Positions 1 to 64,000 of a stretch of DNA of 64,000 nt are shown here, one piece after another (within the stretch, counting starts at the first letter, position 1; every line of letters starts with the position of its first letter). The position numbers were made by a program, and so were the translations under genes. The DNA lies in contig NZ_JALIEB010000001.1 in NCBI RefSeq assembly GCF_025755255.1, positions 372,001 to 436,000 of the forward strand, written 5' to 3'. This DNA comes from Roseobacter sinensis (GTDB taxonomy: Bacteria; Pseudomonadota; Alphaproteobacteria; Rhodobacterales; Rhodobacteraceae). The notes below the pieces were generated by a model that made no database searches, was not told where the DNA came from, and saw nothing but the letters and a program-made list of their open reading frames with translations.

Positions 1-471
1 GATCAGGGCGAGTTCTTCATCCACCGCAACATCGCCAATCTGGTGCCACCGTTTCGGCCGGATGGCGACTATCACGGGACCTCAGCAGCGGTGGAATACG
101 CCGTCGATGTGTTGCATGTTGCGCATCTGATTGTGCTGGGCCATTCCAACTGCGGCGGTGTGAAGGGGTGCATCGAGATGTGCCGCGGGAACGCGCCTGA
201 TCTGGAGGAAGAGACCAGCTTCGTCGGGCGCTGGATGGATATTCTGCGTCCGAAGTACGCGCTGGTGGCTGACGAAAAAGATGCTGCGCTGCAGGCTCAA
301 CAGCTTGAAAAACAAGCGGTTCTCGTCAGCCTTGAGAACCTTCTGACCTTCCCGTTCGTCAGCGAGAAGGTCAAGGGTGGCGGGCTGACCCTGCATGGCC
401 TATGGACGGATATTGGCGACGGGGGGCTCGAGTTCTTCAACCCCCACACGAAGGCGTTTCAGATCGTCTAG
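1..471 (+). CDS. beta-class carbonic anhydrase, 3' part (5' end outside window)
   Basis: Beta carbonic anhydrases interconvert CO2 and bicarbonate in the cytoplasm. The frame is open from the first base, so the N-terminus, including the CxDxR segment with the first zinc cysteine, lies outside the window; 156 codons remain. Visible blocks are FFIHRNIANLVPP, TSAAVEYAV and GHSNCGGV, which carries the remaining zinc His and Cys ligands. The stop lies 34 nt before the SbtA-type transporter gene and the strand is the same, so the enzyme probably works with that bicarbonate transporter. Family assignment is firm; the exact start cannot be seen. Confidence 0.93.
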   Translation, partial: DQGEFFIHRNIANLVPPFRPDGDYHGTSAAVEYAVDVLHVAHLIVLGHSNCGGVKGCIEMCRGNAPDLEEETSFVGRWMDILRPKYALVADEKDAALQAQQLEKQAVLVSLENLLTFPFVSEKVKGGGLTLHGLWTDIGDGGLEFFNPHTKAFQIV

Positions 472-505
472 CAACACGCGCCCGCGGCGGGTCCAGGAGT
501 AGCCC

Positions 506-1483
506 ATGGAACAGATCCTCTCATTGGCGGCGACGAACCTGTTGTCGCCCATCATCCTGTCCTTCGCCCTGGGGGTGACGGCCGCGCTCGCGCGCTCGGA
601 TCTGAGTGTGCCGGAAGCGGCTGCCAAGGCCTTGTCCATCTATCTGCTCTTCGCGATCGGGTTCAAAGGTGGTGTGAGCGTCTCCTCTCACGGCATCGAT
701 GCGAAACTGGGGCTGACACTGGTGGCTGGCGTGGTGTTGTCCGCCGCACTTCCACTCATCGCTTTCGCACTTTTGCAGGTGATGACACGGCTCAGCCGGT
801 TGGATGCCGCCGCGGTTGCAGCCCACTATGGCTCGATCTCGATCGTCACCTTCGTGGCCGCGACCTCGGTGCTGGAAAGCAGCGGTATCACCTCGGAAGG
901 CTATATGGTGGCCGTCGCCGCGGCGATGGAGGCGCCTGCCATCCTCTCTGCACTCTGGCTCATCTCGCGCAACGGGACCGGCCAGCGGATGGACAGCGAC
1001 CTCTGGCGTGAAATCCTGCTCAATGGCTCGATTGTGCTGCTTGTCGGGTCGTTCTTCATCGGCTGGGCGACCGGAGAGGACGGGCTGACGGAGATCTCCA
1101 GCTTCATCGTGGCGCCGTTCAAGGGCGTGCTGTGTCTTTTCCTTCTGGACATGGGGCTTGTGGCCGGGCGCGGGTTGCGCACGCGCAGCGACGTGCTGCG
1201 CCCTGGCGTGCTTGCCTTCGGTCTTCTGATGCCGGTGATTGGCAGTCTTTGCGGGCTCGGTGCAGGCCTCTTGCTGGGGCTCTCCTCCGGTGGCGTGGCG
1301 CTGATGATGGTGCTCTCGGCCTCGGCGTCCTACATCGCGGTGCCGGCGGCCATGCGCGTGGCGCTGCCCGAGGCCAATCCGTCGATCTATCTCACGCTGT
1401 CGCTCGGCGTGACCTTTCCTTTCAACCTCACTCTGGGCATTCCGCTGTATGTTGCGGTTGCCACAACCATGACAGGAGGCTGA
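506..1483 (+). CDS. sbtA: SbtA-type sodium-dependent bicarbonate transporter
   Basis: This 325-residue polytopic inner-membrane protein has about ten hydrophobic segments and matches the SbtA/DUF897 family, known in cyanobacteria as a high-affinity Na+/bicarbonate symporter. Recognisable family blocks are FAIGFKGGVSV near residue 50, AAHYGSISIVTF near 110-121 and SASASYIAVPAAMR near 272-285. The preferred start has GGAG 6 nt upstream (ccaggagtagccc). It lies between a carbonic anhydrase and a PII-like gene, the same trio as in carbon-concentrating systems. Bicarbonate as substrate is inferred from family and neighbours. Confidence 0.9.
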   Translation: MEQILSLAATNLLSPIILSFALGVTAALARSDLSVPEAAAKALSIYLLFAIGFKGGVSVSSHGIDAKLGLTLVAGVVLSAALPLIAFALLQVMTRLSRLDAAAVAAHYGSISIVTFVAATSVLESSGITSEGYMVAVAAAMEAPAILSALWLISRNGTGQRMDSDLWREILLNGSIVLLVGSFFIGWATGEDGLTEISSFIVAPFKGVLCLFLLDMGLVAGRGLRTRSDVLRPGVLAFGLLMPVIGSLCGLGAGLLLGLSSGGVALMMVLSASASYIAVPAAMRVALPEANPSIYLTLSLGVTFPFNLTLGIPLYVAVATTMTGG

Positions 1484-1486
1484 CCC

Positions 1487-1798
1487 ATGCAGACGCATCA
1501 GGCCAAACGGGTCGAAATCACCATCGAAGCGATCATGCAGTCGCGCCTCACGGAGGCGCTGCTTTCGGCCGATGTGACCGGCTTTACCGTGCTGCCCGTC
1601 CTGGGCGGGTCCGGGCGATCCGGAGCATGGACGAGGGCGGGCGAGATCGGACGGGCGAGCGGCATGGTGCAGGTCATCTGCATCATTCGCCCCGAGCGTC
1701 TCGACAAGTTGCTCGACGCGGCCTTCGACGTGGTCGAGCGTCACATCGGCGTGGTCACAATAGTTGATTGCGAAGTGCTTCGGGCCGAGCGTTTTTAA
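1487..1798 (+). CDS. sbtB: SbtB-like PII-family regulatory protein
   Basis: A 103-residue protein with the ferredoxin-like PII pattern: beta strand KRVEITIEAIM, a T-loop region with PVLGGSGRSG, and the late strands MVQVICIIRPE and HIGVVTIVDCEVLRAERF. SbtB proteins are trimeric PII homologues that bind adenine nucleotides and gate SbtA. The gene starts 3 nt after the sbtA stop, with GGAGG in the sbtA tail as its ribosome site, so the two are surely co-transcribed. It lacks the C-terminal CGPxGC redox loop of some cyanobacterial SbtB proteins. The ligand is not predictable from sequence alone. Confidence 0.88.
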   Translation: MQTHQAKRVEITIEAIMQSRLTEALLSADVTGFTVLPVLGGSGRSGAWTRAGEIGRASGMVQVICIIRPERLDKLLDAAFDVVERHIGVVTIVDCEVLRAERF

Positions 1799-1834
1799 CA
1801 CTTTGTAAACCAGAATTAAGGAAATGTCGGTCGC

Positions 1835-2245
1835 ATGACCAGCCGTACCGTTTCGATTCAATTGCCCGCCGATCTGGCCCTCGCCGTGCATGACCTCGCG
1901 ACCGAACGCGAGGGGACCGTTGCAAAGCTCGTGGAAGAGGTTCTGGTTGCGCATCTTGCCGCGCACAGGCGTCAGAAGAAGAAGTCCGAGATCGTCGATC
2001 CGAGGCTGGCCTTCGCCCTGCAAAGACTGCTGTTCCGGGATATGGCCGAGGCCAAGAGCTGGGAAGATCTGGATGCGCGGCTCAGCCGTCACGGCTATTT
2101 TCTGAAGATTGCCTGGGGCGGGCTGTCGCTGCACACCGAGACGAGTGGACAGAAGCTCTGCAACACCTCCGATTTGGGCTTTTCCTACGTCACTTTCCTG
2201 CGTCGCTTCGGACCTGGAAAACCGAAGGACCCACGCGAGACCTGA
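1835..2245 (+). CDS. hypothetical protein with ribbon-helix-helix-like N-terminus
   Basis: A 136-residue protein of unknown role. Residues 1-45 (RTVSIQLPADLALAVHDLA and following helices) look like a ribbon-helix-helix DNA-binding fold. The basic linker RRQKKK is followed by an alpha/beta segment containing RHGYFLKIAWGGLSLH and SDLGFSYVTFLRRFG, a C-terminal block I associate with uncharacterised Rhodobacterales proteins. It starts 36 nt after the SbtB-like gene with a GGAAATG element upstream, so it may be the last gene of that operon or its regulator. Function is not assigned. Confidence 0.7.
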   Translation: MTSRTVSIQLPADLALAVHDLATEREGTVAKLVEEVLVAHLAAHRRQKKKSEIVDPRLAFALQRLLFRDMAEAKSWEDLDARLSRHGYFLKIAWGGLSLHTETSGQKLCNTSDLGFSYVTFLRRFGPGKPKDPRET

Positions 2246-2528
2246 GCCCTATCCGCCCTCCTGCGGCCTGCCACGTGATAGGCACGCGCCGATCATAGTG
2301 TCGCAGGTATGCAACATCGTGACATCATCGCTACATACCTTCCCCCGGCGGCTTGTATCTGGCCGGGAAGAGCCTATGTGCGCCATACGAGGCGATGAGC
2401 ACCGAGACCGGAAGCGCCGCCCGCGAAGACAAGACGCTCTACCCCTACCAAAAAACAGAATACCCAGTTTTCAGCCAGATCCTGCCTTCGTGGGAAGGAC
2501 AGCGATCTCCTGTCCAAAGGACACAACC

Positions 2529-3167
2529 ATGATCAAGACCACCACCCTTTCCGCCCTCATGATCTCCTCAGCCGCTCTGGCCTATGCTGGAAACCTCGAG
2601 CCGGCACCCGCCGAGCCCGTCGTCTTCGAACCGGCAGCCGTCGCCGCGCCGTTCTGGGCTGGCGGTTACGCCGGCGTTCAGCTTGGCTACGTCTACAGCG
2701 AATTCGACCTCGGCAGCGCGACGAGCCCCGACGATTTCGACGATGACAGCGTCATCGGCGGGTTCAACTTCGGCTATCTTTGGGAGCTCAACAACGGCTG
2801 GCACATCGGCCCGGAGTTCCAGTATGACTTCGCAGACGTCTCCGTTGCCGATGCAGGCACCGGCGACACCGCATCCTTCGACGAGATCGCCCGTCTGAAG
2901 CTGATCGTCGGTCGCGAAGTTGGCCAAGGCCTCGTCTACGGCAGCGCTGGCATTGCCTATGCCTCCTTCGACGATGTGGGTACGATTTTTGACGGGTTCG
3001 ACGGCAGCGACACGAACTACGTTCTCGGCTTCGGCTACGATCACCGCCTCGGCGAGAATTGGACGCTCGGTGGCGAGTATATGTACCACGCGTTCAACGG
3101 TGTGGGCGCGTCGGGTGGTGACGTCGATGTGAACACGCTTCACGTGAAGGCGACATACCGCTTCTGA
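2529..3167 (+). CDS. outer-membrane beta-barrel protein (Omp25/opacity type)
   Basis: A 212-residue secreted protein. The signal peptide is MIKTTTLSALMISSAALAYA, followed by a proline-rich linker (EPAPAEPVVFEPAAVAAPFW). After it comes a small eight-stranded-barrel pattern with alternating aromatics (GGYAGVQLGYVYSEF, FNFGYLWELNNGWHIGPE, VLGFGYDHRLGENWTLGGEYMYH) and a terminal aromatic strand VKATYRF. Such proteins sit in the outer membrane as abundant small porin-like or surface proteins. The ATG at 2529 is chosen because the signal peptide begins exactly there, although the frame stays open far upstream. A strong terminator follows. Confidence 0.85.
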   Translation: MIKTTTLSALMISSAALAYAGNLEPAPAEPVVFEPAAVAAPFWAGGYAGVQLGYVYSEFDLGSATSPDDFDDDSVIGGFNFGYLWELNNGWHIGPEFQYDFADVSVADAGTGDTASFDEIARLKLIVGREVGQGLVYGSAGIAYASFDDVGTIFDGFDGSDTNYVLGFGYDHRLGENWTLGGEYMYHAFNGVGASGGDVDVNTLHVKATYRF

Positions 3168-3215
3168 TGCCAGGCCGGTCCTCCCGGACCGCCTCCCAGC
3201 AGGCTGAATACAAGG

Positions 3216-3249
3216 AGCCCGGCGACGCTTTTGCGTGGCCGGGCTCCTT
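3216..3249 (+). terminator. intrinsic-terminator-like hairpin after the Omp gene
   Basis: A near-perfect stem pairs GGAGCCCGGC plus ACGC with GCGT plus GCCGGGCTCC around a TTTT loop, 48 nt after the Omp stop. Only a short T-rich tail (ttcgagttt) follows. The stem is very stable and likely ends the Omp mRNA; it may also block reading from the convergent side. Confidence 0.65.
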
Positions 3250-3295
3250 CGAGTTTGGCGGCGGGCCGCAATTGGCGCCTTGCAAAGCCGAAGGC

Positions 3296-3540
3296 CTAGG
3301 TTCGGATTGTACCAGCCGGGCCGCCCGACATCCCCTCGAAGGTCCAGGACTGGTGCACGGACACGGCACCGGCCAACCCAGGGTCCCAGACGCGTTCGGT
3401 CTTGACCCGCCAGCGGTATTCTAAGGAGACGCCGCGGAAGACCGGCGCCGGCAGCGTGAACGTGATCAGGGCGTAGAGCGCGGGCATCGCGATCGCATAA
3501 GCCAACAGAAAGCGGCAAAGTGCCCACCGCCCGAGAGGAA
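3296..3540 (-). pseudogene. remnant of cytochrome bd-type oxidase subunit II (cydB)
   Basis: Reading the minus strand gives GGGHFAAF, then after a frame slip LAYAIAMPALYALITF and FRGVSLEYRWR. These match the block of CydB/CioB subunits that normally reads like GGGxLFAAFPxAYAxxxPALY...FRGVxFEFR. Only about 70 of the usual 330 or more residues are left and the frame is broken. The cydA-like remnant is joined directly upstream, so a large internal deletion has fused the two genes. It cannot encode a working subunit. The match is from memory of the family. Confidence 0.62.
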
Positions 3541-3865
3541 GAAGGCCGCCAGCACTTCATTGGTCATCCGCGGTCTGATGATCGGGCCCACATTGTCGGA
3601 AAGAACGGATCAGTTCGTCCCAAACTGAGAGGACATCACGATGCCCGAGGCGACGCTCATGCCGAAGGCGACCGCGAAGATTTCCTTCCATTGGGTGAAG
3701 AGTGTCAGAAAAGTCTCATCGCCTGTCCGCAGTCAAAGTGCGTTGAGAATGGCGAGCTAGCTTGCCAAAACGATCGAGACTACCGGAAAAACGATGTGCA
3801 ACGAAACCGTGAACGCAAACTGCACACGCGCGCGCGTTCCACCGCTGAACCCTTTCAGTGCGACG
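3541..3865 (-). pseudogene. remnant of cytochrome bd-type oxidase subunit I (cydA), N-terminal part
   Basis: The minus strand reads RVQFAFTVSLHIVFPVVSIVLAS, stop, LAILNAL, stop, LRTGDETF, then FAVAFGMSVASGIVMSSQF, GTN, stop, and MTNEVLAAFF. These follow the start of CydA in order: the first transmembrane helix, the NALWLRTG block, the haem-ligand helix ending in QFGTNW, and the GYEVLTAFF block. Three in-frame stops (one TAG, two TGA) interrupt about 110 codons, and the remaining 350 or more residues of the subunit are missing. Both TGA codons replace tryptophans conserved in the family. It is an unambiguous dead fragment, 11 nt downstream of the peroxiredoxin gene. Confidence 0.72.
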
Positions 3866-3876
3866 CTGCCTTTTGT

Positions 3877-4509
3877 TTATCCGGAAATGTCGACCGTGCG
3901 CGGATACGGGGGAATCGTTTCGAAGCCCTGCGGGAACCTGATCTGCGCATCCGCGTCGGAAACCCTTGGCGGGATGATGGCGTGATCACCCGGCCGCCAA
4001 TTGGCGGGCAGGGCCACACCCGCCCGGCCTGCGGTCGTCAGCGCGTCGATCACGCGCAGGATTTCGTCGAAATTGCGCCCGACACTCATGGGGTAGGTCA
4101 TCGTGAGCCGCAGTGCCTTGGCATTGTCGACAACAAGGACCGACCGCACCGCAGCTGTCTCGGACTGCGCGGGATGGATCATCTCGTAGAGCGTCGCGAT
4201 CCGCAGATGCGGGTCTGCGACAATTGTAAAGCGCAATGTGGTGTTTTGCGTGTCGTTGACGTCGTCGATCCATTTCAGGTGCTCATCGACCGTGTCGGTG
4301 CTCAGCTCGATGGGTTTCACCCCACGCTCGGTGAAGGCCGCGCTCAGGTGCGACGTCCGGCCCATCTCGGTTGTACAAACCGGTGTGAAATCGGCGGGAT
4401 GGCTGAAGAAAAACGCTCAGTCGTCGCCAATCCAGTCTTGGAGGGAGATCGGCCCGAGCGTGGTATCGGCGGTGAATTCGGGAACGGTGTCGCCCAGAAG
4501 AAGTGGCAT
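3877..4509 (-). pseudogene. 1-Cys peroxiredoxin (Prx6 type) interrupted by one in-frame TGA
   Basis: The coding frame of 210 codons is whole except for a TGA at 4419-4417. Before it comes MPLLLGDTVPEFTADTTLG and SLQDWIGDD; after it AFFFSHPADFTPVCTTEMG, which holds the peroxidatic Cys. The C-terminal half continues normally through PANWRPGD. Family members have Trp where the TGA falls (GDDWA), so one TGG-to-TGA change explains the break. Peroxiredoxins of this type reduce peroxides in the cytoplasm. Readthrough would give a complete protein; reinitiation at ATG 4365 would lack the catalytic Cys. I treat it as a recent pseudogene. Confidence 0.85.
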
Positions 4510-4678
4510 GATGTCAGTCCTTTGCGATGGTTTCGCAAGCAGTAGCGCGGCTTGCCGGAGGTCATCGGTGATAGGATCACCCTGCCTGCTCGAATTTCGA
4601 ATTCTGGCCCTGAAACTTGTCTTGCAGGGGCGCAACGCCGGTGAGACCAGCGGCTGCGCGCTCTGCCAACCCGCTCAG

Positions 4679-5551
4679 CTAGGCAGAGGATTGGGCAACC
4701 GGTCGGGCTGGGTCTTGCTTCCAGACGGCAAATGATCCGTCGAAAAGCGTTCCCGGCGCACCGATCTGCGCCAATGCGAGGAGGATGACCGTCGCCGCAT
4801 AGCCGGAACCGCAGGTCGCGATTACCGGTTTCGAGCGCCAATCGGGCGCCAGCCTGTCGAGCGTGTCGTGCACTGCGGCCGGGTCAAGGAACAGCCCCGT
4901 CTCAGGGTCGAGAACCGCGCTATAGGGCACGTTGATCGAGCCCGGAATGTGGCCCGACCGCAGATCGTCTGCGGTGCCGTTGTAACTGACAGGGCCACGG
5001 GCATCGATCACGCAGGCGCTGGCCTGCAAGGTCATGAACCCGCCCAGGTCGACTTTCAGCCCATCGGCCAACCGCGGCTCGAAGGTGCCTTCACCCGGCT
5101 GCGCGGTGGTGCGTGACATGGGCAGGTTTCGCGCCTTCCAATGAGGCCACCCGCCATTCAGAACGCGCACGTTGGCAAAGCCCCAGTGCCGCATGGCCAG
5201 CCACATGCGACCGGCCAGCATATGGGACGAGGCATCATAGAGCACCACCAGATCATCGGCGTCGATACCGAGAGCCGCAAAGGATCCGTGCGCCGAAGCC
5301 TCATCCGCAATCGGCGCGAGGCCGATCGCAACGTCCTGCGCGTTGAAGTGCTTCGTCCAATCGAGGAAGACCGCGCCATCAATGTGGCCCTCTGCGTAGT
5401 CCCCCGGCAGGGCACGCGCCGGTGTCGACCACGTTCCGCGTACGTCGAAGACCTTGACGGTCGGGTCGTTCAGACAGCTGACCAGCTCGTCGGCCGAAAT
5501 CAGGGGGGACGCGCCGTCTATCACGCTTCGCCAGTGTCCTGCAGCAGTCAT
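4679..5551 (-). CDS. sulfurtransferase with two rhodanese domains
   Basis: A 290-residue protein of the thiosulfate / 3-mercaptopyruvate sulfurtransferase family, which passes sulfane sulfur from a donor to cyanide or thiols through a Cys persulfide. Rhodanese domain 1 spans about residues 10-135 (VKVFDVRGTW, PGDYAEGHIDGAVFLDW) and domain 2 about 155-285 (VIDARGPVSYNG, GHIPGSINVPY). The catalytic loop is CGSGYAA. The ATG at 5551 is favoured over the one at 5569 because GGAGG lies 7-8 nt upstream of it. It is the only clearly intact gene in a decaying sulfur-related cluster. Confidence 0.9.
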   Translation of the reverse strand: MTAAGHWRSVIDGASPLISADELVSCLNDPTVKVFDVRGTWSTPARALPGDYAEGHIDGAVFLDWTKHFNAQDVAIGLAPIADEASAHGSFAALGIDADDLVVLYDASSHMLAGRMWLAMRHWGFANVRVLNGGWPHWKARNLPMSRTTAQPGEGTFEPRLADGLKVDLGGFMTLQASACVIDARGPVSYNGTADDLRSGHIPGSINVPYSAVLDPETGLFLDPAAVHDTLDRLAPDWRSKPVIATCGSGYAATVILLALAQIGAPGTLFDGSFAVWKQDPARPVAQSSA

Positions 5552-5707
5552 ATTGTTAGCCTCCTCCATACCAAGCGTGGCGCGCCTGAGGAGGGCGCCA
5601 CTCGAACGAGCAATTTTTCAGACGTTGAGAACATGATGCGTATCTTCTCTCTGCTTGAGGGTTTCGTGCACCTACGCCTCTGCCTCGCAACTCTGACCTT
5701 TGAATGA

Positions 5708-6133
5708 TCATAGAGAAGTCGTGGAGAAAGCGGTACATGCGACGATTGGGCGTCGCCCTGCGATCGAGCCAAGCGCCAGCACCCCCTTGAGGCGGGCGTC
5801 GGGCGCCATCAGTTTGGCGGCCATCTGGTCGGGTTTGGCAACACCGATCCCATCCAGCAGGATCGACGCATCCTCGCCGCGACCAGGCAAGTAGATCGCA
5901 CAGACTTCAACGGTCGCGCCGGTCTTTTCGCGGATCATCTGCATCAGACCCCGGGGGCTCATCTCGCGCGGCGGCTGTCCGGCTATCGCGCTGGCCGGCG
6001 CGTTATGCAGCGCGATGTCACCGGCTGGCCCGCAGAGCAGGATATGCGCGTCAGCCCCCTGCTGCGCGGTCTGCATGGTCAGCACCATCGACATCAGCTG
6101 CATCTGGGGATCGGGCGATGTGACGACGGTCAC
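5708..6133 (-). CDS. DsrE-family protein, probably crippled (lost start and signal peptide)
   Basis: The frame TVVTSPDPQMQLMSMVL, GADAHILLCGPAGDIAL, MSPRGLMQMI and GATVEVCAIYLPG fits the DsrE/DsrF fold (sulfur-relay proteins of the TusD group). The only in-frame start is a GTG at 6133, already inside the first beta strand. Upstream the same frame continues back to 6205 as an evident signal peptide (FLAAAVSLATTTAALA), but no ATG, GTG or TTG begins it before the TAA. The C-terminus also runs about 20 residues past where I expect the family to end. It is probably a gene that has lost its start codon. Confidence 0.6.
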   Translation of the reverse strand: MTVVTSPDPQMQLMSMVLTMQTAQQGADAHILLCGPAGDIALHNAPASAIAGQPPREMSPRGLMQMIREKTGATVEVCAIYLPGRGEDASILLDGIGVAKPDQMAAKLMAPDARLKGVLALGSIAGRRPIVACTAFSTTSL

Positions 6134-6249
6134 AACCCTGGACGGCCCGCCCGCGAGCGCAGCGGTGGTTGTGGCAAGGCTGACGGCCGCGGCGAGGAAA
6201 ACGTGTTATGTGATCTCTCCGGTGAGTTTGGGGTTGGCAGGACAGGGCG

Positions 6250-6682
6250 GAGACACCGCCCCAGGTGGTTTGGTGGTCGGATGCGACCAACCGCGTCGCT
6301 GCCGGCTCAGGCATCGGGCCGGTCGGTCGTGCGTCTGGACCCACGAGAGAGTCCAGCGTGTAGACGGGGATCGCCAGACCGACTGCGCCGACGAGCGCAA
6401 TGCCGGTCAGCAGCGGAACATCGATGGGTCCGGCAAGATCGGACGGAGCGGACCCGTCATTGCCAGCATGAACCAGACCGCGAGGATCGCCCCGGCCGGC
6501 ATGGAAAATTGTACGTAGTGGAACTTCTTCCAGCTCACCGACCGGTCGCGGATCAGGACAAAGAGATAACCCAGAGTCACGACAATGGCAGCGGCGATCA
6601 TCAGCCACAGCACCCCTTGACCAAAGATCTCCTGCGCCACGGCGAAGAGATCAGCCAGCGCCCGCCCGACCCGTGTGGTCAT
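6250..6682 (-). pseudogene. DUF5368-like membrane protein, frameshifted
   Basis: From the ATG at 6682 the frame encodes FAVAQEIFGQGVLWLMIAAA, IVVTLGYLFVLIRDR, SVSWKKFHYVQFSMPAGAI and LAVWFMLAMTGPL, then a stop at 6407. The expected continuation GPIDVPLLTGIALVGAVGLA and IPVYTLDSLVG appears in another frame from about 6430. One indel near 6416-6430 therefore breaks a small three-helix membrane protein. The pattern resembles DUF5368 proteins of Rhodobacteraceae; I am moderately sure of that name. The 3' limit is approximate because the second frame has no early stop. It lies 22 nt after the SQR-like pseudogene. Confidence 0.65.
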
Positions 6683-6703
6683 CGGGCAGGAGGTATAGCC
6701 ATC

Positions 6704-7811
6704 CTAGCGCTTGGTGCCGTCCTGCCCGGAGATGGCGGCGACCAGGTGATCTTCGACGAGGGGGACCTGCCATTTCACCGAGCCCGCGGTTTTCCCCTTC
6801 GGCACGCCGGCCACGTCGCCCAGAGCGAAGATGTCGGCGTAGCGCCTGTGGCGAAGCGTCTGCATGTCGACCTCGACCCGGCCCTGATCGGTCCATTTGT
6901 CCGCCCAGGACAAACCGGATTGGCGGACGAACGCGGGCGCGCGTTGTGGCGGGATGACGTGCAGATAGTCGTAGCCGAGCGTCTCGGAGCCACCTTCGGA
7001 GACGAAGGTTGCCGTCTTCCGATCCGCGTCGATTGCTGTCAGGGTGCGGTTCATCAGCGTCTCGACACCGCGCTCTTGCAACGGCATCCGACCTTTTCTG
7101 CGACAATCGGCACTGAAAAGAGCGACGACTGCGGCGCGGCGTAGATCATGTTGACGCGATTCGCGTTGCCAGCCTTGCGCGCGATGTCATCGATCAAGAA
7201 TGTATGCTTCAAGGGTGCGCGGCACATTTCATTTCGGTGGCCGGGCGCGTGAACAGGCCGGTGCCGCCTTCCTGCGTGAAGCGTTCGGCGGCCTTCCGGG
7301 TGCGTGTGGCATAGTCCGGCCCCGCGTATGGGGCGCCGATCCCGTTTTGCCCGACCATATCGAGGCTGAACCTGTCGATGGCGTCGTGATCAAGAACGAG
7401 ACCGGGGGCGACGACCAGCCAGTCGTACTCCAGAGTTGTGCCGCTTTCCGTCGCCACTGCCTTCCTCTCGGCATCGATGGCCGCGACTCGCTCCGGCAAC
7501 CATTCGATACCGTTCGGCAGCCATCTGGCTGTCTGGGATTGGAGGTAGTGCGCGGGTTTCAGGCTCGTCGCAACAAGCGTCAGCCCGGGTTGGTCGAGGT
7601 GTTCGCACCGTGGATCGATCAGAGTGATCTGCACGCCGTCCAGTCGCTTGACCAACCGGTTCGCCAGGGCCGTCCCGGCGGCTCCCGCACCGATGATGAC
7701 AATGCGTGCCGGGGTGGTGAGCGGTGAGGGGTTTGTCTGTGTTTCCCTGGCGTGAAGCCCAAGCGCGCCACTTCCAGCCAGCGCAACCTTGAGGAACTGT
7801 CGTCTGTCCAT
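6704..7811 (-). pseudogene. sulfide:quinone-reductase-like FAD flavoprotein with two frameshifts
   Basis: The start encodes a Tat-like signal (MDRRQFLKVALAGSGALGL), then an FAD dinucleotide fold IVIIGAGAAGTALANRL and TRPATEMKCA, which carries the motif cysteine of SQR-type proteins. After an insertion near 7210-7220 the frame changes (PLKHTFLIDDIARKAGN, IYAAPQSSLFSVPIVAEKVG), and it changes again near 7090, continuing as MPLQERGVETLMNRTL and YADIFALGDVAGVPKGKTAG to a stop at 6704. Pasted together it is a full-length enzyme of about 365 residues of the SQR / flavocytochrome c flavoprotein group. Two independent indels make it non-functional. Confidence 0.82.
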
Positions 7812-8125
7812 ACGTCCACTTTCGAACTCTGATCGCTCGCCTGTCGGCCGACCACGCACCAGAAGTTTCATCGTTAGCGCTATGGGTTAAACGTCCCGTG
7901 ATAGGATCTGCGGTGACAACATCACCGAACCAGGAAAGATCGTGGCTGCGGACCCGAAAGAAGCGTGCCGGTCCGGCTGGCGAGGACGGTAGTGGGTCTG
8001 ACGTATTGAGGCATGTTCAAATCCGATGAGCGGGGGAAGACCTGCACGTCTGTGCACTGTGTTCCGCTGCGAAACACCGCCCAATGTTCAAGGTACAAAC
8101 AGCCCTCGTTCGAAACCAAACGGCC
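7812..8125. other. 314-bp stretch with no recognisable gene
   Basis: This lies between the start of the SQR-like pseudogene (minus) and the stop of the dehydrogenase gene (minus). It should hold the old promoter of the sulfur cluster. Short frames exist on both strands, but none has a recognisable motif or a good ribosome-binding site. I see no convincing hairpin terminator or operator. Confidence 0.5.
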
Positions 8126-10561
8126 CTAGCTGCGCATGCGCGTGTGATCTGGATCGTAGGGTCCAGCGGCCACAACGCGCGCGGGGCGTGCCGCGCCGAC
8201 AATATCGACGGTGAGGGTGTTGGCCTCCCGCGCTTCAGAGGGCTGCACGAATGCGCAGGCGAGGTTGAGCCCCGTTCGGTGACCCCAGGCGCCTGATGTT
8301 ACGGTTCCGACGATCTTTCCGTGCCGTCGCACCGAGGCGCCGCTGTGCGCGGGCGCGTCATCGGCGTCGATCGACAAGGTGGCAAGCTTTCTTCTGGGGC
8401 CTTTAGCCTGCCGCCTGATCAGGGCCTCCCTACCAATGAAACCGGGTTTCGACAGCTTCACGAAGCGGTCAAGCCCGGTCTCGAAGGGGTCAAACTCGGT
8501 CAGGATCTCCGACTTCCAATGCAGAAAGCCCTTCTCGAGCCGCATCGACTCGACAGCGCGCGACCCGAAGAGCCGCAGATCGAAAGCCTCACCCGCCCGT
8601 CGCAGCGCAAGGTAAGCGGCATGAAGGCTCTCGTTCGGGACGTGGATTTCATAGGCCAGCTCGCCAGAGAAGCTGACGCCGAGGACCGTGACCGGGGCAA
8701 TGCCGATGTAGGCTTCGCGGACGGACAGCCACGGAAAGGCGTGGCGTGACCAATCCCCCCGAGATGCGGCTGACAGCACCTTCCGCGCCTTCGGGCCAGC
8801 CAGCACGAGGATCGTCTGCGCGTTCGTCAGCGAGCGAATGGAAACCTCTTCGTCGGGGCGGAGATGGGCGGTCAGCCAGTCCATGTCGTGATACTCGGAT
8901 GCGGCGGCTGACCCGTACCAGATGCGGTCCGGGCCCCGGTTCGAGGCCGGGAGAGTGGCAATCGTCGCCTCGCCCTTCAGCGTGCCGTGATGATTGAGCA
9001 GATAGCCAAGCCCCACTCTGCCGGGGTGTCGTGGCACCGTGCCGCAAATCATCCTGTCGAGAAACGCATGCGCGCCCGGGCCGGTGATTTCAAAGCGGTT
9101 GAATCCCGAAACCTCGGTCAGCCCGACGGAGGCGGCGACCGCCTGCACCTCCTCGGCCACGACATCATGGACCTCATTGAACGTGAAGCCCGGGGTCTCG
9201 GCAAACTCCGGTGATGGCTTGATATAGTCGATCCGCTCCCACCCATTCACCGGTTCGAAGGCGGCGCCTTCCGCGCCGAGAACGGGGGTCAATGGCGTTG
9301 TCTTCATGGGACGCCCGGCGGGTCGGTGTTCATGCGGGAAGTGGAAGCGGAACTCGTTCTGATAGTCCTCGACCGCTTTCAGAGCGGTCAGCTCCACGGT
9401 CGCATGATCGGTGAAGCGGCGGGGGTCGATGACCCAGGTGTCATACTGCGCTTCACCATGCACGATCTGCTGGGCGAGGAGCCAGCCGTGCCCGCCGCCT
9501 TCGCCCAGGCCGGCCCTGAGCCCGACGATGCAGAACGCGTTGCGCTTGCCGGGGATTGGGCCGACGAGAGGCGCGCCATCCATGGTGTAGGTGATCGGGC
9601 CGTTGACGACACTTCGGATGCCGGTCTCCATCAAGGCGGGCATCCGTGCAAAGGCCCCTTCGAGCACGTCGGTCACGCGGTCCAGATCATCGGGGCAGAG
9701 ATCGTTGGAAAACTTGGGATCGATCCCGTCCAACCCCCACGTGCGGCAGTCCTGCTCGTAAAACCCGAGCAGGAGCCCGCCTTTTTCCTGCCGGCAATAG
9801 TAGTCGCTCATCGGGCATCGCAAGAGCGGCATCCGATGCCCCGCCTCGGCGATGGCGGGGATATCTTCGGTCAGAAAATACTGATGTTCCATCGCGGCGA
9901 CGGGATGGCTGACCCCCATCATTGCGCCGATTTCATTGCAGCGGTACCCGCCCGCATTCACCACGATCGCGGCGTTGACGTTCCCTTTCTCCGTGTGAAC
10001 CGTCCAGCTGTGGTCGGGATGCTGGGTCAGCCCGGTCACGGGGGTGTGCCGGTTGACCTCCGCGCCCGCAAGGCGCGCGCGCCGCGCGAGGGCCTGACAG
10101 AGCTGCGCGGGGTCGATGTGCCCATCCGTCGGGTCCCAGAGCCCGCCGAGCAGATTCTCCGTGGAGATCAGCGGATGCCGGCGCGCGCATTCTGCGGCGT
10201 CGATCACTTCGAAGGTCACGCCCATCCCGGCGGCCATGGAGGCAAAATGGCGGTAGCCATCCATCTGTGCCTCGGAATTCGCGAGCCGAATCCCACCATC
10301 GCCGTGATTGTAGCCCACCGGGTAATCGGGATCGTCCCGCAACTCCTGATACAGCGCGATGGAGTGGCTTTTCAGGCCGACCATCGTCTGCGTCTGGCCG
10401 AAATTGGTCACCTGCGCGGCCGAGTGCCAGGTCGTGCCGGAGGTCAATTCATCACGCTCGATCAGCATGACATCGCCCCAGCCTTCCTGCGTCAGGTGAT
10501 AGAGCGTCGAGCATCCCGCAATGCCGCCGCCAATGACCACCACTCTTGCTTGATCACGCAT
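8126..10561 (-). CDS. FAD-dependent oxidoreductase fused to GcvT domain (dimethylglycine/sarcosine dehydrogenase-like)
   Basis: An 811-residue enzyme with an N-terminal FAD domain (VVVIGGGIAGCSTLYHL; SGTTWHSAAQ, with the His that carries FAD covalently in this family; VNGPITYTMDGAPLVGP) and a C-terminal folate-binding GcvT/aminomethyltransferase domain (GFNRFEITGPGAHAFLDRM; FSGELAYEIHVPNE; ESMRLEKGFLHW; FVKLSKPGFIGREAL). Such enzymes oxidatively N-demethylate methylated glycines and pass formaldehyde to tetrahydrofolate. The exact substrate cannot be read from sequence. A LysR gene lies upstream on the same strand, and a dyad in the spacer matches one before that regulator. Confidence 0.88.
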   Translation of the reverse strand: MRDQARVVVIGGGIAGCSTLYHLTQEGWGDVMLIERDELTSGTTWHSAAQVTNFGQTQTMVGLKSHSIALYQELRDDPDYPVGYNHGDGGIRLANSEAQMDGYRHFASMAAGMGVTFEVIDAAECARRHPLISTENLLGGLWDPTDGHIDPAQLCQALARRARLAGAEVNRHTPVTGLTQHPDHSWTVHTEKGNVNAAIVVNAGGYRCNEIGAMMGVSHPVAAMEHQYFLTEDIPAIAEAGHRMPLLRCPMSDYYCRQEKGGLLLGFYEQDCRTWGLDGIDPKFSNDLCPDDLDRVTDVLEGAFARMPALMETGIRSVVNGPITYTMDGAPLVGPIPGKRNAFCIVGLRAGLGEGGGHGWLLAQQIVHGEAQYDTWVIDPRRFTDHATVELTALKAVEDYQNEFRFHFPHEHRPAGRPMKTTPLTPVLGAEGAAFEPVNGWERIDYIKPSPEFAETPGFTFNEVHDVVAEEVQAVAASVGLTEVSGFNRFEITGPGAHAFLDRMICGTVPRHPGRVGLGYLLNHHGTLKGEATIATLPASNRGPDRIWYGSAAASEYHDMDWLTAHLRPDEEVSIRSLTNAQTILVLAGPKARKVLSAASRGDWSRHAFPWLSVREAYIGIAPVTVLGVSFSGELAYEIHVPNESLHAAYLALRRAGEAFDLRLFGSRAVESMRLEKGFLHWKSEILTEFDPFETGLDRFVKLSKPGFIGREALIRRQAKGPRRKLATLSIDADDAPAHSGASVRRHGKIVGTVTSGAWGHRTGLNLACAFVQPSEAREANTLTVDIVGAARPARVVAAGPYDPDHTRMRS

Positions 10562-10635
10562 CCTGCAAATCCACTCGCTTTCTGGGTCGTGCGGGTATCA
10601 CAGCGGCGGGTCGCAAGGGGTCAAGTGAAATGTCT

Positions 10636-10658
10636 TAGTTTCGAGATTTTCGGAACTA
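10636..10658. promoter_or_regulatory. candidate LysR-type operator upstream of the dehydrogenase gene
   Basis: The dyad TAGTTT-N11-GAACTA is centred about 86 bp upstream of the dehydrogenase ATG and lies just after the lysR stop. The core AGTTY-N11-GAACT recurs upstream of the lysR start (11658-11678), with the same 11-nt spacing. T-N11-A dyads are the usual recognition sites of LysR regulators, so this looks like the activation site. Confidence 0.5.
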
Positions 10659-10668
10659 TGTTCGTGTC

Positions 10669-11643
10669 TCACCCACGCTTCCTGGGCAGGAGAGCGAAGG
10701 TCTCTCGAACCCACGGATAGGCATCGACCACCGGATCGACTGCGTGCTGCTTGACGCTCTCCCGGACGAGAAGGGCAATCGCGTCCAACACAGGCGCATC
10801 GAAATCGTCGCGCGTCATGACCGACAGGGTTCTGGCGAACGCGGGCATGGGCAGCGGCCGGAGCATGACATGAGGCGCGTAGCGCTGCGCGCGGACAAAT
10901 CCGGCGGGCGTGATGAGTGACCAGCCATCTCCATTCGCGATCACCGCCATGATCGACTGAGCGCTGTCGAAGGCAAACCGCTGCGGCAGTGCGATGCGGT
11001 TTCTTGCGAGATGCGCGTCGATCTGCTTCCCGATCAGGTGGGTCGGATTGAAGCGGAGAAACGGAAGCGCAGCGGATCCGTTCAACAACGCCTCTGGTTC
11101 AAACGCGCAGCCCCTTGGAGTGGCCAACAGGAACGGGTCACGAAGAAAGTCTCTGAAAACAATAGCACCTTCTTGGTCTTCAGAGTGCGCAGCTATGGCC
11201 ACATCGAGCTTGCCGCGCTGCACAAGGCCCGGTGCCTCGTGACTGAGAATATTGCAAATCGACAATGAAGCGCGCGGCATACGGCCCGCGAGTGCAACCG
11301 CGAGGTCGGGGGCGAGATTGCTTTCAAAGTCCTCGACAATGCCGACCCGAAGCGACTGTGCCCTCAACAGACCGCCCATGGCGATCTCGCTTGTTGCCTG
11401 CCGCAGATGACGCAACCCTCCGGACAGATGCTCAAGCACGCGGCGGCCTTCCCGCGTCAAGACGAAAGGTCGGGTGCTACGATCGAACAGGGGAACGCCC
11501 AGCTCGGCCTCAAGCTTGGCGACATGACCGGAGACGGTCGAGATCGACGCCCCCAATTCGCCCGCAGCGATCTGGATCGAGCCTGAGCGTGCGACATGCT
11601 CGAAGGCTTCGAGGACGTGCAAAGACAGCTTCGGAAGGGGCAT
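10669..11643 (-). CDS. LysR-family transcriptional regulator
   Basis: A 324-residue regulator. The N-terminal helix-turn-helix covers residues 5-64 (LHVLEAFEHVARSGSIQIAA, LGASISTVSGHVAKLEAELG, VPLFDRSTRPFVLTREGRRV). The effector-binding domain covers about 90-300 (LRVGIVEDFESNLAPDLAVA, RGKLDVAIAAHSED). It is 107 nt upstream of the dehydrogenase gene on the same strand. A perfect dyad ACAGTTC-N11-GAACTGT lies 13 bp before its own start, suggesting autoregulation, and a close copy precedes the dehydrogenase. The inducer is probably a methylated amine or betaine breakdown product, by context only. Confidence 0.92.
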   Translation of the reverse strand: MPLPKLSLHVLEAFEHVARSGSIQIAAGELGASISTVSGHVAKLEAELGVPLFDRSTRPFVLTREGRRVLEHLSGGLRHLRQATSEIAMGGLLRAQSLRVGIVEDFESNLAPDLAVALAGRMPRASLSICNILSHEAPGLVQRGKLDVAIAAHSEDQEGAIVFRDFLRDPFLLATPRGCAFEPEALLNGSAALPFLRFNPTHLIGKQIDAHLARNRIALPQRFAFDSAQSIMAVIANGDGWSLITPAGFVRAQRYAPHVMLRPLPMPAFARTLSVMTRDDFDAPVLDAIALLVRESVKQHAVDPVVDAYPWVRETFALLPRKRG

Positions 11644-11655
11644 GGGCCTGATCCA

Positions 11656-11680
11656 ACAGTTCCAGTTTCTCTAGAACTGT
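11656..11680. promoter_or_regulatory. candidate autoregulatory LysR operator
   Basis: A perfect 7-bp inverted repeat ACAGTTC / GAACTGT with an 11-nt spacer, 13-37 bp upstream of the lysR start. It shares AGTTY-N11-GAACT with the site before the dehydrogenase gene. The position next to the start codon suits autorepression. Confidence 0.5.
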
Positions 11681-11918
11681 CGGAAGGTCTGACAAGACTG
11701 TCAACCGACGTCGACCTGCGGCGTTGATCAAGACATCGCACCGGCACTGGGTCGTAAACGGCCGGAGATACCACCGAATCTCGTCTTTCGGTGGGTCAAG
11801 CGTGCTGTCCAGGCATGACCTCGCGTGTGGTCGTGACTGGCCAGGATGAGTCACAAACCGTCGCCGCGCTGCTGTCTACGCGGCAAAACGAAAGCGACAC
11901 ATCGCATCAGTTTCAAGG

Positions 11919-12404
11919 TTATGTCTTGCGGGGCGCCTTGTCTGCGCCCGCAGACCGTCGCGCCAACGCCTTGGCGGGGGGATGTCCACCCAAGGCATTT
12001 CGAAGCTCAAAGGCACGTTCTGCCAGCGCCTCCGCCTTGTCCTTGCCGATCGCAGTCTCGATGATCTTGTCCACGTTCGCCCAGGCCTTGCGCACGTCCG
12101 ACAAAAGCGCGCGCCCCTTCTCGGTCAATTCCAGCGTATTCGTTCGCCGCTCCTTCGGATCCTCTGATCGGAGGATGTAGCCGCCCTCTACAAGCCTCTG
12201 TGTCATTGTGCTCATGCTCGCCGGGGAGACGTTGAAGGCACGTGCGAGTTCGATCTGGCTGCTGGTCCCCGCGTGACCGAGCGCATTGAGAACACGCGCT
12301 TGCCGTGGCCGCAGCCCCAGCGGCTCGAGTTCGATCCGCAGGTGCTGCTCGATAAGATCGGCAGAATGCAGCAGAGCATGAAGTTTATGACCTTTACGTA
12401 ACAT
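11919..12404 (-). CDS. MarR-family transcriptional regulator
   Basis: A 161-residue protein with the MarR winged helix: LGLRPRQARVLNAL, HAGTSSQIELARAFNVSPAS (recognition helix region), the wing RSEDPKERRTNTLELTEKG, and flanking dimer helices. MarR proteins usually repress a nearby or divergent gene and leave DNA on binding a phenolic or oxidant ligand. The divergent neighbours are the small secreted-protein genes from 12466. A dyad TTCGT-N9-ACGAA lies 9-27 bp upstream of the start codon and may be its own operator. The ligand is unknown. Confidence 0.9.
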   Translation of the reverse strand: MLRKGHKLHALLHSADLIEQHLRIELEPLGLRPRQARVLNALGHAGTSSQIELARAFNVSPASMSTMTQRLVEGGYILRSEDPKERRTNTLELTEKGRALLSDVRKAWANVDKIIETAIGKDKAEALAERAFELRNALGGHPPAKALARRSAGADKAPRKT

Positions 12405-12412
12405 ATGAACAG

Positions 12413-12431
12413 TTCGTATCCTAACAACGAA
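12413..12431. promoter_or_regulatory. possible MarR operator dyad
   Basis: The inverted repeat TTCGT-N9-ACGAA lies immediately upstream of the marR start, in the short region shared with the divergent plus-strand ORFs. MarR sites are typically 16-20 bp dyads in this position. No second copy was found, so the call is weak. Confidence 0.3.
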
Positions 12432-12465
12432 TCATGATCAACCTTCAGTATGGGAGCTTCCGTCC

Positions 12466-12723
12466 GTGACGTCGTACGGCTCCAGACGACGGCAACGTTC
12501 CGTTCTAGCGTGCGCAGCCGTTGGCCTTTCGACAGCAGTAAAGGCGCAGGCCATGCTGCAAGACATCGAGAGGTTTCTTGCGGATGCCCAGATCATGTCT
12601 GGGCCGGTGCCTGCTGGAGGACATGTCCGAAGACATGACGCTGCGCCGCATGACCCAAGGCCCAGCACGGCATCGCGAGAGCACCGGCCACCATCTTTGG
12701 ATCAGGGGGATTTTCGCAAATGA
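12466..12723 (+). CDS. possible small exported protein of unknown function
   Basis: An 85-codon frame beginning with GTG, with GGGAG 6-7 nt upstream. The N-terminus RRRQRSVLACAAVGLSTAVKA looks like a signal peptide; the rest is hydrophilic and proline/histidine-rich, and I do not recognise it. Its TGA overlaps the ATG of the next gene as ATGA, the same coupling seen between the next two genes. That is the main reason to think it is translated. It could instead be the scar of a larger secreted protein. Confidence 0.35.
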   Translation: MTSYGSRRRQRSVLACAAVGLSTAVKAQAMLQDIERFLADAQIMSGPVPAGGHVRRHDAAPHDPRPSTASREHRPPSLDQGDFRK

Positions 12724-13241
12724 AGATGACGGACTTCACGGCTGCGCTCGTGACGCTCTTCGGCACAGCTGCAATAGCGGATGAGCCCACGATCCAGTCG
12801 CCAGCCCCGGTCATCCACCTCGCCGACACCCTGGACGAAACCGACGCTCTGGGCTGGTGCATCGACACCCTGGGCCGTGGGTGGTCTGAACAAATCCAGT
12901 CACATTCCTGCAAGCCGCAGGGCGGGGACACGCAGTTCCGTTTCGATGAGGCCACCGGAGCGATCCAGCCGGTCGCGTTCGACGGCAAATGCGTGGCGCT
13001 GCGTGCCCCGGACCATGCAAACGTCCCGTTCGGACTACTCGACTGCGATCCTGGCGCGGACAACCAGGCCTTCGCCTTCGACGAAGCTTCAATGGAGTTT
13101 CGGCTTGCCGGTGATCCGTCCCAATGTGTCGTGGTCTCCGAGACACGCCGGTCAGCTGGGCCATTCATGTCCCGCGACCTGCTGGTGAAGCCCTGCGGCG
13201 ATGTGAAGGCACAATTCAAGCAAGGGGTCATTCGGGAATGA
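12720..13241 (+). CDS. secreted protein with a ricin-B-like beta-trefoil fold
   Basis: A 173-residue exported protein. A short signal peptide (MKMTDFTAALVTLFGTAAIA) precedes repeats resembling ricin-type lectin units: GWCIDTLG..., DTQFRFDEATGAI, GKCVALRAPDHANVPF, DNQAFAFDEASMEFRLAG and SQCVVVSETRR. The recurring aromatic-Cys pattern and QxF-like endings suggest a carbohydrate-binding trefoil. It overlaps both neighbours by ATGA, so it should be made together with them. The ligand and any enzymatic partner are unknown. Confidence 0.65.
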   Translation: MKMTDFTAALVTLFGTAAIADEPTIQSPAPVIHLADTLDETDALGWCIDTLGRGWSEQIQSHSCKPQGGDTQFRFDEATGAIQPVAFDGKCVALRAPDHANVPFGLLDCDPGADNQAFAFDEASMEFRLAGDPSQCVVVSETRRSAGPFMSRDLLVKPCGDVKAQFKQGVIRE

Positions 13242-13927
13242 CGCAACTCCGCACGCAGGCGTTTGGCCTTCTCTTGTGTCGCGCGGCAATCGCTGGGCTT
13301 GGAGCAATCGCGCCGGTCGCGGTCGCGCAGGCGAATGAGCGTGTCGTCGTGATCGAGGTCTGGGCTGACAACTGGTTTGAGGTCTTCGTCAACGGCGAAC
13401 TCGTCCTGACGGACCCTGTCCCGATCACGACCGAGCGGTCTTTCAATGCGGAAAGCCTGACGCTGTCGATCGATGTACCAGCGCAAGTCAGCATCAAGGC
13501 CAGAGATTTCACCGAGAACGACACCGGCCTCGAATACATCGGAACGCCTCGGCAGCAGATGGGGGATGGCGGCCTGATTGCGCAGGTCACCGACGCGGCA
13601 TCCGGCGACGTGCTTGCCGCCACCGACGCTAACACGCGATGCTTCGTTGTGCATCGTGCACCGCTGGATCCGGCCTGCGCAACGGAACGCGCGCCCATTG
13701 CAGGGGAAGGCAGCTGCACGTTTTCGGAACTTGCGGAGCCAGAAGGCTGGGCGTCACTGGACTTTGAAGACGAAGGCTGGCCTTCTGCGATAACTTACAG
13801 CGAGGACGAGGTCAGCCCGCGGCGGGGGTACAGGGACATCGTGTGGACTGAACCTGCGGCCTTGATCTGGAGCGACAGTCTACTGCTGGACAATGCGCTG
13901 CTCTGCCGTCTGCCACGGATCGAGTGA
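13238..13927 (+). CDS. exported hypothetical protein, galactose-binding-like jelly roll
   Basis: A 229-residue protein starting at the ATG that overlaps the lectin stop (ATGA). The signal peptide is about residues 1-32 (FGLLLCRAAIAGLGAIAPVA, cleavage near VAQA). The mature part begins with a beta-rich block (VVVIEVWADNWFEVFVNGEL, FNAESLTLSIDVPAQVSIKA) and has two late cysteines. The pattern resembles galactose-binding-like accessory domains of secreted proteins. It is probably periplasmic and a partner of the trefoil protein. No catalytic motif was recognised. Confidence 0.6.
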   Translation: MTQLRTQAFGLLLCRAAIAGLGAIAPVAVAQANERVVVIEVWADNWFEVFVNGELVLTDPVPITTERSFNAESLTLSIDVPAQVSIKARDFTENDTGLEYIGTPRQQMGDGGLIAQVTDAASGDVLAATDANTRCFVVHRAPLDPACATERAPIAGEGSCTFSELAEPEGWASLDFEDEGWPSAITYSEDEVSPRRGYRDIVWTEPAALIWSDSLLLDNALLCRLPRIE

Positions 13928-14000
13928 GGGCGGATCTACGGGCGGTGCCAGATGCACGGGCAGCCTGGCGTATTACACTTAAAATGAAGGGAGATCGACG

Positions 14001-14915
14001 ATGAATGACCAAACCCCGCAGCGGCGCTTGACGGCCGCAGACTTCGATCAGGAGCTTCTCGACCTTTACGACTACTACGTCCACGGCAAGATTTCGAAAC
14101 GTGAGTTTCTCGACCGCGCCGGAAAATGGGCGGTTGGCGGGCTGACGGCGGCTGCCATTCTTGGCACGCTGGCGCCGAATTACGCGCTGGCCCAACAGGT
14201 TGCCGAGGACGACCCCGATATCGTCGGCGAGGACATCATCTACCCGAGTCCCGAAGGAACCGGCGACATCACCGCCTATCTCGTCCGCCCCGCGGAGACA
14301 GACCCAGAGCGCCCGCCCGCTGCCGTGCTCGTGGTTCACGAAAACCGCGGCCTGAACCCTTACATTCGTGACGTCGTGCGGCGCCTTGCCAAGGCAGGTT
14401 TTGTCGCGATGGGGCCGGATGGTCTGTCGTCGCTGGGCGGCTATCCCGGCAGCGATGACGAAGGGCGTGAGATGCAGCGCAGCCTCGACCGGGACGCGCT
14501 GCTCAATGACTTCTTCGCGGGCTTCGAATACCTGCACGCGCTCGACGGCACCAACGGCAAAATCGGCGCAACCGGCTTCTGCTACGGCGGTGGCGTCGTG
14601 AACAAGCTCGCTGTCGCTTACCCCGAGATGGCGGCGGGCGTTCCGTTCTATGGCGCATCGCCGGACAATGCTCAGGTTGCGCAGATCGAGGCGCCTCTGA
14701 TGATCCAACTTGCCGCCCTCGATCAACGAATCAACGCCATGTGGCCCGACTTTCAGAAAGCCTTGGAAGACAACGACAAGCGGTACGAGGCGCATATCTA
14801 TCCCGGCGTGAACCACGGATTTCACAACGACACCACCCCGCGCTACGACGAAGCCGCAGCCGCACTGGCCGAGCAGCGCATGGTGGCCTGGTTCAGGACA
14901 TATCTCGCGGCGTAA
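14001..14915 (+). CDS. dienelactone hydrolase family protein, exported (YghX type)
   Basis: A 304-residue alpha/beta hydrolase. The N-terminus has an unusually long leader: a hydrophilic helix (LLDLYDYYVHGKISKREFL), then AGKWAVGGLTAAAILGTLAP ending ALA. The hydrolase domain shows HENRGLNPYIRDVVRRLAKA, the nucleophile elbow GFCYGGG (catalytic Cys) and GVNHGFHND (catalytic His). Carboxymethylenebutenolidases open dienelactone rings, but YghX-like members have broader esterase activity. GGGAG lies 7-8 nt before the ATG. It follows the secreted-protein genes by 73 nt and may share their regulation. Confidence 0.88.
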   Translation: MNDQTPQRRLTAADFDQELLDLYDYYVHGKISKREFLDRAGKWAVGGLTAAAILGTLAPNYALAQQVAEDDPDIVGEDIIYPSPEGTGDITAYLVRPAETDPERPPAAVLVVHENRGLNPYIRDVVRRLAKAGFVAMGPDGLSSLGGYPGSDDEGREMQRSLDRDALLNDFFAGFEYLHALDGTNGKIGATGFCYGGGVVNKLAVAYPEMAAGVPFYGASPDNAQVAQIEAPLMIQLAALDQRINAMWPDFQKALEDNDKRYEAHIYPGVNHGFHNDTTPRYDEAAAALAEQRMVAWFRTYLAA

Positions 14916-15298
14916 CGTCGCTCGACAGAGGGTGAACTCTCTCGGCGTGAGGGCGAGCGAGGACGCCTTCCCGGTCAGCACGGGTTTTGGACTGGTCGGG
15001 CTCTGCGGCTTGTCTCGAGCGTGAGCCCCGGCGGGAGCGAAAGGGCCCGACCCGGCTTTGCGACGCTGTACATCGCTGGTCTTGCTCGAGGCCCACCGTC
15101 CATTTGGTAAGAGGCCTTCTTCTCGACTGCCGCCCATGGCGCGTCCGCCTGGCACCAATGATCATGAACCACTTTCCAGGGGAAGCTGTGGCACGGCGGC
15201 GAAGCGCGCTGCGAGAATCCGCTGAACAGTGGCTCGAAAGCTGAATACACGCCTGATCTCCGGCGGCATGATCCGGTGCATATGGTATTGCTGGGATC
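14916..15298. other. 383-bp stretch with no recognisable gene
   Basis: No frame on either strand has a recognisable motif. Just after the hydrolase stop there is a weak nested hairpin (TCGCTCG at 14918 paired with CGAGCGA ending 14960, inner AGAG/CTCT) that could end the upstream mRNA; there is no T tract. The right end should contain the promoter of ada, but I see no convincing -35/-10 pair. Confidence 0.4.
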
Positions 15299-16384
15299 AT
15301 GCTGTTCGACCTTCCAGATCACAACACCCTCTATCAGGCGCTCTTGGTCCGAGACACGGCCTACGATGGGCAAGCCTATGTCTGCGTCTCCTCCACAGGC
15401 GTTTTCTGTCGCTTGACCTGTCCGGCCCGCAAGCCGAAGCCCGAAAACTGCACCTTCTTTGGCACCGTCGGCGAGTGCATCGATGCCGGTTATCGCGCCT
15501 GCAAGCGGTGTCATCCGCTTCAACCCATGGCGATGGCCGATCCGGCCATTGCGGCGCTGCTTGCGGCCCTCGATGAGCGGCCGGACTTTCGCTGGCGTGA
15601 AGGTGACATCGAGCGCATGGGATTCGATCTTTCGACCGTCCGGCGCAGCTTCAAGCGCCAGTTCGGCATGACGTTCCTGGAGATGGCACGGCAGAGGCGG
15701 CTCAGAGACGGGTTCGAAACGATTGCCGATGGCGGTGCGGTGATCGCGGGGCAGTTGGATGCCGGCTTTGAGTCTGCCAGCGCCTTCCGGGCCGCCTTCC
15801 TGAAGTTGATCGGGACAGCGCCGGGCAATCTGTCCGCCGATCCTTTGCTCTTTGCCGACTGGGTTCCGACACCGCTCGGCGACATGATCGCGGTGAGCAG
15901 CAGATCGCAGCTGCACCTTCTGGAATTCTTCGACCGAAAGGCGCTCCGCACCGAACTGAGACGGCTCGCGCAGTCCGCCAAGGGCCACATCGGCCTTGGA
16001 CGCACGGATCCATCCGAACGGTTGAAGACCGAGCTGGGGATGTTTTTCAAGGGCAGGTCGGCGGAGTTCCAAACTCCGCTGGCCTATCATGGATCGGAGT
16101 TTGCGAGGGCCGTCTGGACTGCGTTGCGCCACATCCCCGCAGGTCAAACCCGCAGTTACTCTGACATCGCCGTCTGGATCGGGCGTCCCAATGCCGTCCG
16201 GGCTGTTGCGCGGGCGAATGGCGCCAACCAGATTGCGCTTGTCATCCCCTGCCACCGCGTGATCGGCGCGGACGGGTCGCTGACCGGCTACGGCGGCGGG
16301 CTGTGGCGGAAGCAGAAACTTTTGGAGATCGAACGGCAATACCTGCCGTCAAAGAAGGACCACAGCACCCATGTCACAGGCTGA
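15299..16384 (+). CDS. ada: Ada: methylphosphotriester sensor, AraC-type activator and O6-methylguanine-DNA methyltransferase
   Basis: A 361-residue three-part DNA repair protein. Residues 1-75 are the Ada zinc domain with four cysteines (FCRLTCPARK and ACKRCHP), one of which accepts methyl from phosphotriesters. An AraC-like helix-turn-helix covers about 95-180 (STVRRSFKRQFGMTFLEMAR). The C-terminal methyltransferase includes VWTALRHIPAGQTRSYSDIA and IPCHRVIG, with the active-site Cys. It senses alkylation and activates its own operon. It overlaps the next gene by 14 nt, so that gene is probably co-expressed with ada. Confidence 0.95.
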   Translation: MLFDLPDHNTLYQALLVRDTAYDGQAYVCVSSTGVFCRLTCPARKPKPENCTFFGTVGECIDAGYRACKRCHPLQPMAMADPAIAALLAALDERPDFRWREGDIERMGFDLSTVRRSFKRQFGMTFLEMARQRRLRDGFETIADGGAVIAGQLDAGFESASAFRAAFLKLIGTAPGNLSADPLLFADWVPTPLGDMIAVSSRSQLHLLEFFDRKALRTELRRLAQSAKGHIGLGRTDPSERLKTELGMFFKGRSAEFQTPLAYHGSEFARAVWTALRHIPAGQTRSYSDIAVWIGRPNAVRAVARANGANQIALVIPCHRVIGADGSLTGYGGGLWRKQKLLEIERQYLPSKKDHSTHVTG

Positions 16385-17126
16385 AAAAGCGCGGCACTTC
16401 GCTGATCTGCACAAAAAGGGCGACCCGGTCGTCCTCTACAACATCTGGGACGCCGGCGGGGCCAAGACCTTGGCAAGCGCCGGAGCGCCCGCGATTGCGA
16501 CGGGGAGCTGGTCGGTCGCGGCTGCGCACGGGTTTGACGATGGCGAGAGGATGCCCCTCGACTTCTCATTGATGATCGTTGAGCGAATCTGCGCAACGGT
16601 AGATGTGCCCGTCACCGTCGATTTCGAAGGTGGCTACGCGGTTGATCCATCCGACGTTGCCGAGAACGTCAGGCGGGTCATTCGGGCCGGGGCAATCGGT
16701 ATCAATTTCGAGGACAGGGTCGTTGGGGGCGAGGGGCTGCACCCGATCCCGGCTCAGGTCGAACGCATCGAGGCCATTACGGCGATGGCCGAGGAAGAAG
16801 GCGTGCCGCTCGTGCTCAACGCCCGCACCGATCTGTTCCTGGGAACGGATCCGGACAGTCACAAGGATTTCATGGGTGAAGCGCAGGAGCGTGAAGCGGC
16901 CTATGCCGAGGCTGGCGCAGGCTGCTTCTTCGTGCCGGGTTTGACCGATGCTGCGCTCATCTCTCAGGTGGTAGAGACCGCGACCTTGCCAGTGAACGTG
17001 ATGATGATGGGGCCCTTGCGGTCAGTCGCCGAACTCTCCGCCCTTGGCGTCTCCCGGCTGAGCTATGGCCCGGCACCTTTCCGGACGGCGCTGTCCGATC
17101 TTAAACGGCGGTTCGAAGAGACGTGA
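16371..17126 (+). CDS. isocitrate lyase / PEP mutase family protein
   Basis: A 251-residue TIM-barrel enzyme of the PEP mutase / isocitrate lyase superfamily (YqiQ-like). Visible motifs are VVLYNIWDAGGAKTLASAG, ATGSWSVAAAHGFDD, VTVDFEGGYA (metal-binding Asp), GINFEDRVVGG and LVLNARTDLF. The family cleaves or rearranges C-C or P-C bonds of oxaloacetate-like acids; the substrate is not predictable, and the KxxC loop of isocitrate lyase proper is absent. The start lies inside the ada tail (14-nt overlap), so expression may be induced by alkylation damage. Confidence 0.85.
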   Translation: MSQAEKARHFADLHKKGDPVVLYNIWDAGGAKTLASAGAPAIATGSWSVAAAHGFDDGERMPLDFSLMIVERICATVDVPVTVDFEGGYAVDPSDVAENVRRVIRAGAIGINFEDRVVGGEGLHPIPAQVERIEAITAMAEEEGVPLVLNARTDLFLGTDPDSHKDFMGEAQEREAAYAEAGAGCFFVPGLTDAALISQVVETATLPVNVMMMGPLRSVAELSALGVSRLSYGPAPFRTALSDLKRRFEET

Positions 17127-17228
17127 TCCTGCGATCGTACTACGGTGTTCGGATGGGTGATCGCACATGACCGCTCTGTCCCGTTTATGCGGCACGGCTT
17201 GACATCCGTGGCCACGCTTCGACGGGGT

Positions 17229-17263
17229 CAAGGCCCGCTCGGCGTCAACTCGACCGGGCCTTG
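17229..17263. terminator. hairpin between convergent genes
   Basis: A perfect 9-bp stem CAAGGCCCG / CGGGCCTTG with a 17-nt loop lies between the PEP-mutase-family gene (plus) and asd (minus). No long T tract follows on either strand, so it is a possible bidirectional but weak terminator. Confidence 0.4.
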
Positions 17264-17282
17264 AGGCAGGTGATCGAACGGC

Positions 17283-18305
17283 TCAGCCCTTTTTCAGCAC
17301 TCGGTTTCCGAGAAGCTCCGCGATTTGCACGGCGTTGAGCGCGGCACCTTTGCGGAGGTTGTCGGAGACGCACCAGAGGTTCAGGCCGTTTTCGATTGTG
17401 CTGTCCTGTCGGATGCGGCTGATGAAGGTGGCGAAGTCGCCGACACATTCGACGGGCGAGACGTAGCCGCCGTCTTCGCGCTTGTCGATCACCATGATGC
17501 CCGGTGCTTCGCGCAGGATCTCGCGGGCTTCATCTTCATCGAGGAACTCCTCGAATTCGATGTTCACCGCTTCGGAGTGCCCCACGAAGACAGGCACCCG
17601 GACGCAGGTGGCCGTGACCTTGATCTTGGGGTCGACGATCTTCTTCGTCTCGGCGACCATCTTCCACTCTTCCTTGGTGGAGCCGTCCTCCATGAAGACG
17701 TCGATATGCGGAATCACGTTGAAGGCGATCTGCTTGGTGAACTTCTTCGCAGGCTTCTCATCCACGGGGTTGTAGATCGCCTTGGTCTGATCCCAAAGCT
17801 CATCAATGCCCTCTTTGCCCGCGCCCGACACCGACTGATAGGTCGAAACCACGACACGCTTGATCGTCGCGCGGTCGTGCAGGGGCTTCAGCGCCACGAC
17901 CATCTGCGCGGTCGAGCAGTTGGGATTGGCGATGATGTTCTTCTTGGCGTAACCCTCGATGGCGTCGGCATTCACCTCCGGCACGATCAGCGGCACATCC
18001 GGGTCATAGCGATAAAGCGAGGAGTTGTCGATTACGACACAGCCCGCCTTGGCCGCCTTGGGCGCGTATGTCTTGGTCGCTTCGGAGCCCACAGCGAAGA
18101 GCGCGATATCCCAGCCACTGAAATCGAACGTATCGAGATCCTTCGTCTTGAGCGTCGTGTCGCCAAAGCTCACTTCCGTGCCCAGCGACTTGCGCGAGGC
18201 AAGCACCGTGATCTCGTCCACCGGGAAGTGGCGTTCGGACAGAATGTTCAGCATTTCGCGGCCCACATTGCCAGTGGCGCCCGCAACAACGACGCGGTAA
18301 CCCAT
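17283..18305 (-). CDS. asd: aspartate-semialdehyde dehydrogenase
   Basis: A 340-residue cytoplasmic enzyme that reduces aspartyl phosphate to aspartate semialdehyde for lysine, methionine, threonine and cell-wall diaminopimelate. The N-terminal NADP site is VVVAGATGNVGREML; the catalytic Cys is in IIANPNCSTAQMVVAL; the substrate-binding region follows (VSTYQSVSGAGKEGIDEL; FVGHSEAVNIEFEE). The ATG at 18305 is preferred because GGAG lies 9 nt upstream; an ATG at 18311 has the same site only 3 nt away. It is convergent with the PEP-mutase-family gene. Confidence 0.96.
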   Translation of the reverse strand: MGYRVVVAGATGNVGREMLNILSERHFPVDEITVLASRKSLGTEVSFGDTTLKTKDLDTFDFSGWDIALFAVGSEATKTYAPKAAKAGCVVIDNSSLYRYDPDVPLIVPEVNADAIEGYAKKNIIANPNCSTAQMVVALKPLHDRATIKRVVVSTYQSVSGAGKEGIDELWDQTKAIYNPVDEKPAKKFTKQIAFNVIPHIDVFMEDGSTKEEWKMVAETKKIVDPKIKVTATCVRVPVFVGHSEAVNIEFEEFLDEDEAREILREAPGIMVIDKREDGGYVSPVECVGDFATFISRIRQDSTIENGLNLWCVSDNLRKGAALNAVQIAELLGNRVLKKG

Positions 18306-18373
18306 CTTCATTTACTCCGATTCAGGTGATGGTCCGCGCCTCTTATACGCATGGGCGGTTAAGGGAAAGGGTC

Positions 18374-19150
18374 TCAGCCGGTCCTGGCCTTCCATTTCGC
18401 TGAAATGGCCTTGGCGGAGTTCAGCAGCAGCGCGATGTCCATGGCGACGGCCACGAAGCGGGCGCCAGCGTCGAGCGAGGCCCGGATCATGTCATCATCG
18501 GGTGTGAGAATTCCCGCCGCCTTGCCGCTGTCGCTTATGGTCTTGAGCGCTTTGAGGATCGTGGCCTGCATGTCCGGATGTCCGGTCTGTCCGAGATAGC
18601 CCATGCTGGCGGAAAGGTCGGCGGGGCCGATGAAGACGCCATCGACGCCTTCTACAGCAAGGATGTCGTCCAGATTGTCGAGGCCCGTCTTGGTTTCCAC
18701 CTGCACCAGCAGGCAGATCTGAGCGTCGGCGGTGGGGCCATAATTATCCATCTGCCCAAAGTTCGAGACGCGGCCCACCGCATAGCCGACGCCACGGGTG
18801 CCGTTGGGCGGGTAGTGGCAGGCACGTACAAGGTCGCGCGCCTGCTCGGCGGTTTCGACAATCGGGACCAGAATGGTCTGCGCGCCCGCATCCAGCACCT
18901 GCTTGATGATCCAGGTCTCGCCGATGGGCACGCGCACGACCGGGTGGCTGGGGCTGCCTTTGAGGGCGACCAGCTGGTCGCGGATCGAGCGGATATCGTT
19001 GGGCGAATGCTCTCCGTCGATCAACAGCCAGTCGTATCCCGCGCCACCGAGTATTTCCGCGGTGATGCCTTCGGCCAGACTCATCCAGCAGCCAAAGAGC
19101 GTCTCGCCGTCCGCGAGGGCTTTCTTGAACGTATTGAGGGGCGCGGGCAT
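18374..19150 (-). CDS. HpcH/HpaI-type 2-oxo acid aldolase (4-hydroxy-2-oxoheptanedioate aldolase family)
   Basis: A 258-residue class II aldolase with a TIM barrel. Motifs are LFGCWMSLAEGITAEILG, YDWLLIDGEHSPND (catalytic/metal region), VLDAGAQTILVPIVETAEQA, CLLVQVETKTGLDNLDDI and VFIGPADLSASMGY. These enzymes cleave 4-hydroxy-2-oxo acids to pyruvate and an aldehyde. The ATG at 19150 is set by AGAAGGAAG just upstream, although the frame is open further. It lies 25 nt downstream of bluB on the same strand. No other aromatic-catabolic gene is near, so the natural substrate is open. Confidence 0.9.
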   Translation of the reverse strand: MPAPLNTFKKALADGETLFGCWMSLAEGITAEILGGAGYDWLLIDGEHSPNDIRSIRDQLVALKGSPSHPVVRVPIGETWIIKQVLDAGAQTILVPIVETAEQARDLVRACHYPPNGTRGVGYAVGRVSNFGQMDNYGPTADAQICLLVQVETKTGLDNLDDILAVEGVDGVFIGPADLSASMGYLGQTGHPDMQATILKALKTISDSGKAAGILTPDDDMIRASLDAGARFVAVAMDIALLLNSAKAISAKWKARTG

Positions 19151-19175
19151 GGGTCTTCCTTCTTTGAGATTGGGG

Positions 19176-19799
19176 TCAGCGCATCTGCCAATGCGTGGCG
19201 GTGTTCTCCTGCCATCCGGTTTCATGCAGAAGCGGGGTGTCAGAGGTGGTCTCGGCATATCCCAGACAGAGATAGCCGGTGAGCGACCAATCGGGCGGAA
19301 CTTCCAGCGCCTTGGCGACAGCATCGGGGTCCAGGATGGACACCCAGCCGACGCCGATGTTCTCGACCCGCGCGGCGAGCCAGAGCGTATGGATTGCCAT
19401 CACTGTGGAATAGCTGAGCATCTCGGGCATGGTTTGCCGCCCGAGGCCTTTGCCCTCGTCTACCGCCAGATCGGTGAAGACGGCGAGATGCACGGGTGCC
19501 TCCCGCAAACCGGCCAGCTTGAGGGCGAGGTATTTCTGCCGCTCGGCCAGGTCATAAGCGTCGGCGGCGGCCCGGTTGCACAGCTCGAAGCTTTCGATGA
19601 CAGCTGCGCGCTTTTCGGTGCTGTCCACGCGGATCACACGCCAGGGGCGGGCATTGCCGACCGAGGGCGACAGCTCCATCCGCACGCGCAGCCGGTCCAG
19701 CACCGCCTCCGGCACCGGGTCGCTGCGGAAGTGCCGCACGTCGCGCCGCCAGGTGAGCAGCTCGTCGAAGGCATCCCGATGTATGCGCGTCAATTCCAA
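19176..19799 (-). CDS. bluB: 5,6-dimethylbenzimidazole synthase
   Basis: A 207-residue flavin-destroying enzyme of the nitroreductase fold that turns reduced FMN and O2 into dimethylbenzimidazole, the lower ligand of cobalamin. Family signatures are FDELLTWRRDVRHFRSDPV, LSPSVGNARPWRVIRV and ARVENIGVGWVSILDP. No other cobalamin gene or cobalamin riboswitch was found in the window, so lower-ligand synthesis is encoded here on its own. It is the first gene of a pair with the downstream aldolase. Confidence 0.92.
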   Translation of the reverse strand: MELTRIHRDAFDELLTWRRDVRHFRSDPVPEAVLDRLRVRMELSPSVGNARPWRVIRVDSTEKRAAVIESFELCNRAAADAYDLAERQKYLALKLAGLREAPVHLAVFTDLAVDEGKGLGRQTMPEMLSYSTVMAIHTLWLAARVENIGVGWVSILDPDAVAKALEVPPDWSLTGYLCLGYAETTSDTPLLHETGWQENTATHWQMR

Positions 19800-19838
19800 G
19801 TCGTCTGTCCCTGTCTCGGGCGGCCGCCCGCACAGGCC

Positions 19839-20543
19839 TTAAATCACCTTGATGACATCCTTGTCGATGGCCAGCATGTAACCGCGCCGCGCGATGTTCT
19901 TGACCAGCAGCTCCGCCACCATCTGATTGCCCAGCGTATCGCGCAGGCGCTTGATGCGTGTGGCCCCTGCTGCCTCCTCGCAATCCGACGGGCTGCGGCC
20001 CGAGATCATCCCTTCGATCTCGGAGCCGGAGAGCACATCGTCATCCATGCGCGCTTCGGCCAGGACCGACATGGTCTCCATTGCCGCGTCCGTCAGCTTG
20101 AAGCCGAGGTTGTTGAGATAGACGGTGTTCTCCTCGCGGCTGATCAGCAGCGAGTTCACCTGGATGCCTGCCCGTTCGATCTGCGCCACCCGGCGGTTCA
20201 TGTTCACGAGCATCACCAGAAAGACCAGAGCCGCGGCCAGCATCGCGGTGGCAAAAACGAGCAGCACGAAGATCACCAGCCGGTAGCTCATCAGCGTGTC
20301 GGAGAAGGCGGTGCCGGACTGGGCGAGGATTTCCAGCAGCTTGACCTCGGCCTGGGCCGTCAGGTCGTCGTTTTCGACGAACAGCTGCTCCACCCGCGCG
20401 TTGAACGCGTTGCCGTCGGGCAGGGTCCAGAACAGCATCACCGCCGCGATGAGCAGGATGAGCACAATGGCTGTGATGCCGAAAATCACGATCCGCCCGC
20501 CCGAGCGTCGCATGTCAGAAGCGGAGGAAGTTTGCTCCTGCAC
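19839..20543 (-). CDS. membrane-anchored winged-helix regulator-like protein (N-terminal TM pair, C-terminal wHTH)
   Basis: A 234-residue protein. Two strong membrane helices at about residues 18-40 (IVIFGITAIVLILLIAAVML) and 86-114 (RLVIFVLLVFATAMLAAALV) flank a short, presumably periplasmic segment (VEQLFVENDDLTAQAEVKLL). The cytoplasmic C-terminus, about 130-234, looks like an OmpR-type winged helix: NTVYLNNLGFKLTDAAMETM, then ATRIKRLRDTLGNQMVAELL and IARRGYMLAIDKDVIKV. In ToxR/CadC proteins the DNA-binding domain is N-terminal, so the order here is reversed. Start 20543 or 20513 is undecided. It overlaps the small exported-protein gene. Confidence 0.65.
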   Translation of the reverse strand: MQEQTSSASDMRRSGGRIVIFGITAIVLILLIAAVMLFWTLPDGNAFNARVEQLFVENDDLTAQAEVKLLEILAQSGTAFSDTLMSYRLVIFVLLVFATAMLAAALVFLVMLVNMNRRVAQIERAGIQVNSLLISREENTVYLNNLGFKLTDAAMETMSVLAEARMDDDVLSGSEIEGMISGRSPSDCEEAAGATRIKRLRDTLGNQMVAELLVKNIARRGYMLAIDKDVIKVI

Positions 20544-20802
20544 TCTGTTTCCTTTCTTCCAGCCCGCTTTCGTCGAAGACCGAGACGATGTTCAGCAGGG
20601 TCCAGCCCCGTGCGGCGAGACGTGCGGCGAGCTCGGTCTTGGCGGCGCCCATGGAGCACTGCGAGATCTCCGCGACACCATAATGCAGCCGCAGCGGGTT
20701 GTCCTGCTTGGCCTTGTAATCGGCGTAACATCCAGCGGCGTCCGCTCCGTGAGGGAGCGCCAGAGCGAAGATCAGGCCGAGGATGAGGGCTGTCTGTTTC
20801 AT
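20515..20802 (-). CDS. small exported protein of unknown function
   Basis: A 95-residue protein with a clear signal peptide (MKQTALILGLIFALALPHGA, cleavage near ADA-AG) and a mature part of about 72 residues with two cysteines (GCYADYKAKQDNPLRLHYGV; QCSMGAAKTELAARLAARG) ending ESGLEERKQSAGANFLRF. I know similar uncharacterised proteins in Rhodobacterales but no function. It overlaps the membrane winged-helix gene by 29 nt, so the two are co-translated; the small protein may be a periplasmic partner of that sensor-like protein. Confidence 0.7.
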   Translation of the reverse strand: MKQTALILGLIFALALPHGADAAGCYADYKAKQDNPLRLHYGVAEISQCSMGAAKTELAARLAARGWTLLNIVSVFDESGLEERKQSAGANFLRF

Positions 20803-20990
20803 GATACGATCCTGCGCGCGAGGGCCGAGATATTCAATAACAAAAGGGGTTTGGCGCGCGTGTTATCCGATAACCACCGGCTGATATTGCCTGTCCGGCG
20901 GGGGTGGCCCCAGGTTGATCAGGACAAGGCCGCCCGGACCGCATGACTTGGTTTGCAAAGGCGGCCCGCCGAACAGAAAAGGACCGACCC

Positions 20991-21467
20991 ATGCATCGCA
21001 AGTTCATTGCCACAATCGTCGCAGCCGCGCTTGCGGTGACCGCCATCGGCAGCGCGCCGGCCCGCGCGGACAACGATGCACTTCGAGCTCTGGCCGCCAT
21101 CGCCGGGATCGCCATCGTCGGCAAGGTGATTCACGACCGCAACAAGCGCAAGAATGAGCAGCAGACCGTCACCCGGCATCTGAATGATGGCTACCGGTAT
21201 CCCAATGGGCGGGTCATCGATCTGAAACCCCGCCCGCTGCCGCAACGCGCCAATCGCAGATTGCTGCCGGGGGACTGCCTCCGCTCCGTCCAGACCTGGG
21301 ACGGGCGCGTGCGGTACTTCTCGCAACGATGCCTCGAGCGCAGCTACCGCGACGTCAACCGCCTGCCGCAGAAATGCGCCGTGCGCTTCCGTGGCGAGGA
21401 CTGGACTCGCCGGGGGTATGAGGCGCGCTGCCTCAGCCGCTCGGGATATAAATTGGCCCGTAACTGA
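20991..21467 (+). CDS. exported, arginine-rich hypothetical protein
   Basis: A 158-residue protein with a signal peptide (FIATIVAAALAVTAIGSAPA, cleavage near ARA-DN), a hydrophobic stretch ALRALAAIAGIAIVGKVIHD and a basic C-terminal domain with paired cysteines (LPGDCLRSVQTWDGRVRYF, RCLERSYRDVNRLPQKCA, ARCLSRSGYKLARN). The ATG at 20991 is chosen because AAAGGA precedes it and the signal peptide starts there. It is divergent from the small exported-protein gene. No enzymatic motif was seen; it may be a cell-envelope protein. Confidence 0.7.
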   Translation: MHRKFIATIVAAALAVTAIGSAPARADNDALRALAAIAGIAIVGKVIHDRNKRKNEQQTVTRHLNDGYRYPNGRVIDLKPRPLPQRANRRLLPGDCLRSVQTWDGRVRYFSQRCLERSYRDVNRLPQKCAVRFRGEDWTRRGYEARCLSRSGYKLARN

Positions 21468-21480
21468 AAATGGGCCGATG

Positions 21481-21512
21481 CAAGACCGGTGGGCTCCCCT
21501 GAACCGGTCTTG
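21481..21512. repeat. perfect inverted repeat after the arginine-rich protein gene
   Basis: CAAGACCGGT and ACCGGTCTTG pair over 10 bp with a 12-nt loop. No T tract follows. It is the first of three hairpins between 21467 and the rnhB start and may protect the mRNA 3' end or support termination together with the next one. Confidence 0.5.
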
Positions 21513-21517
21513 ACCTC

Positions 21518-21549
21518 GAAGGGGGTGTTCGGGCGCTCCCTTCTTTTTT
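21518..21549 (+). terminator. intrinsic terminator
   Basis: GAAGGGGG pairs with CTCCCTTC (one G-T pair) around a 10-nt loop and is followed by six T residues at 21544-21549. It lies 50 nt after the stop of the arginine-rich protein gene. Confidence 0.7.
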
Positions 21550-21563
21550 CTTAATCAGTGCTG

Positions 21564-21591
21564 CGCGCTCCCTGACGGGAGCGCGTGTTTT
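21564..21591 (+). terminator. second intrinsic terminator
   Basis: A perfect 9-bp stem CGCGCTCCC / GGGAGCGCG with a TGAC loop, followed by TGTTTTCT. It stands 80 nt before rnhB and insulates that gene from upstream transcription, so rnhB must have its own promoter between about 21592 and 21660. Confidence 0.65.
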
Positions 21592-21670
21592 CTTGCCTCC
21601 GGCGGGGATATTTTTGGCCAGAAGAAACATTGGTCTTGTATGCCCGGACAGTTCGTCGGATCACGGAAGG

Positions 21671-22300
21671 ATGGAGCCGAATTTCGAATTCGAACGTGCA
21701 GCCTACGCGCAGGGTTTCCACCGGGTCGCCGGTGTCGATGAGGTTGGGCGCGGGCCCCTGGCCGGGCCGGTGACCGCGGCGGCGGTGGTCCTGGACCCTA
21801 CCTGCATTCCCGAAGGCTTGAACGATTCCAAGCAGCTGTCGATCAAGAAGCGCGAGCTTCTGGCCCAGCAACTGATGGCCTGCGCCGAAGTCTCGGTGGC
21901 GCATGCGTCGGTCGAGGAAATCGAACAGCACAATATCCTGCGGGCCAGCCATATCGCGATGCGCCGTGCGCTTGCCGGGCTGCGCGATGCGGCCGATCAC
22001 GTGCTGATCGATGGGTCCATGGTGCCGCATGGTCTGAACATCTCTGCTCTGCCCGTCCCGAAAGGAGATACGCGGTGTCTGTCGATTTCGGCGGCGTCGA
22101 TCGTCGCCAAGATCGCGCGCGACAAGCTGATGGTGGATTTGGCGCAACAGCATCCCGGCTATGGCTGGGAGACCAACATGGGTTATGGATCGAAAAGCCA
22201 CATCTCGGCGCTTCAAAACCTTGGGCCAACCCCACACCATAGACGTACGTTCAAGCCCGTCCACAATATGTTGTATCAAGAGAAAATCGTAAAGCCTTGA
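21671..22300 (+). CDS. rnhB: ribonuclease HII
   Basis: A 209-residue enzyme that cuts RNA in RNA-DNA hybrids and at single ribonucleotides in DNA. Family signatures: GVDEVGRGPLAGPVTAAAVV with the first Asp-Glu pair, LNDSKQLSIKKRE, VLIDGSMVPHG, ISAASIVAKIARDKLM, and HPGYGWETNMGYGSKSHI. The ATG at 21671 is taken because GGAAGG is directly upstream; earlier in-frame starts lie inside the terminator region. It is followed by ccrM, an association common in this order. Confidence 0.94.
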   Translation: MEPNFEFERAAYAQGFHRVAGVDEVGRGPLAGPVTAAAVVLDPTCIPEGLNDSKQLSIKKRELLAQQLMACAEVSVAHASVEEIEQHNILRASHIAMRRALAGLRDAADHVLIDGSMVPHGLNISALPVPKGDTRCLSISAASIVAKIARDKLMVDLAQQHPGYGWETNMGYGSKSHISALQNLGPTPHHRRTFKPVHNMLYQEKIVKP

Positions 22301-22337
22301 TTCAAAAAAGAATTTGACCGCGAATCGGCTTTGACTC
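22299..22337. promoter_or_regulatory. cluster of three GANTC sites upstream of ccrM
   Basis: GATTC at 22299-22303, GAATC at 22322-22326 and GACTC at 22333-22337 all match GANTC, the target of CcrM itself. They lie 54-92 bp upstream of the ccrM start. In Caulobacter, methylation of GANTC sites in the ccrM leader shuts the gene off after replication, so this cluster probably gives the same feedback. Confidence 0.7.
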
Positions 22338-22357
22338 ATTCTGGCCTCAACCAATGA

Positions 22358-23485
<1,128 letters not shown>

Positions 23486-23558
23486 CTCACAGACTTACCG
23501 AACACCGCCGGTGCCTGTGGCCTTTTGAACGAGGCTGCCTTTGGAAGGCACACACCTG

Positions 23559-23588
23559 AACCTCGCCCATCGTGGCGAGGTTTTTTTT
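23559..23588 (+). terminator. intrinsic terminator after ccrM
   Basis: AACCTCGCC pairs with GGCGAGGTT over 9 bp with a six-base loop, followed by eight T residues (23581-23588). It is a textbook rho-independent terminator 74 nt after the ccrM stop and separates ccrM from the tetR gene. Confidence 0.88.
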
Positions 23589-23607
23589 CTTGATCTTAAG
23601 GGGGCTA

Positions 23608-23620
23608 CCTACTACTTGGT
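23608..23620. promoter_or_regulatory. candidate TetR operator upstream of tetR
   Basis: CCTACTACTTGGT matches 12 of 13 bases of the inverted copy CCTACTAGTTGGT (24219-24207) found before the SDR gene. The site ends 4 nt before the tetR ATG, so binding would block autogenous expression. With flanking bases it forms the short dyad CTACC...GGTAG. Confidence 0.65.
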
Positions 23621-23624
23621 AGAC

Positions 23625-24185
23625 ATGGATACGAAGACCGCCCTTCTCGAGTCGGCCGAACGGCTCGCACGTCAGCGTGGGTTCGATGCCTTCAGCTATG
23701 CGGATCTCTCCAAGGAGGTGGGTATCCGCAAGGCCAGCATCCATCACCATTTCCCGACCAAGGCCGATCTGGCGGCAGAGTTGATGATACGCTACCGCGA
23801 GAGCTTTATGGCGTCCCTCGACGACATCGCTCGGACAGAGCCGACGGCGGGCGCGCAATTGACTGCATATTTCGCCCGCTACAAGGCGGCGATGAATGGC
23901 GGCGCGCAGGTCTGCCTCTGCGTCTCCTTCAGTGTGAGCGTCAGCAGTTTCGATGCGCCTGTGGTTCGACAGATCAACCGCTTTCACGCAGAGAGCCTCG
24001 CTTGGCTCGAACGGCTGTTCGAATTGGCGCAGAGGGACGGATCTATCGTAGGGGTCGTCGATCCGGCGGAAGACGCGCAGGCCTGCCTGGCTGTTGTGGA
24101 AGGCGCGCAGCTGGTCGCGCGGGCCAGCGGCGACCTCGCCGACTTTGATGCCGCGATCCGAACGACGGTGCGGCGCGTCGTGTAA
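23625..24185 (+). CDS. TetR-family transcriptional regulator
   Basis: A 186-residue repressor with the N-terminal TetR helix-turn-helix: LLESAERLARQRGFDAFSYA, LSKEVGIRKASIHHHFPTKA, LAAELMIRYR. The C-terminal ligand-binding helices are typical (AQVCLCVSFSVSVSSFDAPV, AQACLAVVEGAQLVARASGD). The ATG at 23625 follows the operator-like repeat directly and no good ribosome-binding site is visible, so translation may be weak or leaderless. The next gene, an SDR, starts 43 nt after its stop and carries the same operator, so the two form one regulated unit. The ligand is unknown. Confidence 0.9.
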   Translation: MDTKTALLESAERLARQRGFDAFSYADLSKEVGIRKASIHHHFPTKADLAAELMIRYRESFMASLDDIARTEPTAGAQLTAYFARYKAAMNGGAQVCLCVSFSVSVSSFDAPVVRQINRFHAESLAWLERLFELAQRDGSIVGVVDPAEDAQACLAVVEGAQLVARASGDLADFDAAIRTTVRRVV

Positions 24186-24206
24186 AAAATTTTCATCTCT
24201 AAACCA

Positions 24207-24219
24207 ACCAACTAGTAGG
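24207..24219. promoter_or_regulatory. second candidate TetR operator, before the SDR gene
   Basis: ACCAACTAGTAGG is the reverse complement, with one mismatch, of the site before tetR. It lies 9 nt upstream of the SDR ATG. Its AGGA end doubles as the likely ribosome-binding site, so repressor binding would also mask translation start signals at the DNA level. Confidence 0.65.
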
Positions 24220-24228
24220 AAGATACAT

Positions 24229-24981
24229 ATGTTCGAAAACAAGACAGTGATTGTGACCGGAGGTGCCTCTGGCATCGGCAAGGAGGTGGCCGCGCGTTTT
24301 GCGCAGGCGGGCTCTAATGTGGTCATCAACGGGCGCGATGCCGTGAAGCTCGACCGCGTAGCGGCAGAGATCGGGGCCAGGGCGGTGGCCGGTGACATCG
24401 CCGATGTGTCGACCGCCGTGCGGATCGTGGCCCAGGCCGAGGCGGCCTTTGGCGGTGTCGACATCCTGATCAACAATGCAGGCATCTTCGCGCCCAAACC
24501 CTTCCTCGATCAGACAGAGGCAGAGTATGATGCCTTTGTCGACACGATCCTGAAGGGCAAGTTCTTCATGGCGCAGGCGGCGGCCAGGTCGATGATCCGG
24601 CGCGGCGGCGGGGCGATTGTGCAAACAGGCTCGATGTGGGCCTTGCAGGCGATCGGCGCCACACCGTCGGCGGCTTACTCTGCGGCCAACGCCGGCGTGC
24701 ATCAGATGGTGCGTAACCTCGCGCTCGAGCTGGCCGATCACAGCATTCGGATCAACGCGGTGGCGCCAGCGGTTGTCGAAACACCCGTCTACAGCACCTT
24801 CATGTCCGAGGAGGAGGTTGCCGCGACCCTGCCAGGGTTCAACGCCTTTCATCCGCTCGGCCGGAACGGGCAGCCGGGCGATGTCGCGGACGCGATCCTC
24901 TTCCTGGCCTCGGACAAAGCCGCCTGGATCACCGGAACGGTCCTGCCGGTTGATGGTGGCGTAATGGCGGGTCGGAACTGA
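24229..24981 (+). CDS. SDR-family oxidoreductase with an atypical active site (YxxxN)
   Basis: A 250-residue classical short-chain dehydrogenase with the cofactor motif VTGGASGIGKEVA, the NNAG motif, a catalytic Ser region (IVQTGSMWALQAIG), the catalytic Tyr in SAAYSAANAG, and a PG-like tail AWITGTVLPVDGGV. The usual YxxxK reads YSAAN here, so the conserved catalytic lysine is replaced by Asn. Either the enzyme uses another residue or it has lost standard activity. The frame is otherwise clean. AGGA lies 8-9 nt before the ATG. It is probably the target of the TetR regulator encoded upstream. Confidence 0.88.
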   Translation: MFENKTVIVTGGASGIGKEVAARFAQAGSNVVINGRDAVKLDRVAAEIGARAVAGDIADVSTAVRIVAQAEAAFGGVDILINNAGIFAPKPFLDQTEAEYDAFVDTILKGKFFMAQAAARSMIRRGGGAIVQTGSMWALQAIGATPSAAYSAANAGVHQMVRNLALELADHSIRINAVAPAVVETPVYSTFMSEEEVAATLPGFNAFHPLGRNGQPGDVADAILFLASDKAAWITGTVLPVDGGVMAGRN

Positions 24982-25021
24982 TGCGGCGGCGGGGTCCTCG
25001 CAGCCGTGCGGGCCCCGCGGC

Positions 25022-25447
25022 TCAGCTCACCCGTTTGGGCCGTGCGTTGTGATTGAGCGCCGCGTGGATGTAGCGCGCGCCGAAATCCGACTTGTTCACC
25101 ACATGGATCACCCCGGCAGATTGGGCCTTGTCGAACATAAAGGGCGTCGGCCAATCGCTGACCATGACGATCGGAATCTTCGAGAACTCCGGATTTTCCG
25201 AAAGCTCCAGGGCGAAATTGGCGCCCGTGCCGTCAGGAAGATTGTTGTCGAGCAGGATGATGCTGGTCTGATAGCGCGCCATATGTTCGCGCGCTTCTTC
25301 GATCGTTGCGGCGACCGCCACAAAGACATTCTTGAAACTCTTGTCCATGATCCGCCTGATCCGTTCCTGATCGAACTTGCTGTCTTCGACGATCAGGCAG
25401 GTCTGCGTTTTGGCGCCCATGGGATGTGCTGCATTTTGCTGCGGCAT
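25022..25447 (-). CDS. single-domain response regulator (receiver only)
   Basis: A 141-residue CheY-like receiver without output domain. The acidic pair is in CLIVEDSKFDQERI, the phospho-acceptor Asp in SIILLDNNLPDGTGANF, the Thr/Ser position in IPIVMVSDWPTP, and the conserved Lys in IHVVNKSDFGARYI. Such proteins pass phosphate between histidine kinases and other partners. No kinase gene is adjacent. GAGAG lies just upstream of the ATG at 25447; an ATG at 25420 is the alternative. Its partner is unknown. Confidence 0.88.
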   Translation of the reverse strand: MPQQNAAHPMGAKTQTCLIVEDSKFDQERIRRIMDKSFKNVFVAVAATIEEAREHMARYQTSIILLDNNLPDGTGANFALELSENPEFSKIPIVMVSDWPTPFMFDKAQSAGVIHVVNKSDFGARYIHAALNHNARPKRVS

Positions 25448-25516
25448 TCTCTGCTCTCACCTAGCTCCACCTGAGCGGCATTTTAGTCAGATAATGCTTA
25501 AGATATCGTGATCGCT

Positions 25517-26665
25517 TCAGCGCGGCATCGGGTTTTCGGCACGGTTGTAGGCGCTCCAGTCGGTGATCTCTGGGTAGTACGTCTTGCGCCAGCGCCGCAC
25601 ACGCGGATTCATGATGCGGCGCCAGAGCGGCGGCATCATCGCCGCCATCGTCATGACCGGGTAGCCGTAGGGCAGCTGGGGGGCATCATCCTCTGAATAG
25701 GTCTGAAGCACGGGGAAGCGCCGATCGGGTTTGAAGTGGTGATCCGAGTGGCGCTGCAGGTTGATCAGCAGCCAGTTCGAGACGCGGTGATCCGCGTTCC
25801 AGGAATGCCGGGGTTTGACGTGTTCGTATTTTCCGTCGCCTAGGTGTGCGCGGGTCAGGCCGTAGTGCTCGATGTAGTTCACGAGCTCGAGCTGCCAGAT
25901 CGCTGTGCCGGCCTGGATCAGGAAGAGCACGAGCCCCGACCAGCCGCCGAGCATGAGCGCCAGGGCCAGCATCCCCCCTTGCAGCGCCCAGTACCGGACA
26001 AAGGGGTTGGAGCGGTGGTGCCAAGGCAAGCCCTTGCGCGCGAGCATCTGTTTCTCGGCCATGAAGGCCGAGCGCAGCGATTGCCACAGCACGCGCGGGT
26101 AGAACCGGTGAAAGCCTTCGTTGTAGCGCGCGGTCACCGCGTCCTTGGGCGTGCCGACATACCGGTGATGCACGAGCAGATGCTCGGACCGGAAATGTGA
26201 ATAGAGCACCATGGCGAGCAGGATGTCCGCCATCCAGCGCTCGGTCTTGTTTTTCTGGTGCATCAGCTCGTGGCTGTAGTTGATGCCGATGGTGCCGGTG
26301 ATCACGCCGACACCGAAGAAAAGGCCGATGCGCTCTGCGGTGCCCAGATGCTCGGCCTGCGGGACGTACCAGATCAGGCTGAAGAGCAGGCAGAACTGCA
26401 CCGGCGCCCAGATCAGCGTGATGGCACGATACCAGAAGAGGTGCTGCGCGTCGGTCTGCGGATCGGCGTTGCTGGTGTCATGGCCGAACAGCGCATCGAG
26501 CGCGGAGAAGAGAAACCAGGTGAGCACAGGGAGCAGAGCCACCGTCCAGCCGCCTTGGGTCGCGCCGACCCAGGCCACGGGTACCAGAAGCAGCGACACC
26601 CAGAAAGGCGCGGCCCGCGTCGGGCGGACCAGATCGGCGAGGGGGACTGTGGGCTGTTGTGCCAT
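25517..26665 (-). CDS. alkB: alkane 1-monooxygenase (AlkB type)
   Basis: A 382-residue integral membrane di-iron hydroxylase that oxidises terminal methyl groups of medium-chain alkanes, using rubredoxin as electron donor. The histidine clusters are present: HELMHQKN, EHLLVHHRYVGTP, NYIEHYGL and LQRHSDHHFKP. About six membrane helices are visible (FWVSLLLVPVAWVGA, GLFFGVGVITGTIGI and others). The ATG at 26665 gives the family-like N-terminus. No rubredoxin gene is nearby, so electrons must come from a partner encoded elsewhere. Chain-length preference cannot be read from sequence. Confidence 0.92.
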   Translation of the reverse strand: MAQQPTVPLADLVRPTRAAPFWVSLLLVPVAWVGATQGGWTVALLPVLTWFLFSALDALFGHDTSNADPQTDAQHLFWYRAITLIWAPVQFCLLFSLIWYVPQAEHLGTAERIGLFFGVGVITGTIGINYSHELMHQKNKTERWMADILLAMVLYSHFRSEHLLVHHRYVGTPKDAVTARYNEGFHRFYPRVLWQSLRSAFMAEKQMLARKGLPWHHRSNPFVRYWALQGGMLALALMLGGWSGLVLFLIQAGTAIWQLELVNYIEHYGLTRAHLGDGKYEHVKPRHSWNADHRVSNWLLINLQRHSDHHFKPDRRFPVLQTYSEDDAPQLPYGYPVMTMAAMMPPLWRRIMNPRVRRWRKTYYPEITDWSAYNRAENPMPR

Positions 26666-26752
26666 GGGCCCGTCATATCGCAGCACATCGGTTTCGGCCA
26701 AGTGTGACGTTGCGCGCTGCGCAGGCGAGGAGCGCGCGGTCGGATCTTGGCA

Positions 26753-27829
26753 CTAGAAGTGCGCCCGCGCCAGATCAAAGGCCTTGCGCATGACGGTCGG
26801 CAGGTCGCTTGGGCGAAAGCCCTGGGCGGGCACGAAGGTGCCGCGGGTCGGAGTCACCGCGCTGTCGAGCCGCGCCACGCGGACTTCGAGGATCAGGTGG
26901 AAGTGGGTGAAGGTGTGGCGCACCTCGGCCGGCAGCGCGTCCCAGGGGGCTTCGGCAGGCGCACCCGTCTCGGAGAGGGCCGAGCCGCTGTCGACCCACT
27001 CTGAGCCGGGCCAGCCGAGCATCCCGCCCAGAAGGCCGGTCTCGGGGCGGGTTTCGAGCAGCCAGGCGCCGTCCGTGCGTTGCCCGATGAAGACGATGCC
27101 TTGTCGCGTCGGCTTGGCTTTCTTGGGCGTTTTCCGCGGCAGGTCGGGCGCCGTGCCGCGCGCGCGCGCGCGACACGGCGCCCGCCACGGACAGATCCCG
27201 CAGGCAGGCGACTTCGGCGTGCAGATGGTGGCGCCCAGGTCCATCACCGCCTGCGCATAGTCGCCCGGTCGTTCGGTGGGCGTGAGTATCTCTGCCAGCG
27301 CCATGAGATCGGGTTTGACCGCAGGAAGCGGCGCATGAACATCATGCAGGCGCGCCATGACCCGTTCGACATTCCCGTCAAGTACGGTATGGCGGAGATC
27401 GAAGGCGATGGAGGCAATGGCCGCCGCCGTGTAAGGGCCGATGCCCGGCAGTTTGAGTAGTGCTGCGTGATCGGCCGGGAACCGGCCGTCATGGTCCGCC
27501 ACCACGGTGCGTGCGCACTTCAGAAGGTTGCGGGCGCGCGCGTAGTAACCCAATCCAGCCCACTCGCCCATGACCTCCGCGTCCTCCGCCGCCGCGAGAT
27601 CGCGCACCGTCGGCCAACGCGAGGTGAACCGGTGAAAGTAGTCCCTGACTGCGGCGACCGTCGTCTGCTGGAGCATGACTTCGGACATCCAGACGCGGTA
27701 GGGATCGGGCCTCTCGCCCGCCTTTCGGGCCTCGGGCGAGACGCGCCACGGCATTTTGCGGGCATGCACATCGTACCAATCCAGGAGCGCGGCGTTCAAA
27801 TCCTTGGGAGCATCGGTCAGGTCACGCAA
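26753..27829 (-). CDS. mutY: A/G-specific adenine glycosylase
   Basis: A 358-residue repair enzyme that removes adenine mispaired with 8-oxoguanine. It shows MPWRVSPEAR and VWMSEVMLQQTTVAAVRDYF (catalytic Glu), the helix-hairpin-helix LLKLPGIGPYTAAAIASIAF, the catalytic Asp in VLDGNVERVMARL, and the 4Fe-4S ligands in CTPKSPACGICPWRAPC (C-X6-C-X2-C-X5-C). The C-terminal NUDIX-like domain checks 8-oxoguanine. It is divergent from the DUF721 gene, with 84 nt between starts. Confidence 0.95.
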   Translation of the reverse strand: MRDLTDAPKDLNAALLDWYDVHARKMPWRVSPEARKAGERPDPYRVWMSEVMLQQTTVAAVRDYFHRFTSRWPTVRDLAAAEDAEVMGEWAGLGYYARARNLLKCARTVVADHDGRFPADHAALLKLPGIGPYTAAAIASIAFDLRHTVLDGNVERVMARLHDVHAPLPAVKPDLMALAEILTPTERPGDYAQAVMDLGATICTPKSPACGICPWRAPCRARARGTAPDLPRKTPKKAKPTRQGIVFIGQRTDGAWLLETRPETGLLGGMLGWPGSEWVDSGSALSETGAPAEAPWDALPAEVRHTFTHFHLILEVRVARLDSAVTPTRGTFVPAQGFRPSDLPTVMRKAFDLARAHF

Positions 27830-27913
27830 TGTTTATGGGTCCCCTTCTGCTTTGGCTGGTTGGCGGCTGTTGGACAGGCTATGCTGTCGCAACGGGTTCA
27901 CGGAATGATAGCG

Positions 27914-28423
27914 ATGCCGCCAAGACGCGCCAGTACAAAAGGATTTACCCGCACCGGCAGCCTGCTGACGGGCCGGATCAAGGCCGCGTCGGAACGCCGG
28001 GGATTCGCGCAAAGCCGTCTTCTGACCCACTGGGCCGAGGTCATCGGCGAAGATGTGGCGGCCGTCGCCCGCCCGGTTGATGTGAGCTACGGACGCGCCG
28101 GCATGGGGGCGACGCTCACACTGCTGACCACCGGCCCGCAGGCTCCGATGCTGGAGATGCAGAAGGAAAAGCTGCGCGCGAAGGTCAACGCCGTTTACGG
28201 CTACAATGCGATCGCGCGCATCCGGATCACGCAGACGGCCGCAACCGGATTTGCCGAAGGTCAGGTCGCCTTCGCACCCGCAAAGCCAGTCAAGGACGAC
28301 GCTGCGGTCCATCCCGACATTCGCCGCAAGGCGCAACAGACCGCAGAACCGGTGCAGGACGCAGGGCTGCGCGACGCGCTGACGCGCCTGGCCGAAAACA
28401 TACTGACCAGAACAAACCGCTGA
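27914..28423 (+). CDS. DUF721 (DciA-like) protein
   Basis: A 169-residue protein. The N-terminal basic helix (ASTKGFTRTGSLLTGRIKAA) and core RGFAQSRLLTHWAEVIGEDV, AAVARPVDVSY and GATLTLLTTGPQAPMLEMQK match the DUF721 domain, whose best-known member DciA helps load the replicative helicase. The C-terminal tail is lower-complexity. The ATG at 27914 has GGAA 8-9 nt upstream; a near ATG at 27905 is possible. It is followed 13 nt later by a DsbA-like gene, probably in one operon. Confidence 0.82.
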   Translation: MPPRRASTKGFTRTGSLLTGRIKAASERRGFAQSRLLTHWAEVIGEDVAAVARPVDVSYGRAGMGATLTLLTTGPQAPMLEMQKEKLRAKVNAVYGYNAIARIRITQTAATGFAEGQVAFAPAKPVKDDAAVHPDIRRKAQQTAEPVQDAGLRDALTRLAENILTRTNR

Positions 28424-28436
28424 AAGGGAAACTCTG

Positions 28437-29114
28437 ATGTCACGACTGATGATCATCTCCGCCGCTGTGGCCGTGCTCGGGGTGGGGGCGTATTTTGTCA
28501 CCTCGCCGGGGTCATCCACATCGGTGTCGCCTGCAGATCCGCTGGGCGCTGCCCATGCGCAGGGCACCGAGGCCGAGATCGACACCTCCACGATTGCCGA
28601 GATGCGCCTTGGCAACCCAGATGCGCCGGTTACAGTGATCGAATATGCGTCCTTCACCTGCCCGCATTGTGCGACGTTCCACTCCGGGCCTTACAAGCAG
28701 CTCAAGGCCGATTACATCGATACCGGCAAGATCAACTTCGTCTACCGCGAGGTCTACTTCGACCGTTATGGTCTCTGGGCGTCGATGATCGCGCGCTGCG
28801 CAGGCACGCCCCAGAGCTTCTTCGGGATGACCGATCTGATCTATCAGCAGCAATCGACCTGGGCCCGTGCGGGCGATCCGACCGAGATTGTCGGCGAGCT
28901 GCGCAAGATCGGTGCGCTGGCGGGGCTGGATGCCGAGAAGATGGAAGCCTGCCTGCAGGATGGCGACAACGCCCGGACCCTGGTCGCGTGGTATCAGGAA
29001 AATGCCGAGGAGCATGGCATCGATAGCACGCCCAGCTTCGTGATCAACGGCCAGAAGTACTCGAACATGTCCTATGCCGAGATGGCCGAGCTGATCGACG
29101 CGGCCGCCGAGTGA
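28437..29114 (+). CDS. DsbA-family thioredoxin-fold protein
   Basis: A 225-residue exported protein with an N-terminal membrane or signal segment (LMIISAAVAVLGVGAYFV) and a thioredoxin-fold domain with an inserted helical part. The redox motif CPHC is in YASFTCPHCATFHSGPYKQL, and the cis-Pro loop is in IDSTPSFVING. It resembles the DsbA/Com1-like thiol oxidoreductases common in alphaproteobacteria, acting in periplasmic disulfide formation. GGGAA lies 7-8 nt before the ATG. A palindromic repeat begins 78 nt after its stop. Confidence 0.92.
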   Translation: MSRLMIISAAVAVLGVGAYFVTSPGSSTSVSPADPLGAAHAQGTEAEIDTSTIAEMRLGNPDAPVTVIEYASFTCPHCATFHSGPYKQLKADYIDTGKINFVYREVYFDRYGLWASMIARCAGTPQSFFGMTDLIYQQQSTWARAGDPTEIVGELRKIGALAGLDAEKMEACLQDGDNARTLVAWYQENAEEHGIDSTPSFVINGQKYSNMSYAEMAELIDAAAE

Positions 29115-29192
29115 GGTCCTGCGAACGGGCTGCCAAACCCTGCGGTTGACAGTCGAGTCTGGAGAATCCAGCTCGTGGCCGAAAGGACGAAA

Positions 29193-29299
29193 CTGGAGCT
29201 TTTCGTCTTTCACCTGAAACAGGGTGATTCACCTATTGCGTTGATTTCATGGAAATCAGGCACCATTGGGTGACTAAGGTGTATGGCGCACTGCTTTAG
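29193..29299. repeat. 107-bp palindromic repeat, copy A
   Basis: A large imperfect palindrome. The tip is TGATTTCATGGAAATCA, the mid-arms CACCTAT...TTGGGTG and the outer arms CTGGAGC...GCTTTAG. It aligns without gaps over its full 107 bp with the inverted copy at 53111-53217 (81 identities by hand count). Its right end supplies the TAA stop codon of lpxK (29298-29296). It lies between dsbA-like (plus) and lpxK (minus), so it may act as a bidirectional terminator. I do not know an established name for it. Confidence 0.75.
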
Positions 29300-30288
29300 G
29301 GCGTGGGCAGGGCATCGAGCGTGTCGAACAGGGCGTTCGGCGTGTCCTCAAAGGTGAGCCGTACGGGCAGGGTGATCACCTTGGTGCGGTAGGTGGCGGG
29401 CAGCCGCACCGCATCCTTTTCGGTGGTGACAAGCTGCGCCCCGCGTGCCTTCGCATCCGCATCCAGCCGGGCCATCAGTGCGGGGGTGAGCGGCTGGTGA
29501 TCCTCAAGCGCTTCGGCATGTACGAGATCGGCGCCGAGCGACCGCAGCGTGGCAAAGAACTTCTCCGGATGGCCGATGCCCGCGAAGGCGACAACCCGTG
29601 TGTCGGCCCAGTCCATGCCGGTCTGAAGCGGGCTCAACCTGGCCGCGACACGCGGGACTTGCAGTGCCGTCGGTGCCTGGAATTGCGCCTGGGTCGCGGC
29701 ATCGCCCAGCGTGAGCAGCACATCCGCGCGGGCAAGACCCACCGAGACCGGCTCGCGCAGCGGGCCCGCGGGCAGGCAGCGCCCGTTGCCGAAGCCGCGT
29801 TCCGCATCCACGACCACGATGCTGAGATCCTTGTGCAGCGCAGGGTTTTGAAACCCGTCGTCCAGAACCACCACGCTCGCCCCCGCGGCCTCGGCGGCCC
29901 GCCCCCCTGCTGCGCGGTCCTCGGCCACCCAGACCTCGGCGAAGGCGGCGAGCAACAGCGGCTCGTCGCCCACATCCGCAGCGCTGTGGCGCGCGGGGTC
30001 GACCTGAACCGGCCCGGTCAGGCGCCCGCCATAGCCGCGCGTGACCACATGTGGCCTGTGAAAGGCCCCAGAGAGCCGCTCGACCACTGCCATGACGGTG
30101 GGTGTCTTGCCGGTGCCACCCGCGTTGATGTTGCCCACGCAGATGACCGGCACCCCAAGCCTGTCCGGTTGCGTGCTCGCGAGGCGGCGGGCGGTCGCGC
30201 GGGCATAAAGCCAGCCGAGCGGCGCAAGCAGCCGCGCCATCACCCCGGGGCGTTGCGGTGACTTGAACCAGAAGTCAGGCGCGCGCAT
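29296..30288 (-). CDS. lpxK: tetraacyldisaccharide 4'-kinase
   Basis: A 330-residue inner-membrane-associated kinase that phosphorylates the 4' position of the lipid A disaccharide. The P-loop is in [20 protein letters not shown] (residues about 49-68). Other family blocks are [30 protein letters not shown] and [17 protein letters not shown]. The N-terminus [20 protein letters not shown] is typical. It overlaps waaA by 14 nt, so the two Kdo/lipid A genes are coupled. Its TAA stop lies inside repeat copy A. Confidence 0.95.
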
Positions 30289-31522
30289 TCTTCTGCTCCA
30301 ACCGGGTGTCCAGCGTCTCTTCGACGAGCTCGATCACCCGGTCGGTCAGCTCTGCGCCCTGGCTGATCACGTCCCACCCCGCGTGAGCCATCGCGGCGGC
30401 TTGGTCCGGCGCGATGAGCCGGGTCACGGCCGAGCCCAGCGTCTGGGCGTCTTTCACGATCCGTGCGGCGCCGGCATTGGCCAGCCGGCTGTAAAACGGC
30501 AGGTACCGGCGAACGTTCGGGCCATAAAGCACCGCCGATCCCAGTGCTGCCGCTTCGAAGGGGTTGCCGCCACCGTGGCCGGGCACCAGTGAACTGCCGA
30601 GAAACGACACGGGCGCGAGGCGGTAGAAGAGGCCAAGATCATCCGCATCCTCGGCCACCATCACTTGCGTGGTCTCGTTCGGCTCGCCGGGCGCGGACCA
30701 GTCGCTGACCCGAAACCCTTCAAGCGCGGCCTTCTCCGACATCACCCCGGCCTGGTCGCGCACGGCGGGCTGGAGGATCAGCAACAGCCTGTGCGAAAAG
30801 CGCAGCGCATGGCGATGGGCGGCAAAGATCATATCCGTTTCTTCCGCGCGCACAGCAGTCGCCAGCCAGACGGGACGCCCCCCCAGCGTCTTGGTCATCT
30901 CGGCGAGATCGGTGTCGTCGCAGGGCAACGCCTGTCCGCCCGCCTGTAAGGGCGGTGTGACCTCGATCTCGGACCGCCGCAGCCCGAGCTGTTGCAGCCG
31001 GGACGCGGCCTGGGTCGACCGGGCCATGAGCGCGACGAACTCGGACAGGAGTTCGCGGGTCAGATCCGGCAGCCAGCGGTCCCTCCGGCCGTCAAACCCG
31101 CCGGTGTCCGCGTCGATGAGCACCATCGGGCAGCCCTTGCGCTGTGTTTCCTGCACGAGGATCGGACGCAGCCCGCCCCAGGCCCAGATACACATGTCGG
31201 GCGCCCAATGATCCAGAAACCGATCCACCGCCGCAGGGTGTTCCGAGGGCAGCTCATCCAGATGCAGCGGCTCGCGCGCCGGGCTCGCGGTCCTGGCTGC
31301 GTCAAGGCTGTTGCGATCCGGCAGGGTGATCAGCACCCGCAGCCCGTCCCGCGCCACGCAGAGCCTTTGGGCCAGATCCTGCAGGGCCAGCAGGTTGCTT
31401 GCCTCGGCGGCGTGCAGCCAGACCAGTTCGGCCTGCGGGCGCGGACCCGAGGGGGTGAAGGCCCGGTCCGCCGATCGGCGCGACAACGCACGATACGCCG
31501 CCATGCTGAAGGAGCGGCCCAT
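30275..31522 (-). CDS. waaA: 3-deoxy-D-manno-octulosonic acid (Kdo) transferase
   Basis: A 415-residue glycosyltransferase that adds Kdo to lipid A precursor. The N-terminal half shows [40 protein letters not shown] and LIDADTGGF; the C-terminal half shows [31 protein letters not shown] and the usual nucleotide-sugar fold. It is somewhat divergent from enterobacterial KdtA but its place between DUF4170 and lpxK fits. It starts 6 nt after the DUF4170 gene and overlaps lpxK by 14 nt. Confidence 0.88.
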
Positions 31523-31528
31523 GGCCTC

Positions 31529-31771
31529 TTAGCCCAGCTCTTCGGTCGCCGATGCCTCTGTCTCCTCATCCCGCAAGCGGTGCAGATGCGCTATGAAATA
31601 GCGCATATGGGCGTTGTCCACCGTCCGCTGCGCCTCGGATTTCCATGCGTTGAACGCCGCGTCATAGTTCGGGAAGATGCCCACGATGTGGATATCGTCC
31701 ACATTCTTGAACGTATTGCGGGTTGGGTCGACCAATTCGCCTCCGAAGACGAGATGCAGCCGTTGCGTCAT
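31529..31771 (-). CDS. DUF4170 protein
   Basis: An 80-residue cytoplasmic protein with the DUF4170 pattern: LHLVFGGELVDPTRNTFKNV, HIVGIFPNYDAAFNAWKSEA and AHMRYFIAHLHRL. It has no known function, but it is constantly found between cysQ and waaA in this group, which suggests a role linked to lipid A/Kdo synthesis. It lies 57 nt after cysQ and 6 nt before waaA on the same strand. Confidence 0.88.
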   Translation of the reverse strand: MTQRLHLVFGGELVDPTRNTFKNVDDIHIVGIFPNYDAAFNAWKSEAQRTVDNAHMRYFIAHLHRLRDEETEASATEELG

Positions 31772-31828
31772 GGGTCTTGTCCTTTGATGCGGAGAGTTGG
31801 CGGAATGTCGCGTGTCTCGCAGCCGGGG

Positions 31829-32614
31829 TCAAGCCGCGTCGGGGGCGAGCGCTGCAAGCACCTCAGCATGCAGTTTCGGTCCTGCAGCAATCACGCCATT
31901 GAGCTGCGGTGTCGCATTGTTGAAGCGCAGCGGCGCGCCGGACTTGTCGGTACAGACACCGCCTGCCTCTGTCACGATCAGCGCACCGGCGGCGATGTCC
32001 CACTCCCAGCTGGGCCGGAAGGTCAGCATCGCGTCGAACCGCGCCTCGGCCACCAGGCCCAACCGATAAGCAAGCGATGGGCGATGCGCCCGTCGAAACC
32101 CGGGCTCGCCCGCGGCCCAGTGGCGCGGCTCCATGACCGGCTTCGCGGCCAGCACATCGGCCGTGGGCAGATGCGCCACATCCGAGGCTGTCAGCCGCGC
32201 GCCGTTGCAGAACGCGCCCTCACCCAACGCGGCAGTATAGAGTTTGTCGCGCAGTGGCAGATAGACGGCCGCCGCCGTGATCCGGCCGCCATGCGAAACG
32301 GCGACCGAATGCGCCCATGTGCGCGAGCCTTCGACGAAGCTGCGAGTCCCGTCGATGGGATCGACGATAAACAGAGTCTCCTGATCAAGACGGTCCGGTC
32401 CGTCTTCGCTTTCCTCCGACAGCCAGCCGTAGTCGGGCCGGGCACTGCGCAGGGCGGTCTCAAGAGCGCGGTTCACGGCGAGATCCGCCTCGGTCACCGG
32501 TCCGGCGTTGCCGGGCTTGTCCCAGCTCTGGGCGGTCTTGCCGGCGAAGCCCGTCGCCACGCGGCCCGCCAGCCGGATCGCATCGGTGATCAGGGCAAGG
32601 TCAGTTTCCTGCAA
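31829..32614 (-). CDS. cysQ: 3'(2'),5'-bisphosphate nucleotidase / inositol monophosphatase family
   Basis: A 261-residue metal-dependent phosphatase. Metal ligands are visible in WLSEESEDGPDRL, FIVDPIDGTRSFVEG and SWEWDIAAGALIVTEAGG. CysQ enzymes hydrolyse 3'-phosphoadenosine 5'-phosphate formed during sulfate use; close relatives act on inositol phosphates, and the two cannot be separated here by motif alone. It overlaps pmbA by 14 nt and heads toward DUF4170-waaA-lpxK, so the whole run is probably one transcript. Confidence 0.88.
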   Translation of the reverse strand: MQETDLALITDAIRLAGRVATGFAGKTAQSWDKPGNAGPVTEADLAVNRALETALRSARPDYGWLSEESEDGPDRLDQETLFIVDPIDGTRSFVEGSRTWAHSVAVSHGGRITAAAVYLPLRDKLYTAALGEGAFCNGARLTASDVAHLPTADVLAAKPVMEPRHWAAGEPGFRRAHRPSLAYRLGLVAEARFDAMLTFRPSWEWDIAAGALIVTEAGGVCTDKSGAPLRFNNATPQLNGVIAAGPKLHAEVLAALAPDAA

Positions 32615-33947
32615 GGGTCATTCCCGAGACCAGCAGCGACGGCACCACGCGGCTGAGGTGCGGGCGCGCATCATTCGCGGGCACGATACTGCGCAGCATG
32701 TCGCGCAGGTTGCCAGCGATGGTGCATTCGTTGATCGCATGGGTGATCTCGCCATTCTCGACCCAATGGCCCGCCGCCCCGCGGGAATAATCGCCCGTGT
32801 TCGGGTTGATTGTCGAGCCGATCATCGAGGTCACCAGAAGCCCGGTGCCCATATCGCGGATCAGATCGTCGCGGGACGCCTCTCCTTCGGTCAGCGTGAC
32901 GTTCCAGGTGGTGGGCGAGGGGCCGGATGACGTGCCACGCCCGGCGTTTGCGGTGGACGCCATCCCAAGCTTGCGGCCAGTGGCAAGATCCAGCGTCCAG
33001 CCGGTGAGCACGCCCATGTCCACGATACGGCGCGGTTGGGTCGGTAACCCTTCTGCATCAAAGAGGCGCGACGCGGCAACCCGCGGGCGGTGCGGGTCTT
33101 CCAGCAGAGACAGATGTGCGGGCAGCACGGCTTCGCCCTTGGCATCGCGCAGCCAGGACGCGCCGCGCGCGATAGAGGCGCCGTTCGCCGCGACCAGAAG
33201 GTGACCGATCAGGGTCGCGGCCACGCGTTCGTCGAAGAGCACCGGGTAGCTGCCCGTGGGCGGTTTGCGCGCGCCGAGCCGCTCGACGGCGCGTTCGGCT
33301 GCCCGGGTGCCGATCTCGTGCGGGTCGCGCAGATCGGATTGGAAAGTCCGGCTGTCCCCATCGACATCCCGCTCCATCGCGCTGCCGCTTCCGGCGATGG
33401 CCACGCAGGACAGCGCGCGCCGGGTCCGCCGGTAGCCCGCGGAGAACCCGTTTGTGGCCGCAAGGTGCATGTGCTGCGCAGAATACCCCGCGGAGGCCGA
33501 TTGCACCTGGGTGATCTCCCCGTTCTCCAAGGCGGCGGCTTCCGCCGCCTGCGCGTCCTCCTGCAGCTCTTCCGGCGAGGGTTCGGCGCTGGGGTCGTAT
33601 AACTCAAGTGCGCTCGAATCGAGGTCCTTAGCGAGTTGCTCGGGCGCGGCGAGACCGGCGTGCGGATCCTCCGGCGCCTCCTTCGCCATGGCCACGGCGC
33701 GGACGGCCATCTCCGCCAGGGTCGAGCCCCGTGTGTCGGAGGCCGAAACAGTCGCGCTGCGCTGGCCCACGAAGACGCGCAGGCCAAGGTCGATGGCTTC
33801 GGCCCGTTCAGCCTGTTCCAAAACGCCGGCACGCACGTCGATGTCGAGGGATGTGCCCTCGACCGCCACCGCATCTGCGGCGTCAGCTCCGGCGCTGCGG
33901 GCCGCATCGAGCATCTGTTCGGTCAGGTCCGCGAGGGAGAGTGTCAT
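32601..33947 (-). CDS. pmbA: TldD/PmbA-family metalloprotease
   Basis: A 448-residue protein of the PmbA (TldE) branch, which with TldD degrades unfolded peptides and matures microcin-type peptides. Family blocks are LRVFVGQRSATVSASDTRGS, PVLFDERVAATLIGHLLVAA, GASIARGASWLRDAKGEAVL and NPNTGDYSRGAAGHWVENGE. PmbA lacks the HExxxH zinc motif of TldD, and none is seen here. It is the first gene of the run pmbA-cysQ-DUF4170-waaA-lpxK. Confidence 0.9.
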   Translation of the reverse strand: MTLSLADLTEQMLDAARSAGADAADAVAVEGTSLDIDVRAGVLEQAERAEAIDLGLRVFVGQRSATVSASDTRGSTLAEMAVRAVAMAKEAPEDPHAGLAAPEQLAKDLDSSALELYDPSAEPSPEELQEDAQAAEAAALENGEITQVQSASAGYSAQHMHLAATNGFSAGYRRTRRALSCVAIAGSGSAMERDVDGDSRTFQSDLRDPHEIGTRAAERAVERLGARKPPTGSYPVLFDERVAATLIGHLLVAANGASIARGASWLRDAKGEAVLPAHLSLLEDPHRPRVAASRLFDAEGLPTQPRRIVDMGVLTGWTLDLATGRKLGMASTANAGRGTSSGPSPTTWNVTLTEGEASRDDLIRDMGTGLLVTSMIGSTINPNTGDYSRGAAGHWVENGEITHAINECTIAGNLRDMLRSIVPANDARPHLSRVVPSLLVSGMTLAGN

Positions 33948-34014
33948 GCAGGTCGCTCCAATTCAGTTCCCCGTGAGGTAGCGGGGTCATGGGCCTCCTG
34001 CAAGGCGCCAGCGC

Positions 34015-34039
34015 AAAAAGGGGCGCAGCGGCGCCCCTT
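34015..34039 (-). terminator. intrinsic terminator after the DUF2125 gene
   Basis: On the minus strand AAGGGGCGC pairs with GCGCCCCTT around a four-base loop and runs into five T residues. It lies 30 nt after the stop of the minus-strand DUF2125 gene and separates it from pmbA. Confidence 0.8.
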
Positions 34040-34068
34040 ATCGTGCCAATCTGCATGGAGTTGGCCGG

Positions 34069-35592
34069 CTACTGGATGCGCTGACCGTTGGCCATGATAT
34101 GCCCTTCCTTGTTGATCTCGATCTTCGAGGTCAACGTGTCCGGCGCATCACCCGGCACCGCCAGGAGGCCCATCATCATGCGGGCCCCCATCGCCTGATC
34201 TTCGGGCAGCAGCCCGATATTGACCAGCGTGTCGATCAGCATGTTGCCACCAACCAGCTTGAGGTCGGCCGCCCCGACAGCTTTCGGTGGGCCGAACTCT
34301 GCGGAGTTGTCGAGGGTAAAGGCCCCTTCGCCCGTCAATTCCGCGCCAGCGACGCTGACCTGCAACCGATTGATGTCAACCGAATCGACTTCTCCCATGA
34401 CAAAGTCAGGCCCCGTGACGGCGTCTGCAGCGGAGGGGTCCAGGAAATCGAAGAGCAGCCGCGCCTTGCCCGCCAGGTCGAGCACGACGGTCGCAGGGTC
34501 GCGCGGCAGCTGTTGGCCGGGATCGAAGATCGACCAGAGCGCTTCGGAGATGGAAAACTCGTTGAAGGCAAACCCCAGGGCGAAGTCCTGCACCTCCTCC
34601 GACGTCTGCAGGGGCATGGCGAGGTTGAAGCGCGCAGTCTCCATATCGAGTTCCAGCGGCAGTGGCAGCTGGCTGCCGGACATCGCCAGTTTCAAGTCGT
34701 TCTGATCGCCCGAGTATTCAAGTCCATCGGCGCCCATGGTCACGTTGAGCGTACCGCCGGTCGAGGAGGTCTGAGCGGTGAACGCCGGCGCGCCGTTTTC
34801 GACAACGCTGATCTCGGAGCTGCCGCCGGTATAGCCAAAGGTGCCGTTTGCAGTCATTCCCGCCGCGATCAGAGCCGACATGTCGGTGGCCCGCACAACC
34901 GCCAAAGGCAGGGCACTGCTGCCGGCAAAATTCAGCCCGTCGATGCTGCTGCTCAGATCGAGATCGCCGGTACCGTCAGGGTCCTTGAAGCGCACGTCGT
35001 AGGATACCGTATCGGCCAGAGCGCGCTGGTCGTAAACCCGCTTGCCGCCAACGGTCGACTGGGTGGTGCCCGAGAGCCCGTCGAGCACAAGGCGCCCCGC
35101 TGCGTCCTCGGCGCTGATCTCTTCGCCATCGACGGTCAGGCCGGTCAGCACCATCTCGATGCGCTCGGCGGCATAGGTGTTCGTCATGTCTGTGGGCACA
35201 CCGGTCACGACCATGTCCATGCCGGTTGTGCGCACCTCCATATCGAGATCGACGTCAGAGGCCGACGGATCCCTCAGTTCGATCTCCAAGGCCGTCGTGT
35301 CGGGATAGATCACGTTGACCGAACCGTCCCCGTTCTCGCGGAACTCCAACTGGCCCAAGCGCATCACCATGGAGCTGCCGTCGCCCAGATCCGGCGCCGT
35401 CATCTCGATCGCCTCGACGGTCAGCGTGTCGCCCGATTGGGTCTCGGTTGCCGTCATCTCGTAGCCAACGGCGGTCATGTAGTCCTGCCAGTCCGCCCAG
35501 ACGTCCTGCGCCGTCACATCGGCCTGTGCAGCACCTGCCAGCAGCAGTGCCATCGTTCCGCCGGAGGCTGTGCGGATACCAAGAAAAGTCAT
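34069..35592 (-). CDS. DUF2125 exported protein
   Basis: A 507-residue protein with a signal peptide (GIRTASGGTMALLLAGAAQA, cleavage after AQA) and a long beta-rich, Asp/Gly-rich mature part (ALEIELRDPSASDVDLDMEV, GRLVLDGLSGTTQSTVGGK, FALGFAFNEFSISEALWSIF). This fits DUF2125, a periplasmic family of alphaproteobacteria related in style to AsmA-like lipid-transfer proteins; no role is proven. The ATG at 35592 is set by the signal peptide although the frame is open to 35703. A terminator follows the stop. Confidence 0.85.
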   Translation of the reverse strand: MTFLGIRTASGGTMALLLAGAAQADVTAQDVWADWQDYMTAVGYEMTATETQSGDTLTVEAIEMTAPDLGDGSSMVMRLGQLEFRENGDGSVNVIYPDTTALEIELRDPSASDVDLDMEVRTTGMDMVVTGVPTDMTNTYAAERIEMVLTGLTVDGEEISAEDAAGRLVLDGLSGTTQSTVGGKRVYDQRALADTVSYDVRFKDPDGTGDLDLSSSIDGLNFAGSSALPLAVVRATDMSALIAAGMTANGTFGYTGGSSEISVVENGAPAFTAQTSSTGGTLNVTMGADGLEYSGDQNDLKLAMSGSQLPLPLELDMETARFNLAMPLQTSEEVQDFALGFAFNEFSISEALWSIFDPGQQLPRDPATVVLDLAGKARLLFDFLDPSAADAVTGPDFVMGEVDSVDINRLQVSVAGAELTGEGAFTLDNSAEFGPPKAVGAADLKLVGGNMLIDTLVNIGLLPEDQAMGARMMMGLLAVPGDAPDTLTSKIEINKEGHIMANGQRIQ

Positions 35593-35689
35593 GCTTTTGT
35601 CCTTATCACCAACTCTATCGCTTCGGCTGTTCGTTGAACCATAGACCATCGCGTCTGGCGGTCGAACCGCAGGCGAAAGGCTGCCAGAA

Positions 35690-35824
35690 GTGATCCAGCA
35701 CAAAGCCGAAGTGCTTTATCGCGCGCATGGTCTGCGATGGCTTGGAGATGGTCAAGGGGAAGTGGCTCTGGACCCTCTGCCCTTCGCCCTCTACGACTCG
35801 GACACAGAGACGGAGGGCTGCTGA
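35690..35824 (+). CDS. possible small leader protein coupled to the SDR gene
   Basis: A 44-codon frame with GTG start and GAAAGG 8 nt upstream. It encodes VLYRAHGLRWLGDGQGEVAL and a C-terminus LPFALYDSDTETEGC with normal-looking composition. Its TGA overlaps the SDR ATG as TGATG (35822-35826), a classic translational-coupling arrangement. I do not recognise a family. It could be a real conserved microprotein or a coupling leader; chance cannot be excluded for so short a frame. Confidence 0.35.
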   Translation: MIQHKAEVLYRAHGLRWLGDGQGEVALDPLPFALYDSDTETEGC

Positions 35825-36573
35825 TGGATATGACGGGAAAGACGGTTCTGATCACCGGCGCAAGCCGTGGCATCGGAGCAGAGACGGCACGCGTCTTTGC
35901 GCGGGCCGGCGCCAATGTGGCGCTGGTGGCCCGCGGACAGACCGAGATCGCGGATCTGGCGGGCGAGATCGGCCAACAGGCCATCGCCATCCCCTGCAAC
36001 GTGGCGAGCAACCGCGAGGTCAGCGCCGCGGTCGAAACGACGGTCGATACCTTCGGGGGGCTCGACGTATTGATCAACAATGCAGGTGTCATCGAGCCGA
36101 TTTCGCATCTCAGCACCTCGGACGTGCAGGCCTGGGGGGACGTGATCGATATCAACCTCAAGGGCGTCTACTACGGGATGCGCGCCGCGGTGCCGGTGAT
36201 GAAGGCCGCAGGTGGCGGTTCGGTGCTGACGATCAGCTCAGGTGCTGCGCACGGGCCGGTGGAAGCCTGGAGCCACTATTGCGCCTCCAAGGCGGCGGTG
36301 AACATGCTGACACGCTGCCTCGACAATGAAGAAGCGTCGCACGGCATCCGCGCCATGGGCCTTTCGCCCGGCACGGTTGCCACACAGATGCAGCGCGAGA
36401 TCAAAGCGAGCGGCATCAACCCGGTGAGCCAGCTCGACTGGGATGTGCATATCCCCGCGGACTGGCCGGCGCGCGCGCTCTTGTGGATGTGCAGCCCGGA
36501 GGCGGATGCGTGGTGCGGACAGGAGATTTCCCTTCGCGATGAAGACATCCGCCGCAAGGCGGGTCTCATATGA
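35824..36573 (+). CDS. SDR-family oxidoreductase
   Basis: A 249-residue classical short-chain dehydrogenase with cofactor motif LITGASRGIGAETARVF, NNAG motif (DVLINNAGVIEP), catalytic Ser in LTISSGAAHG and catalytic YxxxK in HYCASKAAVN. The tail after residue 190 (GTVATQMQREIKASGI) is typical. It is translationally coupled to the next gene, an enoyl-CoA hydratase, by ATGA, so the pair probably handles an acyl-CoA substrate. The start at 35824 overlaps a small upstream frame. The substrate is unknown. Confidence 0.9.
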   Translation: MDMTGKTVLITGASRGIGAETARVFARAGANVALVARGQTEIADLAGEIGQQAIAIPCNVASNREVSAAVETTVDTFGGLDVLINNAGVIEPISHLSTSDVQAWGDVIDINLKGVYYGMRAAVPVMKAAGGGSVLTISSGAAHGPVEAWSHYCASKAAVNMLTRCLDNEEASHGIRAMGLSPGTVATQMQREIKASGINPVSQLDWDVHIPADWPARALLWMCSPEADAWCGQEISLRDEDIRRKAGLI

Positions 36574-37214
36574 TCGAGGTTGACCGCGCAGGCGATGTCT
36601 GGACGGTCACCCTCAACCGGCCCGACAAGGCCAACGCGCTGACCGAGGACATGTTGCGGGATCTGAGGGATGCCATGCGCGCCGCACAGGAGGCACCCGC
36701 CGTGATCCTGACCGGCGCGGGCAAGGTCTTCAGCGCGGGCGCCGATCTTGAGGCGGCGCGGGCCGGGCTGGCGACATCACCTCTTTGGGAAGAGCTATCC
36801 GGGGCGGTGGCCAGCTTGCCGGGGCTGACGGTCGCGGCGCTGAACGGGACGTTGGCGGGCGGGGCCATGGGCATGGCGCTGGCCTGCGACATCCGCATCG
36901 CGGTGCCAGCGGCACGATTCTTCTACCCGGTGATGAAACTGGGGTTCCTGCCGCAGCCCAGTGATCCGCCACGCATGGCGGCGCTGATCGGAGCGGCGCG
37001 CACGAAGCTGATCCTGATGGGCGGACAGAAGATCGACGCCGAGGAAGCGCTGCGCTTCGGGCTGATCGACCGGATCGTGCCGCCCGAGGACCTGCTGGCC
37101 CAGGCGCGGGCGCTGGCCGCCGACACTGTGGCGGCCGAGCGCGAGCTGGCGCGCCAGATCAAGGATATGTGCCACGCGTCCCTATCGCTTTCGCCGCCCG
37201 CCGGGCACTTTTGA
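36570..37214 (+). CDS. enoyl-CoA hydratase/isomerase family protein
   Basis: A 214-residue crotonase-fold protein, shorter than the usual 255-260. It has VWTVTLNRPDKANALTEDML, the oxyanion-hole blocks FSAGADLEAARAGL and LNGTLAGGAMGMALACDIRI, and the YPVMKLGFLP segment. Of the two catalytic glutamates in hydratases, the first site reads GGAMGMA and the second PQPSD, so at least one is missing; isomerase or other acyl-CoA chemistry is possible. The last 33 nt overlap the convergent HNH gene. Confidence 0.85.
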   Translation: MIEVDRAGDVWTVTLNRPDKANALTEDMLRDLRDAMRAAQEAPAVILTGAGKVFSAGADLEAARAGLATSPLWEELSGAVASLPGLTVAALNGTLAGGAMGMALACDIRIAVPAARFFYPVMKLGFLPQPSDPPRMAALIGAARTKLILMGGQKIDAEEALRFGLIDRIVPPEDLLAQARALAADTVAAERELARQIKDMCHASLSLSPPAGHF

Positions 37215-37475
37215 CAGGAACCCGGGCGGGCGTTTCCGAACCCAGGAAATGAATTTCTGCAATCGCGGATGATCGCGCAACGCCTCGATGGTCGAGAAGT
37301 CCCGCGCCAGCTCTGCCTCGGTCAGCGTGGCGTGAATCTCGCGGTGACAGATGTGATGCAGCAGCACCGTCGGCCCGCCCTTGCCGCCTTTCAGCTTCGG
37401 GATCAGGTGGTGCAGGCTCTGCTTGACGTCCGGAGGGATCGGACGCGTGCAGAGCGGGCAGATCGGATCGGACAT
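37182..37475 (-). CDS. small HNH-type nuclease-like protein
   Basis: A 97-residue protein with paired cysteines CPLCTRP near the N-terminus, then LHHLIPKLKGGKGGPTVLLH and HICHREIHATLTEAELA. The pattern C-x2-C, HHLIP, H-x2-C-H-x3-H is an HNH/treble-clef zinc fold. Small free-standing HNH proteins of this kind are widespread and uncharacterised. Its 3' end overlaps the convergent hydratase gene by 33 nt. Nothing nearby suggests restriction or phage function. Confidence 0.8.
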   Translation of the reverse strand: MSDPICPLCTRPIPPDVKQSLHHLIPKLKGGKGGPTVLLHHICHREIHATLTEAELARDFSTIEALRDHPRLQKFISWVRKRPPGFLSKVPGGRRKR

Positions 37476-37548
37476 CTGGGCTTGCTCCGGCAGACGGTGA
37501 CGGGCAAGACTTTAGGTGTCACTTGGGGGATGAAAAGGGGGCATTCGA

Positions 37549-38883
37549 GTGGACTTCGACCTCGCCGCACAGCCGGAGATCGTGCAACAGGCGGCGGAGT
37601 ATGCGGTCATGGTCCTGGATCTTGCCCGGTCCTGGGTCCTGAGCCCCGAGGCATGGTCGCAGTTTGCGTTGCTGATCGTGGCGTATCTGCTTGCGCTGCT
37701 GGTCGCACGGCGGCTGCGCGGCGTTCTGACCCGCGTGCTGACCCCGCCTGACGGGTCCGAGACTTTGCTGTCGCAGGCGCGGCAGGCGCTGCTGCTCGGC
37801 TTGCCGCTGCTCCTGCCGCTGCTGGCCTATGTCTTCACGGCCATTGGTGAGAGCGTCGTGCGCTCGCTCTTCGACAGCGGCGCGGTGATCGCCTTTGGCA
37901 AGCGGCTCTTTCTGTTCCTCGCCATACGCACGCTGGTGCGAGAGATCATCGCTGACCCGTTCCTGAAGTTGCTCGGACGCTATCTGCTGCTGCCCATCGC
38001 CGCGCTCTACACCGTGGGGCTGCTCGACCCGCTGGTGGCGCAGCTGAACGAGATGACCGTGACGCTGGGCAACATCTCCTTTTCGGTGATGTCGCTGGTG
38101 CGCGGGGTGATCGCGGGAGGCGTGCTCTTCTGGCTGGGCGGCTGGTCCACGCGCCAGACTTCGCAGTTCATCGAGGCGCAGCAGGACATGCGGCCTTCGT
38201 TGCGGCAGCTCACGGCGAAGGCCATCGAGTTCACCATTTTCGCAGTCGCTTTCCTGCTGCTGCTGAACATCATGGGCATCAACCTCAGCGCTCTGGCTGT
38301 GATCGGTGGGGCGATCGGTGTTGGCCTCGGCTTCGGGCTGCAGAAGATCGCGTCGAACTTCATCTCCGGTGTGATCCTGCTGATCGAAGGGCAGGCGACG
38401 GTGGGCGATTATGTGGAGCTTGACGGCGGCGAAGCAGGCCAGATCGTGAAGATGACCGCGCGCGCCGCGATTCTCGAGACGTTCGATGGCCGATGGATCG
38501 TGGTGCCGAACGAGGATTTCATCACGACACGCGTGGTGAATTATTCCGACAGCGGCTCGGCCAACCGCTATGAGGCGCCGTTCTCCGTCAGCTACGACAC
38601 CGACATCAACCGCGTGCCGCCAATCATCGAAGCGGCGGTGGCGACGCATCCGGATGTGCTCGACGCGCCCTATCCGCCCGATTGCGAGCTGCGCGGCTTC
38701 GGTGACAGCGGCATCGACTTCGCCGTGGAGTTCTGGGTGAACGGGCTCGACGACGGGCCGAACAAATACACCTCGGACGTGCTCTTCCTGATCTGGAACG
38801 CGCTGAAGGACAACGACATCGAAATCCCCTATCCGCACAGGGTGGTGGAGTTCAAAGGCGACGCACCACAGGTCTCTGGGTGA
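37549..38883 (+). CDS. MscS-family mechanosensitive channel
   Basis: A 444-residue inner-membrane channel with several membrane helices before the pore (FALLIVAYLLALLVARRLRG, ALLLGLPLLLPLLAYVFTAI, LLPIAALYTVGLLDPLVAQL, FTIFAVAFLLLLNIMGINLS). The pore/beta-domain signature is GVGLGFGLQKIASNFISGVI followed by LLIEGQATVGDYVEL. It opens under membrane tension to release solutes. The start is GTG with AAAAGGGGG upstream, and no in-frame ATG is closer. It is coupled to the next gene by a GTGA overlap. Confidence 0.92.
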   Translation: MDFDLAAQPEIVQQAAEYAVMVLDLARSWVLSPEAWSQFALLIVAYLLALLVARRLRGVLTRVLTPPDGSETLLSQARQALLLGLPLLLPLLAYVFTAIGESVVRSLFDSGAVIAFGKRLFLFLAIRTLVREIIADPFLKLLGRYLLLPIAALYTVGLLDPLVAQLNEMTVTLGNISFSVMSLVRGVIAGGVLFWLGGWSTRQTSQFIEAQQDMRPSLRQLTAKAIEFTIFAVAFLLLLNIMGINLSALAVIGGAIGVGLGFGLQKIASNFISGVILLIEGQATVGDYVELDGGEAGQIVKMTARAAILETFDGRWIVVPNEDFITTRVVNYSDSGSANRYEAPFSVSYDTDINRVPPIIEAAVATHPDVLDAPYPPDCELRGFGDSGIDFAVEFWVNGLDDGPNKYTSDVLFLIWNALKDNDIEIPYPHRVVEFKGDAPQVSG

Positions 38884-40064
38884 GCCACGCGCTGGTGATC
38901 GGGGCCGGACCCGCAGGGTTGATGGCCGCCGAAGAACTGGCCCGCGCCGGCCATGCAGTGATGGTCTGCGAGGCCAAACCATCAGTTGCGCGCAAGTTTC
39001 TCATGGCGGGAAAGTCGGGTCTCAACCTGGCCAAGGATGAACCGTTTGAGGCGATGCTGCCGCGCTACTTCGAAGCGGCACGTCCCTTGCGTCCAATCCT
39101 CGAGAGCTTCGACGCACAGGCCGTGCAGGACTGGGCGCGGGGTCTGGGACAGGAGATCTTCACCGGTTCGACGGGCCGGGTCTTCCCGCGCGCAATGAAA
39201 GCCTCGCCGCTGCTGCGTGCGTGGTTACAGCGGCTGGGCTCGGCAGGTGTGGCGTTTCGCACCAACATGGGCTGGCAGGGCTGGGAGGGTGGCATGACCG
39301 TCTTCGACGGGCCGCAGGGGCGCGAAGCGATTGTCGCGGACGTCACCGTTCTGGCGCTGGGCGGCGCAAGCTGGGCCCGGCTTGGTTCGGACGGCGCTTG
39401 GACCGGACATCTCGCCACCCGCGGCGTGGCGCTCAGCCGTTTTGAACCTGCCAACGTCGGGTTGCAGATCGGCTGGTCCGATCACATGGGCAAACATCTT
39501 GGTCATGCGCTGAAAGGCGTGCGGTTCAAAGCCGGTCCGATGTCTTCGCGCGGCGAAGCCGTGATCAGCGAGACCGGGATCGAGGGAGGTGGTATTTACG
39601 AGGTCAGCCGTGCTGTCCGCCTGCAGCACCGCCTGTCGGTCGATTTTCTGCCGGACCTGGATCAGAGCACGGTCGCGGCCCGACTCTCCCGGCCGCGCGG
39701 CAAGGCAAGCCTCTCCACCCACCTGCGCAAAGCGCTGCGGCTCGATCCGGTGAAGCTCGCGCTTGCGCAGGAGATGGCCCGCCCCCTCCCGCAGGACCCC
39801 GAGGCACTGGCGCGGGTGCTGAAGCACCTGCGGCTGGAGCATCAGGGCCTGCGCCCGATGGACCAGGCGATTTCCGTCGCAGGCGGTGTGCGCTTCGACG
39901 CGCTCACACCCGGTCTGATGCTGAAACAGGTGCCGGGCGTCTTCTGCGCGGGGGAGATGATCGATTGGGAAGCGCCCACGGGCGGCTATCTCATCACCGC
40001 GTGCCTCGCCACCGGGCGCTGGGCCGGGCGCGGCGCGGCCGCCTATGCCGCCGAGGCGGCTTGA
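38880..40064 (+). CDS. YhiN/HI0933-family flavoprotein (TIGR03862 type)
   Basis: A 394-residue NAD(P)/FAD-dependent oxidoreductase-like protein. The N-terminal FAD fold is ALVIGAGPAGLMAAEELARA; then KPSVARKFLMAGKSGLNLAK, FTGSTGRVFPRAMKASPLLR and LALGGASWARLGSDG; and the C-terminal FAD contact GVFCAGEMIDWEAPTGGYLI. These match the YhiN family of unknown enzymatic role. It starts with GTG overlapping the MscS stop. Its end overlaps the convergent GST gene by 22 nt. Confidence 0.9.
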   Translation: MSHALVIGAGPAGLMAAEELARAGHAVMVCEAKPSVARKFLMAGKSGLNLAKDEPFEAMLPRYFEAARPLRPILESFDAQAVQDWARGLGQEIFTGSTGRVFPRAMKASPLLRAWLQRLGSAGVAFRTNMGWQGWEGGMTVFDGPQGREAIVADVTVLALGGASWARLGSDGAWTGHLATRGVALSRFEPANVGLQIGWSDHMGKHLGHALKGVRFKAGPMSSRGEAVISETGIEGGGIYEVSRAVRLQHRLSVDFLPDLDQSTVAARLSRPRGKASLSTHLRKALRLDPVKLALAQEMARPLPQDPEALARVLKHLRLEHQGLRPMDQAISVAGGVRFDALTPGLMLKQVPGVFCAGEMIDWEAPTGGYLITACLATGRWAGRGAAAYAAEAA

Positions 40065-40627
40065 AACGCCGGCCGGTCGCGCAGGGCCTTGCCGTAGTGA
40101 AAGAGCTTGTCGTCCGTGCGCGGAAATCTGGCACCAATCGCCCAGTTCAGGCAGTGGCAGGCGAGAATATCCGGCACTGTGATCTCGTCCCCCATCAGGA
40201 ACGGGCCGTCGAGCCGGTCTGAGAGGATCGCCGCCGAGCGCTCGAATTCGAATTTGAGCGCGTCTTTCACGGCGGGCACGCGCCGCTCTTCGGGCAGGGC
40301 AAAGCTGTGCTTGGCCGCCGCCCAGAGAATCGCGTCGAATTCGTCGATCAGCCAGAAGGTCAGCGCGTCCTGATGCGCCCGGGCCACGCTGCCCGCAGGT
40401 GCCGTGAGCCTGCCGTGCTTGTCAGCCAGATAGGTCATGATCGCAACCGAATCGGTCAGCACCGCGTCCCCGTCGACCAGCGCGGGGATCTTGCCAAGCG
40501 GGTTGTAGGCCAAGGCCTCGGGGCTGCGCGCGCCGGCGTTGATGTGCTCATACGGCTGGCCCAATTCCTCCAGCATCCACAACACACGGAGGGCACGCGA
40601 CTTGGTGGCACCGATGACCTTGTACAT
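40043..40627 (-). CDS. glutathione S-transferase family protein
   Basis: A 194-residue protein with a thioredoxin-like N-terminal domain (YKVIGATKSRALRVLWMLEE, NPLGKIPALVDGDAVLTDSV, AIMTYLADKHG) and the all-helical C-terminal domain (PFLMGDEITVPDILACHCLN). The ATG at 40627 is preferred over the open frame upstream because the GST fold starts there. Substrates of such bacterial GSTs are usually unknown. It is divergent from the GFA gene and convergent with the flavoprotein gene. Confidence 0.9.
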   Translation of the reverse strand: MYKVIGATKSRALRVLWMLEELGQPYEHINAGARSPEALAYNPLGKIPALVDGDAVLTDSVAIMTYLADKHGRLTAPAGSVARAHQDALTFWLIDEFDAILWAAAKHSFALPEERRVPAVKDALKFEFERSAAILSDRLDGPFLMGDEITVPDILACHCLNWAIGARFPRTDDKLFHYGKALRDRPAFQAASAA

Positions 40628-40765
40628 GTTCGAAAGTCTCCCCAGAAGAAATGGCCTCGGTCTACACTTCCACGCGAGACAGATGCTGACAACTGTTGCC
40701 ATAAACTGTCAGGGGCCTGTGCGACCAATGAACACGACCAGAGTTCAAACAAGTGGAGTGATGAG

Positions 40766-41191
40766 ATGTCCAAGACCGGAGGGTGCCTCTGCGGCGCCGT
40801 GACCTACACCCTGAAAGACGAACCGGCAGAGATCGGCGCGTGCCACTGCAACATGTGCCGCAAGTGGAGCGGGGGCATCTACATCGGTCTCGAGGCCAAG
40901 CCGGATGCGGTCGAGATCAAAGGCGCGGACAATCTGACAACCTATGCCTCATCGGAATGGGCGGAGCGGGCGTTCTGCAAGACCTGCGGCAGCAGCCTGT
41001 ACTACCGCGTGACCGCGCCAGGCCCGCACGCGGGGACCTACCATTTCGGCGCGGGTACAGTGGACGATCTGGGTGACGCGAAAATGACGGGCGAGCTCTT
41101 CATCGACAACAAGCCGAAGGGCTACAGCTTTGCGGAGAAGACGCATCAGATGACCACGGACGAGGTGATGGCGCTGTTTGCGCCCGAGTGA
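40766..41191 (+). CDS. GFA-family (glutathione-dependent formaldehyde-activating type) zinc protein
   Basis: A 141-residue protein with the zinc-binding cysteines of the GFA/DUF636 fold: GGCLCGAVTYTL, CHCNMCRKWSGG and FCKTCGSSLYYRV. True GFA enzymes help glutathione react with formaldehyde, but most family members have unknown roles. GGAG lies 9-12 nt before the ATG. It is convergent with holA, only 3 nt away, and divergent from the GST gene. Confidence 0.92.
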   Translation: MSKTGGCLCGAVTYTLKDEPAEIGACHCNMCRKWSGGIYIGLEAKPDAVEIKGADNLTTYASSEWAERAFCKTCGSSLYYRVTAPGPHAGTYHFGAGTVDDLGDAKMTGELFIDNKPKGYSFAEKTHQMTTDEVMALFAPE

Positions 41192-41194
41192 GGC

Positions 41195-42196
41195 TTAGCG
41201 CCCGCCCAGCATGGCCAAACGGATGAAGGCACGTTCGACCAGCGCCATGCCCGGCGCATTCTGACCCGCCGAGCGGAGCTGAAGATCGGTGTCGGTCAGG
41301 AGTGTGATGGCCGTCTCCAGCTTGGCAGCACCCCATTGACGCGACTGTGCGATCATGCGGTCGCGGTTCGGGCCGAAGATCGCGGGCCGCCCCGACGTGT
41401 CGCTGGCCGCGCGGTGCAGGGCGCGGAAATGGCGCATCGCGCCGATGCAGAGCCCCACCGGCGTGGCGCCCTGTGCGGCCAGCTTCTGCATCACCGGTCC
41501 GATCTCCTGCGGGCGCGCTTCGGCGACGACCATCAGGATGTCATCCACATCCGCTTCGGTCGACGTGGGGGCGCAGGCCGTGATATCCGCTAGCGAGACC
41601 GGTGCCGCGTCGCCCATCTTGTAAAGCGCGAGCTTTTCGATGGTCTGGCGAAAGTCGCCCGGGTCGATGAGCTGCGCCAGATCGGTCAGCGCCGCCATGG
41701 CGTCCGGCGGGATGTCGGTTAGCCCAGCATCGCGCAGAGTACCCTCGATCTCGTCGCGCGTGGGCGGATTGTCATAGATCGCGGCGGCATAGGCCTGCGG
41801 GTGCGCCTCGAAGGCCTTGCGGATTTTCGACGTGGGTTTGAGCGCGCCTGCGGTCACCACGATCTGTGCATCTCCCGGCCGCCAGTCTTCCAATGCGGCG
41901 AGCACTGCGGGTGCCGCCGTATCGTTTACCTCCTCGACGAAGACGGCGCGCGGGCCGGGGAAGAACCCAACCGCCTTGACCGCATCCATCAGCAGCGCGG
42001 GATCCTTGCGGATATCGGTCCCACTCATCCGGCTGAGGCGCATCTCCTCCTCGGCGCTCTCGCCCAGAAGCGCCGAGAGCATCTGCTGGCGTTTGAGCGC
42101 CACGCGCATGCCGTCAGCGCCGTAGATCAGAAGGCCGGCCTTGGTTTCATCCGGCTTTGCGAAGTACGCGTTGGCGTCGCGGGTCGAGAGCTTCAT
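41195..42196 (-). CDS. holA: DNA polymerase III subunit delta
   Basis: A 333-residue clamp-loader subunit. Family blocks are AGLLIYGADGMRVALKRQQM, FFPGPRAVFVEEVNDTAAPA, LEDWRPGDAQIVVTAGALKP and HPQAYAAAIYDNPPTRDEIE, and the C-terminal helical domain (GLCIGAMRHFRALHRAASD). It opens the sliding clamp during replication. The start ATG shares one base with the lptE stop (TGATG), so the two are coupled, as is usual in this group (leuS-lptE-holA). Confidence 0.92.
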   Translation of the reverse strand: MKLSTRDANAYFAKPDETKAGLLIYGADGMRVALKRQQMLSALLGESAEEEMRLSRMSGTDIRKDPALLMDAVKAVGFFPGPRAVFVEEVNDTAAPAVLAALEDWRPGDAQIVVTAGALKPTSKIRKAFEAHPQAYAAAIYDNPPTRDEIEGTLRDAGLTDIPPDAMAALTDLAQLIDPGDFRQTIEKLALYKMGDAAPVSLADITACAPTSTEADVDDILMVVAEARPQEIGPVMQKLAAQGATPVGLCIGAMRHFRALHRAASDTSGRPAIFGPNRDRMIAQSRQWGAAKLETAITLLTDTDLQLRSAGQNAPGMALVERAFIRLAMLGGR

Positions 42197-42672
42197 CAGA
42201 GGTCGGCGACAAGGACGCGGGTGACGATCTGATCGGCGAGAAGGACCATCAGCCGCCGCTCCGCATCGCGCTCGGCCGCAAGCGTGGCAACGGTCGTGCC
42301 CGCTGCCGAATACCCGGTGAAGTTGTCCACCTGACCAGAGGTGATGACCCGGCCGGTATTCGCTTCGACAAGGGAATAGTCCGCGCGTCCGAGGATGTTG
42401 TAGCGCGTGATGTTGCCTTCGCGGTCCACCGCAAGGCTTTGCTGGCTGGAGCTCACACTCAGCGCGAGCCGATAGGTGGGATCGGCCGCGCGCCCGAGTC
42501 GCTCCTCGATCCGCTGGGTCACGAGGAAGCCGTTGCGCGTGTCGGGCTCGGAGACAGTGACGTTGTTTTGCAGCTTCGTCGCGCTGCCGCCCGGCGCATA
42601 GACCGGCGTGAAGCCGCAGGCGGCAAGCGCCAGCGGCAGCATCAACAGCGATCGGCGGTCAAACAACGACAT
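42196..42672 (-). CDS. lptE: LPS-assembly lipoprotein LptE
   Basis: A 158-residue outer-membrane lipoprotein that plugs LptD in LPS export. The N-terminus [20 protein letters not shown] carries the lipobox LAAC; the mature part has the LptE pattern [60 protein letters not shown] and [20 protein letters not shown]. It overlaps leuS by 14 nt and holA by one base, forming a coupled operon. Confidence 0.92.
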
Positions 42673-45211
42673 TCACGATCCGTCCGGGTACAACGATGAT
42701 CTTCTTGGGGCTTGCGCCGTCCAGCGTTCGGATCACAGCCTGATCTGCGAGGGCCGCCTTTTCAACCTCTTCTTTCGGTAGGTCGGTGGGCACGGTGATT
42801 TCCGCGCGGCGTTTGCCGTTGACCTGAACGGGCAGGGTGACGGTGTCGGAGACCAGCATCGCCTGATCCGCCTTGGGCCAGGGGGCCGTGGCGATCAGCC
42901 CCTGGCCGCCCTGATGCGCCCAGATATCCTCGGCCAGATGCGGTGTCATCGGCGACATGAGTTGCGCCAGGGTCATGACTGCCTCGCGCTGCGCGGCATG
43001 GCTCGCCTTGGATTTCTGCAAGGTGGCGGTGAAGGCATAGAGCTTGGCGATGGCGGCGTTGAAGCCAAAGCTCTCGATGCCCATGGTCACATCGTGGATG
43101 CAGCTGTGCATGGCACGCAGCAGATCCTCGTCGCCTTCGCCTTTCGCATCCTTGCCCATCGCGCCGATGCGGTCGCAGAGATTCCAGACCCGGGTCAGAT
43201 GCTTGAAGGCGGCCTCGGCTCCGGCGGCGGTCCACTCCACGTCGCGCTCGGGTGGGCTGTCGCTCAGCACGAACCAGCGTGCGGTGTCGGCCCCGTAGGC
43301 CGAGATGATATTGACCGGGTCCACCACGTTTTTCTTCGACTTCGACATCTTCGCCGAAGGCACGACCTCGACCATCGGACCGTCGGCGCCGAGCCGGGCG
43401 CCGGACTCGGTCCAGTGAATGTCGTCCGGAAGGTGATAGACGGGCCGTCCTCTCTCGTCACGGGTCATGTAGATCTCATGCGTCACCATGCCTTGGGTGA
43501 AAAGCGCATCGAAGGGCTCTTCGGTGCCTTGCGGCAAATGCCCGGTGATCCGCATGGCCCGTGCGAAGAACCGCGAATAGAGCAGGTGCAGGATCGCATG
43601 CTCGATGCCGCCGATATATTGATCGACGTTCATCCAATAGGCAGCGTCCTCCATCGAGGTGGGCGTCTCGGCATCCGGGGCGGTGAAGCGGGCGAAGTAC
43701 CACGATGAATCGACAAAGGTGTCCATCGTGTCGGTCTCGCGTTTGGCGGGCTTGCCGCAGGTGGGGCAGGCGGTGTCGCGCCAGGTCGGGTGCCGGTCGA
43801 GCGGGTTGCCCGGTACATCGAAGCTCACGTCATAGGGCAGCTCGATGGGCAGGTTCTCTTTCTTCTCCGGCACCACGCCGCAGTCATCGCAATGCACCAC
43901 CGGGATCGGGCAGCCCCAATACCGCTGGCGGCTGAGGCCCCAGTCCCGCAGGCGGTATTTGGTTTGACCTTTGCCAAGGTCGTTGGCCTCGAAGTAATCG
44001 ATGGTTGCGTCGATGCCGTCTTGGCTTGTTGTCTCACCAAGCCCCGCGAAATGGTCGATGTAGACGACCTTTTCGGTTTTCGCGGGGACAAGCGCCTCGG
44101 TCCCCACCTCGGTCTCACCCCCCGGCATGTAGAACGCATTCCGCACCGGCAGATCGTATTTGCGGGCGAAATCCAGATCCCGCTGGTCATGGGCCGGGCA
44201 GCCGAAAACGGCGCCCGTGCCATAGTCCATGAGAACGAAGTTGCCGATCCACACGGGCAACTCGACGCTCTCATAGACCGGGTGTTTCACCCGCAAGCCT
44301 GTGTCGATGCCCTTCTTCTCGGCCTTCTCCATGGCCGCTTCGGTCGTATCCATCTTGCGGCAGTCTTCGATGAAGGCAGTGAGCTCCGGGTTGCTGCCTT
44401 CCAGCGCCTTGGAGACCGGGTGGTCCGGCGAGACGGCTATGAAGGAGGCACCGCGCATGGTGTCGGGCCGGGTCGAGTAGCAGAGGATCGTGCCTCCGCC
44501 ATCGGTGCGTTCAAAAGGGATCTCGATGCCGCGGCTCTCGCCGATCCAGTTCTCCTGCATCAGCCGCACCTTGGCGGGCCAGTTCTCCAAGCCTTCCAGC
44601 GCGTCTTTCAATTCGCCTGCCATATCGCTGATCTTGAAGAACCATTGCGTGAGCTCGCGCCGCTCCACCTCGGCACCCGAGCGCCAGCCCTTGCCGTCGA
44701 TCACCTGCTCGTTGGCGAGCACGGTCATATCGACCGGGTCCCAGTTCACCTGGGCATTCTTGCGATAGACGAGCCCCGCTTCGAGGAAGTCGAGGAACAG
44801 CGCCTGCTGCTGGCCGTAATACTCCGGGTCGCAGGTGGCGAACTCGCGGGACCAGTCGATGGAGAGGCCCAAGGGCTTCATCTGGTCGCGCATGTCCTCG
44901 ATGTTGCCATAGGTCCAGTCCTTCGGATGGCCACCAATGGCCATCGCCGCATTCTCGGCCGGCATGCCGAAGGCGTCCCAGCCCATCGGGTGCAGCACAT
45001 TGTGGCCCGTTGCGAGCTTGTAGCGCGCGATCACGTCGCCCATGGTGTAGTTGCGCACATGCCCCATGTGGATGCGACCCGAGGGGTAGGGGAACATCTC
45101 AAGCACATAGTATTTCGGTTTGTCAGCGGAGCGCACGGCCTTGAAGATCTCGTCGCGCGCCCAGGCCGCTTGCCAGCGGGCCTCGATCTCGGCGGGTGTG
45201 TAACGCGTCAT
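42659..45211 (-). CDS. leuS: leucyl-tRNA synthetase
   Basis: An 850-residue class I aminoacyl-tRNA synthetase. The HIGH-type motif is in [20 protein letters not shown] near residue 45, the editing domain in the middle ([40 protein letters not shown]), and the KMSKS motif in [15 protein letters not shown] near residue 620. The C-terminal anticodon-binding and appended domains are complete. Length is normal. It is the first gene of leuS-lptE-holA. Confidence 0.98.
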
Positions 45212-45298
45212 GATGCGTCCTTCTCACGTAAGAGCGCCGGGAGCCGTTTTGTCTACGGGGCCCGGCGCTGGTATCCTTGGGTCTGAAAAGTTCTGACT

Positions 45299-45796
45299 TT
45301 AGAGCCTGTTATCGGCGATACGCAGCTGACGGGCCCGGCTTAGGATCGCGTCTTCGACGGCACGCACGGTGGCCGCGCTCGCCGGGCCGCCTTGTGTTTG
45401 CAGCGAAACGTTGAGCGAGCGCGCGTCAAGCGCCGGGTCGTTGATCAAGACGGTCGCCCGGTACGACCGACCGCCGCCCGGGGGCCGGCCGAAGCCCGTA
45501 ATGATCACACCGGTAAAGGGGTCAACCGACTGCACAGGCAGAAAGTTCAGCACTTCGAGCGAGGCGCTCCAGATGTACTTGTTGACGGCAACGTTGGTCT
45601 CGACATTGCGACGGCCGAAGGCATCCCAGATTGTCTCGGCACCACGGCCATCTGAGACCCGGGCGATGTCGCTGTCGACATCGGGGTCGTCAAACGGACG
45701 GGGGTTGCCACCAGAGCTGTCACCCTGGCTACAGGCAGACAGCGCGACGGCGATGCTGAGGGTGGCAAGAAGCCTGAAAAAACTGGTCTGTGTCAT
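45299..45796 (-). CDS. DUF3576 lipoprotein
   Basis: A 165-residue exported protein with lipobox (LLATLSIAVALSACSQ) and a DUF3576 core: TIWDAFGRRNVETNVAVNKY, IWSASLEVLNFLPVQSVDPF, TGVIITGFGRPPGGGRSYRA and LDARSLNVSLQTQGGPASAA. It is found beside leuS in many alphaproteobacteria and is probably an envelope lipoprotein; no function is established. It lies 87 nt upstream of leuS on the same strand. Confidence 0.88.
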   Translation of the reverse strand: MTQTSFFRLLATLSIAVALSACSQGDSSGGNPRPFDDPDVDSDIARVSDGRGAETIWDAFGRRNVETNVAVNKYIWSASLEVLNFLPVQSVDPFTGVIITGFGRPPGGGRSYRATVLINDPALDARSLNVSLQTQGGPASAATVRAVEDAILSRARQLRIADNRL

Positions 45797-46079
45797 AACG
45801 CTGTCCGCTGCTCACTTCGTGCTGCACGTTAATCCAACAGGGTGAGGAGGGACAAGGGCGTTATCGTCAATTGCCCCTTTGGATCGGCGGTCTTTGCCCC
45901 CATGGATTCCCGGCCAGATTGGGCGCCGCCTTGGAGTGTGGCAAAGCTGCACCATTTTTCCCGGCTCTCGTCCCGCCCTCGTCCAAGTTCTTGCAAAAGG
46001 GGGGCTTTAGGAGCGAAGAACAGCGCAGGTTCAAAAGGGATTCTCCCATTGGACAACGAATGAAACCGAGGACAAGTTC

Positions 46080-47045
46080 ATGAAAAAACTTCTCATCGCT
46101 ACAACAGCGCTGGTCGGAACAGCCGGTGTCGTAGCAGCTGACACAGCAAACTTTAACTTCAACGGTTACGGCCGGTTCGGTATCCTCTACGAAGAAGATC
46201 GTGCGGGTGGTACCGAAGAGGAAACTCGGATTGAGAGCCGCTACCGTCTGAACATCGACTCGTCGACAGAAACCGACGGCGGCGTTCGCTTCGCTGCACG
46301 GATCCGTGTTGAAGCCAACGAGAACGCAGACAACTCCGTTGACGCAGGTACATTCTCGGGCGCACGGTTCCAGGTGTCCTCCGGCGGCCTGCGCGTTCGC
46401 GTCGGTAACATCTCCGGCGTGACAGACGCGGCAGAAGTTGTCGACTACTTCGGCTTCGAGCCGGGCCTCGTTGGTCAGACCGGCCAGTACGCCAACTCCG
46501 GTGTGTCCCTGCCCGCGTTCGACAGCACCGGCGCCGGTGCCAACGGCATCAACGTCAAGTACGAAATGGGTGACTTCGCAGTCATGGCGTCGTACACAGA
46601 CGACCATCAGGACAACCTCGGTGCGACAACCGACACCGCTTCGGCCGGCGATTCCTTTGAAATCGGCGCGTCCTACACCTTCAGCGCGTGGACCTTCGGC
46701 ATCGTCTATGGCGAGTTCGAAGCAGCCGCGATCGGCGACTCGCCTGAGCAGGACTGGATTGTCGCAACCCTGTCCGGCACGATCGGTATCGCAGATGTTT
46801 CGTTCCTGATCTCCGACTTCGAAGGTGACGACGACGCCGTGTTCGGTGCATCTGCCTCCATCCCGGTTGGCGCGGCAACGAACATCCTGGCATCCGTCTC
46901 TGACGGCGGCGCCGACGGCAACGATACCTCCTACGGCATCGGCTTCCGCCACTCGCTCGGCGGCGGTGTGCGCCTCGACGGTATGGTCGGCTCGAACGAA
47001 GACGGCAACACCATTGCCGACCTGGGTGTTCGCTTCGACTTCTAA
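46080..47045 (+). CDS. outer-membrane porin
   Basis: A 321-residue porin with signal peptide MKKLLIATTALVGTAGVVAA and 16-strand-barrel features: NFNFNGYGRFGILYEEDRAG, SRYRLNIDSSTETDGGVRFA, FRHSLGGGVRLDGMVGSNED, and terminal strand IADLGVRFDF with C-terminal Phe, the outer-membrane insertion signal. The sequence is acidic and Gly/Asp-rich, as in Rhodobacter porins. A 283-bp leader without genes precedes it, consistent with a long, regulated 5' region. GAGGAC is 9-14 nt before the ATG. A strong terminator follows. Confidence 0.92.
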   Translation: MKKLLIATTALVGTAGVVAADTANFNFNGYGRFGILYEEDRAGGTEEETRIESRYRLNIDSSTETDGGVRFAARIRVEANENADNSVDAGTFSGARFQVSSGGLRVRVGNISGVTDAAEVVDYFGFEPGLVGQTGQYANSGVSLPAFDSTGAGANGINVKYEMGDFAVMASYTDDHQDNLGATTDTASAGDSFEIGASYTFSAWTFGIVYGEFEAAAIGDSPEQDWIVATLSGTIGIADVSFLISDFEGDDDAVFGASASIPVGAATNILASVSDGGADGNDTSYGIGFRHSLGGGVRLDGMVGSNEDGNTIADLGVRFDF

Positions 47046-47071
47046 GTCGATCTGAACATCTGACAAGTTTG

Positions 47072-47098
47072 GGGGCAGGCCGTGGGTCTGCCCCTTTT
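47072..47098 (+). terminator. intrinsic terminator after the porin gene
   Basis: GGGGCAG pairs with CTGCCCC around a nine-base loop and runs into TTTTCTTTT, 27 nt after the porin stop. It is what one expects for a highly expressed single-gene mRNA. Confidence 0.85.
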
Positions 47099-47150
47099 CT
47101 TTTGCGCCGGGCTGTTATCTTGTGGCCGGACGACCAACGCGGGGCGAGAC

Positions 47151-47804
47151 ATGGGATTGCAGGAGATTTCGGACAGGGTTGCCCAGGCGGCGCGTGCATC
47201 GGGTCGCGATAGCGATGCGATCAAGCTGATCGCGGTCTCGAAGGTCCAGCCCAACGCCCGCATCAACGCCGTCCTGACCGAAGGTCATAGGTGTTTCGGT
47301 GAGAACCGTGTCCAGGAGGCCGCCAGCAAGTGGCCCGACTTTCGGGCCCGCTTCGATGGGATCGACCTGCATCTGATCGGACCGCTTCAGACGAACAAGG
47401 CGCGACAGGCGTTCGAGCTCTTCCAGGCGATCCACTCACTGGACCGGCCCAAACTCGCCAAGACGTTTGCGCGCCTTGCGCAGGAGACGGGCGGCTGCCC
47501 GGACCTCTTCGTTCAGGTCAATACCGGCGAGGAGCCGCAGAAGGCGGGTGTTCTGCCGTCGGAGGCGGATGCCTTTGTCAGCGACTGCAAGGCGCTCGAT
47601 CTGCCCATTTGCGGGCTCATGTGCATCCCGCCTGTCGATGAGGAAGCCTCGCTGCATTTCGCACTTCTGGCAAAGATCGCGAGGCGCAACGGTCTGGATG
47701 GGCTGAGCATGGGCATGAGTGCGGATTTCGAGAAGGCGATCGCTCTGGGCGCCACGCATGTCCGCGTCGGCTCGGCGATCTTCGGGGAGCGGACACCGGG
47801 ATAG
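47151..47804 (+). CDS. YggS-family pyridoxal phosphate homeostasis protein
   Basis: A 217-residue alanine-racemase-like TIM-barrel protein that binds PLP. The PLP lysine is in IKLIAVSKVQPNARINAVL; other family blocks are HRCFGENRVQEAASKW, LHLIGPLQTNKARQAFELF, DLFVQVNTGEEPQKAGVLP, LPICGLMCIPPVDEE and LSMGMSADFEKAIALGATHV, followed by RVGSAIFGER. It lacks racemase activity in known cases and balances vitamin B6. The ATG at 47151 fits the fold start. It is convergent with the L,D-transpeptidase gene. Confidence 0.94.
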   Translation: MGLQEISDRVAQAARASGRDSDAIKLIAVSKVQPNARINAVLTEGHRCFGENRVQEAASKWPDFRARFDGIDLHLIGPLQTNKARQAFELFQAIHSLDRPKLAKTFARLAQETGGCPDLFVQVNTGEEPQKAGVLPSEADAFVSDCKALDLPICGLMCIPPVDEEASLHFALLAKIARRNGLDGLSMGMSADFEKAIALGATHVRVGSAIFGERTPG

Positions 47805-47809
47805 CGCGA

Positions 47810-48319
47810 TTACCGGGCGCAAGCCTCAGGAACGATGAGGCGCGTTTCAAACGTGATCCTGGCTGCAATCTTGCGCAGATTTGCACGGGCGAGCGCGATG
47901 CAGCCTTCGGTCGGAAACCCGGCCCGACGGTACTGGTGGATGAAGATCGCCGATCCGCGCCGCTTGACCGCATAGGGCCAGTTCCAATCGGTCAGCAGGA
48001 TCAGATCGTAGAGGGGATCGGCCCGCCGCAGTCGCTCATGACTGGCGGCATAGGGCGCCCGGACCATCATATTGTAGTCCTCCGCCTCGACATCGTCAGA
48101 CCACAGATCGCGCGGTCCGATGGGCAGCGCCCAATCTGCCGGCCGGGCCATCCGGTCGGGCCGGTACAGCATGCCGACGATCCGGTGCACACCGATCGGT
48201 GTTGCCCCATCGCCTTCGCGTTTGCGCGCGGTACAACCTGTCTTTCCGATGGTGCACGGATAAAGACGCCCCTGAAACCGCAGCCCGCGTGGGGTCAGGA
48301 CCAGATCGTCCGGTCTCAC
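47810..48319 (-). CDS. L,D-transpeptidase-like (YkuD domain) protein
   Basis: A 169-residue YkuD-domain protein. The catalytic block is IFIHQYRRAGFPTEGCIALA with His and Cys. Other parts are the early strand CTIGKTGCTARKREGDGATP (the usual KxGDGxTPxG loop) and WSDDVEAEDYNMMVRAPYAA. Such proteins form 3-3 crosslinks in peptidoglycan or attach lipoproteins. No signal peptide is visible at this start, so it either is very short-leadered or acts in an unusual place. It overlaps ribA by 4 nt. Confidence 0.88.
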   Translation of the reverse strand: MRPDDLVLTPRGLRFQGRLYPCTIGKTGCTARKREGDGATPIGVHRIVGMLYRPDRMARPADWALPIGPRDLWSDDVEAEDYNMMVRAPYAASHERLRRADPLYDLILLTDWNWPYAVKRRGSAIFIHQYRRAGFPTEGCIALARANLRKIAARITFETRLIVPEACAR

Positions 48320-49404
48320 AGAAGATGGCCCGATTTCGCGGCTTTCGTTGCCAGATAGGCGGCGTTGTGCCTGTTCTCGCCCACGGCGAGGGCCACGCGC
48401 TCTGCCACCCGGATCCCGCTGGCCTGCATCATCTCGACCTTGCGCGGATTGTTCGTCAGCAGCCGCACACTCGAAAACCCCAAGGCGGTCAGAATGTCGG
48501 AGCCGAGACGAAAGTCACGCTCATCATCTTCGAAGCCCAGGCGATGATTGGCCTCGACCGTGTCGAACCCCTGATCCTGCAACGCATAGGCGCGCATTTT
48601 GTTGGCCAGGCCGATCCCGCGGCCCTCTTGGTTGAGATAGAGCAGCACGCCTTGGCCCGCCGCACCCATCTGCGCCAGGGCCGCCCGCAGTTGCGGGCCA
48701 CAGTCGCATTTCAGCGAACCCATGAGATCGCCCGTAAAACAGGCGGAATGCAGCCGTGCCAGAACCGGCTGGGCGCGATCCGGGCGGCCGATTTCAATGG
48801 CGTAATGCTCCTCGCCCCCATCTTCCGGCCGGAACACATGCAGCCGACCCGCTTCTGACACTTCCAGCGGCAGGCGCGCACTCACCACCCGGTGCAGTGG
48901 GCTGCGTTCCGCGAGATGCGCCTCAGCGTCGGCGCGTGCGATCCGGGTCAGCCCGTTGGCCCGGGCGAACCCCTCGGGGTCGTCGAGCGATGTCACCAGA
49001 GCCGCCGGAAGCAACCGCGCGGATTTTGCCAGTTGAAGGGCTGCGCGATGTGCATCCGCGCTGCCGCCGCGTGCGCAAGCGAGCGGGCCCTTCATCGGCG
49101 TCATCAGATCACCGGCCGGGTCCGCGATGCCGCGCACCCAGTCCAGCGTGGCATCTGCAGGCAGCTGAACGCGCGCGAGATCGCCGTCATAGGCCCGGGC
49201 TTTCAGCGTCTCGGCCCGCCGCGCGGTGATCGCTATGACGCTATCCCCCGGCATCTGGTGCACGGCTGCAAGCCGTTCGGCATTCAGCGTTTCGGCGGCC
49301 AAGATCAGCACGGCATCCTCCCCATCGAGGATGACCGGAACACCCATGCGAAGGTCGGCGCGCGCCCGCGCGAGCTGTTCCGTGATGTCGGGGCCGATGC
49401 TCAT
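48316..49404 (-). CDS. ribA: GTP cyclohydrolase II (RibA) with a RibB-like N-terminal half
   Basis: A 362-residue protein of the riboflavin pathway. The C-terminal half is GTP cyclohydrolase II: zinc ligands in HSACFTGDLMGSLKCDCGPQ, catalytic GVLLYLNQEGRGIGLANKMR and RLLTNNPRKVEMMQASGIRV. The N-terminal ~170 residues resemble the DHBP synthase fold (PVILDGEDAVLILAAETLNA; GDLMTPMKGPLA), but its acidic metal-binding motif DxEDRE is replaced by LDGEDAVLILA, so this half is probably inactive. A separate ribB would be needed. It is coupled to the L,D-transpeptidase gene by a 4-nt overlap. Confidence 0.9.
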   Translation of the reverse strand: MSIGPDITEQLARARADLRMGVPVILDGEDAVLILAAETLNAERLAAVHQMPGDSVIAITARRAETLKARAYDGDLARVQLPADATLDWVRGIADPAGDLMTPMKGPLACARGGSADAHRAALQLAKSARLLPAALVTSLDDPEGFARANGLTRIARADAEAHLAERSPLHRVVSARLPLEVSEAGRLHVFRPEDGGEEHYAIEIGRPDRAQPVLARLHSACFTGDLMGSLKCDCGPQLRAALAQMGAAGQGVLLYLNQEGRGIGLANKMRAYALQDQGFDTVEANHRLGFEDDERDFRLGSDILTALGFSSVRLLTNNPRKVEMMQASGIRVAERVALAVGENRHNAAYLATKAAKSGHLL

Positions 49405-49565
49405 GATGTTACAATGCCTGATGTTTCGGCGGCTGATCTACGCCAATTCGAACGGAATTGAAACATTTCACGGGGCCTGTAACACGAGCGCGTGAGAGCA
49501 TTTGCCGCAAACTTGCGAGACCGCCTGCCAGGACACATGTCTTGGGCACCTAAGGGAGAGACCAC

Positions 49566-50252
49566 ATGCCGCAACTGAAGAAGATTTTGCTGGTCGATGA
49601 CGATGACGATCTGCGCGAGGCGCTGAGCGAGCAGCTGATCATGACCGAAGACTTTGACGTATTCGAGGCCGCCAACGGTGCCGATGCGATGGTGCGCGCC
49701 AAAGAGGCGCTCTACGATCTGGTTATCCTCGACGTTGGCCTTCCGGATACCGATGGCCGTGAACTCTGTCGCCTGATGCGCAAACAGGGGGTCAAGAGCC
49801 CGATCCTGATGCTGACCGGGCATGACAGCGATGCCGATACGATCCTCGGGCTCGACGCCGGTGCGAACGACTATGTCAGCAAGCCGTTCAAGTTCCCGGT
49901 GCTGCTGGCGCGGATCCGCGCGCAGTTGCGGCAGCACGAACAGTCTGAAGATGCGGTCTTCCAGCTTGGGCACTATACGTTCAAGCCGTCGATGAAGATG
50001 CTCGTGACGGAGGACGACAAAAAGGTCCGTCTGACCGAAAAAGAGACGAACATTCTGAAGTTCCTTTATCGCTCGACCGATGGGGTGGTGCCGCGGGACG
50101 TTCTGTTGCACGAGGTCTGGGGCTACAATGCGGGCGTGACCACCCACACGCTGGAGACCCATATCTACCGGCTGCGTCAGAAAATCGAACCCGATCCCTC
50201 GAATGCCCGGCTTCTTGTGACCGAATCAGGCGGATATCGTCTCATGGCGTAA
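49566..50252 (+). CDS. OmpR-family response regulator transcription factor
   Basis: A 228-residue regulator. The receiver domain has KILLVDDDDDLREALSEQL (acidic pocket), phospho-Asp in YDLVILDVGLPDTDGRELC, and Lys in ANDYVSKPFKFPVLLARIRA. The winged helix covers about 135-226 (VRLTEKETNILKFLYRSTDG, TTHTLETHIYRLRQKIEPDP, LVTESGGYRLMA). No histidine kinase gene is next to it, so it is an orphan in this window. GGGAGAG precedes the ATG. A candidate small RNA gene follows 47 nt after the stop. Confidence 0.93.
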   Translation: MPQLKKILLVDDDDDLREALSEQLIMTEDFDVFEAANGADAMVRAKEALYDLVILDVGLPDTDGRELCRLMRKQGVKSPILMLTGHDSDADTILGLDAGANDYVSKPFKFPVLLARIRAQLRQHEQSEDAVFQLGHYTFKPSMKMLVTEDDKKVRLTEKETNILKFLYRSTDGVVPRDVLLHEVWGYNAGVTTHTLETHIYRLRQKIEPDPSNARLLVTESGGYRLMA

Positions 50253-50264
50253 GGCGTTGGCTTT

Positions 50265-50293
50265 TTGTTAACCATTTTACGATTATATATAAA
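50265..50293 (+). promoter_or_regulatory. sigma-70-like promoter for the candidate small RNA
   Basis: TTGTTA at 50265-50270, a 17-nt spacer, and TATAAA at 50288-50293. This is close to the TTGACA-N17-TATAAT consensus and lies in an AT-rich patch that is unusual for this GC-rich window. It would start transcription near 50299. Confidence 0.6.
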
Positions 50294-50298
50294 CAGGC

Positions 50299-50398
50299 GT
50301 TGGTCATTCACGCCTCTTCAGGAATCCCGTGCATGTCCGGGTAATGACATGCAACCTCCCTGTTGGACTTGGCCGGGCCCTGTGCCCGGTCTTTTTTT
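50299..50398 (+). ncRNA. candidate small RNA, about 100 nt
   Basis: Directly after the promoter come hairpin GGCG...CGCC, hairpin GCATGTC-N8-GACATGC, an unpaired stretch AACCTCCCTG containing an anti-Shine-Dalgarno CCTCC, and a terminator hairpin CCGGGC/GCCCGG followed by seven T residues. No reading frame with a ribosome site fits. The layout (promoter, two stems, single-stranded CU-rich loop, intrinsic terminator) is that of trans-acting small RNAs of alphaproteobacteria that pair with ribosome-binding sites. I do not recognise a named family. It could instead be the processed 3' leader of the response-regulator mRNA. Confidence 0.5.
50371..50398 (+). terminator. intrinsic terminator of the small RNA / response-regulator unit
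   Basis: CCGGGC pairs with GCCCGG around CCTGT and is followed by seven T residues (50392-50398). It would stop both readthrough from the response-regulator gene and the small RNA itself, so xth beyond must have its own promoter. Confidence 0.85.
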
Positions 50399-50501
50399 GT
50401 CCTGCGACCAGCGCGCGCCGCGGGCGAAATGCGCCTGTTTCGGCATGGCGGAGCCGGTGGCGACAGGCTAGGGTGCCGCCACATCTGGTGGGAGCGTGCA
50501 T

Positions 50502-51290
50502 ATGACCTTTACTCTGGCGACCTGGAACATCAATTCGGTGCGGCTCCGGTCCGATCTGGTTCTCAAGCTGATGTCGGAAGAAGGCCCGGACGTGCTGTGT
50601 TTGCAGGAATGCAAGAGCCCGGTCGACAAGATGCCGCTCGAGACCTTCGCGGCCGCAGGCTACGGGTACGTCGTCGCGCGCGGACAGAAGGGCTACAACG
50701 GGGTTGCGATCCTGTCGAAGTTGCCGATGCAGGAGGTTGGCTCGCATGACTTCGCAGCGCTGGGGCACGCGCGGCATATTGCGGGACAGCTCGAAAACGG
50801 CGTGACCGTGCACAACTTCTATGTCCCTGCAGGCGGCGATGTTCCGGATCGCGACGTGAACGAGAAGTTTGGCCAGAAGCTCGATTACCTCACCGAGATG
50901 CGCGACTGGTTTCGCGACAATCGGCCGGAGAAATCGATCCTCGTGGGCGATCTCAACATCGCCCCGCGCGAGGATGATGTCTGGGATCACAAGAAGCTCT
51001 TGAAGGTGGTCAGCCACACGCCCATCGAGGTTGATCATCTGGGCCAGACACAGGAGGCCGGGGGCTGGGTCGATGTCACCCGGGGCGACATTCCCGAGGG
51101 CCGGCTCTACAGCTGGTGGTCCTACCGCGCCCGTGACTGGGATGCCGCGGACAAGGGGCGGCGGCTCGACCATGTCTGGGCGAGCCCGGACATCGCTGCT
51201 GCTGCGCATTCCAGCCGGATCATGCGCGCGGCCCGCGGTTGGGAGAAACCGAGCGATCACGCCCCCGTCTTCGCCAGTTTTGACCTTTGA
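50502..51290 (+). CDS. xth: exodeoxyribonuclease III
   Basis: A 262-residue AP endonuclease/3'-exonuclease of the ExoIII family for base-excision repair. Motifs: LATWNINSVRLRSDLVL, LCLQECKSPVDKMPLETF (metal Glu), ILVGDLNIAPREDDVWDHK, RLDHVWASPDI and KPSDHAPVFASFDL (catalytic Asp-His). The ATG at 50502 has GGGAG 7 nt upstream; a GTG two codons earlier is less likely. Length is normal. Confidence 0.95.
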   Translation: MTFTLATWNINSVRLRSDLVLKLMSEEGPDVLCLQECKSPVDKMPLETFAAAGYGYVVARGQKGYNGVAILSKLPMQEVGSHDFAALGHARHIAGQLENGVTVHNFYVPAGGDVPDRDVNEKFGQKLDYLTEMRDWFRDNRPEKSILVGDLNIAPREDDVWDHKKLLKVVSHTPIEVDHLGQTQEAGGWVDVTRGDIPEGRLYSWWSYRARDWDAADKGRRLDHVWASPDIAAAAHSSRIMRAARGWEKPSDHAPVFASFDL

Positions 51291-51345
51291 ATTGGCGCAG
51301 CGTCTCCCATATAACCCGTGACGCAACCCGGAAGGACAAAAGACG

Positions 51346-52260
51346 ATGGACCTGAACCTGAACACCGCCCCGGCAGATGCGGATCTGATCAAGGATTCGA
51401 CGGAAGCGACCTTCATGGCGGACGTGGTGGAGACATCCCGCACGGTACCGGTCATTGTCGACTTCTGGGCGCCATGGTGTGGGCCGTGCAAGACCCTTGG
51501 CCCGCAGCTGGAAGATGCCGTGCGCGCTGCCAAGGGCGCCGTCAAGATGGTCAAGGTCAACGTGGACGAAGCGCAGATGATCGCGGGGCAGCTGCAGATC
51601 CAGTCCATCCCGACCGTCTATGCCTTCTTCAAGGGTCAGCCGATCGACGGGTTTCAGGGCGCCGTGCCGCAATCCGAGATCAAGGCCTTCATCGATCGGG
51701 TGGTGAAGGCCGCGGGCGGGGAAGCACCGGGCGAGAGCCTCGACGAGGCGGTGGCCGCTGCGGATGAGATGTTGGCGGAAGGTGCGGCGGCGGATGCGGC
51801 ACAAACCTTTGCAGCGATCCTCGCGGAAGATCCGAACCATGCGGGCGCTTACGCCGGTATGGTGCGCGCGCATATCGTGATGGGCCAGCTCGATCAGGCC
51901 GAGGCGATCCTGAACGGCGCGCCGGCGGACATCTCTTCGGCACCCGAGCTGGAGGCGGCCCATGCGCAACTTGAACTGGCGCGTCAGGCCGAGGACGCCG
52001 GCCCGCTCGACGAGCTCCGGGCGGCCGTCGACGCGCGCCCGGACGATCACCAGGCGCGGTTCGACCTGGCGCTGGCGCTGCACGCGGCCGGTGATGTGGA
52101 AGCCGCTGTGGCGGAGCTTCTGGAGCTCTTTCGCCGGGACCGCGAGTGGAACGAGGGCGCTGCCAAAACCCAGCTCTTCACGATCTTCGAGGCGCTGAAA
52201 CCGAACGATCCCGTGGTTTTGAACGGGCGCCGTAAGCTGAGTTCGATGATATTTGCCTGA
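51346..52260 (+). CDS. thioredoxin-domain protein with C-terminal TPR (CnoX/YbbN type)
   Basis: A 304-residue protein. The thioredoxin domain, residues about 20-125, contains VDFWAPWCGPCKTLGPQLED and IQSIPTVYAFFKGQP. The C-terminal half is a run of helical TPR-like repeats (AAQTFAAILAEDPNHAGAYA; ARFDLALALHAAGDVEAAVA; WNEGAAKTQLFTIFEALKPN). Known CnoX proteins are holdases that protect substrates from over-oxidation and hand them to chaperones; the WCGPC site is complete here, as in alphaproteobacterial forms with real thioredoxin activity. It is followed by the Lon-N protein gene. Confidence 0.93.
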   Translation: MDLNLNTAPADADLIKDSTEATFMADVVETSRTVPVIVDFWAPWCGPCKTLGPQLEDAVRAAKGAVKMVKVNVDEAQMIAGQLQIQSIPTVYAFFKGQPIDGFQGAVPQSEIKAFIDRVVKAAGGEAPGESLDEAVAAADEMLAEGAAADAAQTFAAILAEDPNHAGAYAGMVRAHIVMGQLDQAEAILNGAPADISSAPELEAAHAQLELARQAEDAGPLDELRAAVDARPDDHQARFDLALALHAAGDVEAAVAELLELFRRDREWNEGAAKTQLFTIFEALKPNDPVVLNGRRKLSSMIFA

Positions 52261-52287
52261 GGCTGCCCGCGGGCTAGGTGCTCCCTC

Positions 52288-52932
52288 ATGGTAAAGGCAG
52301 CAGAGCTTCCCGATACAATTGCGATTTTTCCGCTTCCCGGCGCTTTGCTCCTGCCGCGGGCACGGCTGCCGCTACATATTTTCGAGCCGCGCTACCTGCA
52401 GATGCTCGAAGACGCGCTCAAGACCTCCACCCGGCTGATCGGAATGATCCAGCCCAATGAAGTGCCCGGGCGAAGCGGAAGCGGGCTGCACTCTATCGGT
52501 TGTGCGGGCCGGATCATGCAGTTCTCCGAAACGGAAGACGGGCGATACCTGATCACGCTTGGGGGGATCTCGCGGTTCCGGGTTGTCCAGGAAATTCAGG
52601 GGTTCACGCCCTATCGCCGCTGCGATGTGAAGTGGGACGGCTTTGACCGCGATCTGGGCCCGGAAGAGCAGGACACGGGCTTTAACAGGTCCGAGTTCAT
52701 GACGCTGCTGGGCCGCTATTTCGATGCCCGGCAGCTCTCGGCGGATTGGGATACGCTGAAGGAAGCTGACGACGAGCTGCTGATCAACTCCCTGTCGATG
52801 ATGCTGGATTTCGACCCCGAGGACAAACAGGCGCTGCTCGAAGCACCATCCCTGCCGACGCGCCGCGAGACGCTGATCACGCTGATTGAATATCAGCTGA
52901 GGGGCGGCAGCGAGACCGAGATGATTCAATGA
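52288..52932 (+). CDS. LON peptidase N-terminal-domain protein
   Basis: A 214-residue free-standing copy of the Lon substrate-binding domain. Blocks: [80 protein letters not shown] and [16 protein letters not shown]. No ATPase or protease domain follows. Such proteins are widespread; their role is unclear. It overlaps the Trm112 gene by 4 nt (ATGA) and follows the thioredoxin-TPR gene by 27 nt, probably one operon. Confidence 0.92.
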
Positions 52933-53114
52933 CGGAAAACACCACCGGGTTCGACCGCCGGATGCTGGAGGCGCTCATCTGTCCGCGCAGCCAGACCACC
53001 TTGAAATACGACGCGGAGCGGCAGGAACTGATCTCCACCACCGCCAATCTCGCCTATCCAATCCGCAACGGCATTCCGGTCATGCTGGTCGATGAGGCGC
53101 GGGTGCTCGACTAA
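52929..53114 (+). CDS. Trm112-family (YbaR-like) small protein
   Basis: A 61-residue protein with the Trm112 pattern [37 protein letters not shown] and [13 protein letters not shown]. Eukaryotic Trm112 activates methyltransferases; bacterial forms are uncharacterised. Only one of the usual zinc cysteines is present. It is coupled to the Lon-N gene by ATGA. Its TAA stop is the second to fourth bases of repeat copy B. Confidence 0.9.
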
Positions 53115-53217
53115 AGCAATTCGCCTTGAACTTGAACCACCTATCGCTGTCTGATTTCAATGAAATCACCGCAATAGGTGACATATCCTGTCTCGGGTCA
53201 AAGGCGAAACGCTCTAG
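53111..53217. repeat. 107-bp palindromic repeat, copy B (inverted relative to copy A)
   Basis: Read on the minus strand it starts CTAGAGCGTTTCGCCTTTGA and ends GGCGAATTGCTTTAG; the tip is TGATTTCATTGAAATCA and the mid-arms CACCTATTGC / GCGATAGGTG. Outer arms pair at 15 of 20 positions. It matches copy A without gaps. Its CTAAAGC end provides the TAA stop of the Trm112 gene, the same relation as copy A has to lpxK. It lies between convergent genes. Confidence 0.75.
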
Positions 53218-53218
53218 A

Positions 53219-53255
53219 ACGCGTCCGGTGTCGGGCCAGTCGAAACCGGACGCGT
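53219..53255. terminator. hairpin before the end of the ubiH-like gene
   Basis: A perfect 11-bp stem ACGCGTCCGGT / ACCGGACGCGT with a 15-nt loop lies between repeat copy B and the stop of the minus-strand hydroxylase gene. There is no clear T tract on either strand. Together with the repeat it probably ends transcription from both sides. Confidence 0.5.
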
Positions 53256-54481
53256 CAGAGCGGCTTGCCTTGCAGAAGTCGGGGGAGATCCCCGGTCAGC
53301 CCGGCGGCCTCGCGGATGAAGCCGCGTCGCAGCGCGGGGATGCTTGAGACCAGCCCCATGCCCAGATCGCGCAGGCCGCGCACGACGGAACTGTCGTTTG
53401 AAAACAGCCGGTTGAAAGTATCTGTGGCAAGCGCCAGGCTCGCATTGTCGAACCGTCGCCACTGTTGGTACCTGCCGAGCACCGATGCCGCACCAACGTC
53501 TTCGCCCCGACGCGCGGCGTCACAAATCACATCCGCAAGGGCCGCGATGTCGCGGATGCCGGCATTCAGCCCTTGGCCTGCAATCGGGTGTATGCCGTGT
53601 GCCGCATCGCCCACCAGCGCCACCCGCGGCGCGATCAGCGCATTGGCGAGCGACAGAGACAGCGGATAGGTGAACCGCGCTCCGGCCAGCGAGATCTCTC
53701 CCAGGAAGCTGCCGAAGCGGGGGCGGAGCACATCCAGATACTCGGCCTCTGGCAGGGCGTTGATGGCCCGGGCGGTCTCGTCGGTCTCGCTCCAGACGAT
53801 GGACGAGCGGTCACCGGTGAGCGGCAGGATCGCCAGCGGCCCGGGCGGCATGAAGAACTGATGCGCAACCCCATGGTGGGGCAGCGCATGTTTCACGGCA
53901 CAGACCAGTGCCGTTTGGCCGTATCCCCAACCGGTTCGTCCGATCCCGGCGCGTTCGGCGGTGCCCGAGCCGCGCCCGTCACAGCCGATCAGAAGCCGCG
54001 CGCTGACCATCTTGCCCGAGGCCAGTTCAACGCGCACGCCGGTCGCCTCGACCGTCTGGGCCACGACCTCGTCCCCGTTGATCTGGCGGATCGCCTTTTG
54101 CGCCTTGACCGCATCGAGAAGCGCGGGCCGCAGGTGCCGATCTTCGACCATGTGACCCATCGGGCCTTCTTCGATCTCCGCATGATCGAAGTGCATGAAG
54201 AAGGGTGACGGTCCGTCCCCCGCGCGCCCATCGGTGACCTTGATCTCGAGGATCGGCTGCGCCACCTCCTCGAGGGTATCCCAAAGGCCCAAGGCCTTGA
54301 AAAGACGCGTGGATGTCAGCGCCATCGCATAGGAGCGGCCGTCAAAGCCGGCACTCTTGCGGGTCTTGAGCGGCAGCGCGTCAATCAGTGTGACGCTCTG
54401 CCCGGCGCTGGCGAGCGCAAGCGCGAGGGCCGGGCCATTCAAGCCTCCGCCGACGATGATGATGTAGCTGTCGAAGTTCAT
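53255..54481 (-). CDS. UbiH/UbiF-type FAD-dependent ubiquinone hydroxylase
   Basis: A 408-residue flavin monooxygenase of the ubiquinone pathway group. N-terminal FAD fold: SYIIIVGGGLNGPALALALA; middle block ARLLIGCDGRGSGTAERAGI; C-terminal FAD motif VALVGDAAHGIHPIAGQGLN followed by GIRDIAALADVI. It hydroxylates the ring of a ubiquinone precursor; which position (UbiH, UbiF or UbiL role) cannot be told by motif. The ATG at 54481 starts the FAD fold; the frame upstream is open but not protein-like. Confidence 0.9.
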   Translation of the reverse strand: MNFDSYIIIVGGGLNGPALALALASAGQSVTLIDALPLKTRKSAGFDGRSYAMALTSTRLFKALGLWDTLEEVAQPILEIKVTDGRAGDGPSPFFMHFDHAEIEEGPMGHMVEDRHLRPALLDAVKAQKAIRQINGDEVVAQTVEATGVRVELASGKMVSARLLIGCDGRGSGTAERAGIGRTGWGYGQTALVCAVKHALPHHGVAHQFFMPPGPLAILPLTGDRSSIVWSETDETARAINALPEAEYLDVLRPRFGSFLGEISLAGARFTYPLSLSLANALIAPRVALVGDAAHGIHPIAGQGLNAGIRDIAALADVICDAARRGEDVGAASVLGRYQQWRRFDNASLALATDTFNRLFSNDSSVVRGLRDLGMGLVSSIPALRRGFIREAAGLTGDLPRLLQGKPL

Positions 54482-54564
54482 AGGTCTCAATAGGGTGCGG
54501 GGCGGGGGATTGTCCATGCGCGCTTGCGTCGCTACCGTCGCGCGGGGCAGAGCAGGAGCAGAAC

Positions 54565-55893
54565 ATGCAAGGATGGCTGGAGATGACGGCGGCGGATCTC
54601 GGACGGGGGATCGCCGCGGGCGAGATCGAGCCGGTCGCGCTGACCCGGGCCTATCTCGACGCCATCGAAGGCCACGCCCTGAAAGACGACATCTACGCGC
54701 GTGTGACGCCAGAGCGTGCACTGGCCGAAGCCGCCGCCGCCGGCGCCCGTGCGGCCTCCGGCCAACGGTTGTCCCTGCTCGATGGCGTGCCTATCAGCTG
54801 GAAGGACCTCTTCGACACCGCCGGAATTCCCACCGAGGCGGGTTCCAAGCTGTTGGAGGGCCGCGTGCCGGTGGCGGACGCGCGGGTGCTGGCCAATGCG
54901 ACGGCTGCGGGGCTCGTCTGTCTGGGCAAAACCCATATGTCCGAGCTTGCCTTCTCCGGGCTTGGCTACAATCCGAACACCGGTACGCCGCCCTGCGTGA
55001 ACGATCCCGACGCGGTGCCGGGCGGGTCATCGTCGGGGGCCGCGGCCTCGGTGGCCTTTGGGCTCGCGGCGGCGGGCATTGGCTCCGATACCGGGGGATC
55101 GGTGCGTGTTCCGTCCGTATGGAACGATCTCGTGGGGCTCAAGACCACCTCCGGGCGCCTGAGTCTCGAAGGTGTGGTGCCGCTGGCGCTGAAGTTCGAT
55201 ACCGTCGGCCCGCTCTGCCGCTCTGTCGAGGATGCCGCCCTTCTGATGGCCGCGCTGGAGGGGCGTCAGCCGCCTGATTTGACCGGGGCAACCCTTCAGG
55301 GGCGGCGCTTTGCGGTGCTCAAGACCGTCGCGCTTGACGATCTGCGCGAAGATCCGATGGAGGCGTTCCAGACAGCGCTTCTGAAATTCACCACCGCCGG
55401 CGCATCGGTCGAGCACATCGAGGTGCCCGAGATCCAAACGGCGATGGAGCAGGCAAGTTGTCTCTATACGTCAGAGGCTTACGGTCTCTGGCGTGATGTG
55501 ATCGAGGCCAACCCGGACGCCATGTTCCAAGAGATTCTCGACCGCTTCAGGCTGGGGAAGACCTATTCCGGGCCCGACTACGTCGCGGCCTGGGCAGCCC
55601 TCGACGCCGCGCGAGCTGCCTATGATCGGGCGACCTGCGCCTATGACGCCGTCCTGCTGCCGACCGCGGCGATCCTGCCGCCCAAGCTGGCGCGTCTGAA
55701 CACGGATCACGATTACTATGTGCGGGAAAACCTGCTGACCCTGCGCAACACGCGGATCGGCAATCTGATGGGGCTTTGCGCGCTGACACTGCCCACGGGT
55801 GTGCCCAGCTCTGGGGTCATGATGATGGTGCCGCCAAACAGCGAAGAGGCTCTTTTGCGGCTTGGCGTGGCAGCCGAGACCGCCTTGGCCTAA
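54565..55893 (+). CDS. amidase-signature family hydrolase
   Basis: A 442-residue enzyme with the Ser-cisSer-Lys triad: Lys in LLDGVPISWKDLFDTAG, the Ser-rich block AVPGGSSSGAAASVAFGLAA, and GIGSDTGGSVRVPSVWNDLV with the nucleophilic Ser. Family members hydrolyse amides, including GatA; here there is no gatB/gatC context and the length is shorter than GatA, so it is probably a catabolic amidase. The start has GAGCAG a few nt upstream. Its natural amide is unknown. Confidence 0.9.
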   Translation: MQGWLEMTAADLGRGIAAGEIEPVALTRAYLDAIEGHALKDDIYARVTPERALAEAAAAGARAASGQRLSLLDGVPISWKDLFDTAGIPTEAGSKLLEGRVPVADARVLANATAAGLVCLGKTHMSELAFSGLGYNPNTGTPPCVNDPDAVPGGSSSGAAASVAFGLAAAGIGSDTGGSVRVPSVWNDLVGLKTTSGRLSLEGVVPLALKFDTVGPLCRSVEDAALLMAALEGRQPPDLTGATLQGRRFAVLKTVALDDLREDPMEAFQTALLKFTTAGASVEHIEVPEIQTAMEQASCLYTSEAYGLWRDVIEANPDAMFQEILDRFRLGKTYSGPDYVAAWAALDAARAAYDRATCAYDAVLLPTAAILPPKLARLNTDHDYYVRENLLTLRNTRIGNLMGLCALTLPTGVPSSGVMMMVPPNSEEALLRLGVAAETALA

Positions 55894-55998
55894 AAGCCAC
55901 AAACCAGCACAAAACTGCGCGTTTTTCTGGACGCAGCCGGTGCGCTTGGGTAGGTTGAGGCAAACGGGGCGTACATGATCCCGATCTGAGGCAGTTTG

Positions 55999-57183
55999 AT
56001 GGTGTATCCTGAGCGGTTTTCGAACCTTCCGGCACATGCGTGGCCGCGCTTGCGCGCGTTGCTCGACGTCCATGAGGGCGGCGGGCCGACCATTCACATG
56101 ACCATTGGCGAGCCCAAACACGCCTTTCCTGCCTGGGTTATGGACGTGATTTCCGAGAACGCGGGCGGATTCAACAATTACCCGCCGAACGATGGCACAC
56201 CCGAGTTGCGTGCGGCGATCGCTGGCTTCGTGCAGCGCCGCTATGGCGTGCCGCTGGACCCGGACCGCAACGTCATGACGCTGAACGGCACGCGCGAGGG
56301 GCTCTACAACGCGGTCATGGCGCTCTGCCCGGAGGCCAAGGGCGGCAAACGCCCGGCGATCCTGATGCCGAACCCCTTCTATCAGGTCTATATGATTGCA
56401 GCCCTTTCGGTCGATGCCGACCCGATCATGGTGCCGGCAACGCGGGAAAACGGCCACCTGCCTGATTTTTCCAGCGTTTCCAAGGACGTGCTGAACCGCA
56501 CCACGGCGGTCTACATCTGTTCACCCGCGAACCCGCAGGGGGCCGTGGCCTCGCGGGAATACTGGCAGGAGCTGATCGCGCTGGCCGAGCAGTATGATTT
56601 CAAGATCTTCGCGGATGAGTGCTATTCCGAGATCTACCGGGACAGCCCGCCCGTTGGCGCTCTGCAAGTGGCACATGAGCAGGGGGCGGACCTCAACCGC
56701 GTGGTGATTTTCCACTCGCTGTCGAAACGCTCTAACCTGCCAGGCCTGCGTTCGGGCTTCGTGGCGAGCGGTGCAGAGAACATGCGCGAGATCCAGCAGC
56801 TGCGGAATTTCGCAGGCACGCCGCTGCCGCAGCCCTTGCAGGCCGCCGCTGCGGCCGTCTGGAATGACGAGGCGCATGTGGAAGAGAACCGCGCGCTTTA
56901 CGTCGAGAAATACGAGCTGGCGGATCGCATTCTTGGCAATGTGCCGGGCTATGCGAGCCCCGAAGCCGGGTTTTTCCTGTGGCTGCCGGTGGAGAATGAC
57001 GAGGCAGCCGCGGTGAAGCTCTGGCGCGAAACCGGCGTGCGGGTGCTGCCGGGCGGCTATCTCGCGCAGGATTGGGACGGCAGCAACCCGGGGCAAGGAT
57101 ACATCAGGGCCGCGATGGTGGCCCCAAAGGCGGAGACGGAGCGCGGGATCGAACTGATCCGCGACTGCCTCTACCGGTCGTAG
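55999..57183 (+). CDS. class I/II aminotransferase (DapC-like)
   Basis: A 394-residue PLP enzyme. Blocks: IHMTIGEPKHAFPAWVMDVI, NNYPPNDGTPELRAAIAGFV, LMPNPFYQVYMIAAL, YICSPANPQGAVASREYWQE, FADECYSEIYRDSPPVG and HSLSKRSNLPGLRSGFVASG with the PLP lysine. It resembles succinyldiaminopimelate aminotransferases of alphaproteobacteria (lysine and peptidoglycan synthesis); other substrates are possible. A TTG just before the ATG is not needed. It lies 18 nt upstream of ftsK. Confidence 0.88.
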   Translation: MVYPERFSNLPAHAWPRLRALLDVHEGGGPTIHMTIGEPKHAFPAWVMDVISENAGGFNNYPPNDGTPELRAAIAGFVQRRYGVPLDPDRNVMTLNGTREGLYNAVMALCPEAKGGKRPAILMPNPFYQVYMIAALSVDADPIMVPATRENGHLPDFSSVSKDVLNRTTAVYICSPANPQGAVASREYWQELIALAEQYDFKIFADECYSEIYRDSPPVGALQVAHEQGADLNRVVIFHSLSKRSNLPGLRSGFVASGAENMREIQQLRNFAGTPLPQPLQAAAAAVWNDEAHVEENRALYVEKYELADRILGNVPGYASPEAGFFLWLPVENDEAAAVKLWRETGVRVLPGGYLAQDWDGSNPGQGYIRAAMVAPKAETERGIELIRDCLYRS

Positions 57184-57201
57184 ATAACGAGGGATCAGAG
57201 C

Positions 57202-60006
<2,805 letters not shown>

Positions 60007-60124
60007 GCCTCGCGCGTTACCTCCGAACTCACAGCGAATTGCGGCGGCGCAGGACCGCTGCTATCGCATATCATCCCCTGCCGACCTATGTCGGAGGGGA
60101 CATCGGATGCGCGAGGAGCCCTTG

Positions 60125-60730
60125 ATGACACGTCTGGTCCCGGCCATTGCGGCCTTTTTGATGAGTATCGCGGCGGCGGGCTCGGCTGTGGCCGAGAAGC
60201 TGCCGCTCAATGAGATCTCCGCCTATCTGAACAGTCTGAAGACGGCGCAAGGTGCCTTCACTCAGATCAACGATGACGGGTCGATCAGCACGGGCACGCT
60301 CTACATCAGCCGCCCTGGGAAGATGCGGTTCGAATATGATCCGCCGGAACAGGCGCTGGTGCTGGCCAGCGCCAATGCGGTCGTGATTATTGACAAGAAG
60401 TCAAACCAGCCGCCCGAGACCTATCCGCTCAGCCGCACGCCGCTGTCGCTCATCCTGGCGCGCCAGGTCAACCTGGGCCAGGCGCGAATGGTGATCGGGC
60501 ATGACTATGACGGAACGGCGACGATCGTGACGGCGCAGGACCCGAACAACGCCGAATACGGCACCATCCAGATGAGCTTTACCGACAACCCGGTGCAACT
60601 GCGGCAATGGGTGATCAACGATGCCAATGGCGGTCAGACCACCGTGGTCCTGGGGGCGTTCGAGACGGGCGTGAGCCTGCGCAACACCCTCTTTGATCCG
60701 GGTGTCGCGCTGCGTGAACAGGAACGCTGA
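60125..60730 (+). CDS. lolA: outer-membrane lipoprotein carrier protein LolA
   Basis: A 201-residue periplasmic chaperone that ferries lipoproteins to the outer membrane. Signal peptide LVPAIAAFLMSIAAAGSAVA; then the LolA pattern EISAYLNSLKTAQGAFTQIN, GTLYISRPGKMRFEYDPPEQ, LVLASANAVVIIDKKSNQ and YPLSRTPLSLILARQVNL. The ATG at 60125 is preferred over 60107 because GAGGAG lies 9 nt upstream of it. It follows ftsK by 118 nt. Confidence 0.93.
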   Translation: MTRLVPAIAAFLMSIAAAGSAVAEKLPLNEISAYLNSLKTAQGAFTQINDDGSISTGTLYISRPGKMRFEYDPPEQALVLASANAVVIIDKKSNQPPETYPLSRTPLSLILARQVNLGQARMVIGHDYDGTATIVTAQDPNNAEYGTIQMSFTDNPVQLRQWVINDANGGQTTVVLGAFETGVSLRNTLFDPGVALREQER

Positions 60731-60735
60731 GCGGT

Positions 60736-61320
60736 TCAGCGCAGACCGCAGGTGGCGAGTTGTGCCTGGTAGACATCGGCGCGGGCGTCGACCTTGTTGG
60801 CCACATCCAGCAACCAGGACTTGCGATTGTAGCTGCCGCGGGCATAGCCGGTGTGGCCTTCATGATAGGCGAGGTACTGGTTGCGCGCGTCCGTGAGCGG
60901 AATTCCGTTTTTCGAGCGGCTGGTGACCATGTACCACCCCATGAAGTCCGAGGCGTCGCGGATCCGGTCGCGGCGGGCAAATCGCTTGCCGGTGGACTTC
61001 TTGTAGTCATCCCACGTGCCATCGAGCGCCTGTGCATAGCCATAGGCACTGGAGACGCGCCCCATGGGAATCACGCCAAGCGCGTAGCGGTAGGGTGTGC
61101 GCGCGTTGGAAATGAACTTGCTTTCCTGATGCATGGTCGCCATCTGGACATGCACCGGAACGCCCCATTTCCGCTCGGTGCGCTGGAATGCCTTGAGATA
61201 TTCGGGGCGCTCGTCGGCGATTCTGCACGCGTCATCCAGATGCCGCGGTGCCGTGCCCTGGCCGCCCCCGCAGGAGGCCACCAAAACAACCAGTGCCAAA
61301 GCGCGAAGAGTTCTGCTCAT
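60736..61320 (-). CDS. lytic transglycosylase-like (SLT domain) lipoprotein
   Basis: A 194-residue exported protein with lipobox (LALVVLVASCGGGQ). The domain shows FQRTERKWGVPVHVQMATMH, QESKFISNARTPY with the catalytic Glu, SSAYGYAQALDGTWDDYKK, and NQYLAYHEGHTGYARGSY. This fits SLT-type murein transglycosylases, which cleave peptidoglycan glycan strands. It is convergent with lolA, 5 nt apart. Confidence 0.88.
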   Translation of the reverse strand: MSRTLRALALVVLVASCGGGQGTAPRHLDDACRIADERPEYLKAFQRTERKWGVPVHVQMATMHQESKFISNARTPYRYALGVIPMGRVSSAYGYAQALDGTWDDYKKSTGKRFARRDRIRDASDFMGWYMVTSRSKNGIPLTDARNQYLAYHEGHTGYARGSYNRKSWLLDVANKVDARADVYQAQLATCGLR

Positions 61321-61569
61321 CTGCCTCTCGCTTCTCTTATATGTTTTTCCACAGCTTAGCTGAAAATGACCGCTTGGGGAATCACGTTTTACGTGTCTTG
61401 ACCCGGAACGCCATGTTTTTAGTCACTTCTTGCCGAACGGCACGATCAGCGGGCCGTCGCCGAGACTGTCAGCGGTAGCATCACAAACTGTTTCGCAAGA
61501 TTCGCATGCTGTGATTGGACAAATCGCACTTGAACCGTTTAGGCTCGATCGGTAAGGGGCTTGTTTGTG

Positions 61570-61896
61570 ATGTTAAGTACGCGTGCGAAATACCACCTCG
61601 GACAGGTTGTCCGACACAAGAAGCACCCCTTTCGCGGGGTGATCTTTGACGTTGATCCGGAGTTTGCCAATACCGAGGAATGGTACGAGGCGATCCCCGA
61701 AGACAGCCGTCCCGCGAAGGAGCAGCCCTACTATCATCTTCTGGCGGAGAATGAGCAGAGCTACTATGTGGCCTATGTCTCCGAGCAGAACCTGATCGCG
61801 GATTATTCCGGCGAACCCGTGGATCACCCGGATATTCCCGATCTCTTCGGGCCGTTCCAGGACGGCACCTACCCGCTTCACTTCCAGCTGAATTGA
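61570..61896 (+). CDS. hspQ: heat shock protein HspQ
   Basis: A 108-residue protein matching HspQ/YccV: STRAKYHLGQVVRHKKHPFR, GVIFDVDPEFANTEEWYEA, PYYHLLAENEQSYYVAYVSE and QNLIADYSGEPVDHPDI. HspQ binds hemimethylated oriC in some species and acts as a Lon specificity factor. The ATG at 61570 has AAGGGG 11-16 nt upstream, an unusually long spacing; GTG at 61567 is an alternative. CTTGAA at 61529 could be a heat-shock -35 element, but I see no matching -10. Confidence 0.93.
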   Translation: MLSTRAKYHLGQVVRHKKHPFRGVIFDVDPEFANTEEWYEAIPEDSRPAKEQPYYHLLAENEQSYYVAYVSEQNLIADYSGEPVDHPDIPDLFGPFQDGTYPLHFQLN

Positions 61897-61935
61897 GCTG
61901 AAGAGGGGCGGCCAGACGCGCATCCCATCTGCCGG

Positions 61936-63510
61936 TCAATAGCCGAGCGCGCAGCCGTCCTTGCGGGGGTCGCTGGCGCCTTCCAGCACACCATCTTCGC
62001 GGATCAGGATCGCCTGTGCGCCGCCGATCGGCGTCTCGGGGATGCTGACGTCGTGGCCCATGTCCGCAAGCTCTTGCCGGACATTGTCCGAATACCCCCG
62101 CTCGACCTTCATGTCACCGCGGTCGGAGAAGGCCCGCGGCAAGTCGATGGCAGCCTGCGGGTCCATTCCGAAATCTTCGACATTCGAGACAACGCGCGCG
62201 TGTCCGTTGGGCTGGTACGCCCCGCCCATCACGCCGAACGGCATCACCACCGTCCCATTGCGGCGCAGCATGCCCGGAATGATGGTGTGCATCGGGCGTT
62301 TGCCGCCCTTCAGTTCATTCGGGTGACCTTCCTCCAGCGTGAAGCCCGACCCGCGGTTTTGAAGCAGGATGCCGAATTTCTCGGATGCGATCCCGGAGCC
62401 GAAGCCGTTGAAGATCGAGTAAATGAGCGAGACGGACATGCCGTCGCGGTCAACGGTGGTGATATAGATCGTGTCCTTGTGAATGTTTTCCGAAATTTGC
62501 GTCGCATCCGGCATGGCACGTTTCGGGTCGATCAGATTCGCGAGCGCTTTTGCTGTGTCCAAGCTGAGCATGTGGTCGAGCCGGGTCGTGTAGTCCGCAT
62601 CAGCGAGAAAACGATTGCGGGCGTCGTAGGCGAGCTTGGCCGCCTCAGCCTCGATATGGGTGCGCGCCGTGCCGAGCGGATCCATGCCGGCGATGTCGAA
62701 CTCGGCAAGGATGTTGAGCATCAGAAGCGCCGTCGCCCCATGCCCGTTGGGCGGATGTTCGACGATCTCAACATCCTTGTACGTCCCCACGATCGGTGTT
62801 GTCGGCGTGCAGGCGGCCTCGGCAAAGTCGGCCAGCGTGTGACGACCGCCAAGGGCGGCCAGCGTCTGCACCATGTCTTCGGCCACCTCACCGGCGTAGA
62901 ACCCGTCGCGGCCGGATTTGGCGACGCGGCGCAGAACCTCCGCCTGCTGCGGCGCGCGAAAGAGCTGCCCCACCCGGGGCACCTTGCCGTCGATCAGATA
63001 GTAGTCGCGCCCGGCACCCTGCAGCACGTCCGCATCGGTGCCCCAGTCGAAAGCCGCGCGCGGGGCGACCGGCACGCCCTGTTCCGCCGCCGCGATGGCT
63101 GGCGCGAGCAGGGTGTCGAGCCCCAGCCGCCCAACCGTCTGCGACAGGTGGCAGAACGCATCAATGGCGCCCGGTATGGTCACGGAGTGCGGGCTTTGAA
63201 TGTCCACAGTGCGCGCGCCGGTTGCGCGCAGGTCGGCGGCGTCGAGCGCGGCGGGCGCGCGCCCGGACCCGTTGAGCGCCTGCACGTCACCGTCACCCTG
63301 CTGCCAGAGGACGAAGCAATCGCCGCCGATACCGGTCATTTGCGGCTCGCAAATCCCAAGAACCAGCGCGCCGGCGATGGCTGCATCCATCGCATTGCCG
63401 CCACGCTCGAGGATGTCGATGGCAGTCTTGGCCCCCAGCGGGTGCGAGGTGGCACACATGCCGTTGGTGGCCAATACGGGCGAACGCCCGGGGAAATGGA
63501 AATCGCGCAT
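61936..63510 (-). CDS. ggt: gamma-glutamyltransferase family protein
   Basis: A 524-residue Ntn hydrolase that cuts glutathione-type gamma-glutamyl bonds in the periplasm after self-cleavage. Blocks: GMCATSHPLGAKTAIDILER, GGNAMDAAIAGALVLGICEP and MTGIGGDCFVLWQQGDGDVQ; the cleavage site Thr in NIHKDTIYITTVDRDGMSVS; and HTIIPGMLRRNGTVVMPFGV. The ATG at 63510 starts the family-like sequence; no clear signal peptide is present, so the protein may be cytoplasmic or start elsewhere. Some relatives are oxamate amidohydrolases, which also lack signals. Confidence 0.9.
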   Translation of the reverse strand: MRDFHFPGRSPVLATNGMCATSHPLGAKTAIDILERGGNAMDAAIAGALVLGICEPQMTGIGGDCFVLWQQGDGDVQALNGSGRAPAALDAADLRATGARTVDIQSPHSVTIPGAIDAFCHLSQTVGRLGLDTLLAPAIAAAEQGVPVAPRAAFDWGTDADVLQGAGRDYYLIDGKVPRVGQLFRAPQQAEVLRRVAKSGRDGFYAGEVAEDMVQTLAALGGRHTLADFAEAACTPTTPIVGTYKDVEIVEHPPNGHGATALLMLNILAEFDIAGMDPLGTARTHIEAEAAKLAYDARNRFLADADYTTRLDHMLSLDTAKALANLIDPKRAMPDATQISENIHKDTIYITTVDRDGMSVSLIYSIFNGFGSGIASEKFGILLQNRGSGFTLEEGHPNELKGGKRPMHTIIPGMLRRNGTVVMPFGVMGGAYQPNGHARVVSNVEDFGMDPQAAIDLPRAFSDRGDMKVERGYSDNVRQELADMGHDVSIPETPIGGAQAILIREDGVLEGASDPRKDGCALGY

Positions 63511-63761
63511 GGGTGATCCTCGACAGTCGGTTCCGAAGCAACCTAGCCATGCGCGCGCCGATGTCCATGGCGCGGTGTCGATCAGATGTGGGAGGGTAAA
63601 GTCCTCGACGCCGCGCACTGGGTGGGGGCTATTACGCACGGCGCCGAGGGAAGCTATATGCAGCTACCCTCTCTGTATGCAAAACGATCAAGGCGGCAAT
63701 ATGATTGCAACGGGGCGCTTTGAGGGAAGAATGCGGAGGAATTAAGGCCCGGGTTATCGCA

Positions 63762-64000
63762 TCAGTGACGCGTCTCTCCAGGTTGCAGGGCGACGGCCAA
63801 CCGCATGGACAGCTGGTTTTTGGATCCCACCCGTTCGTAGAGCACATCCTTTGCGAGATCGCGGATGAGAAACCACCCGAACCCACCCTCCGGCAGGTCC
63901 TCGAAGTCGACATCGAGCGAGACCGGCTGACCCAAAGGCGTGGTGCCATCCGGCATGGCCTCGCCTTGATCGACGATTTGCAGATGCAGCCCGTCGATCC
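63762..64000 (-). CDS. anti-sigma-factor-type serine kinase (HATPase_c_2), C-terminal part
   Basis: The frame is open to the window end, so the N-terminus is missing; about 78 residues remain. LHLQIVDQGEAM, then EDLPEGGFGWFLIRDLAKDV and LYERVGSKNQLSMRLAV match the ATP-lid and G2 box of RsbW/SpoIIAB-like kinases, which bind and inhibit sigma factors or phosphorylate anti-anti-sigma factors. A partner gene would lie outside the window. The family call rests on the GGFGxFLI motif. Confidence 0.82.
   Translation of the reverse strand, partial: IDGLHLQIVDQGEAMPDGTTPLGQPVSLDVDFEDLPEGGFGWFLIRDLAKDVLYERVGSKNQLSMRLAVALQPGETRH

Follow-up and report, generated by a model that had tools for sequence, protein, structure and literature searches.

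Positions 3296-7811 on the minus strand of the window, the 64,000-nucleotide stretch of the Roseobacter sinensis genome analysed here, very probably hold a dead composite sulfide-oxidation locus. An earlier note had claimed five damaged neighbouring minus-strand genes at this place, and lesions were found in all five (SQR, DUF5368, DsrE-like, peroxiredoxin (Prx) and cydAB); the rhodanese, which it took to be the sole intact gene, is indeed open (4679-5569). All six genes are co-directional. About 12 disabling lesions were counted (the author's own count, from the assembly sequence), including stops, frameshifts, a lost start, and two deletions (about 0.2 kb and about 1.3 kb). Several had not been described before, namely a TAG in SQR, an in-frame fusion deletion between SQR and DUF5368, an abnormal DsrE-like C-terminus and additional cydA stops. 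The locus appears to join two sulfide modules, SQR-DUF5368-DsrE and Prx-CydAB; it also holds a rhodanese, the near relatives of which lie in other neighbourhoods. A sigma-70 promoter scan of 3150-8150 gave no match, and a tRNA search of the window found none.

Table 1. Genes and gene remnants of the locus, in window coordinates.
Feature	Coordinates	Strand	Basis and state
SQR pseudogene	6656..7811	-	Pyr_redox_2; pieces aligned to 62 intact homologues
DUF5368 pseudogene	6318..6658	-	PF17336 in two frames; N-terminus lost in SQR fusion
DsrE-like pseudogene	5708..6205	-	homologues in relatives; family label weak
Tandem-rhodanese sulfurtransferase, 3-mercaptopyruvate type, open	4679..5551	-	PF00581, CGSGYAA, PDB 1urh
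1-Cys-type peroxiredoxin pseudogene	3877..4509	-	intact orthologues beside cydAB in relatives
cydA remnant, codons ~1-112 of ~470	3526..3876	-	three in-frame stops
cydB remnant, codons ~72-119 of ~333	3296..3511	-	other frame than cydA; 48 CydB columns

The SQR gene, starting at 7811, can be read only by passing through three frames (7212-7814, 7090-7245 and 6656-7120) and therefore carries two frameshifts, matching the two indels previously claimed. An in-frame TAG (6704-6706) lies ahead of the second of two conserved cysteines, and around 6656 the gene, its last ~47 codons lost, runs on in frame into the N-terminal part of DUF5368. The pyridine-nucleotide-disulfide oxidoreductase profile PF07992 matches both window pieces, one above the cut-off (1.3e-12) and the other just under it (1.6e-5, 25.0 bits against 26.1). 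The 62 intact homologues all have frames of at least 433 aa and both cysteines (positions 198 and 388 of homologue L067). The window copy keeps both Cys codons in different frames, the second behind the TAG, and its pieces retain 119 of the 130 invariant residues covered; its placement in the tree is poorly supported (0.23-0.48). The best solved relative of the intact homologue is human SQOR (PDB 6mo6, 6oi5), which matches L067 nearly full-length (E about 1.5e-61) and aligns with it at both conserved Cys motifs (KCAGAP, GYTSCP). Unlike human SQOR, 54/62 of the intact homologues have a twin-arginine-like N-terminus (by a lenient pattern) and the family has an adjoining DUF5368 gene; the window copy is, moreover, broken.

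The DUF5368 profile is split over two frames (positions 8-73 in 6455-6652, positions 75-111 in 6342-6452), which implies one frameshift near 6452-6455. The single indel claimed for this gene is thus recovered, along with the loss of its first codons in the SQR fusion. The first piece scores 79.6 bits with PF17336 against a cut-off of 25, and the second 28.2 bits. Intact homologues of 115-184 aa were collected at 62 loci, which cover 62 of the 90 other genomes with DUF5368 above the cut-off, and in every one of these loci SQR and DUF5368 adjoin on one strand. The evidence points to DUF5368 as a conserved, uncharacterised membrane partner of SQR; no paper naming it was found in the literature searched. 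A profile search detected DUF5368 in none of 18 congeners, so that an origin of the locus inside the genus is not demonstrated.

In the DsrE-like gene, a TAA at 6206-6208 is followed by no ATG, GTG or TTG before GTG 6133, and the start is therefore lost, as had been claimed. The C-terminus overruns the ends of six compared intact relatives by about 23 residues. The damage to this gene stands, but its assignment to the DsrE family is weak: PF02635 matches one of seven members at E = 0.058, the profile finds YchN in the PDB only at 0.15, and a single-sequence fold prediction of the frame (pLDDT 37) was too low for use. In the tree the window sequence groups with L169, L170 and L172 (support 0.87).

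The nonsense codon reported in the peroxiredoxin is the TGA at 4417-4419, which precedes FTPVCT, the motif of the peroxidatic-Cys site. The AhpC/TSA and 1-cysPrx_C domains both match downstream of this stop, which interrupts the frame; the sequence groups with L225 (support 0.94). The cytochrome bd genes were said to carry a nonsense codon and a large deletion, and the damage proves to comprise three in-frame cydA stops (3757-3759, 3733-3735 and 3610-3612) and a gap of about 1.3 kb at the cydA-cydB junction, with the 3′ part of cydB missing as well. Matches to the CydA profile cover positions 2-100 of 418, and neither subunit of a cytochrome bd oxidase is complete. The cydA remnant is nearer to the short CydA of congeners than to bd-I.

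With a draft assembly of 77 contigs, the broken frames might in principle be sequencing or assembly errors in a functional cluster. This reading deserves almost no credence: the lesions are of mixed kinds and fall in these five genes, the flanks show no net frame change, and the loss of invariant residues exceeds that of most intact relatives, with cydAB, Prx and DsrE as the clearest cases. Congener DNA aligns with both flanks over 2.2-2.3 kb (G011: 1-2232 against 2235 bases; G002: 8247-10561 against 2315 bases). No internal stop interrupts the eight flanking open frames (6708 nt); the P of 2e-7 derived from these frames is only illustrative because they were chosen as open. In congeners with both flanks (1-2240 and 8247-10561), the two lie far apart or on separate contigs, and an empty site is therefore not definable. 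It is also very unlikely that the locus is partly functional, with the SQR N-terminal domain or a DsrE-like protein from GTG 6133 made and used. The SQR pieces and the DsrE-like frame (38/43) do keep most invariant residues, but the second conserved SQR cysteine lies behind the TAG in another frame and the C-terminus is gone, a DsrE-like product from GTG 6133 would lack the N-terminal hydrophobic segment, and Prx stops ahead of FTPVCT.

The first possible ATG of the open rhodanese frame is at 5569, and a likelier start is the ATG at 5551, preceded by GGAGGAGG. PF00581 matches in two stretches, the protein aligns with PDB 1urh (E = 1.3e-27), and it keeps a CGSGYAA loop, an active-site loop of the CGSG type; the NCBIfam equivalog NF008557 scores 123 bits, below its cut-off of 250. 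Invariant residues are kept at 105 of 110 positions, judged on a panel of five distinct relatives. A further entry, L181, repeats L091 with an identical sequence and was left out of one residue count and kept in the other with the same result, and L089 is missing because its frame is interrupted. Taken alone, the lack of lesions in the rhodanese is not significant (P = 0.13).

The shared sulfide theme that had been suggested for these genes is supported by synteny in relatives, and not just by family names. Of the SQR-DUF5368 loci, 19/62 have CydA within ~9 kb, 19/62 a DsrE-like gene and 6/62 Prx (43-45%), and the SQR-DUF5368-DsrE module sits beside CydDCAB in other genera. In congeners and other genera the second module, Prx-CydAB, has a Blh-fused SQR and a persulfide dioxygenase as neighbours. 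Of 12 Prx orthologue loci found, 11 were fetched; Blh-fused SQR, persulfide dioxygenase and SulP lie near nine of these, and CydAB near seven. Congeners G010 and G016 share this neighbourhood; in G003, Prx-CydAB-DsrE is accompanied by a truncated dioxygenase. Loci of this type (L123, L124 and L222) correspond to the Prx-CydAB half of the locus (73% to L124 for the window Prx, 66% to L123 for the cydA remnant); they differ from it in their Blh-fused SQR and in having neither a relative of the window rhodanese nor DUF5368 (the DUF5368 search covered congeners). An 18.5 kb stretch of G233 (L172) holds CydDCAB-SQR-DUF5368-DsrE, Prx, a second, Blh-fused SQR and a SulP-like gene. On plasmid 1 of Paracoccus denitrificans PD1222 (NC_008688.1), PDEN_RS23370 and PDEN_RS23375 are annotated as an FAD/NAD(P)-binding oxidoreductase and DUF5368 pair, within 9 kb of ArsR, TIGR01244, YeeE/YedE and MBL genes; unlike the window pair it is intact, and no peroxiredoxin, rhodanese or cytochrome bd is annotated in the 18 kb examined. 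PMC9995734 describes sulfide-induced SQR, peroxiredoxin, sulfurtransferase and rhodanese genes in the SqrR regulon of Rhodobacter capsulatus. These gene types resemble those of the window, but the genes given there (rcc00528, 00785, 01181 and 01557), judging by their widely spaced locus numbers, do not form one cluster. No paper joining persulfide dioxygenase, sulfide quinone, cytochrome bd and peroxiredoxin was found in the literature searched.

The claim of one ancestral six-gene cluster is not supported by this comparison. Both modules exist intact in relatives, but the exact six-gene order of the window was not found through rhodanese (99 + 394 genomes, genome_contigs), DUF5368 or Prx searches, in which 62 of the 90 other DUF5368 genomes and 11 of the 12 other Prx genomes were fetched. 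A tblastn search (1e-6) detected a rhodanese relative in 0/62 SQR-DUF5368 loci and 0/11 Prx loci. Six near relatives of the rhodanese in genome_contigs (50-69%) belong to Tateyamaria, Actibacterium and Amylibacter, and no match to SQR-DUF5368, Prx or cydAB was found beside them in the 12.5-17 kb of sequence covered at each.

These rhodanese counts also weigh against a single ancestral six-gene operon, rhodanese included, that decayed stepwise in an order legible from the damage. The common direction of the genes fits such an operon, as does invariant-residue loss that runs highest in cydAB and lowest in the rhodanese (cydAB 28/99, DUF5368 7/33, Prx 11/95, DsrE 5/43, SQR 11/130, rhodanese 5/110). 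However, the 12 lesions in ~5.2 kb are spread over the genes in a way that fits one uniform rate (multinomial p = 0.81), contrary to the suggestion of graded damage with a reconstructable order. Residue loss, a weaker measure than lesions, singles out cydAB only (against SQR, Fisher p = 1.4e-4), on a cyd panel that is smaller (10) and less diverse than the others; the remaining broken genes do not differ significantly from one another (lowest p 0.057, for DUF5368 against SQR). A legible stepwise decay of one operon is accordingly unlikely. Pooled, the five broken loci lost 62/400 invariant residues, more than the rhodanese (p = 0.002), and a difference persists without cydAB (34/301, p = 0.04). 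The rhodanese does not differ from SQR (p = 0.30), DsrE (0.14), Prx (0.07) or those three pooled (0.10). The worst intact homologues keep fewer invariant residues than the window (SQR 0.848 against 0.915, DUF5368 0.543 against 0.788); in a second residue count, between zero and two intact homologues per gene show a loss as great as that in the window. The panels for residue counts excluded CydA/CydB below 60%, Prx below 65% and rhodanese below 45% identity. The broken genes show no clear drift in GC3, which remains close to the value for intact genes.

In the dead composite locus as reconstructed from intact relatives, SQR would have oxidized H2S to sulfane sulfur and passed electrons to the quinone pool, with DUF5368, which has two to three hydrophobic segments, as its putative membrane partner. 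Persulfides or oxidative by-products may have been dealt with by the DsrE-like protein and the peroxiredoxin. Under sulfide, electrons would have reached O2 through the bd-type quinol oxidase. The rhodanese probably survives because it serves another task.

Pseudogene clusters are common, and the decay itself is therefore ordinary. A search of the strain's own genome found no intact copy of the window-type SQR elsewhere, and the strain has presumably lost SQR-dependent sulfide oxidation. SoxC, a SoxF-like flavoprotein, another cydAB and persulfide dioxygenases remain. A natural loss of SQR with SoxC, the SoxF-like protein and persulfide dioxygenases left in place means that the strain could reveal which sulfide routes are dispensable. 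A more tentative proposal, with somewhat less than an even chance of being right, is that DUF5368 serves as the dedicated membrane subunit of an SQOR-like, TAT-exported SQR widespread in Rhodobacterales, that the two proteins together make up a periplasm-facing sulfide dehydrogenase connected to cytochrome bd, and that the task for which the rhodanese was kept has nothing to do with the lost pathway. Because DUF5368 stands beside an SQOR-like enzyme in all fetched loci, its role is open to direct test, a useful by-product of the study of this decay.

The six loci listed in the earlier note (an SQR (sulfide:quinone oxidoreductase)-like flavoprotein, DUF5368, a DsrE-like protein, a rhodanese, a peroxiredoxin (Prx) and remnants of the cytochrome bd oxidase genes cydAB) were all found on the minus strand at 3296-7811, in a genome of 4.9 Mb in 77 contigs that is of the Rhodobacterales kind, judging by its relatives (matches to Tateyamaria, Actibacterium, Paracoccus and the like). 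That these sulfide-oxidation genes are decaying is well supported, and the decay is of a known kind. SQR is fused in frame to DUF5368 through a deletion, estimated here at ~0.2 kb, in which the last ~47 codons of SQR and the first codons of DUF5368 are gone, and the C-terminus of the DsrE-like protein extends beyond its usual end. By our count, the equivalent of ~5.2 kb of intact sequence bears 12 lesions. No internal stop occurs in eight open frames on the flanks (6708 nt), picked for being open; in controls free of that choice, window 1-2232 aligns to 2235 bases of the congener G011 and window 8247-10561 to 2315 bases of the congener G002, neither with a net frame change. The rhodanese frame is open, retains a CGSGYAA loop and is preceded by a ribosome-binding-like GGAGGAGG.

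Lesions of the cluster and invariant residues lost (the panels are unequal in size and diversity)
Feature	Position	Strand	Observation	Invariant residues lost
SQR reading frames	7212-7814, 7090-7245, 6656-7120	-	three frames needed	11/130
SQR stop	6704-6706	-	TAG	
DUF5368 frame change	near 6452-6455	-		7/33
DsrE-like frame	6206-6208; 6133	-	TAA 6206-6208 ahead; no start before GTG 6133	5/43
Rhodanese				5/110
Prx stop	4417-4419	-	TGA, ahead of FTPVCT motif	11/95
cydA remnant		-	codons ~1-112, three stops	28/99 (cydAB)
cydB remnant		-	codons ~72-119, attached to cydA out of frame	

The proposal that the order of loss can be reconstructed from the damage is not supported by lesion counts: lesions per gene fit a single rate (p = 0.81). 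Across these unequal panels, cydAB has lost more invariant residues than SQR (p = 1.4e-4), Prx (0.004) or DsrE (0.03), with no difference from DUF5368 (p = 0.5). With size-matched panels cydAB remains highest and the rhodanese lowest, but there was at most one intact control for cydAB and none for the rhodanese, and the window's loss is reached by as many as two intact homologues of SQR, DUF5368 or DsrE. The first genes to be released may therefore have been cydAB; the order cannot be taken further than that. Residue loss in the rhodanese is lower than in all broken loci pooled (5/110 versus 62/400, p = 0.002) and in those loci without cydAB (34/301, p = 0.04), and does not differ from SQR, DsrE and Prx pooled (27/268, p = 0.10) or SQR alone (p = 0.30); its freedom from lesions is by itself not significant (P = 0.13). 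These mixed tests make it likely, not proven, that the rhodanese remains under selection.

Phylogenetic trees place the window DsrE with three SQR-DUF5368 loci (support 0.87) and the window Prx with a Blh-SQR locus (0.94); the position of SQR is weak (0.23-0.48). Near relatives of the rhodanese (50-69% identity, 6 loci) include four Tateyamaria loci that have no SQR module, in which a phosphatase-like gene precedes and an azoreductase-like gene follows the rhodanese (names from sequence reading). From these groupings we therefore infer that the locus unites two sulfide modules and that its rhodanese arose separately. The closest rhodanese relative (69%), in an uncultured Tateyamaria (L089:3538-4509), has an in-frame stop at ~3945 (frames 3538-3945 and 3961-4509). 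Window 6639-6667 comprises 29 bases identical to C16:309890-309918, ~69 kb off on the same contig, where the surrounding region has no match to the cluster's proteins; three congeners each carry one identical full-length site.

Among relatives, Prx was found in 13/394 genomes including its own; from the other 12 genomes, 11 loci were fetched. Blh-fused SQR, persulfide dioxygenase and SulP accompany it in 9/11 loci and CydAB in 7/11, while 2/11 have neither. The Blh-fused SQR locus is present together with CydAB in congeners G010 and G016; G003 has Prx-CydAB-DsrE, and G012 has Blh-fused SQR, dioxygenase, SulP and DsrE, but neither Prx nor cydAB was matched in the region compared. In the G003 locus (L122), the dioxygenase match is limited to residues 3-179 of 293, and neither a Blh-fused SQR nor SulP was matched across 19.5 kb, which suggests that a sulfide locus has eroded a second time, independently. 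A TniQ gene and a tyrosine-recombinase-like gene (the latter by reading), at L123:15504-17345 and L222:13886-15073, adjoin intact Prx-CydAB loci, hinting at mobility.

Beyond the broken pieces, a search of the same genome with an intact SQR gave two matches only: one (28%) to a 419-aa flavoprotein, SoxF-like by sequence reading, whose gene lies downstream of SoxC (TIGR04555, above cut-off) with two cytochrome-c-like frames in between, and a short one (34%) inside an unrelated 811-aa frame. The genome retains a further cydAB (at 42% to CydA of the module), and persulfide dioxygenase gives three matches there (77, 74 and 41%); no Blh-fused SQR was found within 16-17 kb around the first two. Window 1-1798 holds, in a row, genes for carbonic anhydrase (PF00484), for a 325-aa membrane protein resembling an SbtA-type bicarbonate transporter by sequence reading (no NCBIfam match) and for a P-II-like protein (PF00543); this stretch matches 18/18 congeners, some partly or as two pieces.

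DUF5368 scored above cut-off in 24/193 and 89/394 genomes, each count including its own; the combined searches gave 90 other genomes, and wide regions were taken for 62. The shared sulfide role suggested by the earlier note is supported by the match of an intact SQR homologue (L067) to human SQOR (residues 38-443 of 445, E = 1.5e-61), by SQR and DUF5368 adjoining on the same strand in 62/62 fetched loci, and by the Blh-SQR/dioxygenase neighbours of Prx-CydAB. Both conserved SQR cysteines occur in 62/62 homologues. CydA lies within ~9 kb on the same strand in 19/62 pair loci, a DsrE-like gene in 19/62 (one on the opposite strand), Prx at 43-45% in 6/62 and a rhodanese relative in 0/62. One genome (G233, L172) carries CydDCAB-SQR-DUF5368-DsrE and Prx together with Blh-fused SQR and SulP, identified by match and by reading, within 18.5 kb. 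The pair of Paracoccus denitrificans PD1222 is near ArsR, TIGR01244 sulfur transferase, YeeE/YedE and MBL genes, and in the 16 kb inspected around that of Nitratireductor sp. OM-1 no sulfur gene is annotated. Published work backs the individual parts: bd oxidases of E. coli are described as resisting sulfide (PMC4815019), and sulfide is described as inducing SQR, peroxiredoxin, sulfurtransferase and rhodanese genes in Rhodobacter capsulatus (PMC9995734). A literature search under the name DUF5368 found no paper, and its fixed pairing with SQR is the most interesting lead to come from the locus.
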